From positions 1 to 55,911 of the forward strand of contig NZ_JACHVA010000089.1 in the NCBI RefSeq assembly GCF_014230055.1: DNA of 55,911 bases, read 5' to 3'. Both the position numbers and the translations under genes were made by a program. Source of the stretch: Puniceicoccus vermicola. GTDB lineage: Bacteria; Verrucomicrobiota; Verrucomicrobiia; Opitutales; Puniceicoccaceae. This document shows positions 1-55,911 of this stretch, piece after piece. How positions within the stretch are numbered: position 1 is the stretch's first letter; every line of letters begins with the position of its first letter. Below the pieces are notes generated by a model. The model saw only the letters and a list, made by a program, of their open reading frames with translations, ran no database searches and was not told where the DNA came from.

Positions 1-168
1 AATACGGCGCAGCGACTGGTCGTGAATCCTCCGGCAACTCTGCCCACAACCTCCACAGACCGGATCGTTTAGGGCCTCTAGGATGAACAACAAATGCCCT
101 TTTCCCAGATGCTTGTGTTTATACAAAGTGTAGCCTTCCCAAAACAGGGAACATAGTACAGACTTCAT
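1..168 (-). CDS. ISL3-like transposase, N-terminal part, cut by window edge
   Basis: Reading the minus strand from an ATG at 168 gives 56 codons without a stop to the window edge. The peptide starts MKSVLCSLFWEGYTLYKHK and reaches a zinc-finger-like stretch, VCGGCGQSCRRIHDQSLRRI, at residues 37-56. A short N-terminal helix followed by a CxxC knuckle and an R/H-rich tail is the layout of the ISL3 (IS204/IS1001/IS1165) transposase N-terminus, where the finger binds the terminal inverted repeats. The catalytic DDE domain would lie outside the window. The assignment is by pattern only; another zinc-finger DNA-binding protein cannot be excluded. Confidence 0.55.
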   Translation of the reverse strand, partial: MKSVLCSLFWEGYTLYKHKHLGKGHLLFILEALNDPVCGGCGQSCRRIHDQSLRRI

Positions 169-270
169 GTTGAAGCGGTTTTGAAGTGATTGATGTTAGT
201 GTAGTTACAACATCAGTTAACTTCGATTCCGCTTCTTTGCTACTTCTTTCCCGCCAATCGACGATGAACC

Positions 271-306
271 AAAAAAAAGCCCCGGCGGATGCCGGGGCTG
301 AAAAAG
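271..306 (-). terminator. Rho-independent terminator of the sugar operon
   Basis: On the minus strand a perfect 9-bp GC-rich stem (AGCCCCGGC / GCCGGGGCT, plus-strand 278-286 and 291-299, 4-nt loop) is followed directly by a run of seven to eight T (271-278). It lies about 30 nt after the stop of the SDR gene at 331, the last gene of the operon. Confidence 0.9.
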
Positions 307-325
307 TGATCGGGTGATCGGGTGA
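306..325. repeat. Short tandem octamer GTGATCGG, about 2.5 copies
   Basis: GTGATCGG occurs at 306-313 and 314-321, then GTGA. It sits between the terminator and the SDR stop codon. It resembles in style, though not in sequence, the longer short-word tracts elsewhere in the window. Confidence 0.6.
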
Positions 326-330
326 AGCGG

Positions 331-1113
331 TTACAGACGGTTGAGGGTGAGGCCTCCGTCGACGTAGATCGCTTGTCCGGTCGAGTAGGGGAAGTCACCA
401 CGGGCGAGGGCGCCGACGGCTTTTCCGATATCCTCAGGGAATCCCCAGCGTGGCGTGACACAGAGGCCGTCTTCGATCATCTGATCGTATTTGCTGGTCA
501 CTCCGCTCGTCATGTCCGTTTTGATAACGCCCGGACGGATTTCGTAGACGGGGATGTCATACTCGCCGAGACGGGCCGCGAAGAGCATGGTCATCATGGA
601 GATTCCGGATTTGGCGACGCAGTATTCACCGCGGTTGACCGAGGCGACGGTGGCCGAAATGGATCCGACGTTGATCACGGCGTAGAATCCCTCAGGAGAC
701 TCCTTCTTTTGTTCGATCATCCAGTTGGCCGCCGCTTGGGTCAGGAAGTAGGGACCCTTGAGGTTGGTGCCGACAACGTAATCAAAGCTCTCTTCCGAGG
801 CCTCGAGGATGTCCTTACGTTCCTTGGGGGCGACCCCCGCGTTGTTCACGAGAACGTTGAGGCGTCCGTAATGGCCGCGGATCTTGTCGAGCATCGCGGT
901 GCGGGCTTCAGCCGACCCGATGTCGCCTTGGCAATAGAGGACATCGGCTCCGAGAGCTTTCAGCTTTTCGATCGGTTCGGAGACTTGCGATTCGTCGCGC
1001 ATCCCGTTGATCGCGATGTCAAAGCCAAGTTCGGCGAGTCGGGCCGCGCAGCCAAAGCCGATCCCGCGGGATCCGCCGGTGACAAGAGCGACAGGTTTAT
1101 TGGTTTCACTCAT
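331..1113 (-). CDS. SDR-family oxidoreductase (3-ketoacyl-ACP reductase-like)
   Basis: This 260-residue protein is a classical short-chain dehydrogenase: TGGSRGIG cofactor motif near residue 13, NNAG around residue 90, catalytic Ser in INVGSIS and the YxxxK pair in EYCVAKSG, then the PG-containing loop and a C-terminal YVDGG. The reaction is NAD(P)-dependent oxidoreduction of an alcohol/ketone, here probably on a sugar or uronate intermediate given its neighbours (GH88, isomerases, Gfo/Idh/MocA). The start MSETNKP at 1113 was chosen because upstream sequence in frame is repeat DNA and antisense to the next gene. It is the last gene of the operon. KduD-like 2-keto-3-deoxygluconate dehydrogenase activity is possible but not shown. 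Confidence 0.88.
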   Translation of the reverse strand: MSETNKPVALVTGGSRGIGFGCAARLAELGFDIAINGMRDESQVSEPIEKLKALGADVLYCQGDIGSAEARTAMLDKIRGHYGRLNVLVNNAGVAPKERKDILEASEESFDYVVGTNLKGPYFLTQAAANWMIEQKKESPEGFYAVINVGSISATVASVNRGEYCVAKSGISMMTMLFAARLGEYDIPVYEIRPGVIKTDMTSGVTSKYDQMIEDGLCVTPRWGFPEDIGKAVGALARGDFPYSTGQAIYVDGGLTLNRL

Positions 1114-1114
1114 A

Positions 1115-1177
1115 GAAGTTGGGAAGTTTAGGAGGTTGGGACGTTCAGAGGTTGGGACGTTCAGAGGTTGGGCGTTG
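1115..1177 (-). repeat. Octamer tandem tract between SDR and oxidoreductase genes
   Basis: Read on the minus (coding) strand, the spacer consists of about eight degenerate 8-nt units of the form AACSTCYN, for example AACCTCTG, AACGTCCC, AACCTCTG, AACGTCCC. The same word family fills the other spacers of this operon. Confidence 0.8.
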
Positions 1178-1193
1178 GTCCGTTTCCGGTTAA

Positions 1194-1223
1194 CCAGTTC
1201 CCGGTTTTGCGACCGGGAACTGG
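1194..1223. repeat. Perfect 12-bp hairpin in operon spacer
   Basis: CCAGTTCCCGGT (1194-1205) and ACCGGGAACTGG (1212-1223) are perfectly complementary, with a 6-nt loop. It has no T run, so it is more likely an RNA processing/stability element or a repeat relic than a terminator. The same words recur in the spacer at 4591-4692. Confidence 0.75.
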
Positions 1224-1253
1224 AAAACGGAAAACTGTCGAACTGGGAATTGC

Positions 1254-2405
1254 CTACGCTTCCAGCGTCGGTAATTCCAACCACTTGCGCTCTTCCGAGC
1301 TCTTGAGACCGTACTCGGCGAGCTGGACTCCCTTGGCTCCTTCGAGCAGGTTCCAGCGGAAGGGTTCGTCGAGAACGACGTGGCGGAGGAAGAGTTCCCA
1401 CTGGATCTTGAAAGCGTTGTCGTATTCTTCCTGTTCCGGGACTTTCTGCCAGCCGTCTAAGAAATCGATGGGCTGCTTGATGTCGGGGTTCCAGACTGGG
1501 CGGGGTGTGTTGCCGTAGTGCTGGGTCCATACATCGCGGAGACCGACAATGGCGCTGCCCTTGGTTCCGTCTACCTGCATGGTGAGCAGGTCGTCGCGGC
1601 GGACGCGGACGTTCCAGGAGGAGTTGAAGTGACAGACTACTCCGTTTTCGAGTTCGAAGGTCGAATAGGCGGAGTCGTCTGCGGTGCACTTGTAGGGCTT
1701 GCCTTCTTCGTCAACGCGTTCCGGAATGTGAGTTGCGGCCAGGCAGGAGACGCTCTTGACGTTGCCAAAGAGGTTGTCGATGACGTAACGCCAGTGGCAG
1801 AGCATGTCGACGATCATGCCGCCTCCATCTTCCTTGCGGTAGTTCCAGGAAGGGCGTTGGGCCGGAATGGTGTGGCCCTCGAAGACCCAGTAACCAAATT
1901 CGCCGCGGACGGAGAGGATGTCTCCGAAGAAGCCGTTTTCGACGAGGCGCTGGAATTTGAGCATTCCGGGGAGCCAAAGCTTATCCTGAACGACACCATT
2001 TTTCACTCCGGCGTCGCGGCAGATCTTATACAGCTCGTAGGCGTCCTCGGTCTTGATGGCGGTCGGCTTTTCGCAGTAAACGTGCTTGCCGGCTGCCGCA
2101 GCCTGCTTGACCGCATTGAAACGGCGGAGGGTGCTCTGGGCGTCGAAGTAAATCGAGTAGGCCGGATCGTTCATGACGGAGTCGAGATCCGTCGTCCATT
2201 TCTCGACGCTGGTTTGGTCGATGAGCTTCTTGAGCTTCGTTTCGTTCCGTCCGACGAGAATGGGGTCGGGCATGATTGTCTCGGTCGGGGAGACTTTGAC
2301 GCCCCCTTGCTTGATGATCGCATCGATCGACCGCAAGAGGTGCTGGTTCGTGCCCATGCGCCCCGTGACGCCGTTCATGATGATTCCGATGGTGTGTGTG
2401 TTCAT
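1254..2405 (-). CDS. Gfo/Idh/MocA-family oxidoreductase
   Basis: The 383-residue product has an N-terminal Rossmann fold starting [13 protein letters not shown] and the diagnostic EKP motif in [11 protein letters not shown] near residue 114. It continues with the alpha/beta C-terminal substrate domain, including DMLCHW, which supplies the metal-free sugar-site histidine of the family. Such enzymes oxidise or reduce sugars, sugar acids or inositols with a tightly used NAD(P). Within the operon it would act on a GH88- or isomerase-derived sugar. It is followed on the coding strand by the SDR gene across a 140-nt repeat-filled spacer. The substrate cannot be read from sequence. Confidence 0.88.
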
Positions 2406-2410
2406 TTTTT

Positions 2411-2484
2411 AATGGTTTAAGAGGTTGGGAGGTGAGAGGTTAAGAAGTTAAGAAGTTGGGAGGTTTAGAGGTTGAGGGTTGGGC
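2411..2484 (-). repeat. Octamer tandem tract left of the four-helix-bundle gene
   Basis: On the minus strand about nine degenerate octamers are seen (AACCTCTA, AACCTCCC, AACTTCTT, AACTTCTT, AACCTCTC and others). It occupies nearly the entire gap between the four-helix-bundle stop and the oxidoreductase start. Confidence 0.8.
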
Positions 2485-2486
2485 GG

Positions 2487-2858
2487 TTATTGCTTGATGG
2501 ATTCCAAATATCGGAGAAATCCCCCGATGAGATTGGCTACTTTTTCCGATTGCTCGAGTAGGTCTGAAAAGGTCTGCTTATCTATATAATTTGCGTCGAG
2601 AAGAGTGTAGGCTTGAGAGCGAAATTCATAGGCTGAGCCCAGTGCGATTCGAAGAAACCTAATGAATTCTTGGTTGGATCCTCGTCCGAAGCCCTCGGCG
2701 ATGTTTGATCCAACCGAGACGGCAGATCTTCGTACTTGGTCACGGAGAGCGAAGTCTTTGGCAAGTTCACCGGATTTGCAGATTTCATAAGTGATTCGAG
2801 CGAGGATTCGAGACTCCTTCCAAGCTTCAATCTCTTCAAATCTTTGAATGCTGCTCAT
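2487..2858 (-). CDS. Four-helix-bundle protein (S23 / 23S rRNA intervening-sequence protein family)
   Basis: This 123-residue protein begins MSSIQRFEEIEAWKESRILA and carries the family signature RSAVSVGSNIAEGFGRGS around residues 45-62, then EFIRFLRIALGSAYE and a final helix. It matches the TIGR02436/S23 family found in 23S rRNA intervening sequences and as isolated chromosomal genes; related Avd proteins serve diversity-generating retroelements. No molecular function is established for the isolated copies. It interrupts an otherwise metabolic operon and is bounded by octamer tracts of opposite orientation (2411-2484 and 2887-2926). This suggests it arrived as a cassette. Confidence 0.9.
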   Translation of the reverse strand: MSSIQRFEEIEAWKESRILARITYEICKSGELAKDFALRDQVRRSAVSVGSNIAEGFGRGSNQEFIRFLRIALGSAYEFRSQAYTLLDANYIDKQTFSDLLEQSEKVANLIGGFLRYLESIKQ

Positions 2859-2886
2859 CGAATTCTTTGTAGTTTTCTTCTCTCCG

Positions 2887-2926
2887 AACCTCTTAACTTC
2901 AAAGCTTCTAAACTTCTCAACCTAGG
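2887..2926 (+). repeat. Octamer tandem tract in reversed orientation
   Basis: Here the word AACYTCNN reads on the plus strand: AACCTCTT, AACTTCAA, AGCTTCTA, AACTTCTC, AACCTAGG, five contiguous 8-nt units. All other octamer tracts of the operon read on the minus strand, so this copy is inverted relative to them and pairs potentially with the tract at 2411-2484 across the S23-like gene. Confidence 0.75.
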
Positions 2927-2931
2927 CAGGC

Positions 2932-3744
2932 CTACACTTCCGCCCGATAAGCCTCGATGATGTCCTTCAAATACTCGTCCATGTCCCGGGCCCAGTGGCG
3001 CGTCGAGAACACTTCCACTTCGATCCATCCGTTGAAGCCGGCGTTTTCGACCATTTGGCGAATGCCGCGATTGTCGATGCAGCCTTCGCCCATGAGGCCA
3101 CGGTCGTTGAGCATGTCGGCGGTGGGGGTCATCCAGTCGCAGACGTGGAAGCCGAGGATTCGGTCTCCTGCGCGTTTCAGTTCCGCTTCCAGTTGTGGAT
3201 CCCACCAGACGTGGTAGACGTCGACGGCGATGCCAACGTGCTCGGCGCCGAGCTGATCGATCATGTCATTGCACTGACCGACAGTATTGACGGCGCTGCG
3301 ACAGTCGGCGTACATCGGGTGGAGGGGTTCGATCGAGAGCTTGACCCCGGTCTTGGCAGCGTGGTCGATGCAGGCCGCGATCCCGTCGGTGATCTGCTTG
3401 CGGTTTTCGATGAGAGAGAGTTCCGGTTTGGCCCCGCAAACGAGAACGACTTGGGGGGCGCCAATCGCGGCGGCTTCGTCGAGGGCGCGGAAGTTGTCGT
3501 CGAGAGAGGTCTGCCGCTCTTCGGAGGTGAGTCCGGGGTAGAATCCGCTGCGAACCAAAGAAACGGGGGTCAGTCCGTGGTCGTCGAGCAGCTTTTTGGA
3601 TTCCGCCAATTCGCGGCCTTCAAGCCATTGGCGCCACACTCCCACGCCGGGGACTCCAGCGGCCGAGTATTTGGCACAGGCCGTGGGGAGGTCCCACGGT
3701 TTGGTGGTCATGGTGTGGATGGCGAGGCGGTCTAGGTTTTCCAT
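2932..3744 (-). CDS. Sugar phosphate isomerase/epimerase-like TIM-barrel protein
   Basis: The 270-residue product belongs to the AP-endonuclease-2 TIM-barrel superfamily. Likely metal ligands are visible in order: Glu in LSIEPLHP, Asp/His in AVDVYHVWWD, His in GFHVCDW and Glu in WIEVEVFS. Members interconvert keto sugars or act as inosose/hydroxypyruvate isomerases and related enzymes, or as 3-dehydro-sugar lyases next to Gfo/Idh/MocA proteins. The start MENLDRLAIHTM at 3744 follows directly on octamer repeat DNA. Its partnership with the oxidoreductase and with the second TIM-barrel gene supports a role in remodelling a sugar or uronate inside the cytoplasm. Confidence 0.85.
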   Translation of the reverse strand: MENLDRLAIHTMTTKPWDLPTACAKYSAAGVPGVGVWRQWLEGRELAESKKLLDDHGLTPVSLVRSGFYPGLTSEERQTSLDDNFRALDEAAAIGAPQVVLVCGAKPELSLIENRKQITDGIAACIDHAAKTGVKLSIEPLHPMYADCRSAVNTVGQCNDMIDQLGAEHVGIAVDVYHVWWDPQLEAELKRAGDRILGFHVCDWMTPTADMLNDRGLMGEGCIDNRGIRQMVENAGFNGWIEVEVFSTRHWARDMDEYLKDIIEAYRAEV

Positions 3745-3749
3745 GGCTG

Positions 3750-3835
3750 TTTGGAGGTTTAGAAGATCAGAGGTTTAGAGGTTTAGAGGTTTGGAGGTAG
3801 GGAGGTTGGGACGTTAAGAGGTTTGGGTGTTGAGG
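3750..3835 (-). repeat. Octamer tandem tract reaching into the 3' end of the next gene
   Basis: On the minus strand roughly ten octamers run together (AACCTCTT, AACGTCCC, AACCTCCC, TACCTCCA, AACCTCTA, AACCTCTA, AACCTCTG and others). The tract covers the last codons and the stop codon of the TIM-barrel gene that ends at 3814. Confidence 0.8.
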
Positions 3836-4581
3836 AGTTGGTTTAGGGTCTTTGCATCGTCGCGGAGCTGGTCGGGGGAATTTTCGGCAACGAATTCCAA
3901 GGTGATATAGCGGTCGCCTCCGGCAGTGCGGATGAGGTGGAGGTATTCCGTCCAAGGCTCGATGCCATCATTGAGGGCGTAGCGGTCCTTCCAGCCGCCT
4001 GGGCCCCAGTGGAAGCAGTGAACATTTGCGAGGTGGGGGAGGGCTGCTTTGAGTTCCTCTAGGTCCTTGGGAAAGGATCCTCCCGCCCTCGGTTGCCAGA
4101 AGAGTTTTAACTGGGAAAGGCCCACTTCTTCGAGGAGCTGGTGCGCCGATTCCTGGGTGTCGGTCAGGGTGCCGCCGTGGTATTCGAGCGCCACGGTAAT
4201 GCCTTTGTCTTGGGCGGAGAGAACGGCCGAGCGAATACGCGCGGCCACTTCTTGTCGGTTCTCGGTAGAGGAATCGGCGGATCCTTGGGTGCCCGCCCAG
4301 ATGCGGATGATGCGCGTGCCGAGAGCTTCGGCGCTGGCGAGGACATCGGCGAATCGCACGGTTTCCTCGTCGCATTTATAATAGGAGCCATAGGCACAGA
4401 TTGCGAGTCCCGCAGCTTCCGTTTTTTCGCGAACTTCCCGTGCGAGTTCCACGTCTCCATGGGGGACGTGGACATCACCGCCCCATTCGATGGCTTGTAT
4501 GCCGGATTCGGCGCAGAGCTCGATAATCTCCTCGACGGAAAGTTCGCGGAAGGTGATGGAGCAGAGGGCGGACTGTAGCAT
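3814..4581 (-). CDS. Second sugar phosphate isomerase/epimerase-like TIM-barrel protein
   Basis: This 255-residue protein starts MLQSALCSITFRELSVEEII and has the barrel pattern of the AP-endonuclease-2 superfamily: IEWGGDVHVPHGD, a strand with IRIWAGTQ, Glu in VALEYHGG as a probable metal ligand, LFWQPRAGG, NVHCFHWG and a C-terminal TLEFVAEN glutamate. It differs clearly from the barrel protein encoded at 2932-3744, so the operon carries two non-redundant isomerase-like enzymes. Its last codons (Asn-Thr-Gln-Thr-Ser-stop) are built from octamer repeat units, suggesting that the original C-terminus was replaced by repeat invasion or expansion. Confidence 0.82.
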   Translation of the reverse strand: MLQSALCSITFRELSVEEIIELCAESGIQAIEWGGDVHVPHGDVELAREVREKTEAAGLAICAYGSYYKCDEETVRFADVLASAEALGTRIIRIWAGTQGSADSSTENRQEVAARIRSAVLSAQDKGITVALEYHGGTLTDTQESAHQLLEEVGLSQLKLFWQPRAGGSFPKDLEELKAALPHLANVHCFHWGPGGWKDRYALNDGIEPWTEYLHLIRTAGGDRYITLEFVAENSPDQLRDDAKTLNQLLNTQTS

Positions 4582-4590
4582 GGGAGGATC

Positions 4591-4692
4591 GGTTGATCAG
4601 TTCTCGGTTGGCCGGTTCTCAGTTATCCAGTTCTCGGTCTTCGGTCGTCCGGTCTCAAATCTTCAACCGGGAACCGAGGAACCGAAAACTGG
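4591..4692. repeat. 15-nt tandem words folding into a long imperfect hairpin
   Basis: Four 15-nt units lie in register: GGTTGATCAGTTCTC (4591-4605), GGTTGGCCGGTTCTC, AGTTATCCAGTTCTC and a diverged GGTCTTCGGTCGTCC. They are followed at about 4664-4692 by an inverted, diverged copy. The arms 4628-4656 and 4664-4692 could form a long stem. The stretch fills the GH88/TIM-barrel spacer and shares words with the hairpin at 1194-1223. Confidence 0.7.
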
Positions 4693-4706
4693 GAAACGGT
4701 TATCAC

Positions 4707-6080
4707 TTACTTAAAGAATGTCAGATAGGGCTTCTCTTCGATGAGACGCTGGAGATAGACGGCGAGCTCCATGGCGTGGTAGTCGCCCCACATGGAGGAT
4801 TCTCCGTAGGCGACTTTACCGGCTTCGGGTTTGTGGTCCCAGCCGTTGGGCTCGTGGTAAATGGAGTGGAGGATCAGTCCTTGGTGGTTCTCGTCGGTCG
4901 AGAGGTAGGGCTCGGCGAAGAGGCTTTGGGCGACTTTGAGGCCGGCCTTGGTGTAGCGCTCGGCGGCTTCGGTTTCGCCTTTCTTCTCCAGATAGCGTCC
5001 GAGACGGAGGAGACCTTGGGCGTCAATGGCGGCGGCGGAACTATCGACCGGCTCGTATTCATTGTAGGGATCGGCCGGGCGGTTTTGGTAGTCGCCCAGC
5101 TTGTGAAGCTGAGGTGCTCCGGTATCCCAGTAGGGGATTCCGTCGGTCGGCGTGTTGTCAATGAAGTGGTCGGAGGTGGCTTTCGCGCCTTTTAGCATCA
5201 TGGCCTCAATGGCGTCGCGTCCGCCAAAGGGATCGAGTTCGGCGTCGGAGAGGGTTTCGAGCAACTCGAGTTCTTCGGAGAAGCCGCAGACGGCCCAGGA
5301 TTGTCCGCGTGTCCAAGTGCTGAAACCGGTATAACCCTGTTGGGAGTTCGGGCAGCGGTAGGCTCCATCCTTGGTATTAAAGACTGCTTCGTGGGTAGTC
5401 CGGCCCCATTCGTCGTAGGAGTCGCGTCCGTCGCCGTAGAAAACGGAAAATTGCGCAGTCGAATCGATGTGCTGAAGAGCGCGGTCGAGGAGGCTGATCG
5501 GTTTGTCGCCTTCTCCCATGAGAACGTGGCCGAGCTTGTGCGCCTGCATCAGAATACGGCAGGAGCGGATCGTGTCGACGAAGAGGGAGTGTGGTCCGTT
5601 GAACGAGTGAATGAAGCCTCCGCCCTGACGCACAGTCCAGCGGCTTGCCTGGACGGCCCCGGAAACCTTGATGGCCAGCTCGTAGAAATGTTTTTCCCAC
5701 TCACTTTCGGGAATGCGGCCTTCAATCATGAGGCGGCGCAAGTTGCCGTAGGTGGAGAGGTTGTTGAAGCCGTGGTCGTGAACGCCAATGTGGCTGACGT
5801 GGGTTGCCATGCGCTCAACAGTCTTCGAGCGACCGGAGGCGAGGCTCTTTTCGTCGCCGGTCGCATCATAGTGGAGGATCCCAATCCCATACCGGAAGCC
5901 TTCGGTCCATTCCGTCCATCCGCGCGTCGTGTACTTGCCTTCCACGGTGAAGACGGGAGAACCGTTCGACTCGTCGTATTCGCGGTCGATGAGTTGGACC
6001 TTCTTTCCTGCGAGGTCGAAGAATTTTTCCAGGCTCGGCTTGAGGTCAGCGAGAGAGGGTGCGGATTGGATGTCGATCAT
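4707..6080 (-). CDS. GH88-family unsaturated uronyl hydrolase-like glycosidase
   Basis: The 457-residue (alpha/alpha)6-barrel protein carries the GH88 landmarks: HVSHIGVHDHGFNN (first catalytic-region Asp near residue 98), LFVDTIRSC (second Asp), STWTRGQSWAVCGF, YWDTGAP, PVDSSAAAIDAQGLLRL and the late SSMWGDYHAMEL. GH88 enzymes hydrate the 4,5-double bond of unsaturated uronic acids left by polysaccharide lyases and so release the sugar. No signal peptide is apparent, so it acts on imported oligosaccharides in the cytoplasm. It is the first enzyme gene after the regulator, separated from it by an octamer tract. It fixes the operon as one for uronate-containing glycans. Confidence 0.9.
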   Translation of the reverse strand: MIDIQSAPSLADLKPSLEKFFDLAGKKVQLIDREYDESNGSPVFTVEGKYTTRGWTEWTEGFRYGIGILHYDATGDEKSLASGRSKTVERMATHVSHIGVHDHGFNNLSTYGNLRRLMIEGRIPESEWEKHFYELAIKVSGAVQASRWTVRQGGGFIHSFNGPHSLFVDTIRSCRILMQAHKLGHVLMGEGDKPISLLDRALQHIDSTAQFSVFYGDGRDSYDEWGRTTHEAVFNTKDGAYRCPNSQQGYTGFSTWTRGQSWAVCGFSEELELLETLSDAELDPFGGRDAIEAMMLKGAKATSDHFIDNTPTDGIPYWDTGAPQLHKLGDYQNRPADPYNEYEPVDSSAAAIDAQGLLRLGRYLEKKGETEAAERYTKAGLKVAQSLFAEPYLSTDENHQGLILHSIYHEPNGWDHKPEAGKVAYGESSMWGDYHAMELAVYLQRLIEEKPYLTFFK

Positions 6081-6091
6081 AGAGTTTTTTG

Positions 6092-6150
6092 GGGAAGTTA
6101 AGAAGTTGAGAAGTTGGGACGTTGGGAGGTTTAGAGGTTGGGAGGTTGAA
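6092..6150 (-). repeat. Octamer tandem tract between regulator and GH88 genes
   Basis: On the minus strand seven consecutive 8-nt units are in register: AACCTCCC, AACCTCTA, AACCTCCC, AACGTCCC, AACTTCTC, AACTTCTT, AACTTCCC. This is the cleanest example of the family and defines the consensus AACYTCYN. Confidence 0.85.
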
Positions 6151-6172
6151 CTGAAGAGCAGGGCCGCAAGTC

Positions 6173-6709
6173 TTAAAAACGGTGTTCCTTCGCCAAGTGG
6201 GCGATGACCATTTCGCTGTCTTCGAGGATTTGGTAAGTGTGCTCGAGTGCGGCGTCGAACTGGAGAGATTCACCTCCGGAGAGGGTGTGTCGCTCTCGGG
6301 GGAGGGAAATTAGGATTTTCCCGCGACGGACCCAGCAGATCTCGAACTCGTCCCCGTGCGCTTCCGGTTTCTTCAGTTCTTCGCCTTTCTGGGCGGTGGC
6401 GTAGAAAAGGACGATTCCTTTATAGGCGACCTTCTCAAAATCAAAGGGGCCGGAACGGTAGGTCTCAGCGGTTTTTGCGTGGGCGCTGCAGGATTCGGCG
6501 AGGCCGAGGAGGTCGGTGCCGGAAAGGCCGAGGGCCCGCGAGAGGCGATAAAGCGTGCCCAGTTCGAGCACTGTCTGATTTCGCTCGATTCGGGAAAGCC
6601 CTGCGACCGAAATCCCAGAGCGTTCCGAAACTTCGGCAAGTGTCAGGCCCGCTCGCTTGCGAAGTTCGCGCACGATCGAAAAATCGAATTCTGTAGCAGG
6701 GGGTTGCAC
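6173..6709 (-). CDS. XRE-cupin transcriptional regulator
   Basis: This 178-residue protein has an N-terminal helix-turn-helix of the XRE type (VRELRKRAGLTLAEVSERSG then VAGLSRIERNQ, residues 14-45) and a C-terminal cupin domain (HGDEFEICWVRRGKI near 120, LSGGESLQFDAALEH near 145). Such proteins sense a small metabolite in the cupin barrel. Being the promoter-proximal gene of the GH88 operon, it is the likely local regulator, perhaps of its own promoter in the 6710-6966 gap, which it shares divergently with rplY. The start MQPPATEFDF leaves a normal-length N-terminus. Confidence 0.87.
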   Translation of the reverse strand: MQPPATEFDFSIVRELRKRAGLTLAEVSERSGISVAGLSRIERNQTVLELGTLYRLSRALGLSGTDLLGLAESCSAHAKTAETYRSGPFDFEKVAYKGIVLFYATAQKGEELKKPEAHGDEFEICWVRRGKILISLPRERHTLSGGESLQFDAALEHTYQILEDSEMVIAHLAKEHRF

Positions 6710-6966
6710 GTTGAAGATAAAAACATAGATATAATTTGTTTTTCAAGGAAATTTGAAGGGGCAAAAGAAAATTTACGGCATTTTTTCTCGACGCAGTGAA
6801 TCCATCCCTGGCGAAAGTAGGGTCAGAGTGGGGGTAAAACGCTGATTTTAAGCGTTTTTCTCAGCAATCGGGGTGAAATTCGGCATTTCGGGCCTTGATT
6901 TTTCTTCCGGAGGCCTCATTCTCACCCGTTTTCCTTAATCCAAGCAAAGACTAGAAAGTTCCCACA
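6710..6966. promoter_or_regulatory. Divergent intergenic region with a small hairpin
   Basis: This gap separates the XRE-cupin gene (minus) from rplY (plus) and must hold both promoters. It is A/T-rich next to the regulator. A stem AAAACGCT/AGCGTTTT at about 6836-6858 is followed by TTCTC on the plus strand. I see no confident -35/-10 pair. Confidence 0.4.
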
Positions 6967-7605
6967 ATGGAAGACATCTCCCTTTCCGTTTCTCTCCGTG
7001 AGCGCGCCGGCAGTGGCGCGGCAGGCCGTATTCGCCGTGAAGGCAAGATCCCAGCGGTTATTTATGGCACCAGCGGCTCACGCAACCTTTCGGTTGACCG
7101 AAGCACTTTTCTCCAGGTCTGGCGTAAAGCTGGCCAATCTTCGATCGTAATGATCGACGATGGGAATGGTTTTTCGACCATGAGCCTCATTCAGGACGTG
7201 CAGCGCAATCCGCTCACCGACGATTTCATGCACATCGACTTCCTCGAAGTGAATTCGGGTCACGCGATTTCGGCTCACATCCCGATTCACATTCACGGAA
7301 CCGCCAAGGGTGTTTCCAATGAAGGCGGTGTTTTGGACATTCAGCTTCACGAAGTGGAAGTTCGCTGTCTGCCGAAGGATCTTCCTCACCAAATCGACGT
7401 CGATGTCTCGGAGCTCGCTCTGGGTGACGTGATTCACGTGAAGGATCTCCCTGCAACCGAAGGTGTCGAATACTTGGGCGAAGAAGAAGCTCCGGTCGTT
7501 GCCGTCACCCATGCGGCTGCGGAGGAAACGGAAGACGACGAAGAAGAATCCGAAGTCGAAATCATTTCCGAGAAGAAGACCGAGACTGAGGAGAGCGAAG
7601 ACTAA
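6967..7605 (+). CDS. rplY: 50S ribosomal protein L25 (CTC/TL5 form)
   Basis: The 212-residue protein has the L25 N-terminal 5S rRNA-binding domain (SLRERAGSGAAGRIRREGKIPAVIYG) and the C-terminal TL5/CTC domain (DLPHQIDVDVSELALGDVIHVKDL). It ends in a strongly acidic tail, rich in Glu/Asp from about residue 180. It binds 5S rRNA in the large subunit. It opens a run of translation and replication genes in one direction; pth follows after 43 nt. Confidence 0.95.
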   Translation: MEDISLSVSLRERAGSGAAGRIRREGKIPAVIYGTSGSRNLSVDRSTFLQVWRKAGQSSIVMIDDGNGFSTMSLIQDVQRNPLTDDFMHIDFLEVNSGHAISAHIPIHIHGTAKGVSNEGGVLDIQLHEVEVRCLPKDLPHQIDVDVSELALGDVIHVKDLPATEGVEYLGEEEAPVVAVTHAAAEETEDDEEESEVEIISEKKTETEESED

Positions 7606-7648
7606 GTCTTTCCTCTCTGCGGAGTCCTTCTTAACCAACTGAATCATT

Positions 7649-8236
7649 ATGGAACGGGTGCGTGTCATCATCGGTCTCGGGAATCCCGGGGAAGAATACC
7701 GAAAGACACGTCACAATGTCGGGTTTCTGGCATTGGACCAGATCGCGGCGGCCAGTGGAAGCCCTTGGGTGTGGGAACGCCGGTTTCAGGCTGATACCGC
7801 TCTCGTTGAGTTTGGTCTGCATCCGGTCCTCTTGGTTAAGCCGCGTACCTTCGTCAATCGATCGGGGGAAACGGCGGCTTCATTGGCGCGGTATTATCGC
7901 TATCCTGCCGAACGGTTTTGTGCGGTCTACGACGACATCACCCTCGATCCAGGGCGGGTTAAACTCTCGGCCGCTGGCAGTGCTGGCGGGCATAATGGGG
8001 TCAGTGACCTCATGAACCGCTTGGGATCGGGATTTTACCGCATGCGGATTGGGATCGGCGCCAAACGTCATCGGCAGATGGATCTTAAGGATTGGGTCCT
8101 TGGAAAGATTTCTTCCGTAGAGGAAGAGAAGCTGGCAGAAGCGTATACGACTACGCATCTCGGCCTTGAATTACTCGTTGCCCAGGGAATCGAACGGGCG
8201 ATGAATCAAATTAACACGAAAAGCAAAGCATCATGA
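7649..8236 (+). CDS. pth: Peptidyl-tRNA hydrolase
   Basis: At 195 residues this is the expected size for Pth. Visible motifs are IIGLGNPGEEYRKTRHNVGF with the catalytic His, the NRSGE loop, VYDDITLDPGRVKL with the catalytic Asp, and SAGGHNGVSDLM. It recycles peptidyl-tRNA released from stalled ribosomes. Its end overlaps the rpsF start by 4 nt (ATGA), pointing to translational coupling. Confidence 0.96.
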   Translation: MERVRVIIGLGNPGEEYRKTRHNVGFLALDQIAAASGSPWVWERRFQADTALVEFGLHPVLLVKPRTFVNRSGETAASLARYYRYPAERFCAVYDDITLDPGRVKLSAAGSAGGHNGVSDLMNRLGSGFYRMRIGIGAKRHRQMDLKDWVLGKISSVEEEKLAEAYTTTHLGLELLVAQGIERAMNQINTKSKAS

Positions 8237-8532
8237 TCAAGCAAACCAGCCGGAACTACCGGGCCACCTTTGTTCTCGACACCCGTGGCGTTGAGTCATC
8301 CGTGGAAGAACTCACCGAAACCTACTCGAAAGTGATCGAGGAAGTCTCCGGTAAGGTCGAGTCGGTCAAAAACCTCGGCAGCAAAGATTTCGCACGCAAG
8401 GCTGCTAACGGCCTTCCCTCCGGAATCTTCGTGCAGTACGAATTCATCGCTCCGGCGACCGCTCCCGAAGAGATTCAGGAAAAGGTCCGCCTTGACCGTA
8501 AGGTCAATCGAGTCATGGTGGAACACGCCTAA
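8233..8532 (+). CDS. rpsF: 30S ribosomal protein S6
   Basis: This 99-residue protein has the S6 ferredoxin-like fold pattern: YRATFVLDTRG, an amphipathic helix, VKNLGSKDFARKAANGLPSG, YEFIAPA and a C-terminal helix ending VNRVMVEHA. It starts inside the pth stop and precedes ssb, the widespread rpsF-ssb pairing; rpsR is absent here. Confidence 0.93.
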   Translation: MIKQTSRNYRATFVLDTRGVESSVEELTETYSKVIEEVSGKVESVKNLGSKDFARKAANGLPSGIFVQYEFIAPATAPEEIQEKVRLDRKVNRVMVEHA

Positions 8533-8571
8533 GAGCGTCTCCTCCACTCGAACCTTCACTACCTTTTCACC

Positions 8572-9030
8572 ATGGCTTCCTACAACCGCGTCATTCTAAT
8601 CGGAAATCTCACCCGCGATCCCGAGGTGCGTTTCGCGAGTGGGAACAATGCCATCTGCAAGTTTGGTCTCGCGGTCTCGCGGAACTACACGACGCGGGAT
8701 GGTGAAAAACGCGAGGAAACCACTTTCGTCGACATCGATGCTTTCGGCAAGGTAGGCGAGATCCTCGGTAAGTACCTGTCGAAGGGGCGGCCCGTCATGA
8801 TTGAGGGGCGTCTCCAACTCGACACCTGGGAAAACAAAGAGGGCGAGAAGCGCTCCAAGCTCAAGGTCGTCTGCGAAAACTTCCAGTTCCTCGGCTCCGG
8901 TCGGGGAGGTGATGAAGAAGGCAGCGGCGGCGGTGGTTATACCCGCAGCTCTCCTCCTCCCCGAGAAAGCTCTTCACGGTCCGGCGGCGGCCCGGCTGAA
9001 GATTTTGATGACGAAGACATTCCCTTTTAA
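8572..9030 (+). CDS. ssb: Single-stranded DNA-binding protein
   Basis: The 152-residue protein has an OB-fold of about 110 residues (MASYNRVILIGNLTRDPEVR, RPVMIEGRLQLDTWENKEG). A Gly/Ser/Pro-rich linker follows, then the acidic C-terminal tip DFDDEDIPF, which recruits replication and repair partners. Confidence 0.96.
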   Translation: MASYNRVILIGNLTRDPEVRFASGNNAICKFGLAVSRNYTTRDGEKREETTFVDIDAFGKVGEILGKYLSKGRPVMIEGRLQLDTWENKEGEKRSKLKVVCENFQFLGSGRGGDEEGSGGGGYTRSSPPPRESSSRSGGGPAEDFDDEDIPF

Positions 9031-9048
9031 CCTTTAATTTTCAAGACA

Positions 9049-9516
9049 ATGGCACAATCAGAAGTTCTCCTCCTCCAGCCCGTCACCAACATCGGTGGCG
9101 AAGGCGAAAAAGTTAGTGTAAAAGCCGGCTACGCCCGCAATTTCCTCGTTCCTCGTGGTCTCGCGATTCCCGCAACCCGTTCGAACGAACGTCAGATCGA
9201 ATCTCTCCGCAAGCGTCGCGCCGAGCGTGAAGCCAAGGAGCTCGCCGAAGCCCAAGAGCTGATGAGCAAGCTGCAAGGTCTGAGCCTCGTCATCGTTGTG
9301 AAAACCGGCGAAGGCGGCAAAATGTTCGGTGCTGTCACCAGCCAGGACATCCTCGCGAAGATCGCTGAAAACGGGATCGAAGTCGACCGTAAGCAGGTCC
9401 ACATTCCCGCTCCGATCAAGAGCATCGGCGACCACTCTGTGGAAGTGAAGCTTCACCCTGAAGTTCAGGGCGAACTCCGCCTCGAGGTCGTTTCGGAAAA
9501 CCCGATCGAAGACTGA
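9049..9516 (+). CDS. rplI: 50S ribosomal protein L9
   Basis: At 155 residues, with the N-terminal L9 motif VKAGYARNFLVPRGLAIPAT, a long connecting helix rich in Arg/Glu (about residues 42-75) and the C-terminal rRNA-binding domain (GGKMFGAVTSQDI and VEVKLHPEV), this is an ordinary L9. It starts 18 nt after ssb and is the last gene before a 911-nt gap. Confidence 0.96.
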   Translation: MAQSEVLLLQPVTNIGGEGEKVSVKAGYARNFLVPRGLAIPATRSNERQIESLRKRRAEREAKELAEAQELMSKLQGLSLVIVVKTGEGGKMFGAVTSQDILAKIAENGIEVDRKQVHIPAPIKSIGDHSVEVKLHPEVQGELRLEVVSENPIED

Positions 9517-10427
9517 GTCAACTTTTCCCCGCCGCAGCGCAGAGAAACGACCGCTCCTCCCGTGCCCGCTCCGGCGGCGCAAAGGCGAGCAGAACTCCTT
9601 CCTCTCCGCCGCAGTGTCGGGAACCCTTTTATCCGGAAGCCGCTTTGAGCGGCTTTCGGTGTGTCTGGAGGGTAGCGGCCATGGCCTCATGGCTCATCTC
9701 GTCGAGCCTGCCATGGTTTCACGGCCCATCTATTGCTCGGTTTGTTTCGGATTTCATTGGGGATGCGGGTTGGACGAATCCGTTAAGGACCCGTCCGCGC
9801 CCCCAAGCTCCCCACCGGATGGCTCTGGACCTCTCCGCCTACGAGCATATCCTTCCACACAAATTCCTAGACTAACGTTTTCCTGTAAGAGTATGTCTAA
9901 AATGGAGCGCGGAATTCATTCCGCCCCGTCAGATTGGCTGCGCATGAAAAGTTACCCTCAGGATCTAAGGCGAAAGGCCTGAGTGGCATGCGGGCCGGAA
10001 TGAATTCCGCGCTCCCATGTTCTTGCGTTTGCGAAACCGCCCAGAGCCATAGGCTTGTGTGTAAGAATATACCTACGAGTAGAAGGGGAATCCGTCTATT
10101 GATCGAGACTCCTCCCTTGCTTGTTTAAACCTTGAGCTTGTCGATAGGCAGGGGAGGGGGACCCCCGACGATTTCGGGGGTGGAGCGGTGCTGACCCAGT
10201 TATAATTTGCCAATAATTCTCTTAAATCGTCTTCAACCAGTGCCATTCGGGCCAACCCGCTCTACCTTCCGTTCGCCGATGGAGCCCTCGATGAGAGCTC
10301 TGTGAAGAACTTTTCGCTGGAGAGGATGAATCAGGCTGGAACTGAGGCGGACTTGGCGTAATCCTTCCGATCCACTGAATTTGGCCGGGGAGTTTTTGAA
10401 AATTTCTCCCGGCATTGGAAACACAGA
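9517..10427. other. Long non-coding gap between rplI and dnaB with hairpins
   Basis: No convincing gene is seen in these 911 nt; open frames look random. A stem AAGCCGC/GCGGCTT near 9637-9656 may mark the end of the rplI transcript but lacks a T run. Other structures are the 20-bp inverted repeat at 9904-10015, a hairpin built on ACCCCCGA/TCGGGGGT at about 10158-10180, and an imperfect stem (GCCGGGGA/TCTCCCGGC, about 10383-10414) immediately before the dnaB start. Confidence 0.5.
9904..10015. repeat. Perfect 20-bp inverted repeat with 72-nt spacer
   Basis: The left arm 9904-9923 begins GGAGCGCGGAATTC and the right arm 9996-10015 is its exact reverse complement. Each arm contains the internal palindrome GGAATTCATTCC-like core. 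Two such arms around a short spacer recall bacterial interspersed mosaic or miniature elements mobilised by RAYT transposases, and a RAYT gene is at 19909-20865. Confidence 0.75.
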
Positions 10428-11873
10428 ATGGCTAAAGAATTTCAAAAGAAACGACGTTTTCGTGACCAGTCCCGCGACGGGGATGCCGATGAGGCGATGC
10501 TGAACCGGAGGCTCCCTCACAGCATTGAGGCCGAGAGGGCTCTCCTCGCGGCCTGTATGCGTGAGAACTCGGCCGAGGTGATCACGGATTGTATTAATGG
10601 GAAGATCAACGCGGAGTCGTTCTTCCGCCCGGCGCACCGCAATGTATTCGCCGCACTCCTCGATCTCAACGACCAGGGGAGGGAGGTCGACGAAATCACC
10701 GTCGAAGAAAAGCTGAACTCTATGGGTCTCTTGGAAGAGACCGGGGGCCGCGCTTACATTAATGAGATCTCCGAGTCAGTGGGATCGACCGCCTTCGCGA
10801 CGAACTGGATTGAGATCGTTAAGGAGAAGGCTCTCTTGCGTCAGCTGATCCGGCTCTCGAATCAGACGGTCGAGAAGTGCTATGAGGGGCAGGACGACAT
10901 TACGACCTTCCTCTCCGAGGTGGAGGCCGAGATTTACCGGATCGGAGAATCGCAGGTGGCCGACTCCGCGCAGAAGATCGGGAAGCCTCTGGATAAGGTG
11001 ATCAAGATGATCAACGATATACTCGCCAAGCGCCATACCAGCTATGGAACGCGAACCGGGTTCCTCGATCTTGACCGGATGACTTTCGGATTTCACCCAG
11101 GGGAAATGATCGTGCTTGCGGCCCGTCCGTCGGTCGGGAAAACCAGTTTCGCTATGAACATTGCGGAGAACGTCTCGATTCCCGGGCCGAACAACCCCGA
11201 TCCGAAGGCGATTCTCGTCTTCAGTCTCGAAATGAGTTCCGAGAGTTTGGCCCAACGTGTCCTTTGCAGCCGCGCCGGGGTGAACATGAACAAATTGCGC
11301 GACGGTTTCTCCACTCGGGAGGAACAGCAGGCGATCGTTGAGGCCGCTGGCGAGATCAAGAAGGCCGACATCATTGTCGATGACCAGGGCAGCTTGAACA
11401 TTCTTGAAGTGCGGGCGAAAGCGCGTCGCGTCTCTTCCCGCTACAAACTGGGTCTGATCGTGGTCGACTACCTGCAGCTGATCGCCGGGATGGATAACCG
11501 GGCTTCCCGTGAGAATCAGATTGCTGAAATCTCCCGAGGCATGAAGTCGATGGCCAAGGAATTGGAGGTTCCGGTGCTCGTTCTCAGTCAGCTTAATCGT
11601 GAGAGTGAGAAGGAGAAGCGCGAGCCGCGGATGTCCGACCTCCGTGAGTCCGGAGCGATTGAGCAGGATGCTGACGTGGTCCTCCTCTTGCACCGTCCGC
11701 GCAGCGACGACCAGGAAGAGAACCAGCGCGCGGAAGATGTCGAGAAGATCGGCCTCATTCTCGCCAAACAAAGAAACGGTCCTACGGGATCCGTCGACTT
11801 GGCCTTCCTCCGGAAATACACCCGCTTCGCAAACTACACCGAAGAATCGCCAGTTGGCGGCGGGTTTGGTTGA
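10428..11873 (+). CDS. dnaB: Replicative DNA helicase DnaB
   Basis: The 481-residue protein has the DnaB N-terminal domain (LPHSIEAERALLAACM to about residue 130), a linker, and the RecA-like ATPase: Walker A ARPSVGKTSFAMNIAEN near residue 233, LVFSLEMSSESLAQR, Walker B LIVVDYLQLI and DLRESGAIEQDADVV. It unwinds DNA at the replication fork. There is no intein. The N-terminal basic stretch (KEFQKKRRFRDQSRDG) is a little longer than usual. Confidence 0.96.
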   Translation: MAKEFQKKRRFRDQSRDGDADEAMLNRRLPHSIEAERALLAACMRENSAEVITDCINGKINAESFFRPAHRNVFAALLDLNDQGREVDEITVEEKLNSMGLLEETGGRAYINEISESVGSTAFATNWIEIVKEKALLRQLIRLSNQTVEKCYEGQDDITTFLSEVEAEIYRIGESQVADSAQKIGKPLDKVIKMINDILAKRHTSYGTRTGFLDLDRMTFGFHPGEMIVLAARPSVGKTSFAMNIAENVSIPGPNNPDPKAILVFSLEMSSESLAQRVLCSRAGVNMNKLRDGFSTREEQQAIVEAAGEIKKADIIVDDQGSLNILEVRAKARRVSSRYKLGLIVVDYLQLIAGMDNRASRENQIAEISRGMKSMAKELEVPVLVLSQLNRESEKEKREPRMSDLRESGAIEQDADVVLLLHRPRSDDQEENQRAEDVEKIGLILAKQRNGPTGSVDLAFLRKYTRFANYTEESPVGGGFG

Positions 11874-11878
11874 GCCGG

Positions 11879-12088
11879 TTGAGTCGGTGAGCGGTGAGTC
11901 AGTAGTCGGTAGTCAGTAGTCGGTGAGTCAGTAGTCGGTAGTCAGTAGTCGGTAGTCGGTAGTCAGTAGTCGGTAGTCGGTAGTCAGTAGTCGGTAGTCG
12001 GTAGTCAGTAGTCGGTAGTCAGTAGTCGGTAGTCGGTAGTCGGTGATCGGTGGTCAGTGATCCGTGGTCGGTGATCGGTAATCCGTGA
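11879..12088. repeat. Heptanucleotide tandem array AGTCRGT, about 30 units
   Basis: From just after the dnaB stop, 7-nt units AGTCGGT and AGTCAGT follow each other, mostly in alternating or 1:2 order, with a few insertions of G. It decays at the right end into GATCGGT/GATCCGT variants. The period of seven is not a codon multiple and no frame is open across it. It lies between the convergent ends of dnaB and the L,D-transpeptidase gene. Confidence 0.92.
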
Positions 12089-12218
12089 GGCGGATTTTTC
12101 GTACCGTGCAGCTTTAGCAAACGGATCCTGCCTCTCCGCCGTCCCCGTTCGACTTTAGTCGTGCGGTCTGGTCCTCCTTAGTCTTGAAGGTCCGCCTGAG
12201 ATCTCAAGCGGAGACCAT

Positions 12219-12770
12219 TTACGCGCAGATCATTACTTTCGAGCCGAGATCGACCGCATTGAAGAGCTCCTCCATATCTCTGTTCGAGAGGAGGACGCAC
12301 CCTGCACTGGCGGGATGGCCCAGCTGATCCTCGTGATTCGTGCCGTGAATGTAGACGTAGCGGTCGTAGGTGTCGACTCCGGGGCCGCTGTTGATCCCGT
12401 CCTCAAGGCCGCGGAGACGGAGGATCCGGGTGGTGATTAGATTCTTTTGCTGCTCTTCCTCCGATTCCTCCCAGTAGAGTTTGCCGGTCGAAACTCTGCC
12501 GCGGAAGACGGTCCCTCGCGGTTCACCTTCGCCGATCAGGTCCACGATTTCATGAAGACCATTGGGAGTGCCGAGAGAATTTTCCACGCAGGAGGGCGGA
12601 TTTTTCGAAGTTGAGATGACAAACGATTTGCGCAATGCCCCGTCCTGATAGAGGTCGAGCGCTTGTCGGGCGATGCTTACGGTCAACGAAATCGGTGTGG
12701 GGGTCGTTGACAGGTCGAGGCACTTGTCGATAAGAATGGAGAAATCTTTAGTATCGGGAGATGAATTCAT
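12219..12770 (-). CDS. L,D-transpeptidase (YkuD domain), no signal peptide
   Basis: Starting from the ATG at 12770 the product has 183 residues. The YkuD catalytic region is clear: YVYIHGTNHEDQLGHPASAG with His, followed by SAGCVLLSN with the nucleophilic Cys near residue 164. An upstream part (SFVISTSKNPPSC, LGTPNGLHEI) is typical of the ErfK/YbiS/YcfS/YnhG group. Family members cross-link peptidoglycan through 3-3 bonds or anchor lipoproteins. No export signal is apparent at either possible start, which is odd for a cell-wall enzyme. Its start codon overlaps that of the divergent asd gene. Confidence 0.82.
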   Translation of the reverse strand: MNSSPDTKDFSILIDKCLDLSTTPTPISLTVSIARQALDLYQDGALRKSFVISTSKNPPSCVENSLGTPNGLHEIVDLIGEGEPRGTVFRGRVSTGKLYWEESEEEQQKNLITTRILRLRGLEDGINSGPGVDTYDRYVYIHGTNHEDQLGHPASAGCVLLSNRDMEELFNAVDLGSKVMICA

Positions 12771-13773
12771 GAGTGAAGGAAAGAGAATCGGAATAGTCGG
12801 AGCAACCGGAGCGGTTGGTCGTGAGTTGATGGAATTGCTGGAAGCACGGGATTTCCCGGTAGCTGAACTGCGTCTCCTCGCCTCGGCACGTTCGGTGGGG
12901 AAGGAGCTCACCTTTCGAGGAGAATCCATCGCGATTAAAGAGGCAAGACCGGAGGAATTCGCCGGGTTGGATTATCTTTTCCTGAGCGCGGGGGGAGACC
13001 GCTCTCTCGCCATGGCTCCAGCGGCTGTGGAAGCAGGAGCCGTCGTCATCGACAACAGTTCGGCCTTCCGGATGGATGACGAGGTGCCTTTGGTGGTTCC
13101 TGAGGTGAATCCCGAGGCGCTCCTCAATCATAAGGGGATCATCGCCAACCCGAATTGCTCGACGGCGATTACTCTCATGGGGGTAGCTCCGCTGCATCAG
13201 CGCTTCGGGTTGAAGCGGATGATTTGCTCGACCTATCAGGCGGTCTCCGGCGCAGGGGCGACGGGGATTACCGAACTCGAAGACGGCGTGCGCGCTTGGT
13301 CGGAGGGGAAGGACGCGAATCCTTCAACCTTCCCGCATCCGATTGCCTTTAACCTGATTCCTCACGTCGATAAGTTCCTCGAATCCGGCTATACGAAGGA
13401 AGAAGTGAAGATGCGGAATGAGAGTCGTAAGATTCTCTCGCTGCCGAGCCTACCAGTCTCCTGCACCTGCGTGCGGGTTCCGGTTTTCCGGGCGCACGCG
13501 ATCAGCATCTTCGCCGAGTTTGAGAAGCCCGTCGATGTCGCCGAAGCCCGAGCCGCAGTGGCTGCCTTTGACGGTGCCGAGTTGGTCGACGATCCGACAA
13601 ACCTCGAGTATCCCATGCCTCTCGGTTATTCGAGTAAGGTAGCCTGTGGCGTAGGACGCATTCGCAGGGACGAAGCCCTCGAAAACGGTTTGGCCTTCTG
13701 GGTCGTCGGTGACCAGCTCTGGAAGGGCGCCGCCCTCAATGCTCTCCAAATTGCTGAGCATTTGGTGCGGTAA
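12769..13773 (+). CDS. asd: Aspartate-semialdehyde dehydrogenase
   Basis: The 334-residue protein begins MSEGKRIGIVGATGAVGREL with the NADP Rossmann motif. It has the catalytic cysteine in NPNCSTAI, then STYQAVSGAGATGI, the HP-rich stretch HPIAFNLIPHVDKF, and the active-site His in CVRVPVFRAHAIS. It makes aspartate semialdehyde for lysine, threonine, methionine and diaminopimelate. Pairing with an L,D-transpeptidase that uses diaminopimelate residues is suggestive. A longer upstream start would run through the divergent gene. Confidence 0.95.
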   Translation: MSEGKRIGIVGATGAVGRELMELLEARDFPVAELRLLASARSVGKELTFRGESIAIKEARPEEFAGLDYLFLSAGGDRSLAMAPAAVEAGAVVIDNSSAFRMDDEVPLVVPEVNPEALLNHKGIIANPNCSTAITLMGVAPLHQRFGLKRMICSTYQAVSGAGATGITELEDGVRAWSEGKDANPSTFPHPIAFNLIPHVDKFLESGYTKEEVKMRNESRKILSLPSLPVSCTCVRVPVFRAHAISIFAEFEKPVDVAEARAAVAAFDGAELVDDPTNLEYPMPLGYSSKVACGVGRIRRDEALENGLAFWVVGDQLWKGAALNALQIAEHLVR

Positions 13774-14117
13774 GAGCAATCTTTCCTCTCCAAAGGAGGG
13801 CAGCAGCTGCGCCCACCACTTGGGTAGAAAACAATCGGGACTCTTCCTCGTGACCTTTCGAGCCCACGATTCCTGATCCGGCCGAGTGCGCATCCAGGCC
13901 TACGGGTAGCGCGAGAACTCATGCGAGAATAGGCAATCAAGGTAGCGAGAGCTTCCAGCTCTCGATTTGCAGTGGTGCGGCAAGTAGGGCAGTAGCTTCA
14001 GCTGCGCCCATCACGCTGCCCCTCAGCAACACTGCCCCTCAGCACCGTCGCCCCTCAGCGACACTGCCCCTCTGAACTCGTCCACCCTCGGCGGACTCCG
14101 CAAGCATGCCGCCAAAC
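13774..14117. repeat. Gap with hairpin and three 16-nt tandem repeats
   Basis: No gene is visible. A 7-bp hairpin CGAGAGC-TTCCA-GCTCTCG lies at 13946-13964. Three 16-nt units in register (CAGCAACACTGCCCCT 14024-14039, CAGCACCGTCGCCCCT 14040-14055, CAGCGACACTGCCCCT 14056-14071) follow. The stretch separates the convergent asd and TrmH-type genes. Confidence 0.7.
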
Positions 14118-14687
14118 CTAGGTCAGCCGCTGACGGACGGCTTCGTAGAGGCAAACTCCCGTGGAGACCGAAACATTCAGACAGTCGACAGAGCCTTGCA
14201 TGGGAATACTCACCCGATGATCCGAATTGTCGGCGATTTTCTTTCGAACGCCCCAGCCTTCGCTCCCGAGAATGATGCCGACGGGGCCGGTGAGATCGAC
14301 TTCGTAGAGGCTTTCTTCGGCCTCGTCTGCAGTCGCGACGAGACGAATTCCCATCTCTTGGAGATTGCGAAGGGTTTGGCTCAGGTTGCGAACCTGAAGA
14401 AAGGGGACATCTTCGGTGCCTCCGCAGGAGATGTCGCGAACCGTATCGGTGATCCCGCAAGCGCCTTTTTTGGGGGCGATCACAGCAGTCACGCCAGCGC
14501 CGGAACAGGTCCGGAGGCAGGCACCGAGATTGTGGGGATCCTGAACCCCGTCGAGGACGAGGACAAAGGGGTTCTCGGTCGATTCGAGCAGGCGGAATAG
14601 GTCTGGCTCGTCGACAAGATGCACGATGGCCGATCCCCGGTTGTAGCGTGGGGGTTTACGCAGTTTCTTGATCGAGTTTCTACCCAT
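14118..14687 (-). CDS. TrmH-family rRNA/tRNA 2'-O-methyltransferase (RlmB-like, short)
   Basis: The SPOUT motifs are intact: DPHNLGACLRTCSGAG (motif 1), GIILGSEGWGVRKK (motif 2) and IPMQGSVDCLNVSVSTGVCLYE (motif 3), which form the knotted AdoMet site. From MGRNSIKKLRKPPRYNRG the product has only 189 residues, whereas RlmB usually carries an extra L30e-like N-terminal substrate-binding domain; about 20 basic residues replace it here. RlmB methylates G2251 of 23S rRNA, but TrmH-like or other specificity is possible. It follows the ABC permease gene by 11 nt. Confidence 0.85.
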   Translation of the reverse strand: MGRNSIKKLRKPPRYNRGSAIVHLVDEPDLFRLLESTENPFVLVLDGVQDPHNLGACLRTCSGAGVTAVIAPKKGACGITDTVRDISCGGTEDVPFLQVRNLSQTLRNLQEMGIRLVATADEAEESLYEVDLTGPVGIILGSEGWGVRKKIADNSDHRVSIPMQGSVDCLNVSVSTGVCLYEAVRQRLT

Positions 14688-14698
14688 GGTTGGTGGAT

Positions 14699-15562
14699 CT
14701 AAGAGTGTTTGGCGGGTGGGCGCTGGAGGAGCAGACGAAGGGCCCCGTGACGGAATCCGAAGAGGTATGCCAGAAAAACGGCTCCTCCCAGCATGAGAAC
14801 GATGACGGCGCCGACCCGGAGGTCGAGCCAATAGGAAATGAAGACGGCGAGAACCGAGACAATGGCTCCGAGAAAGCCTCCGCCCCAGATGAGGGATTGA
14901 GGGCTTTTGGAAAACTGGAGCATTGCGGCAGCCGGTGCGACGAGCATCGCAACCGAGAGGATGCATCCCACGGCTTGGATCGAAACCACAAGCCCGAGGA
15001 TCACCAATCCGGTCAGTAGATAACCGAGACGGCGCACGGGGACACCTTGGCTCTCGGCGATGGTGGGTTCGAAAAGAAAGAGGAGGAGGGGGCGTGCCAA
15101 GGTGATCAATGTGATGAGGATCACTGCGGAGGCCCCGAATGACATCCAGAGATCGGGGTTGGAAAGGGCGAGGATGTTCCCGAAAAGCCAGTGCTCAAGC
15201 TCCATCGGGGTCGGGATTTGATCCAGAATGAGCAGCCCGCCCGCAAAGGCGGCGGTGTAGAGCACCGCGAGCGCGGAGTGGCTGTCGATCCGTGAGGTGC
15301 GCGCGACGAATACAGCCACGAGGCCAACGAGTAGGGCGGAGATCAGGGCTCCGATGAAGGCGGTTGCGGTGGTTAGTCCGGCGATGAGGATTGCGACGGC
15401 GATTCCCGGCAGCAGGGTGTGGGAGAGAGACCCCACCATGAGTGCGGATCGGCGCATGACGACATAGCCACTCAGGAATCCGTTGGTAAATCCCACGACG
15501 GCGGCCGTCCAGGCTGCGCGTTGGATGAATTCAAAGGAGAGTGGCTGGGAAAAGAAATCCAC
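14699..15562 (-). CDS. ABC-3 family metal (Zn/Mn) transporter permease, orphan
   Basis: The 287-residue hydrophobic protein with about eight membrane segments shows the ZnuB/MntB pattern: VMRRSALMVGSLSHTLLPGIA, the SHSALAVLYTAAFAGGLL-like region and GCILSVAMLVAPAAAM. It would form the channel of a zinc or manganese importer. Neither an ATPase nor a binding protein is adjacent, so partners must be encoded elsewhere. It is co-directional with, and nearly contiguous to, the TrmH-type gene. Confidence 0.87.
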   Translation of the reverse strand: MDFFSQPLSFEFIQRAAWTAAVVGFTNGFLSGYVVMRRSALMVGSLSHTLLPGIAVAILIAGLTTATAFIGALISALLVGLVAVFVARTSRIDSHSALAVLYTAAFAGGLLILDQIPTPMELEHWLFGNILALSNPDLWMSFGASAVILITLITLARPLLLFLFEPTIAESQGVPVRRLGYLLTGLVILGLVVSIQAVGCILSVAMLVAPAAAMLQFSKSPQSLIWGGGFLGAIVSVLAVFISYWLDLRVGAVIVLMLGGAVFLAYLFGFRHGALRLLLQRPPAKHS

Positions 15563-15638
15563 GAAAGGCGTCTACTACGAATTCGGGACGGGGGGAATCC
15601 TCAAAATCGCTGGGAGTAAAACCGGCGCAGAGAATTGA

Positions 15639-17018
15639 TCAGCCGGCCAAATCCTCAAGCGGATAGGTCCAGATCTCCGAGAGAGTCGGGTGATACCAAG
15701 GTGCTTTCATGATCTCGTCGACAGTGGCACCGGTTCCGACAGCGACAGCCATCGAATGAATCAGTTCCCCGGCGTCGCGACCCACGCATTCCGCGCGATG
15801 GATCTTCCGGTCAGAGGAGCTTGAGAAGAGGCGAACGTATCCGCGACGGGCTTCCATCAGCATCGATCGGCCATGGTCGGAAAACGGAAACTCGGCAATT
15901 TGCAGAGAGTCTCCCAGATTCTCACGAATCGTCTCTTCAGAGGGGCCAACCGAGGCAATCTGTGGATCGGTGAAGACCACAGACAAGACCTTGTCATAAT
16001 CGACGGGCATTGGCTCGAGTCCCAGTGAGTGGCGGGCGGCTGTTTCACCCTGCAAAATGGCGATATGGACGATCTCGTGAGGGCCGGCGCAGTCGCCTGC
16101 GGCGTAGATCCCTGGATGAGAGGTCATTTGGTACTCGTTGGTGCGGATGTGCCCGCTGGAGCGAGTTTCTATGCCGATCTCTTCGAGTCCCAGTTTCGCG
16201 GTGGCTGGCTTGCGCCCCAGCGCGTTGAAGAGGAATTGCGCTTGCCGAATCACGGCCCGGTGTCCCTGGCGGAACTGCACGGAAACTCCGTTCTCGTTCG
16301 GCTCGATGTTTTCGATGTCGGTGTGGGTGAATAGTTCAACCCCTTCGTCGATCAATGCTTCTTCCAAGACCGCAGCCATATCCGGCTCAAAATCGGAGAG
16401 AATGTGAGGGCTGCGCTGAATCATGATGACCTTGGAGCCAATCCGGCAAAGAAACTGCGCCAGCTCACAGGCGACGACTCCACCTCCAAGGACGATGACC
16501 GATTCGGGAACGGTATCGAGGTCGAGGATATCATCGCTGGTCAGGAAGGGAACGTCGGCCAGCCCGGGGACATCGGGCACCGAGACATGAGATCCAGTCG
16601 AGATTAGGATACGGTCCGCAGAGATCTGCGTCCCGTCATCAAGGATAACCGTCCGATCCGGACCAAGTTTGCCGTTCTGGCGAAACAGGTGGTAGCGGTC
16701 CGATTCAATCTGCGAGCGGCGGTGTCCGGCGAAATCGGCAATCATATCCAACTTGCGCTGATGGAGGGCCGCCATGTCGACTTGAGGGCGGGAGATATTA
16801 AGTCCCAATTTGCGGCTTTCCCGGGCCAGTTGAAGAACATCCGCCGAGTAGAGGAGCGTTTTCGAAGGCATGCAGCCGCGGAGAATACAGAGCCCTCCGA
16901 GCTCTTTGCTTCCGTCAACAATCGCGACTCGTTCGACGTGCTTTCTCGCCAGTGATGCTGCGTTGTATCCCGCGCTGCCGCCCCCGAGGACGAGAAAATC
17001 GAAATGATCTTGGCTCAT
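15639..17018 (-). CDS. Pyridine nucleotide-disulfide oxidoreductase (dihydrolipoyl dehydrogenase-like)
   Basis: This 459-residue flavoprotein has the FAD dinucleotide motif LVLGGGSAGYNAA, the redox pair in LGGLCILRGCMPSKTLL (CxxxxC), a second NAD motif VIVLGGGVVACELAQ, AAGDCAGPHEIVHIA, and the C-terminal dimer-interface HPTLSE. The family includes Lpd, mercuric reductase and soluble transhydrogenase; the divergent CILRGC centre and the lack of 2-oxoacid dehydrogenase genes nearby leave the substrate open. The start MSQDHFDFLVLGGG at 17018 is standard. Confidence 0.88.
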   Translation of the reverse strand: MSQDHFDFLVLGGGSAGYNAASLARKHVERVAIVDGSKELGGLCILRGCMPSKTLLYSADVLQLARESRKLGLNISRPQVDMAALHQRKLDMIADFAGHRRSQIESDRYHLFRQNGKLGPDRTVILDDGTQISADRILISTGSHVSVPDVPGLADVPFLTSDDILDLDTVPESVIVLGGGVVACELAQFLCRIGSKVIMIQRSPHILSDFEPDMAAVLEEALIDEGVELFTHTDIENIEPNENGVSVQFRQGHRAVIRQAQFLFNALGRKPATAKLGLEEIGIETRSSGHIRTNEYQMTSHPGIYAAGDCAGPHEIVHIAILQGETAARHSLGLEPMPVDYDKVLSVVFTDPQIASVGPSEETIRENLGDSLQIAEFPFSDHGRSMLMEARRGYVRLFSSSSDRKIHRAECVGRDAGELIHSMAVAVGTGATVDEIMKAPWYHPTLSEIWTYPLEDLAG

Positions 17019-17070
17019 GTTGCCCGGTCAGAATTGAGAGATTTGCCCACGAATGCAAGCTGACGATCCC

Positions 17071-17619
17071 TTAGGCATTAGGGAGGCAGATGGAGGTGGC
17101 AATCTCGTTGGCGGTCTCCTCGTCGTAGAGGTCGGCGACGATGGAAAGACCGAAGGCGACGGCGGTTCCGGCCCCGCGGGAGGTGATGAGGTTCCCATCC
17201 TGGACCACGGGGTCAGGGAGGATTTCCTGAAGTTCTTCTGCGACCGAAAAATGCGCCGTATAGCGCTTTCCCGAAAGAATGGCCGCTTCATTGAGGACGG
17301 TCGGAGCAGCGCAGATGGCTGCAACCAGGAGGTTCTTCTCGTAGAATTCGCGAACGACCTCGAGGACAGCAGGGTTCTTTCGAAGTGATTTTGCCGCTGG
17401 GCCTCCGGGGACAATCAGGGCATCGAAGGGTTCATTGCGGCAGTCGGCCAGGAAGGTGTCTGCCTGAAGGCGAACCCCGGTTTTTCCCTCGACCAGCAAA
17501 TCCGTACCGGTTGCCGCGAGAACGACTTCGGCCTCGGCGCGGCGGAGAATATCAATCGGGCTGATGGCCTCGATCTCTTCGAAACCATTTTCCATAAGGA
17601 CCAGTACTCGCTTCTTCAT
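17071..17619 (-). CDS. DJ-1/PfpI family protein
   Basis: From the ATG at 17619 the product has 182 residues, the normal DJ-1 length. It begins MKKRVLVLMENGFEEIEAIS with the conserved Glu and has the nucleophile-elbow Cys in VAAICAAPTVL, then the late His in YTAHFSVAEE and TSRGAGTAVAFGL. Proteins of this kind are redox-sensing chaperones/deglycases or ThiJ-like amidase relatives. Activity is not predictable from sequence. Confidence 0.9.
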   Translation of the reverse strand: MKKRVLVLMENGFEEIEAISPIDILRRAEAEVVLAATGTDLLVEGKTGVRLQADTFLADCRNEPFDALIVPGGPAAKSLRKNPAVLEVVREFYEKNLLVAAICAAPTVLNEAAILSGKRYTAHFSVAEELQEILPDPVVQDGNLITSRGAGTAVAFGLSIVADLYDEETANEIATSICLPNA

Positions 17620-17770
17620 GGAGGAAAGATGAGGGACAACTGGAGGAGTTTCAAGGAATCGCCGGAATTTGCCGTCTGGACGAACGAAGATCAGACCAGC
17701 ATTTTGCAACGGGACCGGATAAGCCGTTCTCCCCGTTGACCGAATCAAATTTTCGGTCAGTCTTGGGGAA

Positions 17771-19810
17771 ATGGGAGAGTTTCGTTTACAGTCAGACTAT
17801 CAGCCGACCGGGGACCAGCCTCGGGCCATCGAAGAATTGGCGGATTCGATTAAGACCGGAAACCGTTATCAAACCCTGGTGGGGGTGACTGGATCGGGAA
17901 AGACTTTCACCATGGCGAATCTGATTCACCAATTGAATCGGCCAGCCTTGGTCATCTCCCACAATAAGACTTTGGCCGCCCAGCTGTTCTCGGAATTTAA
18001 AGGATTTTTTCCGGATAATGCCGTCGAATACTTTGTCAGCTACTACGATTACTATCAGCCGGAGGCCTATGTCCCGCAGACGGATACCTACATTGAGAAG
18101 GACTCCTCGATTAATGAGGAAATCGAGCGTCTCCGCATATCAGCGACGAGCTCTCTCTTGACCCGCCGGGATGTCGTCGTCGTGGCCAGTGTCTCGTGCA
18201 TATATGGCTTGGGGAGCCCGGAGGATTTTCGCGAGATGATGATCGAGATCCGTCCGGGAGAAGAGCTCGGCCGGGATGCTTTCCTCGAGCGGTTGGTTGA
18301 GAATCTTTACGAGCGCAACGACGTGGAGCTCTCGCGGGGGAAATTCCGGGCTCGCGGGGAAGTGGTCGATGTTTTTCCGGCCTACCGGGAGAGTGCGATT
18401 CGAGTCGAGTTCTGGGGAGATGAGGTCGAATCTGTAAAACCACTCGATCCGCTTACCGGTGAGACCGGGGAGGCCTTTGAATATTTCTTCCTCTATCCCG
18501 CCAATCAGTACATCACTCCGAAAGATAAGTTAAAAGGGGCCGTGAAGGAGATTCGGAATGAGTTGGATGGTCGCGTCAAGGAGTTCGAACAAGACCAGCG
18601 CCTTCTCGAAGCCCAGCGAATTCGGATGCGCACCGAGTATGATCTCGAGATGTTAGAGGAGATCGGTTTCTGCAGCGGGATCGAAAACTATTCCCGGCAT
18701 CTCAGTGGAAGAAACCCCGGTGATCGTCCATTTTGCCTAATCGATTTCTTTCCCGACGATTTCCTCCTCATCATTGATGAGAGTCATGTAACGGTCCCGC
18801 AAATCGGGGCCATGTTCAACGGGGACCATTCGCGCAAGAGCCGCCTCGTTGATTTCGGTTTCCGCCTTCCTTCCGCTCTCGATAACCGCCCCCTCAAGCC
18901 AGACGAATTCCGTGAAGTCACCGGTCAGACCCTTTTCGTCTCCGCAACCCCCGCTCCGTATGAGATAGGGATCTCTCAGAAAGTTGCCGAGCAGATCATC
19001 CGCCCAACCGGATTGGTAGACCCCATCATGGAGATCCGGCCGATCAAGGGACAGGTGGAGGATACCATGGCCGAAATCCGCAATACCCGTGAGAATGGAG
19101 ACCGGACCTTAGTCACTACCTTGACCAAGAGAATGTCCGAGGACATTGCCGACTATCTACGGGAAGATGGGATCTCAGTAGAATATTTGCACTCAGACAT
19201 TGATGCGATCGAGCGGGTTGAAATTTTGAGGCGGCTACGTTCAGGAGAATTTGATGTTCTGGTCGGAGTCAACCTCCTGCGAGAAGGCCTGGACCTCCCC
19301 GAAGTGGCCCTAGTCGTAATTCTCGATGCCGACAAAGAAGGCTTCCTCCGAAGTGAAACCAGCCTGATCCAGACCGCAGGTCGCGCCGCCCGCCATGAAA
19401 AGGGGAGAGTCATCCTCTACGCAGACCGCATCACTGGATCCATGCAAAGGGCCATTGATGTGACTGAGTACCGCCGCGAGAAACAGCTCGCCTACAACAA
19501 AGAGCACGGCATCACTCCAACTGGAGTACGAAGAAAGGATCAATCCAGCCTACATCGCCCCAAAGAAGAACCTACCCCCATGGTAGTAGCCGAAGGAGTA
19601 GGGGACGAGGACGTAGCCGCCGTCATTGCCGAATTGGAAGAAGAGATGCAGCAAGCCTCCCTCGACCTTGAATTCGAACGCGCCGCAATTCTCCGAGACC
19701 AGATCCAGGCGCTACGCGATGGAGAAGCAACATTACCCAGTTTTTCCGGTGGAAAAAGCACCCGAAAGAAGAAGGCCAAGGGTGGGAAATACCGGCAGAA
19801 GAAGAGGTGA
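17771..19810 (+). CDS. uvrB: UvrABC system protein B
   Basis: The 679-residue protein is full length. It has Walker [16 protein letters not shown], the beta-hairpin region ([20 protein letters not shown]), the DEAD-type IIDESH box, helicase motifs [18 protein letters not shown] and [26 protein letters not shown], and the C-terminal UVR coiled coil ([20 protein letters not shown]) that binds UvrC. A basic Lys/Arg tail closes it. It acts in nucleotide excision repair. Confidence 0.97.
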
Positions 19811-19831
19811 TTGAAATCAATGATCAACATA

Positions 19832-19889
19832 ATGTATTCAGATTATTGGATTTAATAGAAACGTTCTATTAAATTTGACGATAATACAT
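19832..19889. promoter_or_regulatory. Nested A/T-rich palindrome before the RAYT gene
   Basis: An 11-bp perfect stem ATTTAATAGAA/TTCTATTAAAT (19850-19860, 19864-19874, loop ACG) sits inside an outer 7-bp stem ATGTATT/AATACAT (19832-19838, 19883-19889). It lies 20 nt before the RAYT start and 21 nt after uvrB. It could be the uvrB transcript end, the RAYT operator, or the transposase recognition hairpin. Confidence 0.6.
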
Positions 19890-19908
19890 CGATAGGTGAT
19901 AGTAGGGT

Positions 19909-20865
19909 ATGGGCAGACGCAGACATCGTATTTCGGATCAATTGGCTTATTATCATCTGATGAGTCGGACTGTGAACGGAGAAGCTCTCTTCGGGGATCG
20001 GGAGAGGGAGGTGTTGCGGAAGATGATCTGGCAGGTTGCTGAGTTTTCTGGGGTTCGGGTGGTTACTTATGCGGTCATGAAGAACCATTTCCATATTTTG
20101 GTGGAGGTGCCACCAGCAGGGACGGAGGTTTCGGATGAGGAGTTGGTTCGTCGGTATCGGAAATTGTATCCTAAGCCTACGCCTTGGAATCCGATGCCTG
20201 CGGAGGTTTTGGAGGGGCATTTGAAGGATAACTTTCTTGATGGGAGGGAGTTGCGCAAGGAGCTTACCCGAAGGATGCATGATGTATCGGAGTTTATGCG
20301 GACTCTGAAGCTTCGGTATACGCTTTGGTTTAACCGGTCGCGTGATCGTTTTGGGCCGCTTTGGTCGGCTCGATTTAAGAGTGTGCTGGTCGAAGGGGAT
20401 CGGTGGGCTTTGCGGACAGTGGCGGCCTATATTGACCTGAACGCGGTTCGGGCCGGGCTGGTTTCGGATCCTAAGGATTATCGGTTTTGCGGGTATGCGG
20501 AGGCTCTCGGCGGTGGCCGATTGGCTCGGGCTGGGCTCTCGGTGGTGGATAAGGACCTGGCTGGTTATCGGCAGACTTTGTATGGGGCTGGCGATGGTGA
20601 GAAAGAGGGGAAAGCGTCTATTTCTCACGAAGAAGCGGTTCGGGTTTTGCGGGAGGAGAAGGGGAAGTTGCCTCTTTCAGTGGTTTTGCGGTGCCGGGTG
20701 AGGTATTTTTCGGACGGGATGGTGCTGGGATCGGAGGACTTTGTGCGAAAGGTCCGAGAAGATGAACCGGAGGGGAGGCGGGCGCGAAGACCTCACCCTC
20801 TACGGGGGAGTTATTGGAATGGGCTTGCCGTCGGGACTGGATTGCGGAAGCGCTTGTTTGAGTAG
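19909..20865 (+). CDS. REP-associated tyrosine transposase (RAYT, Y1_Tnp domain)
   Basis: This 318-residue protein shows the Y1/HUH nuclease fold: YHLMSRTVNGEALFG at the start, the HUH pair in YAVMKNHFHILVEVP near residue 60, and a candidate nucleophile Tyr in AAYIDLNAVRAGLVSDPKDY near residue 172. A C-terminal extension (about residues 215-318: RYFSDGMVLGSEDFVRKV) is longer than in enterobacterial RAYTs. RAYTs are domesticated single-copy relatives of IS200/IS605 transposases that act on REP hairpins. The coding strand is unusually G/T-rich and poor in C compared with uvrB, suggesting a separate origin. Confidence 0.88.
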   Translation: MGRRRHRISDQLAYYHLMSRTVNGEALFGDREREVLRKMIWQVAEFSGVRVVTYAVMKNHFHILVEVPPAGTEVSDEELVRRYRKLYPKPTPWNPMPAEVLEGHLKDNFLDGRELRKELTRRMHDVSEFMRTLKLRYTLWFNRSRDRFGPLWSARFKSVLVEGDRWALRTVAAYIDLNAVRAGLVSDPKDYRFCGYAEALGGGRLARAGLSVVDKDLAGYRQTLYGAGDGEKEGKASISHEEAVRVLREEKGKLPLSVVLRCRVRYFSDGMVLGSEDFVRKVREDEPEGRRARRPHPLRGSYWNGLAVGTGLRKRLFE

Positions 20866-20895
20866 TCGGTAGCTACTCGCAGCTTTCCCGGCTGC
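20860..20895. repeat. Twin hairpins at the 3' end of the RAYT gene (REP-like)
   Basis: GAGTAG/CTACTC (20860-20865 and 20873-20878) is followed by GCAGC/GCTGC (20879-20883 and 20891-20895). The first stem includes the RAYT stop codon. Words such as GTAGC and CAGCTTT recur in the REP-like hairpin at 34115-34143. It may also end the convergent dxs transcript. Confidence 0.5.
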
Positions 20896-20901
20896 CTTGA
20901 A

Positions 20902-22824
20902 TTAGGAAGAAGTTGGGAGATTCTGGGTCGCTCCTATGGCTTCTAGCCGTTGGTTTACGCGATCGAAAATGCTCTGTGGATCCAAGCCGAAGGCTTGGCG
21001 GAGGTCTTTATTCGAGTTGCCGTGTTCGATAAATTGATCGGGCCAACCAATCCGCTCTACGGGGGTTGGGATTCCGGCATCGGAGAGATCCTCTAAGACG
21101 GCTGTGCCAAATCCGCCGGTGCGGACGTGATCCTCCAGGGTTACGATGAGTTTGGCGGATTTTGCCTGTTCCTGGAGGAGGGCGCTGTCGATTGGCTTGG
21201 CGAAGCGGGCGTTGACTACTCCTACACTCAGGTCGCTGATTTCGGCGATTCTAGAGGCTATGGTTTCGGCTTCGGAAATCATTGTTCCCAAGGCCCAAAT
21301 TTGGACGTCTTGGCCTTGGCGGATCACTTCTGCTTTTCCAATTTCGAGGATTTTGGGTTCCTTTTTGATCGGAACTCCCGTGCCGCTGCCGCGGGGGTAT
21401 CGAATGAAGGCAGGGCCCTGATGCTGCAGTCCGGTCGCAACCATATCGGTGAGTTCATCCTCATTTTGAGGCTGCATGATGACGGTCCGCGGTACTCCGC
21501 GCAGGTAGGCGATATCGAAAAGTCCGTGGTGGGTGGCACCGTCGTTCGGAGAAAGTCCGGCGCGGTCCATACAGAAGAGGACCGGTAGGTTTTGCAGGCA
21601 AATGTCGTGGATGATGGGGTCGATTCCCCGCTGGAGAAATGTGGAATAGATGGCGCAGACGGGATGGAGCCCGTTGGTGGCCATTCCCGCGGCGAAGAGA
21701 ACGGCGTGCTCTTCGGCAATCCCTACATCATAATACTGCTGCGGGAGGCTGTCGCGCAACTTATCGAAACCCGTTCCGCTCGGCATGGCAGCGGTTATTC
21801 CGACGATGGTCTTGTCCTTTTTGCAGTGAGCGACTACGGCTTCGCCGACAACATCTTGATACTTGGGGGGACTTCCCGGAGCGCCGGGTTTGGAGGACCC
21901 TGTCTCCGGATCGAAGGGGGAGGTGCCGTGAAAGCGCTCGGGTTGAGCGATCGCGACATCACTTCCTTTGCCCTTTTTAGTGATGACGTGAAGGACTAGT
22001 GGTTCTGGAGCGTTGCGCGCGAACTTGAGGTATTGTTCGAGCTCGCCAATATTGTGGCCATCAATCGGCCCGATGTAGCGGAGGCCGAAATTTTCGAAAA
22101 TGGAGGAGGAGGCAAAAAAGTCTTTGGTCTCCCGTTTCCACTTGGAGCCAAGGCGGATGAGGGACTCTCCTCCGGGAACGCGTTTGAGGAATGCTTCAAA
22201 ATCCTCATTCATCCGATTGTAGATCGGAGTCGTGATGAGTTCGTTGAAATAGCGGGAGAGGGCGCCGACGTTTTTGTCGATGGACCATTCATTGTCGTTG
22301 AGGATGACGACTAGCCGCTTGGTCGAATCGGTAATGTTGTTCAGGGCTTCGAGAGTGATCCCGCAGGTAAAGGCGGCGTCGCCACAGACGGCCACGACGT
22401 TTTCATCGGTCCCCCGCTGATCCCGGGCGGCAGCCATGCCGAGTGCGGCGGAGAGGGCAGTGCCCGCGTGTCCGGCGCCGTAGCAGTCGTGCTCGCTTTC
22501 TTCGCGGTTGAGGAATCCGCTATAACCGTCCTTTTGCCGGATCAAGTTGAACTTCTCGTCATTGCGGCCGGTGAGAAGCTTGTGGACGTAGCCCTGATGG
22601 GAGACGTCGAATACGAAGCGGTCCTTGGGAGTGTCAAAAATGCGATGGAGGGCGATTGTGAGCTCGACGACGCCCAGATTGGGGCCGACGTGACCTCCAT
22701 TGGCGGCCGTTACTTCAATGATGCGCTTGCGGATTTCCGTGGCAAGCGGTTCCAGTTGGCTCTTGTCGAGGGCCTTTACGTCTCCGGGATTCCGGATTTT
22801 GCTAAGAATGGATTCGGGATTCAC
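20902..22824 (-). CDS. dxs: 1-deoxy-D-xylulose-5-phosphate synthase
   Basis: The 640-residue enzyme makes DXP from pyruvate and glyceraldehyde-3-phosphate, the first step of the MEP isoprenoid route. It has HVGPNLGVVELTIALH, HQGYVHKLLTGR, the thiamine site VAVCGDAAFTCGITLEALNN (GDA rather than the common GDG), ILNDNEWSID, AEEHAVLFAAGMA and RAGLSPNDGATHHG. The GDA...EWSID version is a recognised Dxs subgroup and is not a defect. Its start overlaps the xseB stop by 4 nt. Confidence 0.95.
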   Translation of the reverse strand: MNPESILSKIRNPGDVKALDKSQLEPLATEIRKRIIEVTAANGGHVGPNLGVVELTIALHRIFDTPKDRFVFDVSHQGYVHKLLTGRNDEKFNLIRQKDGYSGFLNREESEHDCYGAGHAGTALSAALGMAAARDQRGTDENVVAVCGDAAFTCGITLEALNNITDSTKRLVVILNDNEWSIDKNVGALSRYFNELITTPIYNRMNEDFEAFLKRVPGGESLIRLGSKWKRETKDFFASSSIFENFGLRYIGPIDGHNIGELEQYLKFARNAPEPLVLHVITKKGKGSDVAIAQPERFHGTSPFDPETGSSKPGAPGSPPKYQDVVGEAVVAHCKKDKTIVGITAAMPSGTGFDKLRDSLPQQYYDVGIAEEHAVLFAAGMATNGLHPVCAIYSTFLQRGIDPIIHDICLQNLPVLFCMDRAGLSPNDGATHHGLFDIAYLRGVPRTVIMQPQNEDELTDMVATGLQHQGPAFIRYPRGSGTGVPIKKEPKILEIGKAEVIRQGQDVQIWALGTMISEAETIASRIAEISDLSVGVVNARFAKPIDSALLQEQAKSAKLIVTLEDHVRTGGFGTAVLEDLSDAGIPTPVERIGWPDQFIEHGNSNKDLRQAFGLDPQSIFDRVNQRLEAIGATQNLPTSS

Positions 22825-23081
22825 TTCGATTGATTCTCTTCGGGGGTGGTCCCTTCGTCAAATGGTTCAAGGGAGAGTTCCTCATCTTCGCGCACTTTTT
22901 CGATGCGAAGAGCGGCTTCATTGAGTCGTTTGTGGCAAGTCTTGAGCAGTTTCATTCCCTTTTCGTAGTCCTTTACCAAGTCGTCGAGGGAGGGCTCGTC
23001 TTCCTCCAGACGGGAGACGATTTCCTGCAGCTGCCCATAGGCCTCTTCATAGGAAAATTTTTCCAATTCCATTTTGCTCAT
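22821..23081 (-). CDS. xseB: Exodeoxyribonuclease VII small subunit
   Basis: The 86-residue acidic helical protein starts MSKMELEKFSYEEAYGQLQE and has the XseB helical hairpin VSRLEEDEPSLDDLVKDYEKG followed by MKLLKTCHKRLNEAALRIEKV. It pairs with XseA, which is not in the window. The short start at 23081 was chosen because it restores the typical length; the frame stays open upstream. It overlaps dxs by 4 nt, and xseB-dxs linkage is common. Confidence 0.93.
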   Translation of the reverse strand: MSKMELEKFSYEEAYGQLQEIVSRLEEDEPSLDDLVKDYEKGMKLLKTCHKRLNEAALRIEKVREDEELSLEPFDEGTTPEENQSK

Positions 23082-23101
23082 TCTGAAGGGTATCTTGAGG
23101 G

Positions 23102-24496
23102 TTGAATGGGCAATCACAAGCCGTCTCCCCATCTTTCTTGCAAAATTTCCCGCAAGCGCGTCCATTTGTCTGGATGACCGCACCCATTTTTGCAGCCATA
23201 ATCCTCCTCACCCTGAAGTGTTGCTTCGAGTTTTTTCTCGAAAAGCTAAATTCCACGCATGTGGAGGAGAAGCGGCATCGCATCCCTTCGGTTTTTCAGA
23301 AAGTCTTCGATCGCGAGACGTTTGACAAGGCGAACGACTACACCTTGGCAAAGTCGTCCTTGAGCCGAAAGGAGACGATTTACGACGCCGCCGTGCTGGC
23401 CGTAATCTTAGTTTTCACCATTATCCCTGTGATTTATAACGGCCTTTCGGGATGGCTGGGTTTTGGGCTCTGGGCGCAGGCGTTTACGTTTGTGACGATT
23501 CTCTTCGCCTTATCGCTGCCGGGGCTGCCCTTCGAATGGTATTCTCAGTTTCGTCTGGAAGAGTCGTTCGGTTTTAACAAAACAACGCCGAAGCTTTGGT
23601 GGACGGACAAGATCAAGGGGCTGGTGTTGACGTATGTCATCGGGGTGCCGCTATCGGCCCTCATTCTGTGGATTGCGCTGAGTTTTCCCTCCACCTGGTG
23701 GATTATCGGGTTTGCTGTGGTCTTTGGGTTCCAGTTGTTGATGCTGGTGCTCTATCCAGTCTTGATTGTTCCTCTTTTCAATAAGCTCAAGCCGCTTGAG
23801 GATGGTGATTTGAAGGATCGACTGATGTCGTTGGCGGATCGCACTGGTTTCAAGGCGAAGACGATTCAGGTTATCGACGGAAGCAAGCGTTCTTCGCATT
23901 CGAATGCCTACTTTACGGGCTTTGGGCGTTTTCGGAGGATTGTCCTGTTCGACACTCTCATCGAGCAGTTGAGTCCGAAGGAAATCGAGGCGGTTTTGGC
24001 GCACGAGATTGGTCATTACCGCAAAGGGCACATCCCGCGGATGATTGGAATCTCGATGGTGAGCATGGCTTTTGGCTTTTGGCTTTTGCAGTGGCTTTCC
24101 ATGCAGGATTGGTTTGTCGGCGGATTTGGGTTCACGATGAGTCCGGTGGAATACGGGAACTTGGCCCGTTTCGTTCCGGCTTTCATCCTCTTCATCATTC
24201 TCGGCGGATTGGTGACCTTCTGGATCTCCCCGCTGTTCAACTGGATGTCGCGCAAACACGAATATGAGGCGGATCGTTTCGCCCGGGATGCCATGGGCTC
24301 CTCACGGCACCTGATTTCGGCATTGCGGGTCATGTATAAGAAGAATCTGGGGAATCTCATTCCGCATCCGAGTTACAGTCGGTTCTATTATTCCCACCCG
24401 ACCTTGCGGGAGCGGGAGAAAAGCCTGAGAGAGGGCGAACCGGAAGGGAATGATCCGAAGGAGCCACAGGAACCAGCCGTCGAAAGTCCTTCCTGA
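23102..24496 (+). CDS. M48 family metalloprotease (Ste24/CAAX-protease-1 type)
   Basis: The up to 464-residue membrane protein has several transmembrane helices (about residues 25-45, 95-115, 155-190, 200-225 and 320-360). It has the zinc motif VLAHEIGHYRKGH near residue 303, the third ligand region KHEYEADRFARDAMG, and SNAYFTGFGRFRRIVLFD. Ste24-type enzymes cleave membrane or prenylated proteins at the membrane face. The start is uncertain: ATG 23102 is preceded by GAGGG; ATG 23174 (MTAPIFAAIILL) looks more like family N-termini and leaves room for a promoter divergent from xseB. Its stop overlaps the next start (TGATG). Confidence 0.9.
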   Translation: MNGQSQAVSPSFLQNFPQARPFVWMTAPIFAAIILLTLKCCFEFFLEKLNSTHVEEKRHRIPSVFQKVFDRETFDKANDYTLAKSSLSRKETIYDAAVLAVILVFTIIPVIYNGLSGWLGFGLWAQAFTFVTILFALSLPGLPFEWYSQFRLEESFGFNKTTPKLWWTDKIKGLVLTYVIGVPLSALILWIALSFPSTWWIIGFAVVFGFQLLMLVLYPVLIVPLFNKLKPLEDGDLKDRLMSLADRTGFKAKTIQVIDGSKRSSHSNAYFTGFGRFRRIVLFDTLIEQLSPKEIEAVLAHEIGHYRKGHIPRMIGISMVSMAFGFWLLQWLSMQDWFVGGFGFTMSPVEYGNLARFVPAFILFIILGGLVTFWISPLFNWMSRKHEYEADRFARDAMGSSRHLISALRVMYKKNLGNLIPHPSYSRFYYSHPTLREREKSLREGEPEGNDPKEPQEPAVESPS

Positions 24497-25392
24497 TGAA
24501 GAATTGGGCCGCATGGGTTCTCCTCCTCGTCTGCACTGCAGCGTGGGGAGAAGATGTGCGGGTAGCGACGTTGAATCTCAGGAACTACCTTGTTCAAGAT
24601 CGACGGATAGACGGCCAGTGGCGTCCCGAGCATCCGAAGCCAGAGGCTGAGAAAACGGCGATCCGCCGCGCGATTGAGGAAATCGATCCGGACATTCTCG
24701 CCATGCAGGAAATGGGGGCTTGGCCTTTTCTGCAGGAGTTGAAGCGAGACCTGGAAGCGGACGGGGTCGATTTCCCCTACGCGGTGTACTTCGAGGCTTC
24801 GGATCCAGTGCGCCACTTGGCGGTTCTCTCCAAAGTGGAGCCGATTGAAGTCATTCCGCACCGCGATCTCGACTTTCCCTACGAAGGTGAACGCTTACGA
24901 GTAAAGCGCGGCTTGCTCGAAGTGGTCTTCCCCGTGGGCAAGTCCGAGGAGGAGACTTGGAGTCTCTTCGTCGTGCATCTGAAGAGTCGGTGGTCTGAGG
25001 TCGATGCGGATCCACAGTCAAGCGAACGTCGTACCAAGGAAGCCCAAGCCGCGCGCGACCGAATCCTCGAGCGATATCCGAATGGGGAGGGGCGTTACTT
25101 GATCACGGGGGATTTTAATGACCACCGGGCGAGCGCCCCGTTGCGGCGCTTCCAGCGGAGAGGGTCCGTTGAAATCGCCCGCATCGTCGAATCGTTTGAT
25201 TCCCGCGGAGAAAAGTGGACTTTTTACTACGACGATGAGGACGTATACGAGCGAGTTGATTTCTTTCTCGCTTCGCGAGAGATGTCTCCCCTTGTCGTCG
25301 GGAATGAAGGGACGATTTTCGATCCGTTTTACATCCGTAATGGGACCGACCATCGCCCGGTTTTCCTCGATTTGGATTTTGCGGGGCTTTGA
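24496..25392 (+). CDS. Secreted endonuclease/exonuclease/phosphatase-family protein
   Basis: The 298-residue product has a signal peptide (MKNWAAWVLLLVCTAAWG, cleavage near residue 18). The EEP fold follows: VRVATLNLRNYL, the metal Glu in DILAMQEMG, LFVVHLKSR, LITGDFNDH with the catalytic Asp/Asn, and the final NGTDHRPVFLDL with the catalytic His. Such proteins hydrolyse phosphodiesters or phosphomonoesters outside the cytoplasm. Translational overlap with the M48 gene suggests an envelope-related pair. Confidence 0.87.
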   Translation: MKNWAAWVLLLVCTAAWGEDVRVATLNLRNYLVQDRRIDGQWRPEHPKPEAEKTAIRRAIEEIDPDILAMQEMGAWPFLQELKRDLEADGVDFPYAVYFEASDPVRHLAVLSKVEPIEVIPHRDLDFPYEGERLRVKRGLLEVVFPVGKSEEETWSLFVVHLKSRWSEVDADPQSSERRTKEAQAARDRILERYPNGEGRYLITGDFNDHRASAPLRRFQRRGSVEIARIVESFDSRGEKWTFYYDDEDVYERVDFFLASREMSPLVVGNEGTIFDPFYIRNGTDHRPVFLDLDFAGL

Positions 25393-25487
25393 GCTGGAGG
25401 AGAGTCTCGGTCGCCCCAGAAAGGAATTTTTCCCTCAGAATTCTTGCTTTCCGAAAATCACTCTGCTTGAGTCATAGTTTCTCTTTT

Positions 25488-25564
25488 CGGGATGTAGCTC
25501 AGTCTGGCAGAGCGCTGCGTTCGGGACGCAGAGGTCGCTGGTTCGAATCCAGTCATCCCGACCA
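25488..25564 (+). tRNA. tRNA-Pro (CGG)
   Basis: A full cloverleaf is present: acceptor CGGGATG/CATCCCG, D stem GCTC/GAGC, anticodon stem CTGCG/CGCAG with loop TTCGGGA (anticodon CGG), T arm GCTGG-TTCGAAT-CCAGT. The discriminator A is followed by an encoded CCA. Confidence 0.97.
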
Positions 25565-25590
25565 TGCTGATCACTGACCAGCGAAATCAG

Positions 25591-26031
25591 CTATGACGAG
25601 CTCTTTAAGGAATTGAAAAATGCGACGTATTTTTCGATTTCGAACATTTTGGTTTGGAAGCCATTGGCACCCAGCTCGCGGGCTTTTTCGACATCGTGGG
25701 GGTCGTCGGAATTCGTGAGCATGATAATGATCGGGATGTCCGCAAACTCTTCCTGTTTTCGCAGTTCGGCGATGGTGTCGAAGCCGTTGAGCATGGGCAT
25801 GTTGATGTCGAGGAGGACGAGAGCGGGAGTGGGTTCCTCCCCGGTCTTCACCTTTTTCATATAAACGAGGAAATCGGGGCCACTCGAAAAGCTGAGAAAC
25901 GGGTTCGGGAGATCGGAACGCTTGTGGACTCGCTGGGCAATTGAGATGTCAATCTTGCTGTCATCGACCATGATGATGGGGTTCGAGTCGTTTAAGCATT
26001 TATAATTATTGGTCTGATTCAGTATTTGCAT
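25591..26031 (-). CDS. CheY-like response regulator (Rcp1 type), single domain
   Basis: The 146-residue protein is a lone receiver: IIMVDDSKIDISIAQR (acidic pair), phospho-acceptor Asp in LVLLDINMPMLNGFD, Thr in IIMLTNSDDPHDVEKA and Lys in GFQTKMFEIEKY. The motif around the last two is that of Rcp1-like regulators that partner phytochrome-type kinases. It has no output domain, so it probably acts by protein contact. The gene start overlaps the upstream kinase gene by 26 nt, so the two are a cognate pair. Confidence 0.9.
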   Translation of the reverse strand: MQILNQTNNYKCLNDSNPIIMVDDSKIDISIAQRVHKRSDLPNPFLSFSSGPDFLVYMKKVKTGEEPTPALVLLDINMPMLNGFDTIAELRKQEEFADIPIIIMLTNSDDPHDVEKARELGANGFQTKMFEIEKYVAFFNSLKSSS

Positions 26032-27904
26032 GGTTCTTTTTCTCCAGTGTATAGCGGATGTGGGTTGAGTTTTCGGTGGATTCGGCCCAGATGCGTCCGG
26101 AATGGCGTTCTACGATTCTCTTGCAGATGGTGAGGCCGGTTCCGGTGCCGGGACGATTTTTGTCGAGTCGCGTGAATAGGTCAAAAATGGAATCTCTTTT
26201 TTCAGGAGGGATGCTGGATCCCGTATTTTTTAAACCGAAAATCGTTTCCGTTTCGGTTGTTTCGGCCGTGAAGTATAGGACTATGCGCTCTCCCTTGGAG
26301 TATTTCAGTGCGTTTTCGACTAGGTTGCGATACAGAACATAGATGAGGTTTGGGTAGGCGCTGTGTGAGGGGAGCGGATCCATGCGGATTTTGATATTTC
26401 GGCGATCCAGCTCCGAGGTGAAATTTTCCAGGATCTTCTTCACCATGGCTTCCATATCCACAGTTTCCCTGAGAAGGGTGTCTTCTCCGATCCGCGAGAA
26501 AGCTCGAAAATCGGCGATCTGTTGGATTGCCCGAACGCATTCGTTTTCGGCATCACGGAGAAGTTCCTTCTGGGCCGCAGGAGTTTCCTCGAATTTGAGG
26601 AGATTGATGATTCCGGCGATCCGATGGAGGGGCTCACGGAGTTCGTGAGAGGAAATGTGGGAAAAGTGCTTCAGATCCTTATTAGCCTCAGAAAGTTTAT
26701 GGTTCGCGGCGATTAGGTCGTCTTCGTTGCGGGTGATGGATTCTCTCATATCGGAGAAGGCGCGGGCGAGATCACCAATCTCATCATCGCGGTCTGTCGG
26801 AAGTTTTAATTGGATCTTCCCTTTCTTCAGTTCTTTGGAAGCACGCGAGATTCTTTGAATTGGGCGGACGAGCTTGGTTGAGATGAGGAACGCGAACAAG
26901 GATGCGATGGCGATCAAAAGGGCCACGAGGGAAATGACCTGAAGGTTGATCGATGCCGAGGTTTGCGCGATGTCATCAAAGTAAGCCGCGGATCCGAGAG
27001 CGAGGGTCCGGGAGTTTTCGAAAGGTTGAAATTTTTGGAAGTGGATCAGATCTCCGGCTGCGGTCGAAAAGGCGTCGAGGCGGAATGTGATCTGAGTGCG
27101 GGGCGAATCGAAAAAATCGCCCAATTCCGGAAAATCATTCTGGGCGCGGTAATCCTCTCCTAAATCGAAACCAAAAGTACGTGTAGAGTCGGGTTGGATG
27201 AGATAATTCCCTTGGTCATCGGTGAGAAATATCTGATATCGGTCGAGGATTTTTTCAAAGAGCTTCTCGAAAAAGGGCCGAAAGTTAATGTTGATGATGA
27301 CGATTCCGAAAAATTGGTCGGACGAATCGAAGACAGGAAGGGAAACCCGAAGGGTTGGACGGTGAGGAACCTCAATGAAGTTGTCCTCGCGATTTAGATC
27401 GATCTTAGAGAAGTAGGGCTTGGTCGACATTGCACGGGGGGTATCGAGGAAATAGTCTCGATGTCCCTTTTGCCTCAGATCGGATTCCTGGATTTCTTCG
27501 ATGCTCGTCCCGATCCGGTCCAACCGAATGATTTCCTTGCCAGAGTCCTTCTTGCCGATCAATCGAATCTGGGAGTAGTTTGGCATGGCTTCGAGAGTTT
27601 CGCGGAAGATCTCTCGTAAATGGGATAGGTCTTGGTCGAGAATCGGGGATTGTGGGGCAGTCTCGTAGAGATCTCCGATCTCGCGAAGAAGAGGAAGACC
27701 CGCCAAGAGTTTGATATCGTGCGAGATCTCACGAATCGCCAGTTCTAGGTGGTTAATTTGGTTGTTTGTGTTCCTCTCCAGAGCTTCGGTCTGGAGATTG
27801 GCAATCATCGTAGTGTGTCCCCAGAAGGCGATGAGGGCCGTTATCGAGCTCGATAGCAAAACCAGTGATAAAGCTAGGATGCGAATCTTTGGAGATATTT
27901 TCAC
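26006..27904 (-). CDS. Membrane sensor histidine kinase
   Basis: This 632-residue kinase has a first membrane helix (about 8-28), a periplasmic sensor of about 270 residues with a double-Cache-like pattern, and a second helix (about 305-325). A HAMP domain follows (SRASKELKKGKIQLKLPTDR), then a HisKA box HISSHELREPLHRIAG with the phospho-His near residue 423. The HATPase has N box YRNLVENALKYSKG and G boxes LFTRLDKNRPGTGTGLTICK. The SHELREPL form is the phytochrome-like H box, in accord with its Rcp1-type partner. The ligand is unknown. Confidence 0.91.
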   Translation of the reverse strand: MKISPKIRILALSLVLLSSSITALIAFWGHTTMIANLQTEALERNTNNQINHLELAIREISHDIKLLAGLPLLREIGDLYETAPQSPILDQDLSHLREIFRETLEAMPNYSQIRLIGKKDSGKEIIRLDRIGTSIEEIQESDLRQKGHRDYFLDTPRAMSTKPYFSKIDLNREDNFIEVPHRPTLRVSLPVFDSSDQFFGIVIININFRPFFEKLFEKILDRYQIFLTDDQGNYLIQPDSTRTFGFDLGEDYRAQNDFPELGDFFDSPRTQITFRLDAFSTAAGDLIHFQKFQPFENSRTLALGSAAYFDDIAQTSASINLQVISLVALLIAIASLFAFLISTKLVRPIQRISRASKELKKGKIQLKLPTDRDDEIGDLARAFSDMRESITRNEDDLIAANHKLSEANKDLKHFSHISSHELREPLHRIAGIINLLKFEETPAAQKELLRDAENECVRAIQQIADFRAFSRIGEDTLLRETVDMEAMVKKILENFTSELDRRNIKIRMDPLPSHSAYPNLIYVLYRNLVENALKYSKGERIVLYFTAETTETETIFGLKNTGSSIPPEKRDSIFDLFTRLDKNRPGTGTGLTICKRIVERHSGRIWAESTENSTHIRYTLEKKNHANTESDQ

Positions 27905-28362
27905 TTTTCTGGTTTTTGCGGGGAGGCGCTGAAAAGCAGCGATTGTCCGATAAGGCTATTGGTGCTGCGAGACAGTGTAGAATCGGTGTCTGTCGGGATT
28001 ATGTTATCTTATGCGTAAGAAGTCGATTGAGAAGGCTAATGACGCTTTCTTGGGGGTTTTTCACATATTTTTTGTGAAAATTTTTACTCCTCAAGGATGA
28101 GAGGACAAGGGGCCAAGGGGAAATCGCGACGGAAAGGATTGGGGGTTATTCGGGAGTGAAGAAGGGATCTCCAAATTCGTCTGGAGCGAGAGCGTGGGCC
28201 AACGAATCCAAAGAGATATAAGGAATCTAACTTTTACGTTCAACCTATTAAAGAGAGCCATAGACCTTTGGACAGACGCTGACTTTTCCTGTTACGTTTG
28301 CTCAGCGTAAGGAAAGTGAACGAAGGCAGTTGAAGGATTGCTCTCTAGCTTCCGTTTCAAAG
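27905..28362. other. Non-coding gap with A/T hairpin and putative leader structure
   Basis: This 458-nt gap is between the divergent kinase and beta-helix genes and holds both promoters. TTTTCACA/TGTGAAAA (28058-28065, 28073-28080) followed by TTTTT looks like a small terminator or leader stem on the plus strand. Complementary segments occur at 28276-28282 with 28302-28308 and, interleaved, 28285-28290 with 28310-28315, about 50 nt before the beta-helix start. I found no gene. Confidence 0.4.
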
Positions 28363-29703
28363 ATGTTTAAATATATTTTATCTCTCTGTTTCTGCTTCAC
28401 TTGCTGTGCTGCGGATTTCTACATGGCCTTAGATGGGACTGGATCGCAGGATGGTTCGGATTGGTCGAATGCTTTCGAGTCTGAAGAAATCGAAACGGTC
28501 CTTAATCAGATCATGCAGCCAGGAGATACCTTGTTTCTCGGAGGGCCGACAGAAGAGGGGGGGGATGATTATGGAGATCTGCGGTTTTCGATCACCTCAA
28601 GTGGAACCGAGTCGAAACGGAAAAGCTTGATCGGCGTTGATCGAGGATACGGGTTTCCCCTGCTGAAGGGGACTCAGAAGGTCCGAAGTTACGTTACGAT
28701 CCAGTTCAAAGGGGATAGCAGTTTCTGGACTGTCCAGAATATCCGCATCGAACGACGGGATATTGGGCTGAACGCTTTGGAGGGTAGGCATCAAGGTTTG
28801 GTCTTTGACAATGTAATTATCCGTCATGTCAGGGAGGCTGCCTTTCGTTTTCAAGACTGTGACAATCTGATGATTCGGAATTGTCGGGCGGAGCGGTATA
28901 GTAACGTAGGGTTTCAATTCACCCACTCGTGCGATGGGGTGACCTTGGAGGGAGCGGTCGCCGATTGTTCTGGCACGAGCACGGAGCCTGCCCCGGAGAT
29001 CTGGAAACACACCTCCGATCCGGTCGGCTTTGATTTTCACCGGAAGGGATCTTCGGAGCCGGAGAATACCCGGATTTTGTTGCGGAATTGCGTCTCCATC
29101 AACAACCGCGAGTCGAACGGAGATTCTTATGAACAGGGTGATGGGTTTAAGTTCGAACGGAATAATCGGGATATCGTCCTTGTTGCCTGTGTAGCGAACT
29201 GGAATCGCGATGCTGGATTTGATTTAAAAGGGACGAATCAGAAGTTGGAAGGCTGCGTGGCTGTATCCAATTCCCGATATGGTTTCAAAGTTTGGTATGA
29301 TGGGATCTTGGAGAATTGCGTCGCGGTGGGGAATCGCTCCCGTCAGTTAACCTTGCCGTCGCAGAAAGGGGAGCACACCATCGTGGCAAACTACTGCACG
29401 TTTCACGCCGAGGAGAAGTCGGATGTTGGGGTGGGGACCGAAGCAGAGGGGACGACGGGGATTCTGAACCATTGCATACTCTCCTTCAGTGGAGAGAGCG
29501 GCCGTTTCACTATGGGGCCGGGGACCGTGACCTTAAATGAATCCGTGACCTTGGCAAATGCGGGAAACCCCGAAGATCCTCCTCGCTATCTGAATCCGGT
29601 TCTCCCTTGGACGGGGCTAGGGGCCCATTTTGACAACCGGACCTATGGTCGGAATAAAGGATACAGTAGCGAGCGCGTGGAGCAGATTTTCGCGAATCCT
29701 TGA
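28363..29703 (+). CDS. Secreted right-handed beta-helix protein, PL9-like polysaccharide lyase candidate
   Basis: From ATG 28363 the 446-residue product starts with a signal peptide (MFKYILSLCFCFTCCA). An N-terminal YMALDGTGSQDGSDW segment, as in many PL1/PL9-type proteins, precedes repeated short strands typical of a parallel beta-helix (NCRAERYSNVGFQF, NCVSINNRESNGDSY, DGFKFERNNRDIVL, CVAVSNSRYGFKVW). The GDGFKF...NRDAGFDLKGTNQ stretch resembles PL9 pectate lyases, which would cleave uronate glycans outside the cell. Its product could feed the GH88 pathway, though the genes are far apart. Catalytic Lys and Ca ligands cannot be placed with certainty. Confidence 0.78.
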   Translation: MFKYILSLCFCFTCCAADFYMALDGTGSQDGSDWSNAFESEEIETVLNQIMQPGDTLFLGGPTEEGGDDYGDLRFSITSSGTESKRKSLIGVDRGYGFPLLKGTQKVRSYVTIQFKGDSSFWTVQNIRIERRDIGLNALEGRHQGLVFDNVIIRHVREAAFRFQDCDNLMIRNCRAERYSNVGFQFTHSCDGVTLEGAVADCSGTSTEPAPEIWKHTSDPVGFDFHRKGSSEPENTRILLRNCVSINNRESNGDSYEQGDGFKFERNNRDIVLVACVANWNRDAGFDLKGTNQKLEGCVAVSNSRYGFKVWYDGILENCVAVGNRSRQLTLPSQKGEHTIVANYCTFHAEEKSDVGVGTEAEGTTGILNHCILSFSGESGRFTMGPGTVTLNESVTLANAGNPEDPPRYLNPVLPWTGLGAHFDNRTYGRNKGYSSERVEQIFANP

Positions 29704-29735
29704 GAGTACGCTCGACGGGCAGAGTTCTTTTGCTC

Positions 29736-29767
29736 GGGTCGAAAGAGGGTGAACTCTCTTTCGACCC
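29736..29767 (+). terminator. Hairpin after the beta-helix gene
   Basis: GGGTCGAAAGAG (29736-29747) pairs perfectly with CTCTTTCGACCC (29756-29767). It lies 33 nt after the stop codon. No T run follows on the plus strand, so termination is plausible but unproven. Confidence 0.55.
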
Positions 29768-29799
29768 AAAAAAGCGGGGCACCGAATCGGTGCCCCGCT
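29768..29799 (-). terminator. Rho-independent terminator of the yqiK operon
   Basis: On the minus strand a perfect 13-bp stem (AGCGGGGCACCGA with its complement, 29773-29785 and 29787-29799) is followed by TTTTTT (29768-29773). It is placed about 40 nt beyond the flotillin-like stop at 29837. Confidence 0.92.
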
Positions 29800-29836
29800 G
29801 AAAGGATTTGTCTGGATCGAGAGATGATCTCAGGGG

Positions 29837-31675
29837 TTATTGGGACTCGTTTTGTTCGGACTGCTCCGACTCTCCGGACTCTTCTGTTTCTCTCTTCTTT
29901 TGCGGCTCCTTCTGGATCGCTTTAGTCTGACGCGGTTCTTGTTGAATCGCTTTCCGTTTGTGCGGCTTTTCCTCGATCGCCTTGGGCTTTGGGGGTTCGA
30001 GAGCGTCGGTGAGTTCCTCGGTGAGACCGCCCGGCTTGCTCGGGTCGATACCCAGCTCGTTGAGGAGCTTGTCGACGAGAGGGGAGTTCATCCGGTAAGA
30101 GAGGAGGGACTCCATGAGTTGATTGGGCATACCGCCGCCGCCGTTTGAGACGGAGGAGTTGCCGTTGCTTGAACCTTGGCCATTGGAGCTGCCGGGAACG
30201 TTGAAGCCGTTGGTCGAGATGATCTTGATGCTGTCGATCTTCTCCATTGGTTTGACGCTGGCCTCGATGATCTGCGGGGCGACCTGGGCGAGAATCTTGC
30301 GGATCTCGAAGCTGATGATCTCCTGGTTGAGAAGGTTCTTGGCTTCGTTGATGGCCTTCTCCCCGTAAGCCTCGACCTCGAAGCGCTTGGCGTCGGCCTC
30401 GGCGACGATGCGGATCTTTTCGGCGGAGGCTTTGGCCTCGGTAACGACTGCTTCGGCCTTGTCGATAGCAGCCTGCTTCTCGGCCTCGGCGGATACCTTC
30501 ACGTCGATGGCTTCCTTTTCCGCATCCTCGCGGGCCTTGATCAACTCGATCTCCTTCTCACGATTGGCGATAGAGGTTTGACGGACGGTGGTGACGTTTT
30601 CCTCTTCCTTGACCATGAGGGAGCGGGCCTTGGCAGCTTCGGCCTCGGCTTGCGATTGTTCCTCGGACTTCTTCGCCACGGCGATATCGGAGACCTGCTT
30701 CTTGATCTCGACGGACTGCTTGCGATCGATCTCGGCTTCTTCGACCATTCGCTTGGCGAGAATGTCGCGTTCCTGAATGGTTTGTTCGGAACCAATTGCG
30801 GCCTCGCGTTCCTTCTGTTCTTGAATGATTCGGGCCTCTTCGGCTTCGCGTTTCCGAGTCGCCTTTTCCGTGGCGACGAGGGATTCCTGCGAAGCTGTCG
30901 CGAAAGCCACTTCTCTTTCCTGATCGAGGCGGGCCATTTCTTCATCCCGTTTGATGTGGAAACTCTCGCGGGAGGCTTCGAGATTTTTGGTCTCAATCTT
31001 GACCCGGGTTTCCTGCTCGATCCGGTTCCGCTCTTCCCGTTTAGACTCGGTGATCGACGTCAATTTTGCGAGACCCTGGGCGTCGAAGGCATTGTCTTCC
31101 TTGAAGTAGGTGCGTCCGGTTTGGTCAAGGGCGGTGAGCGAGACGGATTCGAGCTCAAGACCGTTCTTGAGCAAATCCTCGCTGACCGAAGACTGGACGG
31201 ACTGCACAAACTCGGTGCGTTTTTCGTGGAGCTCCTCCATACTGAGCCCCGCGGCGACGGCACGGAGAGCATCGACGAACTTACCCTGAAGAAGTTCTTT
31301 GAGCATCTCCGGTTGGAGAGTCCGGTCCCCGAGGGTCTGGGCCGCTTTCGCAATGGATTCTTTCTCGGGTTTGACGCGGACGTAAAACTCGGCCGTCACA
31401 TCGACGCGCATACGGTCGGCGGTGATGAGACCGTCCTCGTTTTTACGGTCCACTTGGAGCCGAAGAGTCCGCATGTTGACGGCGACGATCTCTTGGAAGA
31501 CCGGGAGTTTGATGGCTCCCCCGTCGAGGATGACTTTTTCTCCCCCCAAGCCGGTGCGCACGAAAGCGATCTCCTTGGAGGAGCGTTTGTAGAGTCGGGC
31601 GATGACGACTCCGAAGAAGATGAGAGCGGCGATGCCAATGCCGATCCAAGTGATGATATTGATCATGGGATTCAC
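29837..31675 (-). CDS. Flotillin-like SPFH protein (YqiK family)
   Basis: The 612-residue protein has an N-terminal membrane anchor (IITWIGIGIAALIFFGVVIA, residues 6-25) and an SPFH/band-7 domain (about 30-210). A very long Glu/Ala/Lys-rich coiled coil (about 210-460) with the flotillin-type EAEA repeats and a conserved C-terminal helix block (IISFEIRKILAQVAPQIIE) follow. The tail is Gly/Ser/Asn-rich, then highly charged with repeated KAIxxEP motifs (about 560-600). Flotillins scaffold membrane microdomains. Adjacent YqiJ/NfeD-like and PspA genes define a membrane-stress module. Confidence 0.92.
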   Translation of the reverse strand: MNPMINIITWIGIGIAALIFFGVVIARLYKRSSKEIAFVRTGLGGEKVILDGGAIKLPVFQEIVAVNMRTLRLQVDRKNEDGLITADRMRVDVTAEFYVRVKPEKESIAKAAQTLGDRTLQPEMLKELLQGKFVDALRAVAAGLSMEELHEKRTEFVQSVQSSVSEDLLKNGLELESVSLTALDQTGRTYFKEDNAFDAQGLAKLTSITESKREERNRIEQETRVKIETKNLEASRESFHIKRDEEMARLDQEREVAFATASQESLVATEKATRKREAEEARIIQEQKEREAAIGSEQTIQERDILAKRMVEEAEIDRKQSVEIKKQVSDIAVAKKSEEQSQAEAEAAKARSLMVKEEENVTTVRQTSIANREKEIELIKAREDAEKEAIDVKVSAEAEKQAAIDKAEAVVTEAKASAEKIRIVAEADAKRFEVEAYGEKAINEAKNLLNQEIISFEIRKILAQVAPQIIEASVKPMEKIDSIKIISTNGFNVPGSSNGQGSSNGNSSVSNGGGGMPNQLMESLLSYRMNSPLVDKLLNELGIDPSKPGGLTEELTDALEPPKPKAIEEKPHKRKAIQQEPRQTKAIQKEPQKKRETEESGESEQSEQNESQ

Positions 31676-31726
31676 GGATTTTGATTTGAGTAGATTAAAA
31701 AACGATGGGGATAGAGCCCCCGAAAA

Positions 31727-32455
31727 CTATTGGTGGTCGAGGTGGGGATTTTCCACGGCGATACAAGTGAAGGCTCCTTTGCCCTTGTCTCTGCCGACGA
31801 GCAGAACGTGTTCTCCTTGCTTAAAGCGCGCTTGCGGCTCGTCCGCGCGGACCATGACATAGTGCGTCCGGTCGAGTGGGCCGCGCAACTTAGCCTCCGC
31901 AGTCCTCTCGTAAGTCGCTTCACCGATGGTGATGGTGGCAACCCGGCCGATATAACTCCCGGAGGAAATCGCACTCGTCTCGTCCTTGGGGAGTATATTT
32001 CCCAGGAGGGCATTTCCCCATTTGAGCGGAAAGATGGAGACCGCAAAAGCGATGGGTGCTGCCACCATGGCGGGGAGGAGGCCGAGCCCACTTTCGCTCA
32101 GAAAAAGTTGGCCGTTGTATCCGATGCACGAGAACAGAAAGAGGAAGAGGAGGAAGCTGATGATAAACGGCACCTTGCCGAAATTCATCCAAGCGAATAC
32201 CTCAGCAACCCAGGAAGCCTCCGCGCCGCTGTCCGGGCCTGCCTCCTCCTCGATATCCATCTCAGGCTCGATCGAGAGTTCCCCGGGGAGATCGACGCCG
32301 CCGACCGCATCAAAGTCTGGTAGGACGTCGTCGATCCAGCCGAAGAGGCTGATCCCCGTGAACAAGCTGATGGTTTGCAGGATGCCGATGAGGAAGAATA
32401 TCCCCAAGGCGACGGCGAAAGGCAGGTTTTCCGCTGCCGTAAAATGCGCGTACAT
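31727..32455 (-). CDS. YqiJ-like membrane protein with C-terminal NfeD/OB-fold
   Basis: The 242-residue protein begins with an N-terminal membrane helix (about 12-35) and an acidic loop (about 45-80: PEMDIEEEAGPDSG). It then has two more hydrophobic segments (about 95-112 and 125-145) and a C-terminal OB-like domain (IGRVATITIGEATYERTAEA then HYVMVRADEPQARFKQGEHV). It matches the DUF1449/YqiJ layout, in which the OB domain works with the partner flotillin, as NfeD does elsewhere. It lies 51 nt upstream of yqiK on the coding strand. Confidence 0.85.
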   Translation of the reverse strand: MYAHFTAAENLPFAVALGIFFLIGILQTISLFTGISLFGWIDDVLPDFDAVGGVDLPGELSIEPEMDIEEEAGPDSGAEASWVAEVFAWMNFGKVPFIISFLLFLFLFSCIGYNGQLFLSESGLGLLPAMVAAPIAFAVSIFPLKWGNALLGNILPKDETSAISSGSYIGRVATITIGEATYERTAEAKLRGPLDRTHYVMVRADEPQARFKQGEHVLLVGRDKGKGAFTCIAVENPHLDHQ

Positions 32456-32482
32456 GGAAAAGACAGAGCGGGCTTGATCTCT

Positions 32483-33163
32483 TTACTCGCCGGAGAGGGC
32501 TTTCATTCGGGCTTCGATTCGTGCGCGCTTGTTCAAGTGGGCAAGCTCGACAAGCTTTGCGCTCTCGTCGGAGTTGGCCTTAATGGCAGTGCGTCGAACT
32601 CCGGTGGCGTCTTGTAGGACCCGAGTGAAGGCGCGCTCGGCCTTGTCGGCTTTGGTCACGGCGGATCCAGAGCCGGAGGCTCCGACTCCCGATTCCGATT
32701 GTCCGGCGGACGCGGCTTCCTTCTGGGATACCTTGAAGTCGTGTAGCTCATCATCCATCTCGTTGCGCTTGGCAACGAGGCCGGCGATTGCCTGATTCAA
32801 TTCGGCTTCCTGCCGTCCTAGTTCGCCCAATTGATTCTCGAGTGCGGGGAGTTGGTCCTCAATATCGAGCTGTCGTGAGATGGCCGTTTCGACGAGGTCT
32901 TTGCGCCCCTGCTTGAGGGCTTCTTCAGTTTGCTCTTCGATCCGAGAATGTTCCTCGTTGAGCTTGGTCATCGCCTTGGAAACGTGGTACTTCTGGGCGG
33001 TAATCCGTCCGAGCTCCGCTTTGACCTCGTCGAGGGCATCGTCGACTTCGGCGATTGCTTGTTCGAGAACCACCTCAGGGGCGAGACCTTCGATTTTGGA
33101 CACAATCGAGGAGGCGGTGCCAGTGATGATGCGGCGGATGCGGTTACTGATAGTATCTTTCAT
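32483..33163 (-). CDS. pspA: PspA/IM30-family phage-shock membrane-repair protein
   Basis: At 226 residues and almost wholly helical, this protein starts MKDTISNRIRRIITGTASSI, followed by PEVVLEQAIAEVDDALDEVKAELG. Long coiled coils occur (about 25-140), as in the ESCRT-III-like PspA/Vipp1 superfamily, with a Gly/Ser break near residue 175 and a C-terminal helix. It polymerises on stressed membranes. Here it sits between the YqiJ-like gene and the small RHH-like gene. Confidence 0.88.
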   Translation of the reverse strand: MKDTISNRIRRIITGTASSIVSKIEGLAPEVVLEQAIAEVDDALDEVKAELGRITAQKYHVSKAMTKLNEEHSRIEEQTEEALKQGRKDLVETAISRQLDIEDQLPALENQLGELGRQEAELNQAIAGLVAKRNEMDDELHDFKVSQKEAASAGQSESGVGASGSGSAVTKADKAERAFTRVLQDATGVRRTAIKANSDESAKLVELAHLNKRARIEARMKALSGE

Positions 33164-33258
33164 GATTTTTTGGGTTTGCTGGATTAAATACGTGCGTTGG
33201 CCAGAGCCATATGCGGGAAAACGAAAAGGGTAGGGAAAGCTTTGTCGGAGAAGATGGG

Positions 33259-33783
33259 TTACGGGTTGGGAGAATGGTCTCGCTCGGAAATTAGGCCCAC
33301 TAATTCAGAGATCGTTTCAAGTTTGTCATCGAGGAGCCTGGGGTTGTAGGTGGGCGCCTCACGGGTGAGACCGAGACGGAGAGTTTGCTCGATGACACGG
33401 AGGAGGATGCTGAGCAACTTCTCCTCGGTTTCGAGGAGGTAAGGGAGCTCTTCCTTATCGGCAGGAGGATCTTGTCGGCTGGCCAGGTAGGCAATTGCCT
33501 GGGGGAGAAGATGGGCAGCCATATCAATCAGGTCGGAATGAACCTTCTGTTTCATCTCTAACTGGCGGAGATTCTTTCGAGCTGGCTCGCCAATGCGGTT
33601 CAGTTCCTCGACTCCCTCGGCATAGGTTCCAAAATGCTCGTGATATTGCCGGAAAAAAGAGGCCACAAACCGAAGCTTTTCACTCGCGGTCACTTTTCCT
33701 CCGAAAGATTGCTGCATCAGAAACTCGTAATCGTCCTGACTGATGCGTCCGCTGATGGGGACGGTCTTGGTAGTGTCATTCAT
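33259..33783 (-). CDS. Unrecognised 174-residue protein with RHH-like N-terminus, first gene of the pspA-yqiJK operon
   Basis: I do not recognise a named family. From MNDTTKTVPISGRISQDDYE the first ~45 residues fit a ribbon-helix-helix pattern: a short strand (VPISGRIS), a helix (QDDYEFLMQQSF), a Gly-Lys-Val-Thr turn and a second helix (ASEKLRFVASFFRQY). The remainder (about 50-174) is helical and ends with a charged tail. As the promoter-proximal gene, with a perfect palindrome 38 nt before its start, it could be the autoregulator of the module. Without homology searches this is inference; it could also be a helical structural partner of PspA. Confidence 0.65.
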   Translation of the reverse strand: MNDTTKTVPISGRISQDDYEFLMQQSFGGKVTASEKLRFVASFFRQYHEHFGTYAEGVEELNRIGEPARKNLRQLEMKQKVHSDLIDMAAHLLPQAIAYLASRQDPPADKEELPYLLETEEKLLSILLRVIEQTLRLGLTREAPTYNPRLLDDKLETISELVGLISERDHSPNP

Positions 33784-33820
33784 GAGAGTCCAGGTTCGGA
33801 AGGGTGAATTGTTGGAGCAG

Positions 33821-33837
33821 TGTATAATAGTTATACA
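33821..33837. promoter_or_regulatory. Perfect palindrome TGTATAA-TAG-TTATACA, operator candidate
   Basis: Two 7-bp arms are separated by 3 nt. The site lies 38 nt upstream of the first gene of the pspA-yqiJK operon. It contains TATAAT-like -10 sequence on both strands, so binding there would block a promoter. Confidence 0.7.
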
Positions 33838-34359
33838 ATGTTCTTTCTCCAGTGCAAGAGAAATCGAAAATGTTCTAAGGAAAGGCGGAAGAAGGTGTCC
33901 TTTCTGGTCTGGGAATGAACGCTTATGGGGAATTCGGCGATAGGCCGCTGCGCCAGATTCTCTCCTCAACCGTGCTCAATCCATTATATACAGCCCACAG
34001 AGAAAGATCAAAATGGGTGCCTTCAGCTCTCTCTCAGGTTCGAGGAACATTTCCCATTGTTGACCACAGTAGTGAGCTCTAGTGGAAAGCGCTGAATCTA
34101 CTCCACCCAGTGAAGTAGCCGCTCAGCTTTAGCTGCGCGGTACTGGAGGTGCGAAATGCTTTTTGCTATGGCGCATCGCAAGAGAAGCCCGAGACGTACG
34201 TTGGTCCTCTCTAACCTCTTTCGCAAAGCTGAAGGCTGGAGGGGAAAGAACCATTTTCTTTCGACCACCAGGTCCGATTTTCTTTCGTGAAACTGTCTCC
34301 ATTATAGAATGGTCCAGATGTCCTTGTGCCATCCCATTAGAAATGTGAGGTCGTGCACG
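33838..34359. other. Gap without recognised genes, with REP-like hairpin
   Basis: Short open frames are present but none looks coding. The stretch GTAGCCGCTCAGCTTTAGCT to 34143 forms an imperfect hairpin (34115-34143, GTAGCCGC pairing with GCGGTAC across CAGC-TTT-AGCTG), related in words to the hairpins after the RAYT gene. Otherwise nothing is recognised. Confidence 0.45.
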
Positions 34360-34611
34360 TCATATTTGATCATGAGTAAAAAGCAGAATGGCGCCTGCAG
34401 TGAATACTATGCTGCCCAACAGAAACCGAAGGAGCTTTCCCACTAGAACCCGGGTCAGGTTATTGGGATTCACGGTAATTGTTACCGTTCTTTCGCCGCG
34501 TGGCTGATGGGTGATGAATCTTTTTGCTAGGTCTCCACCGATCCAGACGCCGAGTAGGATTAGGACGTAGGCGGTAATTTCGAGTGTGATGTGTTTCAAT
34601 GAGGGGTCCAT
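34360..34611 (-). CDS. Small unrecognised membrane protein (83 aa)
   Basis: From MDPSLKHITLEITAY the product has two hydrophobic segments (about residues 10-30, AYVLILLGVWIGG, and 57-78, LRFLLGSIVFTAGAILL) with a polar loop between (FITHQPRGERTVTITVNPNN). No family is recognised. The start is one nt after the stop of the upstream gene, so the two are coupled. Confidence 0.6.
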   Translation of the reverse strand: MDPSLKHITLEITAYVLILLGVWIGGDLAKRFITHQPRGERTVTITVNPNNLTRVLVGKLLRFLLGSIVFTAGAILLFTHDQI

Positions 34612-34612
34612 T

Positions 34613-35071
34613 TTATTGCGAAAGCCATTTATCCAGTTTCGCGATGAAATTTGAGTATTCTTCCCGCCCTCTGAATCCGTGTTTTCCCATGATTTGGATA
34701 AGAGGTATTCCCGCGGTTGAATAGAGGATTGTGCCTTGCCGCCTGGGGGAGAGAAGTGGTGCGCAGAAATAGATGGAAAGACAGAGAAGGGCGGCGAGCT
34801 TCGGTCCCCATCCAAAGCCTTGGCCGATTAGGACTCCCCCGAGCCCGGCTAAGAGCGATAGGATGAATCCGATTATCATAAGGCTACGGATGTTGTGAAT
34901 GTAGCCTCGATCGTTCTCTTCCAATAGACCGGTCTTGCTCGATATTGACTCGTTAGGGATGGTGAATGCTTCTTTCTTTAGGACATTGCGACTCGACTGG
35001 ATTCTGATTTCCTCTTCGCCGAGAGTAAAAGTGGTTGATCGGTCGTAGTAGCGTACTCGGTATTGTTGCAT
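34613..35071 (-). CDS. Unrecognised membrane protein with N-terminal beta-rich domain (152 aa)
   Basis: From MQQYRVRYYDRSTTFTLGEE the first ~55 residues look beta-rich and soluble, as in small PH-like domains. They are followed by two membrane segments (about 63-85, SLMIIGFILSLLAGLGGVLIG, and 92-105) and a C-terminal amphipathic part ending in EEYSNFIAKLDKWLSQ. It is translationally coupled to the 83-residue membrane protein downstream. No function can be assigned; a shared role in the envelope is the simplest guess. A longer frame upstream exists but looks non-coding. Confidence 0.55.
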   Translation of the reverse strand: MQQYRVRYYDRSTTFTLGEEEIRIQSSRNVLKKEAFTIPNESISSKTGLLEENDRGYIHNIRSLMIIGFILSLLAGLGGVLIGQGFGWGPKLAALLCLSIYFCAPLLSPRRQGTILYSTAGIPLIQIMGKHGFRGREEYSNFIAKLDKWLSQ

Positions 35072-35154
35072 CTTATTGTCAGATATTCGGGGCGGGCTAA
35101 CGCCTTCATAGTATAGCTCCGGATATAGATCGACTTTGAGCTTGGGGCAAGTAT

Positions 35155-35358
35155 TCAGGGAGTTGTTATCCGAACATGATTCTAAACGGGGATTTCGACA
35201 GATGGGCGATGTCGGCGAGCTTTGAGATCTGGGGAGAAGAGCTTCACAAATCGATTCCAAGCTCTACCTTGCGCATCATCGACGGCGCAGTCCATCTAGT
35301 CATCGAAGAGAAGCCTAATGAGCTGGTGAGGGAGATTCTGGCTTTCCGAAAGTCCTGA
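35155..35358 (+). pseudogene. Remnant of an alpha/beta hydrolase C-terminus
   Basis: The in-frame stretch MILNGDFDRWAMSASFEIWG followed by a segment containing IPSSTLRIIDGAVHLVIEEK reproduces the C-terminal part of alpha/beta hydrolases: the acid residue in LNGDFD and the catalytic-His loop GAVHLV, ending LVREILAF. The nucleophile half is missing upstream, where the DNA is occupied by other sequence. It is a decayed fragment. Confidence 0.6.
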
Positions 35359-35679
35359 ACCGAGTGGAGGTAACTCTTACGATCGGTGGTGTCATGATTT
35401 CTTTTCTGGGCCGGTTGCCGTTGGCTATGACCCATTCTCGAGGACAGCGGTTCATAGATTTCCACCCGCTGCTCCCGATTGGTTCTCGCTAGAAACAGAG
35501 CGATATGTAGGTCGAATGGTGACTCCGAATAGTGAAAATTCTGTGTCTTCGCTCTTCGAAATGTACCCGACTTATCTTCGGAACGGAATTTGGGCGGTTT
35601 TTCAGGATAGAATTCGATTAACCGACGAGATTTCTCCAAGGCATCCTCGTCCCAAAGACTTGGGTATAAGGATATGCTT
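35359..35679. other. Gap without recognised genes
   Basis: I see no convincing gene, RNA or repeat between the hydrolase remnant and the glycosyltransferase stop. A minus-strand frame across it carries no recognisable motif. Confidence 0.4.
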
Positions 35680-36834
35680 TTAGGAGGGGTCAGCTTGAGA
35701 CAAGTGGCGGTTAAAGGCGTCCAGTGAATGCATTGCCGCGTATTGTTTGAGGGCGAGCTTGTCGTCCGGGGTGAGGCCCTTCTGGTGGCGCAAAATACAC
35801 TCACTCAGCGCCTGCATGAGGCTTTCAGGATTTTCATTTTTAAAGGTTAATCCCAATCCATGCTTTTTGACGCGCTGCCCGACCAAATCGTAATCACTGC
35901 TGATCACGGGACGTTCGGCATGGGCGGCAAGTGCCAAGTTATTCGACGAGCCGAAATGACTCATATACGGCAACAGCACGACATCGCATGCTGCCAGGCA
36001 ATCGCGCAACGTATCTTCTGGAATAAATGCGTTGATAAGAGAGGATTGGCGATTTCTGCAGAGGGTTTCCAGTGATTGTAACCATGCTCCCTTGGGGTCT
36101 TGTTTTCCCGCGCATAGCAAAAAAACTTTCGGGTCGGAAAGTTTGTTAATGGCATCAATGGCAAGTCCAATACCTTTTCGTTTATGCCCTTGTCCGAAAA
36201 TCAGTGGAATAAAGGCATTTTGCGGCAATGATAATTTTTCGCGCGCCTTTTCCCGCGAAAGATATTCATAAGCGGGTGCGGGATCGGGTAGCCAGTGTAT
36301 CGGAATATTGGATCTATATTCTTTGGCGTTTTCGGTAATGCGTTCGTCTAAGACGAAAATACGTTTAAAAAAACGTTTCTTATTAAGTTTGTGTACTCCG
36401 TGTCGCTTGAGTGCCAGACCGAGGCTCCTCGATTGAGTGAGGACTCGCGGGCGGATGTACAATCCTGAAATTTTCCCTGAAAGGGAGAGCGCAGGTAATA
36501 ATCCCAATGCGGCTTTACGCCAAAGTGAGGAGGCGATTTCATCCAGCGAGCATAGGAAAATTTCGTCTGGGTTTATTTCTGCATTGAGTGTGCAGAGTGC
36601 TTTCAAATGCTGCTTTTTTCCGGCGGAAGGCGGCAGAGGAAAGCTTTCAATTTTGGATAAATAGCCTTTGTCAACGTTTTGAGAAATGTGTGTCCAGCGG
36701 AGGTTTTTAGAATCGGTGCAAACTGTCACACGATAGCCTATTTGGACAAACGCAGAGGCAAAATAGGCTAAAAAAATGGGATGATGCCCTTCACTACGCG
36801 GTTCGTAGAGGAGGATATGGGGCGGATTCGGCAT
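35680..36834 (-). CDS. Glycosyltransferase family 4 protein
   Basis: The 384-residue GT-B protein has an N-terminal LLYEPRSEGHHPIFLAYFAS, in which the GHH motif replaces the usual GG loop. The C-terminal nucleotide-sugar domain has LIFGQGHKRKGIGLAIDAI, FLLCAGKQDPKG, FIPEDTLRDCLAACDVVLLP and SSNNLALAAHAERPVISSD, the retaining GT4 donor site. It probably builds a surface polysaccharide. Its base composition is visibly more A/T-rich than the flanking housekeeping genes, and it faces a GT2 gene across a short gap. Confidence 0.85.
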   Translation of the reverse strand: MPNPPHILLYEPRSEGHHPIFLAYFASAFVQIGYRVTVCTDSKNLRWTHISQNVDKGYLSKIESFPLPPSAGKKQHLKALCTLNAEINPDEIFLCSLDEIASSLWRKAALGLLPALSLSGKISGLYIRPRVLTQSRSLGLALKRHGVHKLNKKRFFKRIFVLDERITENAKEYRSNIPIHWLPDPAPAYEYLSREKAREKLSLPQNAFIPLIFGQGHKRKGIGLAIDAINKLSDPKVFLLCAGKQDPKGAWLQSLETLCRNRQSSLINAFIPEDTLRDCLAACDVVLLPYMSHFGSSNNLALAAHAERPVISSDYDLVGQRVKKHGLGLTFKNENPESLMQALSECILRHQKGLTPDDKLALKQYAAMHSLDAFNRHLSQADPS

Positions 36835-37190
36835 AACTGATGGAAACTAATATACGAAAACGGTGGCACAAAAGTGAGTTGACGGTAATTTGAAAATTAT
36901 ACGGAGGAAAGGGGAATTCGAATATTATTCTGCCGGCCCAATCAGTCAGTTGGGCAAAGACCATCGTGAGGAATTGATCGCGCGCGCTCGTGCTTCTGCT
37001 CTTTCTGGATATCGGATGCAGAGCCATACAGAGCTGGAACTCTTTTGGGGAGCCAGCAGATCGAGAACTCAAATTTTCATGAATGGCTCCACAGGAAGCA
37101 CCGACAGGATTCTTCTTGGCCCTTAACTGGACAGTTGTGGGGAAATGTGTTGGCTTAGCGTCCGAATCTCCTCACCCATAAATCCCTTCT
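36835..37190. other. Divergent gap between two glycosyltransferase genes
   Basis: This region must contain both promoters. One plus-strand frame encodes KDHREELIARARASALSGYR, which looks protein-like but is too short to assign. It may be a remnant. Confidence 0.35.
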
Positions 37191-37955
37191 ATGCCAAAAT
37201 TACCTATATCAGTCTGTATGATTGTCCGAAATGAGGCAGACCGTTTGGTGAAAAGTTTACCACCTTTGGAGGCGTTTGCGGAGCTGTGTGTGCTGGATTC
37301 GGAGAGCACGGATAATTCGGTTAGCCTTTGTCAGGCGGCGGGAGCATCGGTGACAATTCATCCGTGGGAAGGCTTTTCGGCGGCACGGCGTAGGGTTTTT
37401 TCCAGTGCGACTCAGCCGTGGTTATTGTGGATCGATGCGGATGAAATTCTTACCTCGGAATTTATTGCCGAACTGTGGCATTTGTTTCGCGATGGCGAAC
37501 CACAGCATGTGGCGTATCAAGTCAACCGTCGGGTTTGTTTTGAGGGCCAATGGATCTCGCATGGGGACTGGTTCCCCGATTGGAATGTACGGCTTTTCCG
37601 TGAAAATGTTTGGCAAATGCCTGAGCGCTTGCTCCATGAAAGTCTGGAGATCACGGGGTCTATCGGCAAATTAAACAGTGTGATTGAGCATCACTCATTC
37701 CGGAGTTGGGATGATTTTTACAGCCGCAGTAAGCGTTATGCACGACTCTGGGCTGAGGAGCATTTGCGACGCCGCAGTCCACGTTTCGGCGAAGCGAAAT
37801 TGCGGGGTCTGTGGCGTTTTTTCCATGGATATGTGCTGAAACGCGGATTTTTAGACGGTAAATTAGGGTTCAAAATCGCTTATGCGAACGGCGTCGGAGT
37901 GACGGAAAAGTACCGCGCTTTAATCGCGCTCAAACGTGAACGGAATTTACGCTAG
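37191..37955 (+). CDS. Glycosyltransferase family 2 protein (LPS core WaaE/KdtX-like)
   Basis: This 254-residue GT-A protein begins ISVCMIVRNEADRLVKSLPP, has the nucleotide-binding ELCVLDSESTDNSV, the metal DxD-like LLWIDADEIL near residue 85, and WNVRLFRENVWQMPERLLHE, typical of the WaaE/KdtX group that adds glucose to the lipopolysaccharide inner core. A C-terminal basic helix block (SKRYARLWAEEHLRRRSPRF) follows. The gene shares the A/T-richer, foreign-looking composition of the GT4 gene, so both were probably acquired together. Confidence 0.87.
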   Translation: MPKLPISVCMIVRNEADRLVKSLPPLEAFAELCVLDSESTDNSVSLCQAAGASVTIHPWEGFSAARRRVFSSATQPWLLWIDADEILTSEFIAELWHLFRDGEPQHVAYQVNRRVCFEGQWISHGDWFPDWNVRLFRENVWQMPERLLHESLEITGSIGKLNSVIEHHSFRSWDDFYSRSKRYARLWAEEHLRRRSPRFGEAKLRGLWRFFHGYVLKRGFLDGKLGFKIAYANGVGVTEKYRALIALKRERNLR

Positions 37956-38406
37956 CGCATCTTTTGAAGGAGCAAAAGGATGGGCTTCCCAAGTGGGTGG
38001 GTCGCTTCAGCGCCCACCATTGGCAGTCAAGGAATGGCGAGAGCCATTTCTACGAAATTCCTAACCAGCTGACGTTTCCGAGTAGAGACTGATCACAGAA
38101 TCAGGATTCCGTGCGTGCGATTCTTTCGAGCCTTCCGGGATCCGGAAGAGCTGAAGGCATGAAAAACGTTAGCTCAGGTTGCCTCGAATTTGATGAAGAG
38201 AGAGTATTTGCAAGAATTCGTGGCCCCATCCGGCTGTCCCCCAAAAAATCAAGACGTGAGGCCCTTACGGTAGCCGGTGGAAGTTCTTCGTGTAATCTTT
38301 AGATTTTGCGTTTAACACGAATGCCGGAATGGGTTCTCTGTGGGACTTGTTGCCGATGTCCTTGAGCAAGACCGAGTGCTACCGATGCCCTCGCGGTGTT
38401 GGGTTC
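37956..38406. repeat. Gap with two REP-like hairpins
   Basis: GGTGGG/CCCACC with inner CGC-TTCA-GCG (37996-38018) and AATGGC-GAGA-GCCATT (38033-38048) are two closely spaced hairpins downstream of the GT2 stop. No gene is recognised in the rest of this 451-nt stretch. Confidence 0.5.
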
Positions 38407-39606
38407 CTATGCCTTTGTGGCATCACCGAGTTGAATCACCACCTTTTGTGCGACATGGCGGGCTTTTTCGCGTGCCTGTTCGAGGTCGTCGGCACGGGCC
38501 AGGGCCACGCCCATCCGGCGGCGACCACTGACCGATGGTTTGCCGAAGAGGCGGAGGTCTGTGCCCGGCAGTTGTAGAGCGTCATCGATATTTGTGAAGC
38601 GAATATTGTCACTGTGGCCCTCGGCCAAAATGACTGCCGAGGATGCCGGTCCGAGTTGCTCGACCACTGGGATCGGCAGGCCGAGGACTGCCCGTGCGTG
38701 AAGGGCAAACTGGGAAAGTGACTGGCCGACCATCGTGACCATGCCAGTGTCGTGCGGGCGTGGGGAGACCTCGCTGAAAATGACTTCGTCACCACAGACG
38801 AAGAGCTCGACGCCAAAAACGCCCCGGCCGCCAAGTGCATTCGTGATGGCACCGGCCATTTCCTGTGCCCGTGTGCATGCCTTTTCTGACATCGGCTGGG
38901 GCTGCCAGGACTCGCGGTAATCACCGTCCTTCTGGATGTGACCGATCGGCGCGCAGAAAGCCGTGCCTCCGATATGCCGGACGGTCAGCAGCGTGATTTC
39001 GTAGTCAAATTCGACGAACCCCTCGACGATGACCTTGCCGGCACCCGCACGGCCGCCTTCCTGTGCATAGGTCCAAGCCGCTTCGATTTCACCGGCCTCG
39101 CGAATTATGCTCTGGCCTTTGCCCGAAGAACTCATGATCGGCTTGACCACGCAGGGGATACCGATCTCGGTGACGGCGGCCTCAAAGGCCTCGCGGCTGT
39201 CGGCAAACTGATAGGGTGAAGTGGGGAGCCGAAGCTCCTCCGCCGCCAGACGCCGGATGCCTTCACGGTTCATTGTCAGTTGGGTGGCGCGCGCGGTGGG
39301 GACGACTTTGGCCAGTCCCTCTTTCTCAATTGCGGCAAGAGTGTCGGTCGCGATGGCTTCCACTTCCGGCACGATGTAGGCCGGACACTCCTCCTCGATC
39401 ACGGCCCGCAGGGCTTCCCCGTCCAGCATATCGATGACGTGAGCGCGGTCCGCCACCTGCATTGCCGGGGCGTTTGCGTAGCTGTCGACCGCGATCACCT
39501 CGACGCCGAAACGCTGCAGTTCGATCACGACTTCTTTGCCGAGTTCGCCCGAGCCGCAGAGCAAGACCCTGCAGGCAGAAGAGGTGAAAGGAGTGCCAAT
39601 ATCCAT
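38407..39606 (-). CDS. purT: Formate-dependent phosphoribosylglycinamide formyltransferase 2
   Basis: From [20 protein letters not shown] the ATP-grasp enzyme has 399 residues. Landmarks are [48 protein letters not shown] (ATP loop), [20 protein letters not shown] and RPHDTGMVT. It formylates GAR from formate and ATP in purine synthesis. The second in-frame ATG at 39606 was preferred because PurT proteins begin at this point relative to [10 protein letters not shown]. Confidence 0.95.
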
Positions 39607-39684
39607 GTGGGTAGAGAGATGCATGTTTTACCCGAAAAACTCAAACCAGAAGAGGGTAAGTTGTCATTGAGGTCGAACTGTGTG

Positions 39685-39840
39685 TATCACCCCCATCCCA
39701 AAACCTCCAAAGTTTCCAGAATCTCCCGCACTCCCTTCTTCCGCTTGGCGGTGGTCCGGCCTGCGAGGGTGGGGAAGCTCTGCTGAAGGCGTAAACTAGA
39801 GACCTGAAGTTGAGAGAGGCGAAGTGAGAGGGATGGCGAA
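39685..39840 (-). pseudogene. Possible remnant of a DNA methyltransferase C-terminus
   Basis: A minus-strand frame ending at a TGA near 39687 encodes RLQQSFPTLAGRTTAKRKKG followed by VREILETLEVLGWG. This resembles the short C-terminal helical tails of large Eco57I/type-ISP-like methyltransferases (TLxxLTxxL...EVLEALAALG). Nothing recognisable lies upstream. It is weak evidence and is reported only because the peptide looks protein-like in an otherwise empty 423-nt gap. Confidence 0.25.
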
Positions 39841-39983
39841 CGCCGAACTCTGCACGTTAATCACAGGAGAGGTGGCTTGGAATCGCGCGACTGAAGTCAT
39901 GCGAGAACGGGGAATTGAGGGGTGTTCTCCGGATTTGGATCTAGGGCTTGTTTTTTTGCAAATAGTGGCACAAGACCTGCATT

Positions 39984-40015
39984 GAGTATTATGATTTGAA
40001 AGAATCGTAATAATC
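39984..40015. promoter_or_regulatory. NikR-type operator candidate before the importer operon
   Basis: GTATTA (39986-39991), 16 nt, TAATAA (40008-40013). The classical NikR site is GTATGA-N16-TCATAC, so geometry and half-sites are nearly conserved. The whole element is a 13-bp-arm dyad with two mismatches (39984-39996 and 40003-40015), 15 nt before the binding-protein start. Confidence 0.75.
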
Positions 40016-40029
40016 AAAAAGGTCCAACT

Positions 40030-41037
40030 ATGAAACAACACTCGATCAAAAATCTAACTCGCATCGGCCTCACGACACTCGTGGGCCTCGTCGGCATCTC
40101 CTCGGCTCGAGGAGAGGAACCTCTCAAAATCGCTTACAGTGACTGGCCGGGATGGGTCGCCTGGGAAATCGGCATTGAAAAGGGCTGGTTTGAAGAAGAA
40201 GGCGTGGACGTGGAGTTCCTGTGGTTCGATTATGTTGCATCCATGGATGCCTACGTGGCCGGGCAGGTCGACGCGGTTACCATGACCAATGGGGACGCAC
40301 TCGTGACGGGAGCGACTGGTAAACCTTCGGTCGGCATTATCATCAACGACTTTTCCAACGGGAATGACATGATCGTCGGAGGTCCGGGAATCTCTTCGAT
40401 CACCGATCTGAAAGGGAAGAAAGTCGGAGTCGAAGAAGGTTTTGTTTGTCACCTCTTGCTCCTGAAAGGGCTTTCGGACAACGGGATGACCGCAGACGAC
40501 GTCACCATCGTGAACACTCCTACGAACGAGACTCCGCAGGTATTGGCTTCGGGAGCGGTTTCCGCAATCGGTGCCTGGCAGCCCAATTCTGGTGAAGCTC
40601 TGAAGCAGACTCCAGGTTCGACTCGCGTCTATTCTTCGGCAGACAGCCCCGGCATCATCTATGATTTGCTCTTTGTCTCGCCGGAATCTCTCGAGACCCG
40701 TCGTGACGACTGGGCGAAGGTGGTCAAGGTCTGGTATCGGATTGTCGACTACTTGAAGGATGAAGACAACATTGACGAAGCCTTGGAAATTCTCTCGGCT
40801 CGCGTGAACCTGTCTCCTGCCGAGTATGAGCCTCTCTTTGCCGGTACCTACATCCTATCTCTCGACGAAGCGAAGGAGCGCTGGGAGGAAGCAGAAGGCT
40901 TGGACAGTGTCTACGGTTCCACCGAATTCGTGGATGACTTTAACGTGAAGTTCGAAGTCTACGACAATCCTCTGAACACCACTCAGTATCTCGATCCTTC
41001 CTTGACCGAGGAATACGCAGAGTCGGTCGAAAACTAA
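40030..41037 (+). CDS. ABC transporter substrate-binding protein (NMT1/SsuA-like, urea-carboxylase-linked type)
   Basis: The 335-residue protein has a signal peptide ([20 protein letters not shown], cleaved near SSARG). The periplasmic-binding fold of the NMT1/THI5-TauA group follows: [71 protein letters not shown]. Close relatives accompany urea-carboxylase-type clusters and are thought to import the nitrogen substrate. Start ATG 40030 follows an AAGG ribosome site. It opens the ten-kilobase operon under the NikR-type operator. Confidence 0.88.
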
Positions 41038-41074
41038 TTGGGACGTCTTCGAGCGTCATAATCACTTGAGTTCT

Positions 41075-41104
41075 GTTGGGGGAGGGGAGTCCGATCCTCC
41101 CAAC
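41075..41104 (+). promoter_or_regulatory. Stem-loop between binding-protein and permease genes
   Basis: GTTGGG...GGA (41075-41088) pairs with TCCTCCCAAC (41095-41104) with two small bulges. It has no T run. Such stems after binding-protein genes often protect the upstream message and raise its level over the membrane components. Confidence 0.5.
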
Positions 41105-41145
41105 CCTCTCCAGCTAAAATTGAATAACCGGTCCTCGATAAAATT

Positions 41146-42540
41146 ATGTCGAAAGAAAAGCCATGGTTTGCGATCCGCAAGTCGCTGTCTCCACAGCGGC
41201 AAACGATCCTGACCCTTTGCTCCTTCCTCCTGCCGGTTTTGGTATGGTGTGTGGTGAGTTACGTGCCGTTTATCTGGCATCCCGATATGGTGGTCACGAT
41301 TTCCGCCGATCGGAGCGACGTCACCACGGTTTACTCGGCCGGGGATCGTCTTCCCCGCCATAAGGAAAGCGAGAACGATTTCGCTTTTGAAGATTTTGCC
41401 GAAGCGGTCCGGGTTCAGAACCAAGGAATCGTCGAGGCGCGTGAAGCCGGAACTCCGATCGAGACTTCTCGGCGCACGAATAAAAAGGTATTGCGTCACT
41501 TGGCACCTGTGGGAGTCGCCGAAGGCTGGCTCGACCGCGATCAAGCCACTGACGATGCCGCCATTTATCAACTTTGGGGCGAGATCGCCCGTGGGGAAAA
41601 GGTTCCTTCGAAGGTTCCTCTTTCCGAAGAAAACAAGCAGATCGTTCAGGAAAATTGGGACATTCTCAGTGGAATTAGCGATACCTATGAGTCGAAGGAG
41701 ATCCCTTCCGAGGCACTATTGAGTCTGGTTCCTCAAGGAAAACCCTCCAATCCGGTCTATGTGCCGCCTCCGCACGAGGTAATAGAAACGGGTTGGTATG
41801 ACTGGACCCGCGAGCGGGACCCTTCGAAACCGGGGATGCCGGACCGCTATGTGCACTCATTGAAAATTGTTTTTGGAGGATTTTTCCTCTCCTGTTTGAT
41901 CGGAATCCCTCTGGGCGTCCTGAGCGGCACCTACGACTTCTTTGCCAAACTGGTAGAGCCGTTCACTGACTTTTTCCGCTACATGCCGGCGCCAGCCTTT
42001 GGAACGGTGCTGGTGGCGATCCTCTCGGTTTACGATGCACCGAAGATTGGCCTCGTTTTTCTGGGGACCTTTTTTCAGATGGTCCTCGTGATCTCGAATA
42101 CCACCCGGACGCTGGATCGTTCTCTCCTCGAGGCGGCCCAAACCCTGGGCGCTAAGAGTCGTCAGCTCATGCTGAGGGTGATCATTCCGGGGATTCTTCC
42201 CAAGCTCTACAATGACCTGAGAATCCTTTTGGGATGGGCCTGGACGTGGCTCGTGATTGCCGAGCTTATCGGAACCAAGTCCGGTCTGACCGAATTTATT
42301 GAAACGCAGGGTCGATTCCGGAACTTCGACAGCGTTTATCCAACAATTATCGTCATCGGACTCACCGGCTACATCACCGACCAAATCCTCGCGAGCATCC
42401 GACCGATCATTTTCTCCTGGGACCCTGAGCATTCTGGGAAGAAGCCGATGTGGATCTTCCGTGGATTTCTCTGGTTGATTGATCGCGACTGCTATGAACC
42501 GACTCCGGCGGAGAGCAAACCACTGGCCTCACGCCGCTAA
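41146..42540 (+). CDS. ABC transporter permease with large N-terminal insert
   Basis: The C-terminal ~230 residues form a SsuC/TauC-type permease (SLKIVFGGFFLSCLIGIPLG, the EAA loop LLEAAQTLGAKSRQLMLRV, and IPGILPKLYNDLRILLGWAW). In front, a first membrane helix (about 24-46, LCSFLLPVLVWCVVSYVP) is followed by about 190 soluble residues (50-235), probably periplasmic. Total length is 464 against about 260 for ordinary members. The insert has an alternating charged, helical look with no recognised domain. It could dock the binding protein. Confidence 0.9.
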   Translation: MSKEKPWFAIRKSLSPQRQTILTLCSFLLPVLVWCVVSYVPFIWHPDMVVTISADRSDVTTVYSAGDRLPRHKESENDFAFEDFAEAVRVQNQGIVEAREAGTPIETSRRTNKKVLRHLAPVGVAEGWLDRDQATDDAAIYQLWGEIARGEKVPSKVPLSEENKQIVQENWDILSGISDTYESKEIPSEALLSLVPQGKPSNPVYVPPPHEVIETGWYDWTRERDPSKPGMPDRYVHSLKIVFGGFFLSCLIGIPLGVLSGTYDFFAKLVEPFTDFFRYMPAPAFGTVLVAILSVYDAPKIGLVFLGTFFQMVLVISNTTRTLDRSLLEAAQTLGAKSRQLMLRVIIPGILPKLYNDLRILLGWAWTWLVIAELIGTKSGLTEFIETQGRFRNFDSVYPTIIVIGLTGYITDQILASIRPIIFSWDPEHSGKKPMWIFRGFLWLIDRDCYEPTPAESKPLASRR

Positions 42541-42561
42541 CTCACTCAACCGAAAACGCTT

Positions 42562-43461
42562 ATGTCAGAAGAGTTTAAATTACCGAGCTACCGCGAACAG
42601 AGTCCAAAGGTAGCCGAACGTTTCCGGAAAATGTACTCCCGTCCGGTGAAGATGGAGATCAAGGGATTGTCCAAGACGTTTCAGACCTCCAAGGGGACCA
42701 CGACCGCTTTGAAGGGGATCGACTTCAGTATCTATCATCGCGAATTCGTTTCGGTGATCGGCCCCTCGGGGTGTGGGAAATCGACTCTCATCCGGATGCT
42801 TGCCGGGCTCGATTTTCCCACTGGTGGAGAGGCCCTACTCGAAGGGAAGCCAGTGACGGGACCGGGAAGTGATCGGGGAATGGTATTTCAGGGCTATACG
42901 CTTTTCCCTTGGTTGACGGTGAAGAAGAACGTGATGTTCGGGCTTGAGCTGTCGGGGAAATCGGGTTCGGCCGTGGAGTCGGAGGCACGGTCCTGGATCA
43001 ACATTGTCGGACTGAGCGGGTTTGAGGATTCCTATCCCAGCCAGCTCTCCGGGGGGATGAAGCAGCGGGTGGCGATTGCCCGGGCTTTGGCGAACAATCC
43101 GAGAATCCTTTTCATGGACGAACCTTTCGGGGCTCTCGATGCGCAGACCCGGTCCCAGATGCAGGCTTACCTCCTGCAGATCTGGAAAAACGTCGATGTG
43201 ACCATCATGTTCGTCACTCACGATCTGGACGAAGCCATTTATCTCTCGGACCGTATTCTCGTTCTCAAGGCAAATCCAGGGGAAGTGAATGAAGTCATCG
43301 AAGTGCCAGTGCCGCGTCCGCGCACGCCCGAGCAATTTATTTCGCCCGAGTTTCTGGCGACCCGCAAGCGTTTGGAGGAGTTGATTCATCCGAAGGGCGC
43401 TCAGGAAGAGAAAGAACTGCCTGTTGTGCGGATGGTCGGAGCGGAGGACGAGGTCGAGTAA
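42562..43461 (+). CDS. ABC transporter ATP-binding protein
   Basis: This 299-residue ATPase of the SsuB/TauB class has Walker [18 protein letters not shown]-loop [11 protein letters not shown], signature [16 protein letters not shown], Walker [13 protein letters not shown] and switch His in [12 protein letters not shown]. It has an additional ~35-residue N-terminus ([20 protein letters not shown]) and a C-terminal extension. Its stop codon overlaps the creatininase-family start (TAATG). Confidence 0.94.
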
Positions 43462-44231
43462 TGACGAACAGGAATGCACAGACCGATTGGAGCCAACTCA
43501 CTTGGCCGGAGATTGAGGAATTGCTCAATGAAGGGCAGACTGGGGTGATTCTGCCGATCGGTGCGACCGAGCAGCACGGACCCCATCTCGGAGTGGGGAT
43601 GGATAGTGCGCTGGCCGAGCGGTTGGCCCGTGGTGCCGCGGAGGCCACTGGCGTTCCCTGTCTCCCGACGATTCCTTACGGGTGCTCTTTGGGGCACTCT
43701 CACCGCTGGCCGGGAACGCTGGCTCTCCGTCCCCAAACGCTGATTGAAGTGATCGTGGATCTGGGCCGCTGGCTTTTTCAATCCGGATTCACTCGTTTAT
43801 TCATCGTGAACGGACACGTGGGGAACCGTTCCCCGCTTCGCTGCGCACTCGAGATTCTCCGCGCGGAGTGCGAGGACTTTAAAATCGCTATTTTCACAAC
43901 CGGAACTCTGAGTCCACGAGTTCAGGATGCATTCGATGTCGATGCGAAAGACTGGCACGCGAACGCTGCCGAGACATCATTGATGATGCATCTTTTCCCG
44001 GATCTGGTCCGGGAAGACCTTCTGAAGGATTCGGATGATCCGGACCGAACGGAGAATTGCGTCTTCGCTCACCCAGTTAACCGGACCAGTAAGAATGGAG
44101 TGACCGGGAAGCCCTCCGCAGCTTCCAGCGAGATGGGGGCGAGCTTGTTCGAACAAATGGTCGAAGACCTGAGTGAGCAGATTTGCCGAGGAATTTCGGA
44201 GCGTTCTCCTTTGGACGTATCCTTTCAATAA
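43461..44231 (+). CDS. Creatininase-family amidohydrolase
   Basis: The 256-residue metal-dependent hydrolase shows the creatininase signatures: LPIGATEQHGPHLGVGMDSA (Glu, His and Asp metal ligands), GCSLGHSHRWPGTLAL, FIVNGHVGNRSPLR (metal His; the usual NGHGGN is NGHVGN here) and HANAAETSLMMHL (metal Glu). Members open cyclic amides such as creatinine or hydrolyse formamide-type substrates. It is translationally coupled to the importer ATPase, so it probably acts on the imported compound or a downstream amide. Creatinine hydrolysis itself is not implied. Confidence 0.88.
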   Translation: MTNRNAQTDWSQLTWPEIEELLNEGQTGVILPIGATEQHGPHLGVGMDSALAERLARGAAEATGVPCLPTIPYGCSLGHSHRWPGTLALRPQTLIEVIVDLGRWLFQSGFTRLFIVNGHVGNRSPLRCALEILRAECEDFKIAIFTTGTLSPRVQDAFDVDAKDWHANAAETSLMMHLFPDLVREDLLKDSDDPDRTENCVFAHPVNRTSKNGVTGKPSAASSEMGASLFEQMVEDLSEQICRGISERSPLDVSFQ

Positions 44232-44252
44232 CTACTGAAAAATACCAATATT

Positions 44253-45671
44253 ATGAGTCTATCTGAATACAAAGCTCTGCCGTATTCCCGTGCTCGCGGG
44301 GATGCCTTCGGCAGCCTTCCCTCGGACGAGGAAATCGATAAAATCCATAAGGAGCTGGAAGCCGCCGGGGTAAAATACACCGTAGGTGCATACGTGGACA
44401 TCCACGGGGTTCCTAAGGGGAAATTCGTTCCTCTGTCCCATTTTAAGCACTTTGCCAAGGGTTCGGAACTCTACACGGGCTACGCTCTCGATGGTCTGGG
44501 CCAGAGTCCGAACGACGACGAGATCTGCTCGATTCCGGACCTCGGCCACATCATTCAACTGCCCTGGCAGCCTGAAGTGGCTTGGATGCCCGCCGACAAT
44601 GGGTTTAAGGGAGAGCCTTACGAGGTGAATTCTCGTGTGGCGCTGCAAAAAGTCCTGAAAAAGGCGAATGACATGGGCTTCGGGATGAACCTCGGGGTGG
44701 AGCCGGAAATCTTTGTCATCCGCAAGAATGAGGATGGCTCGATCGAGGTGCCGGATGCCGAGGACAAACTCGTGAAGAGTTGCTACGACGTGCGCTGCTT
44801 GATGACCCGTTTCGAGTGGATCGACAAAATGTCGACGACCATCGATGCGTTGGGCTGGGAGCTCTACTCGCTCGACCATGAGGATGCCAACTCGCAGTTC
44901 GAGTTCGATTTCAAGCATTGCGACGCTCTGACGATGTGTGACCGCTTGATCTTCTTGCGGATGATGGCCAAGCAATATGCGGAAGAAGAGGGCCTTGTCG
45001 CCACCTTCATGCCGAAGCCGTTTGCGAATAAGACGGGAAGTGGTGCCCACTTTAACATGTCGCTCTATGACCTCGAGACCGGAGGAAATCTCTTTGAAGA
45101 TCCGAACGACCCGCGGGGACTGGGCCTGAGCAAACTCGGATACCAATTTGTCGCCGGGATCCTTCGCCATGGACCAGCCCTATGCGCCGCTTTTGCGCCG
45201 ACCGTGAACAGCTACAAACGTCTGGTGCGTCGCGGATTGATGGCTTACTACTCGTGGGCACCGGTTTTCAACTCTTACGGACGCAACAATCGCACAAACT
45301 CGGTCCGGATTCCGATGGGCGGGGGACGTGTCGAGTCGCGCAATGCCGATTCCTCCTGCAACCCTTATCTTGCGGCGACGCTGGTGTTGGCTGCAGGCCT
45401 TGAAGGAATCGCCGAAGATCTCGATCCGGGCAATCCTCAGGAAGTGAATCTCTACGAGCTCGATCAAGCCGGTTTGGCAGAGCGCGGCATTCAGGAACTT
45501 CCACGGACTCTTCACGAAGCGGTTGAAGCCTTTGCTGCGGATCCATTCGTCACCGAAACCCTTGGCGAAGAGCTGCGTAATGAATTCGTCTCTTACAAGA
45601 GCGAGGAGTGGATCCAGTATCACCAGCGGGTTAGCGCCTGGGAGATCGAGGAATACGTGCAAAAGTTTTAG
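44253..45671 (+). CDS. glnT: Glutamine synthetase, type III GlnT-like
   Basis: The 472-residue protein has the GS beta-grasp ([20 protein letters not shown]) and the catalytic barrel: GVEPEIFVI metal glutamates, [27 protein letters not shown], the NSYKRL ATP/ammonia segment and [16 protein letters not shown]. It matches the GlnT group rather than GlnA. The segment [10 protein letters not shown] resembles the adenylylation-loop tyrosine of GSI-beta. It would assimilate ammonia released by the operon's enzymes; some GlnT relatives are gamma-glutamyl ligases for amines, so a substrate-modifying role is possible. Confidence 0.88.
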
Positions 45672-45684
45672 TTTTGGCCTGTCG

Positions 45685-45712
45685 GTATTACTAATTGTTT
45701 AAAAAATAATAT
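45685..45712. promoter_or_regulatory. Second NikR-type operator candidate, before the regulator gene
   Basis: GTATTA (45685-45690), 16 nt, TAATAT (45707-45712), ending 27 nt before the regulator ATG. It has the same half-sites and identical spacing as the element at 39986-40013. The region between is A/T-rich and could hold the -10. Confidence 0.72.
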
Positions 45713-45739
45713 TGTCCTGAGAATTGCTACGCTTAGTTT

Positions 45740-46183
45740 ATGAAGCGTATGAGTGAGCCCATCGAAAGAATCAGCCTCTCCATGCCTCGCAGCCTTGTGC
45801 GGCAATTGGATGAAATGATCGAAAGGAGAGGCTTTGAGAGCCGATCCCAAGCGATCTCGACCATGATCCACCAGCAAGTGGCGGAGCATGCCGAGGACTT
45901 GGGCAACGAGGTGACGACCGGGACGATCAATATTGTTTACGAGCACGGGCGCAATAATCTGAAGAAGCGCTTGGCGGAGATCGAATACGAGAATATCGCG
46001 GAAGTCATCAGCTCGCTCCATATTCTCCTCGAAAGCCAGCAAACGTTGGAAGTGATCCTGGTTCAGGGACCGGCCAGCAAGCTGCGACAGATAGCGAACG
46101 AACTCATCAGCTGTAAAGGGGTGCGGAGTGGAACCCTGAATATCCACTCCGCTGTCATCCCGCAGCTGCACGCGAAGAATTGA
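45740..46183 (+). CDS. NikR-like ribbon-helix-helix regulator with degenerate nickel site
   Basis: The 147-residue protein has the NikR order: RHH DNA-binding domain ([20 protein letters not shown], then [11 protein letters not shown], residues 8-45) and a C-terminal ACT-like metal-binding domain ([20 protein letters not shown]). In the NikR alignment only the His of SSLHILL (His87) is kept; His76, His89 and Cys95 are replaced by Tyr, Leu and Thr. It therefore is unlikely to sense nickel. Its DNA-contacting strand R-x-S-x-S parallels NikR R-x-T-x-T. Position in the middle of the operon and the two N16-spaced sites imply local autoregulation. Confidence 0.88.
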
Positions 46184-46200
46184 TTCAACCAAAAGAAGAT

Positions 46201-46929
46201 ATGAGCCAATCAAAGAAGAACCTGTTCAGTCGGGAACTGGGCGGTGGACAAATGTGGTCGAAAGTCATTGGCCGGGGGAAATGCCTCCGGATGACTGACC
46301 TCGAGGGAGGGGCGAACGTCGGTATGCTTCTCTACAATGCGCTGGAAAAAACGGAGCGTTACAACATGCCGGACACTCTCAAGGGGCAGAAGATTTTCTA
46401 TCTCCGGGAGCCATATTGCCTGCACTCGGACATGGGGCGAATCCTTGCCTCGATTGTCGAAGACGGTCCGGGCTGGCACGACACGGTTTGCGGCACCTCT
46501 CTTCCCTCCCTCGTCGAGGAGAAGTATGGTAAGAAAGACTACCAGGAAGCGCACAACGATTGGTATCGTGCGGGTCGGGAGTTGTTTCTTATCGAGCTCG
46601 GAAAATGGGGGCTCGGTGAGCGGGATTTAGTCCCGAACATCAACTGGTTCAGCAAGATTGCCCCGGACGAGGAGGGGAAGCTTTCCTACGTTCCCGGTCA
46701 TTCGACTGCGGGATCCTCGGTAACGATTCGCTTCGAGCTCGACTCGCTCGTGGTCCTCAACACCTGCCAGCATCCTCTCGATCCGAATCCCCGTTATGAG
46801 CCGAAACCGGTCAAATTGGAGGTCTTTGAAGCCGATCCGGTTACGAGTTACGACCCGAGTCGACTGGTGCGTCCGGAAAATGAACGGGCATTCCAGAACA
46901 CCGAAGACTATAACCTTCTACGCTTCTAG
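46201..46929 (+). CDS. DUF1989 urea-carboxylase-associated protein 2 / carboxyguanidine deiminase subunit homologue
   Basis: From ATG 46201 (with AAAGAAG before it) the product has 242 residues and the DUF1989 layout: [51 protein letters not shown] and [16 protein letters not shown], with a closing [14 protein letters not shown]. His and Cys in these blocks are probable metal ligands. DUF1989 pairs were long called urea-carboxylase-associated proteins and are now known in guanidine utilisers as the heteromeric carboxyguanidine deiminase CgiAB. The stop is directly followed by the next ATG. Confidence 0.88.
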
Positions 46930-47574
46930 ATGATGAGTAATTTGACTGAAAGCCAACTACTGCCAGAGAACGCGGTTTACGAACATACCATCCGGGCCGG
47001 AGATCACTGGATGCGGCGTATCGAAAAAGGGCAGACCTTTCGCATCCTGGACCTCAAGGGAAACCAGGCGGCGGACACGCTCTTCTACAACGCTGAGGAT
47101 CCGGATGATCGCTACAGTGCTTCGGATACGATCGCGGCGCAAGGGGCGCTCTACCTGACGACGGGAACGCGGTTGATGTCCACGCGGGGGACTGAGCTAT
47201 TGAAGATTGTCGCGGATACCTGCGGGCGTCACGACACTCTCGGTGGCGCCTGCTCCCGCGAGAGCAACACCATGCGCTATGCCCACGACAAGGAGCATAT
47301 GCATGCTTGCCGTGACAGTTTTCTCCGGGGCGTACAGAGCTGGTGCCATCACATGGATAAGCGCGATGTGACTTGTAACATCAACTTCTTCATGAACGTT
47401 CCGGTGACTCCTGAAGGAGAGCTCGACTTCGCTGACGGGATCTCGGCTCCTGGCCGGTATGTTGAGATGGTGGCGAGTTGCCCGGTGATCGCCTTGATCT
47501 CCAACTGTCCTCAATTGAACAATCCGTGTAACGCCTACAATCCGACACCCGTTCAGGTTCTCATCTGGGACTGA
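46930..47574 (+). CDS. DUF1989 urea-carboxylase-associated protein 1 / carboxyguanidine deiminase subunit homologue
   Basis: This 214-residue partner starts [20 protein letters not shown] and has [71 protein letters not shown] and a final [20 protein letters not shown]. The HDT/CS and C-N-I-N blocks match its neighbour, as expected for paralogous subunits. Zero-gap arrangement with the preceding gene indicates one complex. Together with the carboxylase it would convert carboxyguanidine to allophanate, or assist a urea carboxylase if the substrate is urea. Confidence 0.88.
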
Positions 47575-47622
47575 TCGCATCCGGATTTCTAGACGAAAGC
47601 GAGAGACTCTCGACTTCCCCCC

Positions 47623-50600
47623 ATGTTTAAAAAGATACTGATAGCCAATCGCGGCGAGATCGCCGTTCGCATCATTCGCACTGCCCAGAAGCTTGGAGTT
47701 CAGACCGTAGCGGTCTATTCCGACGCAGACCGGAATGCTCCCCATGTCTCTATGGCGGATGAATCCGTGCGGGTAGGGCCGGCGCCGGTTTCGGAAAGCT
47801 ATCTGAATCAGGCGGCGATTGTGCAAGCCTGTGTCGACACTGGGGCCGAAGCGGTTCATCCGGGCTATGGTCTCTTGAGCGAATCCGCTACCTTCGCCGA
47901 GGCTTTGGAAGCGGCGGGGATCGCCTTTGTCGGACCCAGGCCCGAGCATCTGCGCAATTTTGGGCTGAAGCACACGGCCCGTGATCTGGCGGTGGATTCG
48001 GGAGTGCCTTTGGTGCCGGGGACCGATCTGTTGACCAGCCTCGCTGAGGCGCAGGCGGAGTCGGAGAAGATTGGCTATCCGATCATGCTCAAGAGCACGG
48101 CAGGCGGAGGAGGGATCGGAATGCAGATCTGCCGCAGCGCTGAAGACCTTGCCGAAGCGTTTGAGCGGGTCAAACGATTGGGGCAGTCCAATTTCGGCGA
48201 AGGGGGTGTTTTTCTCGAAAAGTATATCGAGCGAGCGCGCCACTTGGAGGTTCAGATCTTCGGGGATGGAAAGGGTGGGGCCGTATCGCTCGGTGTCCGG
48301 GATTGTTCCGCTCAACGCCGGAATCAGAAAGTCATTGAGGAGACTCCGGCCTCTGGAGTGCCGGAAGAGGTCTTGGAGGGATTGCAGTCGTCGGCTGTGA
48401 AACTGGCCGAATCTGTAAAGTATCGGTCTGCCGGGACCGTCGAGTTTATCTATGATGTTGGGGCCCAGGGCTTCTACTTCCTCGAGGTGAATACACGCCT
48501 CCAGGTTGAGCACGGAGTTACGGAACAGGTTCAGGGCGTCGATTTGGTCGAGTGGATGATCGCCTTGGCGGCGGATGAGCTTTCTTCGCTCGCACTTCCG
48601 GATAACCGACCGGGAGGGCACAGCATCGAAGCTCGCATTTACGCAGAAAATCCCCTGCAGGATTTTCGTCCCTCGAGCGGCCTGCTCAATCATGTTCAAT
48701 TTCCGGAAGGCGTTCGATGCGATCATTGGATCGCGTCCGGAGCGGAGGTGAGTCCTTATTACGATCCCTTGCTGGCGAAGATCATCGTTCATGAAGAATC
48801 CCGCGAGGAGGCCCTTCAGGCTTTAGAGAAAGCGCTGCGGGATACGGAACTCTACGGCATTGAGACGAATCGGGAGTATTTGATCGCCTTGGCCGGAAGC
48901 TCCTTGTTGGCGGAGAATGAGATGACGACCCAATCGTTGGCCTCTTTCGCTTATGAGCCGCGGATGATTGACGTTTTAAAACCCGGCACCCAAACGACCG
49001 TGCAGGACTTTCCGGGACGCCTTGGCTACTGGGATGTTGGAGTCCCACCGTCCGGACCGATGGATTCCCGATCGTTCCGTTTGGGGAATCGCCTCCTTGG
49101 AAACGATGCGGATGCTGCGGGCCTGGAAATCACGGTTCAAGGACCCAAGCTTCATTTTCACTCGAGCACGACGATCGTTCTTACCGGAGCGACGACGGAC
49201 GCCACCGTTGATGGTGATCCAATAGACTTCTGGGGGCCGGTTGTGATCGAGGCGGGTTCGGTGCTCGATGTGGGGCAGGTGAGTGATGTCGGGATGCGGG
49301 CTTATCTCTGCATCGCCGGGGGATTCGATGTCGCCGAATATCTGGGAAGCAAATCCACTTTTACCCTCGGTCAGTTTGGCGGACACGGGGGGCGGGCTCT
49401 ACAGACTGGCGATGTTCTTCATTTTAATGGTCCATCCGGGTTGGCCGTTTCCGAAGAGCTGCCGGAAGCATTGCGTCCGCAGTGGTCGAACCATTGGTCG
49501 ATCAAGGTCTTATACGGCCCGCACGGTGCTCCGGACTATTTCACTCCGGAGGATATTGATACCTTTTTGAACACGGATTGGGAGGTGCACTTCAACTCCG
49601 CCCGCACCGGAGTTCGGCTCATCGGTCCGAAGCCCCAATGGGCCCGCACCGATGGAGGCGAGGCGGGGCTTCACCCTTCCAATATTCACGACAACGCTTA
49701 CGCGGTCGGGGCTGTGGACTTTACGGGCGATATGCCGGTGATTCTCGGTCCGGACGGGCCGAGTCTGGGGGGCTTTGTTTGTCCGGTGACGATTGCCGCG
49801 GCGGAGTTGTGGAAGATCGGTCAACTGAAGCCAGGCGACACAATTCGTTTCGAGTGCGTCACCCAAGAAGAGGCAACCCGGATGTTGGAGGCGTCAGAAA
49901 CTCTGCTTCAGGACCTCAATGGTCCAGACGTCGTTCCGGAGATTCATGTTCCAGTCGGCGATGAAGCGATCCTTGTCGACATGGGGGAAGGGGATGACCG
50001 CTGGGTGGTTCGCCAGTCTGGAGATGATAACGTCTTGATCGAGTTTGGTCCGCCGGTTCTGAACCTTCGGCTTCGGTTTGCCGTGCACGTCTTTTACGAG
50101 GCCTTGAAGGAGGATCTCTTCGAGGGAATTATCGACCTGACCCCGGGAATACGCTCTCTGCAGGTGCATTTTGACAATCGGAAGGTGAGCCGGGCTGCAG
50201 TTCTGGAATGGGTGAGGAATAAGAAGGAAGGCTTGGGTCCATTGGAGGATCAGACCGTGCCCTCGCGGATCGTTCATCTACCTTTGTCCTGGGATGACCC
50301 GGCAACCCAGAAAGCGATAGACCGCTACATTACCTCGGTTCGAGACGATGCTCCTTGGTGCCCCTCGAATCTGGAGTTCATCCGCCGCATGAACGGGCTC
50401 GATTCGATTGAAGACGTGAAGAAGATCGTTTTTGAGGCGAGCTATGTAGTTCTCGGTCTCGGTGATGTTTACCTCGGAGCTCCGGTGGCAACACCGTTGG
50501 ATCCGCGACAGCGTCTGGTAACCACCAAATACAACCCTGCCCGCACCTGGACGCCGGAGAACGCGGTTGGGATCGGCGGAACTTATCTCTGTGTCTATGG

Positions 50601-51210
50601 GATGGAGGGACCGGGTGGATACCAGTTTGTGGGAAGGACGCTTCAGATGTGGAATCGCTACGGTTCGTCGGAGTCATTCCACGACGACACGCGATGGCTC
50701 CTTCGGTTCTTTGACCAGATTCGTTTTTATCCCGTATCGGCGGAAGAGCTCTTGGAGATCCGTGAAGATTTTCCGAACGGACGATATCCAATTCGTATTG
50801 AAGAAAGCTCCTTCTCGCTGGCCGAGCACGAAGCCATGCTCGAGCGCGAGGCGGACAGTATCGCCGAGTTTAAGGAAAAGCAGCAGACTGCATTTAATGA
50901 AGAGCGCTCGCGGTGGAATGAGGCGGACCAAAAGTCGGCTCAGCAGGAAGTCGTTGATTCCGACGAAGTTGATACCGAACTTCCCGAGGGGGTGGAAGCG
51001 GTGGAGAGCCCGGTTGCAGGGAGCCTCTATCAGATTCTGGTCGAGGAAGGAGACTCGGTCGAAGAAGGACAAGCGGTCTTAATTGTCGAATCCATGAAGA
51101 TGGAGATCACAGTCACCAGCCCCAATGCCGGAACCGTGCAGTCTATCCTCAAACAGCCGGGTCAACCGATCAAACCGGGTGAAATCTTGCTCGGGGTCGA
51201 CCCGTCCTGA
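47623..51210 (+). CDS. Biotin-dependent urea/guanidine carboxylase
   Basis: The 1195-residue multidomain enzyme contains biotin carboxylase ([20 protein letters not shown], the ATP loop [13 protein letters not shown], and [20 protein letters not shown]; residues 1-450). The carboxyltransferase made of KipA/KipI-like halves follows ([29 protein letters not shown], then [44 protein letters not shown]; about 455-1040). A Glu-rich linker and biotinyl domain ([10 protein letters not shown], biotin Lys in VESMKMEIT) close it. Length and order are those of stand-alone urea carboxylases; the DUF1989 partners favour guanidine as substrate. No allophanate hydrolase domain is fused. Confidence 0.93.
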
Positions 51211-51264
51211 TCGAGAAATGAGGTCCCGGTAGGTCGGCGGGCGACTTCCGGGAGGTCACAAACC

Positions 51265-52623
51265 CTATTGAGGGTCTTCAACCATTTCCCCGACGATGAA
51301 GATGGAACCCGTGTGCCAGCGGTTGGGCTCGTATTTTTCGGGGGACTTTTCGATGTCGTCGCGATTTCGTTCGAAGAGGACTTGGCTTTTGTCGAATTCT
51401 TCGTCGAGTACGCGAATGGTGAACTCATGCTCGGAGTCGTCGATTCCATCGGCAATGCCGAGAGTAGAGAGTCGGGAGTAGGTGCAGTATCCGTCCATCC
51501 GGGTCTTTTCCTTGGATTGTCCGTCAATCGTGATCTCGAGCACGGCTGCATCGGGGCCAAGAAGGTCATAGACCATGGCTTTGGAGCCTTTGAAGCGGAA
51601 CGACAAGGTTGCACCGGGGTTGAGGCGGTAGAGAGGGTTCAGGCGTGATCCAAACCGTTTGGCGAGAGGATCTCCCATTTCGCTCAAATTTTCGTAGGGA
51701 CCGTCGAGCATCTCTTCGGTGATCGTGATTTGCTGGGCATCCTCGAAGTTGTCCTCGCGGATAGGAGTGCCAATCTCATGGGGACTGACTTCGGTGTTTT
51801 CGCGTAGCTCTTCCATCGCCCGGATGAGGGCTTGGGTGTAGAGAACATGGCCCGTTTCGGGATAGGGGTGGACGCCGTCCTTGGAAAAGATGATCCGGCC
51901 TTCGTCATCGGTGGCGAGTTCGGCAGACTCGTTGAGCTCATCGCCAGAGACCTGGGTCATGGGTGCAGTGGTCTTCATGACGAGTTTGCCATCCTTTTCG
52001 AGCTTGGCCGCCTCAAGTCCCATGTGTACCGAGGGGATTCCGTAGTAATCGGCAACGCTTTCCATGACGCTGGCCGAGCGTTTCATCTTCCCGTTTGCGA
52101 GTTGCTTGGAATCGCGGAACGTCATCGTGTAGACAAAACAGATGTCGGTTTCGGGGGAGGCTTTCCAGGTCTTGCGGACGATGCCTTCCATCGCCTTCAC
52201 GATGCGATCCGGAGGTGTTCCGGCATCGTTCACGGCAAACTCTACGAAGAGAAGGTCGGGTTTTTGATTCAGGGCGTCGTTCTCGAGACGGAAAACTCCG
52301 AGGGTGGATCCGGTCCCCCCAATCGCGGCGTGAATTTGGTCGACCTTTGACTTGGGAAATTGTTCGCGAAACCATTCGAGGCTCTGAACCCGCCAGCCGC
52401 TCTGAGCGGTGATGCTCCCTCCCAAATAGGCGATGGTGACAGGTTCACCGTCTTCCAACTTCTGGAAGAAATTAGGAAGCCCGTCGCGCGGGGTAAATTC
52501 AACCGCATCGACTAGCGGATAATCGGCTTCAGCGCCTTGGGCACCGGTCACGATGGAGAGGAGACCAAAGGCGATTGAACAAAAGAGGCTTTTTGCGAAA
52601 CGGGGGGAGGGATTTTGCTTCAT
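51265..52623 (-). CDS. Secreted SGNH/GDSL-family hydrolase
   Basis: From MKQNPSPRFAKSLFCSIAFG the 452-residue protein has a signal peptide (cleavage after about residue 30 in TGAQGA). The SGNH blocks follow: AYLGGSITAQSGW (block I, Ser), HAAIGGTGSTLG (block II, Gly), LLFVEFAVNDAG (block III, Asn) and KDGVHPYPETGH (block V, Asp/His). A C-terminal beta-rich domain (about 300-450) is appended. Such exported esterases deacetylate plant or algal polysaccharides. It is convergent with the carboxylase operon. Confidence 0.88.
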   Translation of the reverse strand: MKQNPSPRFAKSLFCSIAFGLLSIVTGAQGAEADYPLVDAVEFTPRDGLPNFFQKLEDGEPVTIAYLGGSITAQSGWRVQSLEWFREQFPKSKVDQIHAAIGGTGSTLGVFRLENDALNQKPDLLFVEFAVNDAGTPPDRIVKAMEGIVRKTWKASPETDICFVYTMTFRDSKQLANGKMKRSASVMESVADYYGIPSVHMGLEAAKLEKDGKLVMKTTAPMTQVSGDELNESAELATDDEGRIIFSKDGVHPYPETGHVLYTQALIRAMEELRENTEVSPHEIGTPIREDNFEDAQQITITEEMLDGPYENLSEMGDPLAKRFGSRLNPLYRLNPGATLSFRFKGSKAMVYDLLGPDAAVLEITIDGQSKEKTRMDGYCTYSRLSTLGIADGIDDSEHEFTIRVLDEEFDKSQVLFERNRDDIEKSPEKYEPNRWHTGSIFIVGEMVEDPQ

Positions 52624-52682
52624 GAAGTGGAAAAGGATGGCTTTTGACTCGGAGCGAATCAACCGGATTCCAAGTCTTCCTT

Positions 52683-55010
52683 CTAGAGGCCGAGTACTTT
52701 CCGGATTTCTTGGGTTCGAATGGGCTTAAGAAAGAATCCATCCATACCAGCCTCAATGCATCGTTCCCGGGTTCCTTGAACTGCATTTGTCGTAATGGCG
52801 TAAATTCGTACGGGTTTGGCTTGGGTTAGCGGATGCGCTCCTTCGGCTTCCAGTTCCCGTATTTTTTGGGCCAATTCGATCCCGGAGGGGCCAGGGATTT
52901 GCAGATCGAGAAAGACGAGATCGAATCGTTTCTTTTGGAGGATGGAAATGGCTTCATCTCCGTTCTCAACCATTTCGGTCTTAAGATCCAAACGGTTTAG
53001 AAAGGCCTGCATGAGTCGTCGGTTTGCCGGGTTGTCCTCTACGACGAGAGTATTCTTTGGCTTCTCATCATGGGGCACCGACTCTTTTTCTGTTGCTTCT
53101 GGTTCGGCCGGAGAGGGCGCCAACTCCATAATGGCATCTTTAATCTGAGACCTCGTAAATGGACGGTCGATTCGCTGACAATCGGCCGGCAGTTTTCCCA
53201 AAACATCTTCCGCCAGGGCAATGAAGAGGGTGGGTGGGTGATTTGGAATTTCAGATTTAAGAGCTGATGGACGAATCAGGTCCGAGTCGAGGATGAGGAG
53301 ATCATACCTGCTCCTCGAAAGCTCCTTCTTCGCCCTTCCGAAACTGCGGGCTTCATAGACGAGGAGACCGATATTTCTCAGCGTGATGGCCGTCTGCTGA
53401 CGATCGATCGGATTGAGGTCGCAGAGCAGGACCAATTTCCCCCGGATCGATCCGGTCGAGGATTCTGGCAGAGGGGTGCCTTTGCTTGAAGGGGTGTGTA
53501 GAGGAATGCTGAAGGTGAAGGTCGATCCTTTTCCCAGCTCACTCCGGAGACTCATAGTGCCTCCCATCGCTTGGACCAGGTGATTGGAAATCGCGAGCCC
53601 GAGTCCGGTCCCACCATACTTGCGGGTCATCGAAGAATCGGCTTGGTGGAACGGCTTAAAGAGGAGACCCTGCTGCTCCTCGGAGATGCCAATACCGGTA
53701 TCGTGGACTGAGACGACGAGGTTCGGAGCCAAGGATGGATCCTGTGACGTTTTTACGGAAACAAAGACTTCTCCCTCCGGAGTGAACTTAATGGCGTTGC
53801 CGATGAGGTTGATGAGAATTTGACTGATCCGGTGCGGGTCGCCGATGATTTGCTTCGGTACGGAATTATCGTAGTAGGAACGTAGTGAGAGCCCTTTCTC
53901 TTCGGCTTTGGGCCTGAGCAGGTCAAATGATTGGTTGAAGTGGCTACGAATTTCAAAGTCGAGAAATTCCAGGTCAATTTCGCCAACTTCGATTTTCGAG
54001 AAATCGAGAATATCGTCGATTAGGTGGAGTAAGAGGTCTCCACTGGTTGAAATGTGTCTGAGGAAGAGACGTTGTTCCTCGTCGAGCTCGGTGCTGTCGA
54101 GGAGCTCGGAATACCCAATGACCGCATTCATCGGTGTGCGGATCTCATGGCTCATTGTCGCGAGAAAGCTGGACTTTGCCCGGTCCGAGGCCTCCGCCTC
54201 CCGGCGTGCTTCCTTGAGCTGGCGCTCATATCGTTTTTGTTCGCTGATGTCTTGGATCTGGGCAATGAAGTGGTCCGGGGTTCCATCTCCATGGCGAACG
54301 AGGGAAACGGAAAGGAGAGCCCAGACGACGTGCCCTTCTTTGTGGACGTATCTTTTTTCCAATTGATAGGAAGATCTTTTCCCCGCGACTAGCTCATTCA
54401 GGAGTCTGATGTCGGCATCGAGATCGTCGGGAACGGTGATATTTTGAAAGGTTTCGGCCAAAAGCTGTTCCTCGGGGTATCCAAGAATCTTGCACAATGC
54501 CGAATTGGTTTGGATAAACTTTCCTTGCGGAGAAACCAGAGCCATGCCAATCGCAGCATTTTCGAAGGCGCTGCGGATGTAGTCTTGAGCCTGGGTTTTG
54601 TTGAATTCCAGTTCCTTCCGTTTTGAAACATCTGTGTGCGTTCCCACGGCACATATGGGACTCCCCGAGGAATGTCGGGAGTAGATTTTTCCTTTGGTGA
54701 GGATCCAGATATAGGAGCCGTCTGGTTGGCGAAATCGGCACTCAGTGTAATACTCTTCTATTGTTTCCGATCGCAATCCTTCTGCAGATCGGAGGACCGT
54801 TTCAACATCGTCGGGGTGAATGTAGCTCGAAAGATAATCGAGAGAGAAAGTTTTTTTCTCCCCGTCTAAGCCCAGTAATTTCTTACCGGTCTCACAAATG
54901 AGAAATTCGTCTTTTTCGAAGTCCCACATCCAAGCCCCCTCTCCAGCGCATATGAGAGCAATGCGCCATCCGCTCTGAGGATCTTCGTCGAATCGAATCT
55001 CGCTAGTCAT
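52683..55010 (-). CDS. Hybrid sensor histidine kinase with PAS domains and two receivers
   Basis: The 775-residue protein has no membrane helix. It has PAS 1 (about 18-130, MWDFEKDEFLICETGKKLLG), PAS 2 (about 142-262, FENAAIGMALVSPQGKFIQT), HisKA with FLATMSHEIRTPMNAVIGYS (His near 288), and HATPase (LINLIGNAIKFTPEGEVFVS, GIGISEEQQGLLF, YGGTGLGLAIS). A degenerate receiver (about 535-640) keeps an Asp in LLILDSDL but has lost the usual motifs. A complete C-terminal receiver carries LVVEDNPANRR and LVFLDLQIPGPSG. It is a cytoplasmic energy/redox-type sensor with no obvious partner gene. Confidence 0.92.
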   Translation of the reverse strand: MTSEIRFDEDPQSGWRIALICAGEGAWMWDFEKDEFLICETGKKLLGLDGEKKTFSLDYLSSYIHPDDVETVLRSAEGLRSETIEEYYTECRFRQPDGSYIWILTKGKIYSRHSSGSPICAVGTHTDVSKRKELEFNKTQAQDYIRSAFENAAIGMALVSPQGKFIQTNSALCKILGYPEEQLLAETFQNITVPDDLDADIRLLNELVAGKRSSYQLEKRYVHKEGHVVWALLSVSLVRHGDGTPDHFIAQIQDISEQKRYERQLKEARREAEASDRAKSSFLATMSHEIRTPMNAVIGYSELLDSTELDEEQRLFLRHISTSGDLLLHLIDDILDFSKIEVGEIDLEFLDFEIRSHFNQSFDLLRPKAEEKGLSLRSYYDNSVPKQIIGDPHRISQILINLIGNAIKFTPEGEVFVSVKTSQDPSLAPNLVVSVHDTGIGISEEQQGLLFKPFHQADSSMTRKYGGTGLGLAISNHLVQAMGGTMSLRSELGKGSTFTFSIPLHTPSSKGTPLPESSTGSIRGKLVLLCDLNPIDRQQTAITLRNIGLLVYEARSFGRAKKELSRSRYDLLILDSDLIRPSALKSEIPNHPPTLFIALAEDVLGKLPADCQRIDRPFTRSQIKDAIMELAPSPAEPEATEKESVPHDEKPKNTLVVEDNPANRRLMQAFLNRLDLKTEMVENGDEAISILQKKRFDLVFLDLQIPGPSGIELAQKIRELEAEGAHPLTQAKPVRIYAITTNAVQGTRERCIEAGMDGFFLKPIRTQEIRKVLGL

Positions 55011-55159
55011 TGTTCTGCCTCAAAATTAATAAATCTCCATCCGAGGATATTTAAGCGCTTTTGAATTATCCGCCCCAATGGGAAAGTACTAAATAAGAAA
55101 TTATAATCCAAAGGAAGAAGAACTCAAATCGTCTTCTTGGATGGGCGGAAATCGTTTCT

Positions 55160-55911
55160 CTAGGCCGCGTGGACAAATTCAAATTTAATCCAATCTACTA
55201 TTGCAGAGAGAGTTACGAATCCGAGGAAGGTTTGGGGGAGTTGCTCGTATCGTGTAGCGACTCTTCTGTATGATTTTATTCTGCAGAAGAAGTTTTCGAC
55301 GATTCTTCGAAGCCTACCGATTTCCTTGTCGTAAGAGATCGTCTCTTTTCGATTCGCTTTAGGAGGGATGACGCAGAACCCTCCCGCCGATTCAATATGA
55401 CTTCTGATGCGGTTGGCATCATAGGCCTTGTCGGCGAGAACGAACTTGGCTTTCAAGTTCTTGGGAAGGGTTTCGATGGCACTGACACTGTCGTGTTCAT
55501 TGCCGGGAACCAAGACAAGGGAAACGGCTCTTCCGGCAAGATTTACCACAGCAGAGAGTTTTGTATTTCTGCCACCTTTGGTTTTTCCAAGTTTTTGTTG
55601 TTCAGAATCTAAGGGACTCCGGGAAGCGTCCTGATGAGCCTTGATATGGGAGCCGTCCAGCATCAAGGCGATTTCGTAGTCAGAGTGCTGTTCCGTAAGA
55701 TTCTGCAGAATCCATCCCCACATGCCTGAACCACACCAGCGGCGAAAACACCGCCAAACACTGTTCCATTTTCCATAACGTTCAGGCAACTGATTCCAAA
55801 TCGAGCCCGTGCACAATATCCACCAAATCCCATTGAGCGTAGCGTCAAGGTTTCCAACCGGACGCCCTCGGTGGCTTCCTACCTCAGTGCGATATAGGTT
55901 GTTAATTTTTT
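55160..55911 (-). CDS. IS5-family (IS427/IS1031-like) transposase, N-terminus beyond window
   Basis: The minus-strand frame is open from the right edge, giving LYRTEVGSHRGRPVGNLDAT, then LNGIWWILCTGSIWNQLPER and YGKWNSVWRCFRRWCGSGMW, the IS5 N-terminal domain. The DDE residues follow: Asp in IALMLDGSHIKAH, Asp in KFVLADKAYDANR and Glu in RRIVENFFCRIKS. It ends with IVDWIKFEFVHAA. The reading frame is intact inside the window, so the element may be active. Confidence 0.93.
   Translation of the reverse strand, partial: KINNLYRTEVGSHRGRPVGNLDATLNGIWWILCTGSIWNQLPERYGKWNSVWRCFRRWCGSGMWGWILQNLTEQHSDYEIALMLDGSHIKAHQDASRSPLDSEQQKLGKTKGGRNTKLSAVVNLAGRAVSLVLVPGNEHDSVSAIETLPKNLKAKFVLADKAYDANRIRSHIESAGGFCVIPPKANRKETISYDKEIGRLRRIVENFFCRIKSYRRVATRYEQLPQTFLGFVTLSAIVDWIKFEFVHAA

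Follow-up and report, generated by a model that had tools for sequence, protein, structure and literature searches.

A NikR-family regulator without the NikR nickel site, and its predicted operators, in a guanidine carboxylase operon of Puniceicoccus vermicola

The window, a stretch of 55,911 nucleotides from Puniceicoccus vermicola, contains an operon for the import and carboxylation of guanidine that has a NikR-family gene in its midst and two palindromes of NikR geometry. Taken as a whole, these features are best explained by a model that we consider probable, in which the cluster's own NikR-family repressor acts at both sites and is released by a guanidine-linked signal.

Results

The operon and its carboxylase

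The genes of the operon are:

40030..41037, + strand, ABC importer substrate-binding protein, NMT1 (nearest NCBIfam model TIGR03427, below cut-off)
41146..42540, + strand, ABC importer permease (family scans)
42562..43461, + strand, ABC importer ATPase (family scans)
43461..44231, + strand, creatininase-family amidohydrolase (PF02633)
44253..45671, + strand, type III glutamine-synthetase-like ligase (TIGR03105, above cut-off)
45740..46183, + strand, NikR-family regulator, RHH + NikR_C (Y83, H94, L96 and T102 in place of nickel ligands H, H, H and C)
46201..46929, + strand, UAAP1, DUF1989, carboxyguanidine deiminase subunit (TIGR03425, above cut-off)
46930..47574, + strand, UAAP2, DUF1989, carboxyguanidine deiminase subunit (TIGR03424, above cut-off)
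47623..51210, + strand, guanidine carboxylase, Asp892 (TIGR02712, above cut-off; model name urea carboxylase)

Judged by its predicted products, the operon corresponds to the pathway of guanidine carboxylase: both DUF1989 carboxyguanidine deiminase subunits are encoded, as CgdA/B-type proteins, and the carboxylase has Asp892, the published guanidine marker. The published rule assigns carboxylase specificity to an Asp/Asn position, with Asp for guanidine; the passage that states it gives no residue number, and we take column 892 to be this position. Asp892 is present in 58/58 carboxylases from clusters linked to UAAP genes or to the regulator, a count that omits six fragments with <1,100 aligned residues (L041, L045, L052, L063, L066 and L153) and includes L070, whose stretch has the regulator and no UAAP gene, the UAAP genes lying on another contig (L069). 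The four carboxylases with neither UAAP genes nor regulator nearby have Asn (three) or Ala (one) in this column. The same genome also encodes a urea amidolyase cluster (urea carboxylase and allophanate hydrolase), the carboxylase of which is homologous and 55% identical. That cluster differs in having Urt-like urea transporter genes (as read) and allophanate hydrolase as neighbours. Allophanate hydrolase is also a component of the guanidine carboxylase pathway, and the genome supplies it at C138, outside the guanidine operon. The urea amidolyase cluster gave no UAAP or regulator match, and no operator was found in the two upstream regions tested.

A NikR fold that has lost its nickel site

The regulator scores above the cut-offs for both of its domains (PF08753, 79 bits against 22; PF01402, 29.8 bits against 20.5) and is the only NikR_C protein found in the genome. 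It has the same whole-length arrangement of RHH and ACT-like domains as NikR from E. coli, H. pylori and P. horikoshii, and phmmer matches it to the NikR structure 2bj1 with an E value of 2.2e-29. A structure model aligns with solved NikR C-terminal domains at a target TM of 0.81-0.90 (ranks 38-50). The model, built on three sequences and with a mean pLDDT of 68.6, does no more than agree with the NikR fold.

If the protein were a normal nickel-responsive NikR with a nitrogen operon as its incidental target, which is the name that automated annotation would give it, this would account for the passing scores against NF003381 (nickel-responsive NikR; 117.5 bits, cut-off 105) and NF002815 (84.3 bits, cut-off 83) and for an operator geometry equal to that of E. 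coli NikR. However, the high-affinity nickel site, given in PMC7055735 as His76, His87, His89 and Cys95, lacks three of its four ligands in the window protein, and the HHHC set occurs in 0/48 cluster-linked regulators (one of them truncated ahead of the Cys position) versus 38/39 unlinked ones. Family scans of the operon genes likewise recognised no nickel uptake system or nickel enzyme. We therefore regard this explanation as very improbable: judged by the loss of its nickel site, the regulator is a NikR fold that no longer senses nickel. Basal linked regulators retain two or three histidines (HHHY, HHHS or HLHS), so some of them may still bind a metal.

The linked proteins also differ from NikR in their association with guanidine rather than nickel genes and in their typical residues, Glu98 (51/55) and Gln109 (55/55). 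When the ligand columns are removed, 46 linked regulators and the G075 remnant form one clade with 100/99 support. The truncated L120 was omitted from the tree and the residue counts, and L117 from the residue counts. L003 duplicates the locus of L037, as L004 does that of L062, and both were removed before counting; L064, a near copy of L063, was left out of the spacing, phylogeny, subfamily-residue, residue 5 tree, sigma-54 distance and carboxylase counts and still included in the half-site, sigma-54 box and locus-level residue 5 counts.

Two predicted operators of NikR geometry

The predicted regulatory sites of the operon are:

39966..39981, + strand, sigma-54 type promoter, TGGCAC-AAGAC-CTGCA, with GG and GC 12 bases apart
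39986..40013, + strand, operator 1 (predicted), GTATTA-TGATTTGAAAGAATCG-TAATAA, N16
45685..45712, + strand, operator 2 (predicted), GTATTA-CTAATTGTTTAAAAAA-TAATAT, N16, ahead of the regulator gene

Operator 1 is separated by 16 bases from the ATG of the importer substrate-binding protein (40030), and operator 2 lies inside the 68-base gap between the stop of the glutamine-synthetase-like gene (45671) and the ATG of the NikR-like gene (45740). Both sites are thus present as an earlier note on this DNA had written them, before the importer and NikR-like genes and at the same coordinates. Their half-site spacing is the same as in the E. coli NikR operator, GTATGA-N16-TCATAC.

Allowing up to two mismatches to GTATTA-N16-TAATAC, the window has three places where shuffles predict 0.22, and 1/100 shuffles reached three; the third, at 5374, is unrelated. 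The genome scan at two mismatches that the note had proposed returned random frequency, with no excess over the whole genome (53 places for the full 12-base pattern versus 89 for a reversed control pattern), and we rejected the genome-wide count as proof. The exact motif GTATTA-N16-TAATA occurs only twice in the 5,204,456-base genome, at operators 1 and 2, which are also two of the three one-mismatch places. The note had named random frequency as a ground for refutation; at two mismatches it is to be expected of a local regulon of two sites, and the significance of the sites therefore rests on position and conservation rather than on genome counts.

Conservation of the sites with the regulator

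Conservation was assessed in 47 clusters from the same class as the window, its own cluster included. Palindromes with an N16 spacer (score >=12) are present in 44/83 upstream regions, while at the 18 other spacings the count stays within 0-3, making N16 the sole favoured spacing upstream of orthologous regulator and importer genes. At least one such site was found in 30/47 clusters; the other 17/47 have none that reaches this score, among them a group with GTAACACG-N12-CGTAACAC repeats. None of the 12 regions tested in UAAP clusters of the eight UAAP-bearing genomes that have no regulator contains an N16 site. Within the genus, L003 conserves operator 1 and has GTAATA-N16-TATTAT as the counterpart of operator 2, whereas G203 has neither regulator nor site and keeps its sigma-54-like boxes.

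These data bear on the idea that the two motifs are chance occurrences or promoter -10 boxes, to which the TATTAT box overlapping operator 1 and the background level of two-mismatch matches lend some appearance. Neither would predict an N16 preference of 44/83 against 0-3, nor sites missing from 12/12 regions of regulator-less clusters, and we give this idea almost no credence. The check in related genomes that the note had called for thus came out strongly in favour of the motif, and its reading, in which a local regulon for nitrogen is controlled through operators with NikR geometry, is supported by the spacing preference, the site-free regulator-less clusters and the joint variation of the half-sites. 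That reading needs correcting on two points: the regulator has no nickel site, and the nitrogen source is guanidine.

The two half-sites of a palindrome vary jointly, as GTATTA, GTATGA or GTAATA. Residue 5 of the regulator tracks the half-site, with Thr accompanying the GTATGA type and Ser the GTATTA/GTAATA type (29/31 loci, p 1.1e-6). As proof of co-evolution this was rejected: the tree has four changes, significance is not demonstrable when kinship is counted, and with two independent pairs on starred branches the link cannot reach it.

The same regulator subfamily occurs in guanidine clusters of Pseudomonadota; Asticcacaulis excentricus CB 48 is one cultured carrier from the environment. 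Among nine loci read, out of the 13 best matches in a plasmid collection, 9/9 are linked to UAAP or carboxylase genes, none has HHHC, and 7/9 have N16 sites; of 14 such sites in Pseudomonadota, two do not adjoin cluster genes. L162 has two regulator copies, and its entry is based on the second. The choice of hits also affects the UAAP1/UAAP2 labels in these loci and leaves cluster linkage unaffected.

A predicted sigma-54 promoter and no guanidine riboswitch match

The promoter at 39966..39981 matches the sigma-54 consensus at 10/12 positions, and the genome has an RpoN gene. A sigma-54 score >=9 was obtained in 32/36 importer upstream regions, with shuffles that preserve single-base composition only. 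The gap from the -12 GC to operator 1 is five bases, and the expected sigma-54 start site, at about 39992, would fall within the operator. Of 17 importer regions that contain both elements, five have the palindrome away from the start site, >=65 bases upstream of the sigma-54 boxes. A sigma-70 promoter was considered, the overlapping box resembling a weak -10, and rejected; the sigma-54 boxes fit better across clusters.

No guanidine riboswitch was detected at the locus (no Rfam match at E 1, positions 30000-55911), and under strict filters classes I, II and III are missing from the genome. Guanidine-II or -III riboswitches occur in 11/47 linked genomes, on other contigs or >1 Mb from the cluster, and in 9/11 of these they lie beside genes with SMR-exporter motifs. 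The riboswitch-controlled guanidine carboxylase operons of Raoultella, Klebsiella and Vreelandella have the same importer, carboxylase and carboxyguanidine deiminase; in contrast, 0/384 genomes of the window's class contain guanidine-I riboswitches (strict filters).

Discussion

The NikR-family protein encoded in the operon is very probably the factor that binds the two sites, and it likely acts as a repressor. In the mechanism that we propose, the regulator would keep ribbon-helix-helix DNA reading and the N16 geometry after loss of the nickel site. Operator 1 would repress the guanidine-import/carboxylase operon at the expected start site of the sigma-54 (nitrogen-control) promoter, and operator 2 would repress the regulator's own gene together with cgdAB and the carboxylase. 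A small molecule, most likely guanidinium or a breakdown intermediate, would then bind in the ACT-like C-terminal domain and cause release from DNA. That the inducer is guanidine or a pathway compound has about an even chance of being correct.

Alternatively, the regulator could bind these sites and sense, in place of guanidine, general nitrogen status, another metal or another metabolite (for example glutamine, 2-oxoglutarate, allophanate or zinc). The sigma-54 boxes of the importer promoter, often a signature of nitrogen control, would suit such a role, as would the glutamine-synthetase-like gene in the operon and the histidines retained by several linked regulators. On the other hand, the regulator accompanies UAAP-type carboxylase clusters and is absent near the four UAAP-less urea-type carboxylases read, and nitrogen control may already be supplied through sigma-54. 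We consider this alternative rather unlikely and favour guanidine-linked release, for which the regulator is a good candidate gene switch.

The portion of the open-access literature covered by our search names no protein regulator of guanidine genes and mentions no NikR in such clusters. The present analysis offers a specific candidate for such a regulator, found in two phyla, and locates its likely operators. It also shows that the window protein passes a model on which annotation pipelines rely to label proteins as nickel-responsive NikR. Tentatively, and with somewhat less than an even chance, a NikR-derived guanidine-sensing factor may replace riboswitches in Verrucomicrobiota, Sphingomonadales, Caulobacterales and Acinetobacter, its metal pocket having become a guanidinium pocket. 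If this is true, a metalloregulator would have been re-purposed with its DNA code kept.

Substrate and layout of the operon

The operon (about 39966-51210, + strand) encodes, in order, a substrate-binding protein, permease, ATPase, creatininase-family protein, type III glutamine-synthetase-like protein, NikR-family regulator, UAAP1, UAAP2 and 'urea carboxylase'. Its relevant features are:

39966-39981, + strand: sigma-54 promoter (consensus boxes), just upstream of operator 1
39986-40013: operator 1, GTATTA-N16-TAATAA
from 40030, + strand: ABC importer genes
43461-45671, + strand: creatininase-family and glutamine-synthetase-like genes, inside the operon
45685-45712: operator 2, GTATTA-N16-TAATAT
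45740-46183, + strand: regulator (RHH and NikR_C)

UAAP1 and UAAP2 are DUF1989 (PF09347) proteins, the family within which PMC11410670 places CgdA and CgdB, the two subunits of carboxyguanidine deiminase. In an alignment of 62 near-full-length carboxylases, the column of window Asp892 holds Asp in all 58 UAAP- or regulator-linked enzymes (in 57 the same stretch holds UAAP genes, in one the regulator alone); the four with neither have Asn (three) or Ala (one). This pattern agrees with the rule, as stated in PMC12186494, that Asp marks guanidine carboxylases and Asn urea carboxylases, and therefore indicates an operon for guanidine. The 'nitrogen operon' of an earlier note holds as a regulon, with guanidine as the nitrogen source predicted from Asp892 and UAAP1/2.

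One of the Asn enzymes is a second carboxylase of the same genome (L140; contig C138, 94000-112000), with neighbors that include Urt-like urea transporter genes (read from translations alone) and the only over-cut-off allophanate hydrolase in the genome, on which the window operon may depend. The C138 stretch, as fetched, has no UAAP or regulator match, and no operator was found in the two upstream regions tested.

Operator sites and their conservation

The earlier note had proposed that two sites of NikR geometry control the operon. Both were confirmed in the window sequence, and they are the only exact occurrences of GTATTA-N16-TAATA in the 5.2 Mb genome. Allowing up to two mismatches to the full palindrome, however, gave 53 places, fewer than the 89 of a reversed control. 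Frequency in the genome is therefore no proof, and the sites are supported because of their position: 16 bases separate the end of operator 1 from the importer gene, and operator 2 falls within the 68-base gap ahead of the regulator gene.

Taking the known E. coli site as a guide, we scored palindromy and a GTAT core (threshold 12 of 14) in the 300 bases upstream of regulator or importer genes (83 regions, 47 clusters). At N16, 44 of the 83 regions reach threshold (26/47 regulator and 18/36 importer regions), versus 0 to 3 at each of the 18 remaining spacings between N8 and N26, and such a site is present at least once in 30 of 47 clusters. Among many perfect palindromes are GTATTA-N16-TAATAC, GTATGA-N16-TCATAC and GTAATA-N16-TATTAC. 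The half-sites co-vary, and the regulator site of a locus from the same genus (L003) is GTAATA-N16-TATTAT. UAAP clusters without a regulator match, from eight genomes, reach threshold in none of 12 regions (best 11); one of these genomes, G216, encodes elsewhere a NikR with the four nickel ligands (His-His-His-Cys; HHHC). In another locus of the same genus (L151, G203), the same guanidine operon keeps sigma-54-like boxes although it lacks the regulator gene and shows no operator. Upstream of 39 regulator genes not linked to UAAP or carboxylase genes, regions scoring at least 12 number six at N16, four at N17 and two at N15, with N14 and N18 giving none. Given their positions, the conserved N16 sites and the absence of sites without a regulator, the two sites are very probably operators of a local regulon. 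In one group (L065, L071 and L072), importer promoters carry non-palindromic GTAACAC...GTAACAC repeats, and the regulators retain two or three histidines (HHHY/HSHY).

Relationship to a sigma-54 promoter

Sigma-54 boxes that keep the GG and GC positions and match the consensus at 9 or more of 12 bases occur in 32/36 importer regions. Over 85 regions there are 52, versus 4.6 in shuffles (31 versus 0.4 at 10 or more), and the genome encodes RpoN. Five bases separate the window GC (39979-39980) from operator 1. Of the 17 importer regions with both elements, 12 place the operator 5-17 bases downstream of the -12 element, where it is expected to overlap the start site or lie beyond it; in the other five it lies 65 or more bases upstream. 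The window arrangement suits a repressor: at operator 1 the regulator would block a nitrogen-controlled sigma-54 promoter, and the operon would then require both nitrogen limitation and an inducer. Guanidine is the leading candidate for the regulator's ligand.

A NikR clade without nickel ligands

The window regulator scores above the cut-off of the NCBI nickel-responsive NikR model, and its alignment to solved NikRs covers almost the full length. In a structure comparison with its AlphaFold model (shallow: three sequences, pLDDT 68.6), all 50 matches listed are NikRs; solved C-terminal domains give target TM values of 0.81-0.90 at ranks 38-50 of those 50, and the whole chain ~0.5. The nickel ligands given in PMC7055735 include His76, His89 and Cys95 (E. 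coli numbers), which are replaced here by Tyr83, Leu96 and Thr102.

In a class sample of 384 genomes, 84 (own genome included) have a relative at E 1e-8 or better; the window's own match apart, all 86 were fetched with up to 9 kb on each side. UAAP or carboxylase genes accompany 48 regulators (window counted) in 47 genomes; 39 are unlinked. HHHC is found in 0/48 linked regulators (the truncated L120 stops short of the Cys position) versus 38/39 unlinked ones, and the two types never occur together in one sampled genome. The exception, L117 (G075), is truncated, reads HHHY and falls inside the linked clade; neither UAAP nor carboxylase genes appear in the stretch fetched around it, and no over-cut-off carboxylase is listed for G075. 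It is likely a remnant. With the ligand columns left out, the tree places L117 and 46 linked regulators in one clade (100/99). Gln109 (55/55) and Glu98 (51/55) mark the linked type, versus Arg/Lys and Asp in the 38 HHHC-group proteins, and may help to form a new ligand pocket. By sequence, the window regulator belongs to a nickel-less NikR clade.

Residue 5 (E. coli numbering), on the DNA-reading strand, varies with the half-site in 31 loci: Thr5 accompanies G at base 5 (GTATGA type) in 12/13, and Ser5 its absence (GTATTA or GTAATA type) in 17/18; by half-sites, agreement is 37/38 and 50/54. G258 has two linked regulators (L069, L070), Ser5 with GTAATA/GTATTA and Thr5 with GTATGA/GTGTGA operators, a possible natural specificity switch. 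The tree has only four changes, so the correspondence is suggestive.

Occurrence in other taxa

Among named relatives the nearest is an Opitutia genome (L003), and a further one belongs to Chthoniobacteraceae (L004), both Verrucomicrobiota. A plasmid-collection search returned 68 records, the 13 best from Sphingobium, Novosphingobium, Acinetobacter and Asticcacaulis. We read nine of these 13 (H1-H5, H8, H11-H13), with nickel-annotated H14 as contrast. UAAP and carboxylase genes are present in all nine loci, whose regulators read AHFS or QHQI, for example, at the ligand positions and carry Ser5; the annotation of H14 shows no UAAP or carboxylase neighbors. N16 sites occur in 7/9 loci, 14 in all versus 3 to 7 at other spacings from N12 to N20, and 12 of those at N16 precede a cluster gene (the other two are both in L156). 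An Acinetobacter baumannii record has three, ahead of the UAAP genes, regulator and permease; Novosphingobium resinovorum pSA1 (L162) has two regulator copies, at 9001 and 12513, within a single guanidine cluster; its N16 sites lie at 9529 and 12480, the second counted with the 12513 copy. The regulon is thus predicted in two phyla.

In the cluster of Acinetobacter plasmid NZ_CP015595.1 (L157), SMR transporter and 2OG-Fe(II) oxygenase genes lie beside the regulator. The latter recalls, by description only, the methylguanidine-demethylating 2OG dioxygenase that PMC12508155 places in riboswitch-controlled guanidine operons. No Rfam match reached the gathering score in the four of these nine loci searched.

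Protein and RNA control of guanidine genes

Under strict filters, which lose weak matches, guanidine-I was found in 0/384 class genomes (B. subtilis was the only positive among 14 controls), and the window genome has none of guanidine-I, -II or -III. Four of the 47 linked genomes have guanidine-III and seven have guanidine-II, one of the latter scoring under its family cut-off. All 11 lie either more than 1 Mb from the cluster or on a different contig, and at nine of these 11 places an adjacent gene shows SMR-exporter motifs (pattern match only). RNA elements can therefore govern exporters, with the assimilation operon apparently governed by the regulator protein instead.

We found no report of a nickel-less NikR guanidine regulon among the open-access papers listed by full-text searches, a scope that does not imply its absence from print. 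Beyond the operators first noticed, the analysis adds the nickel-less clade, the guanidine assimilation regulon and its predicted two-phylum occurrence. The two sites, very probably real operators, would define a guanidine assimilation regulon.
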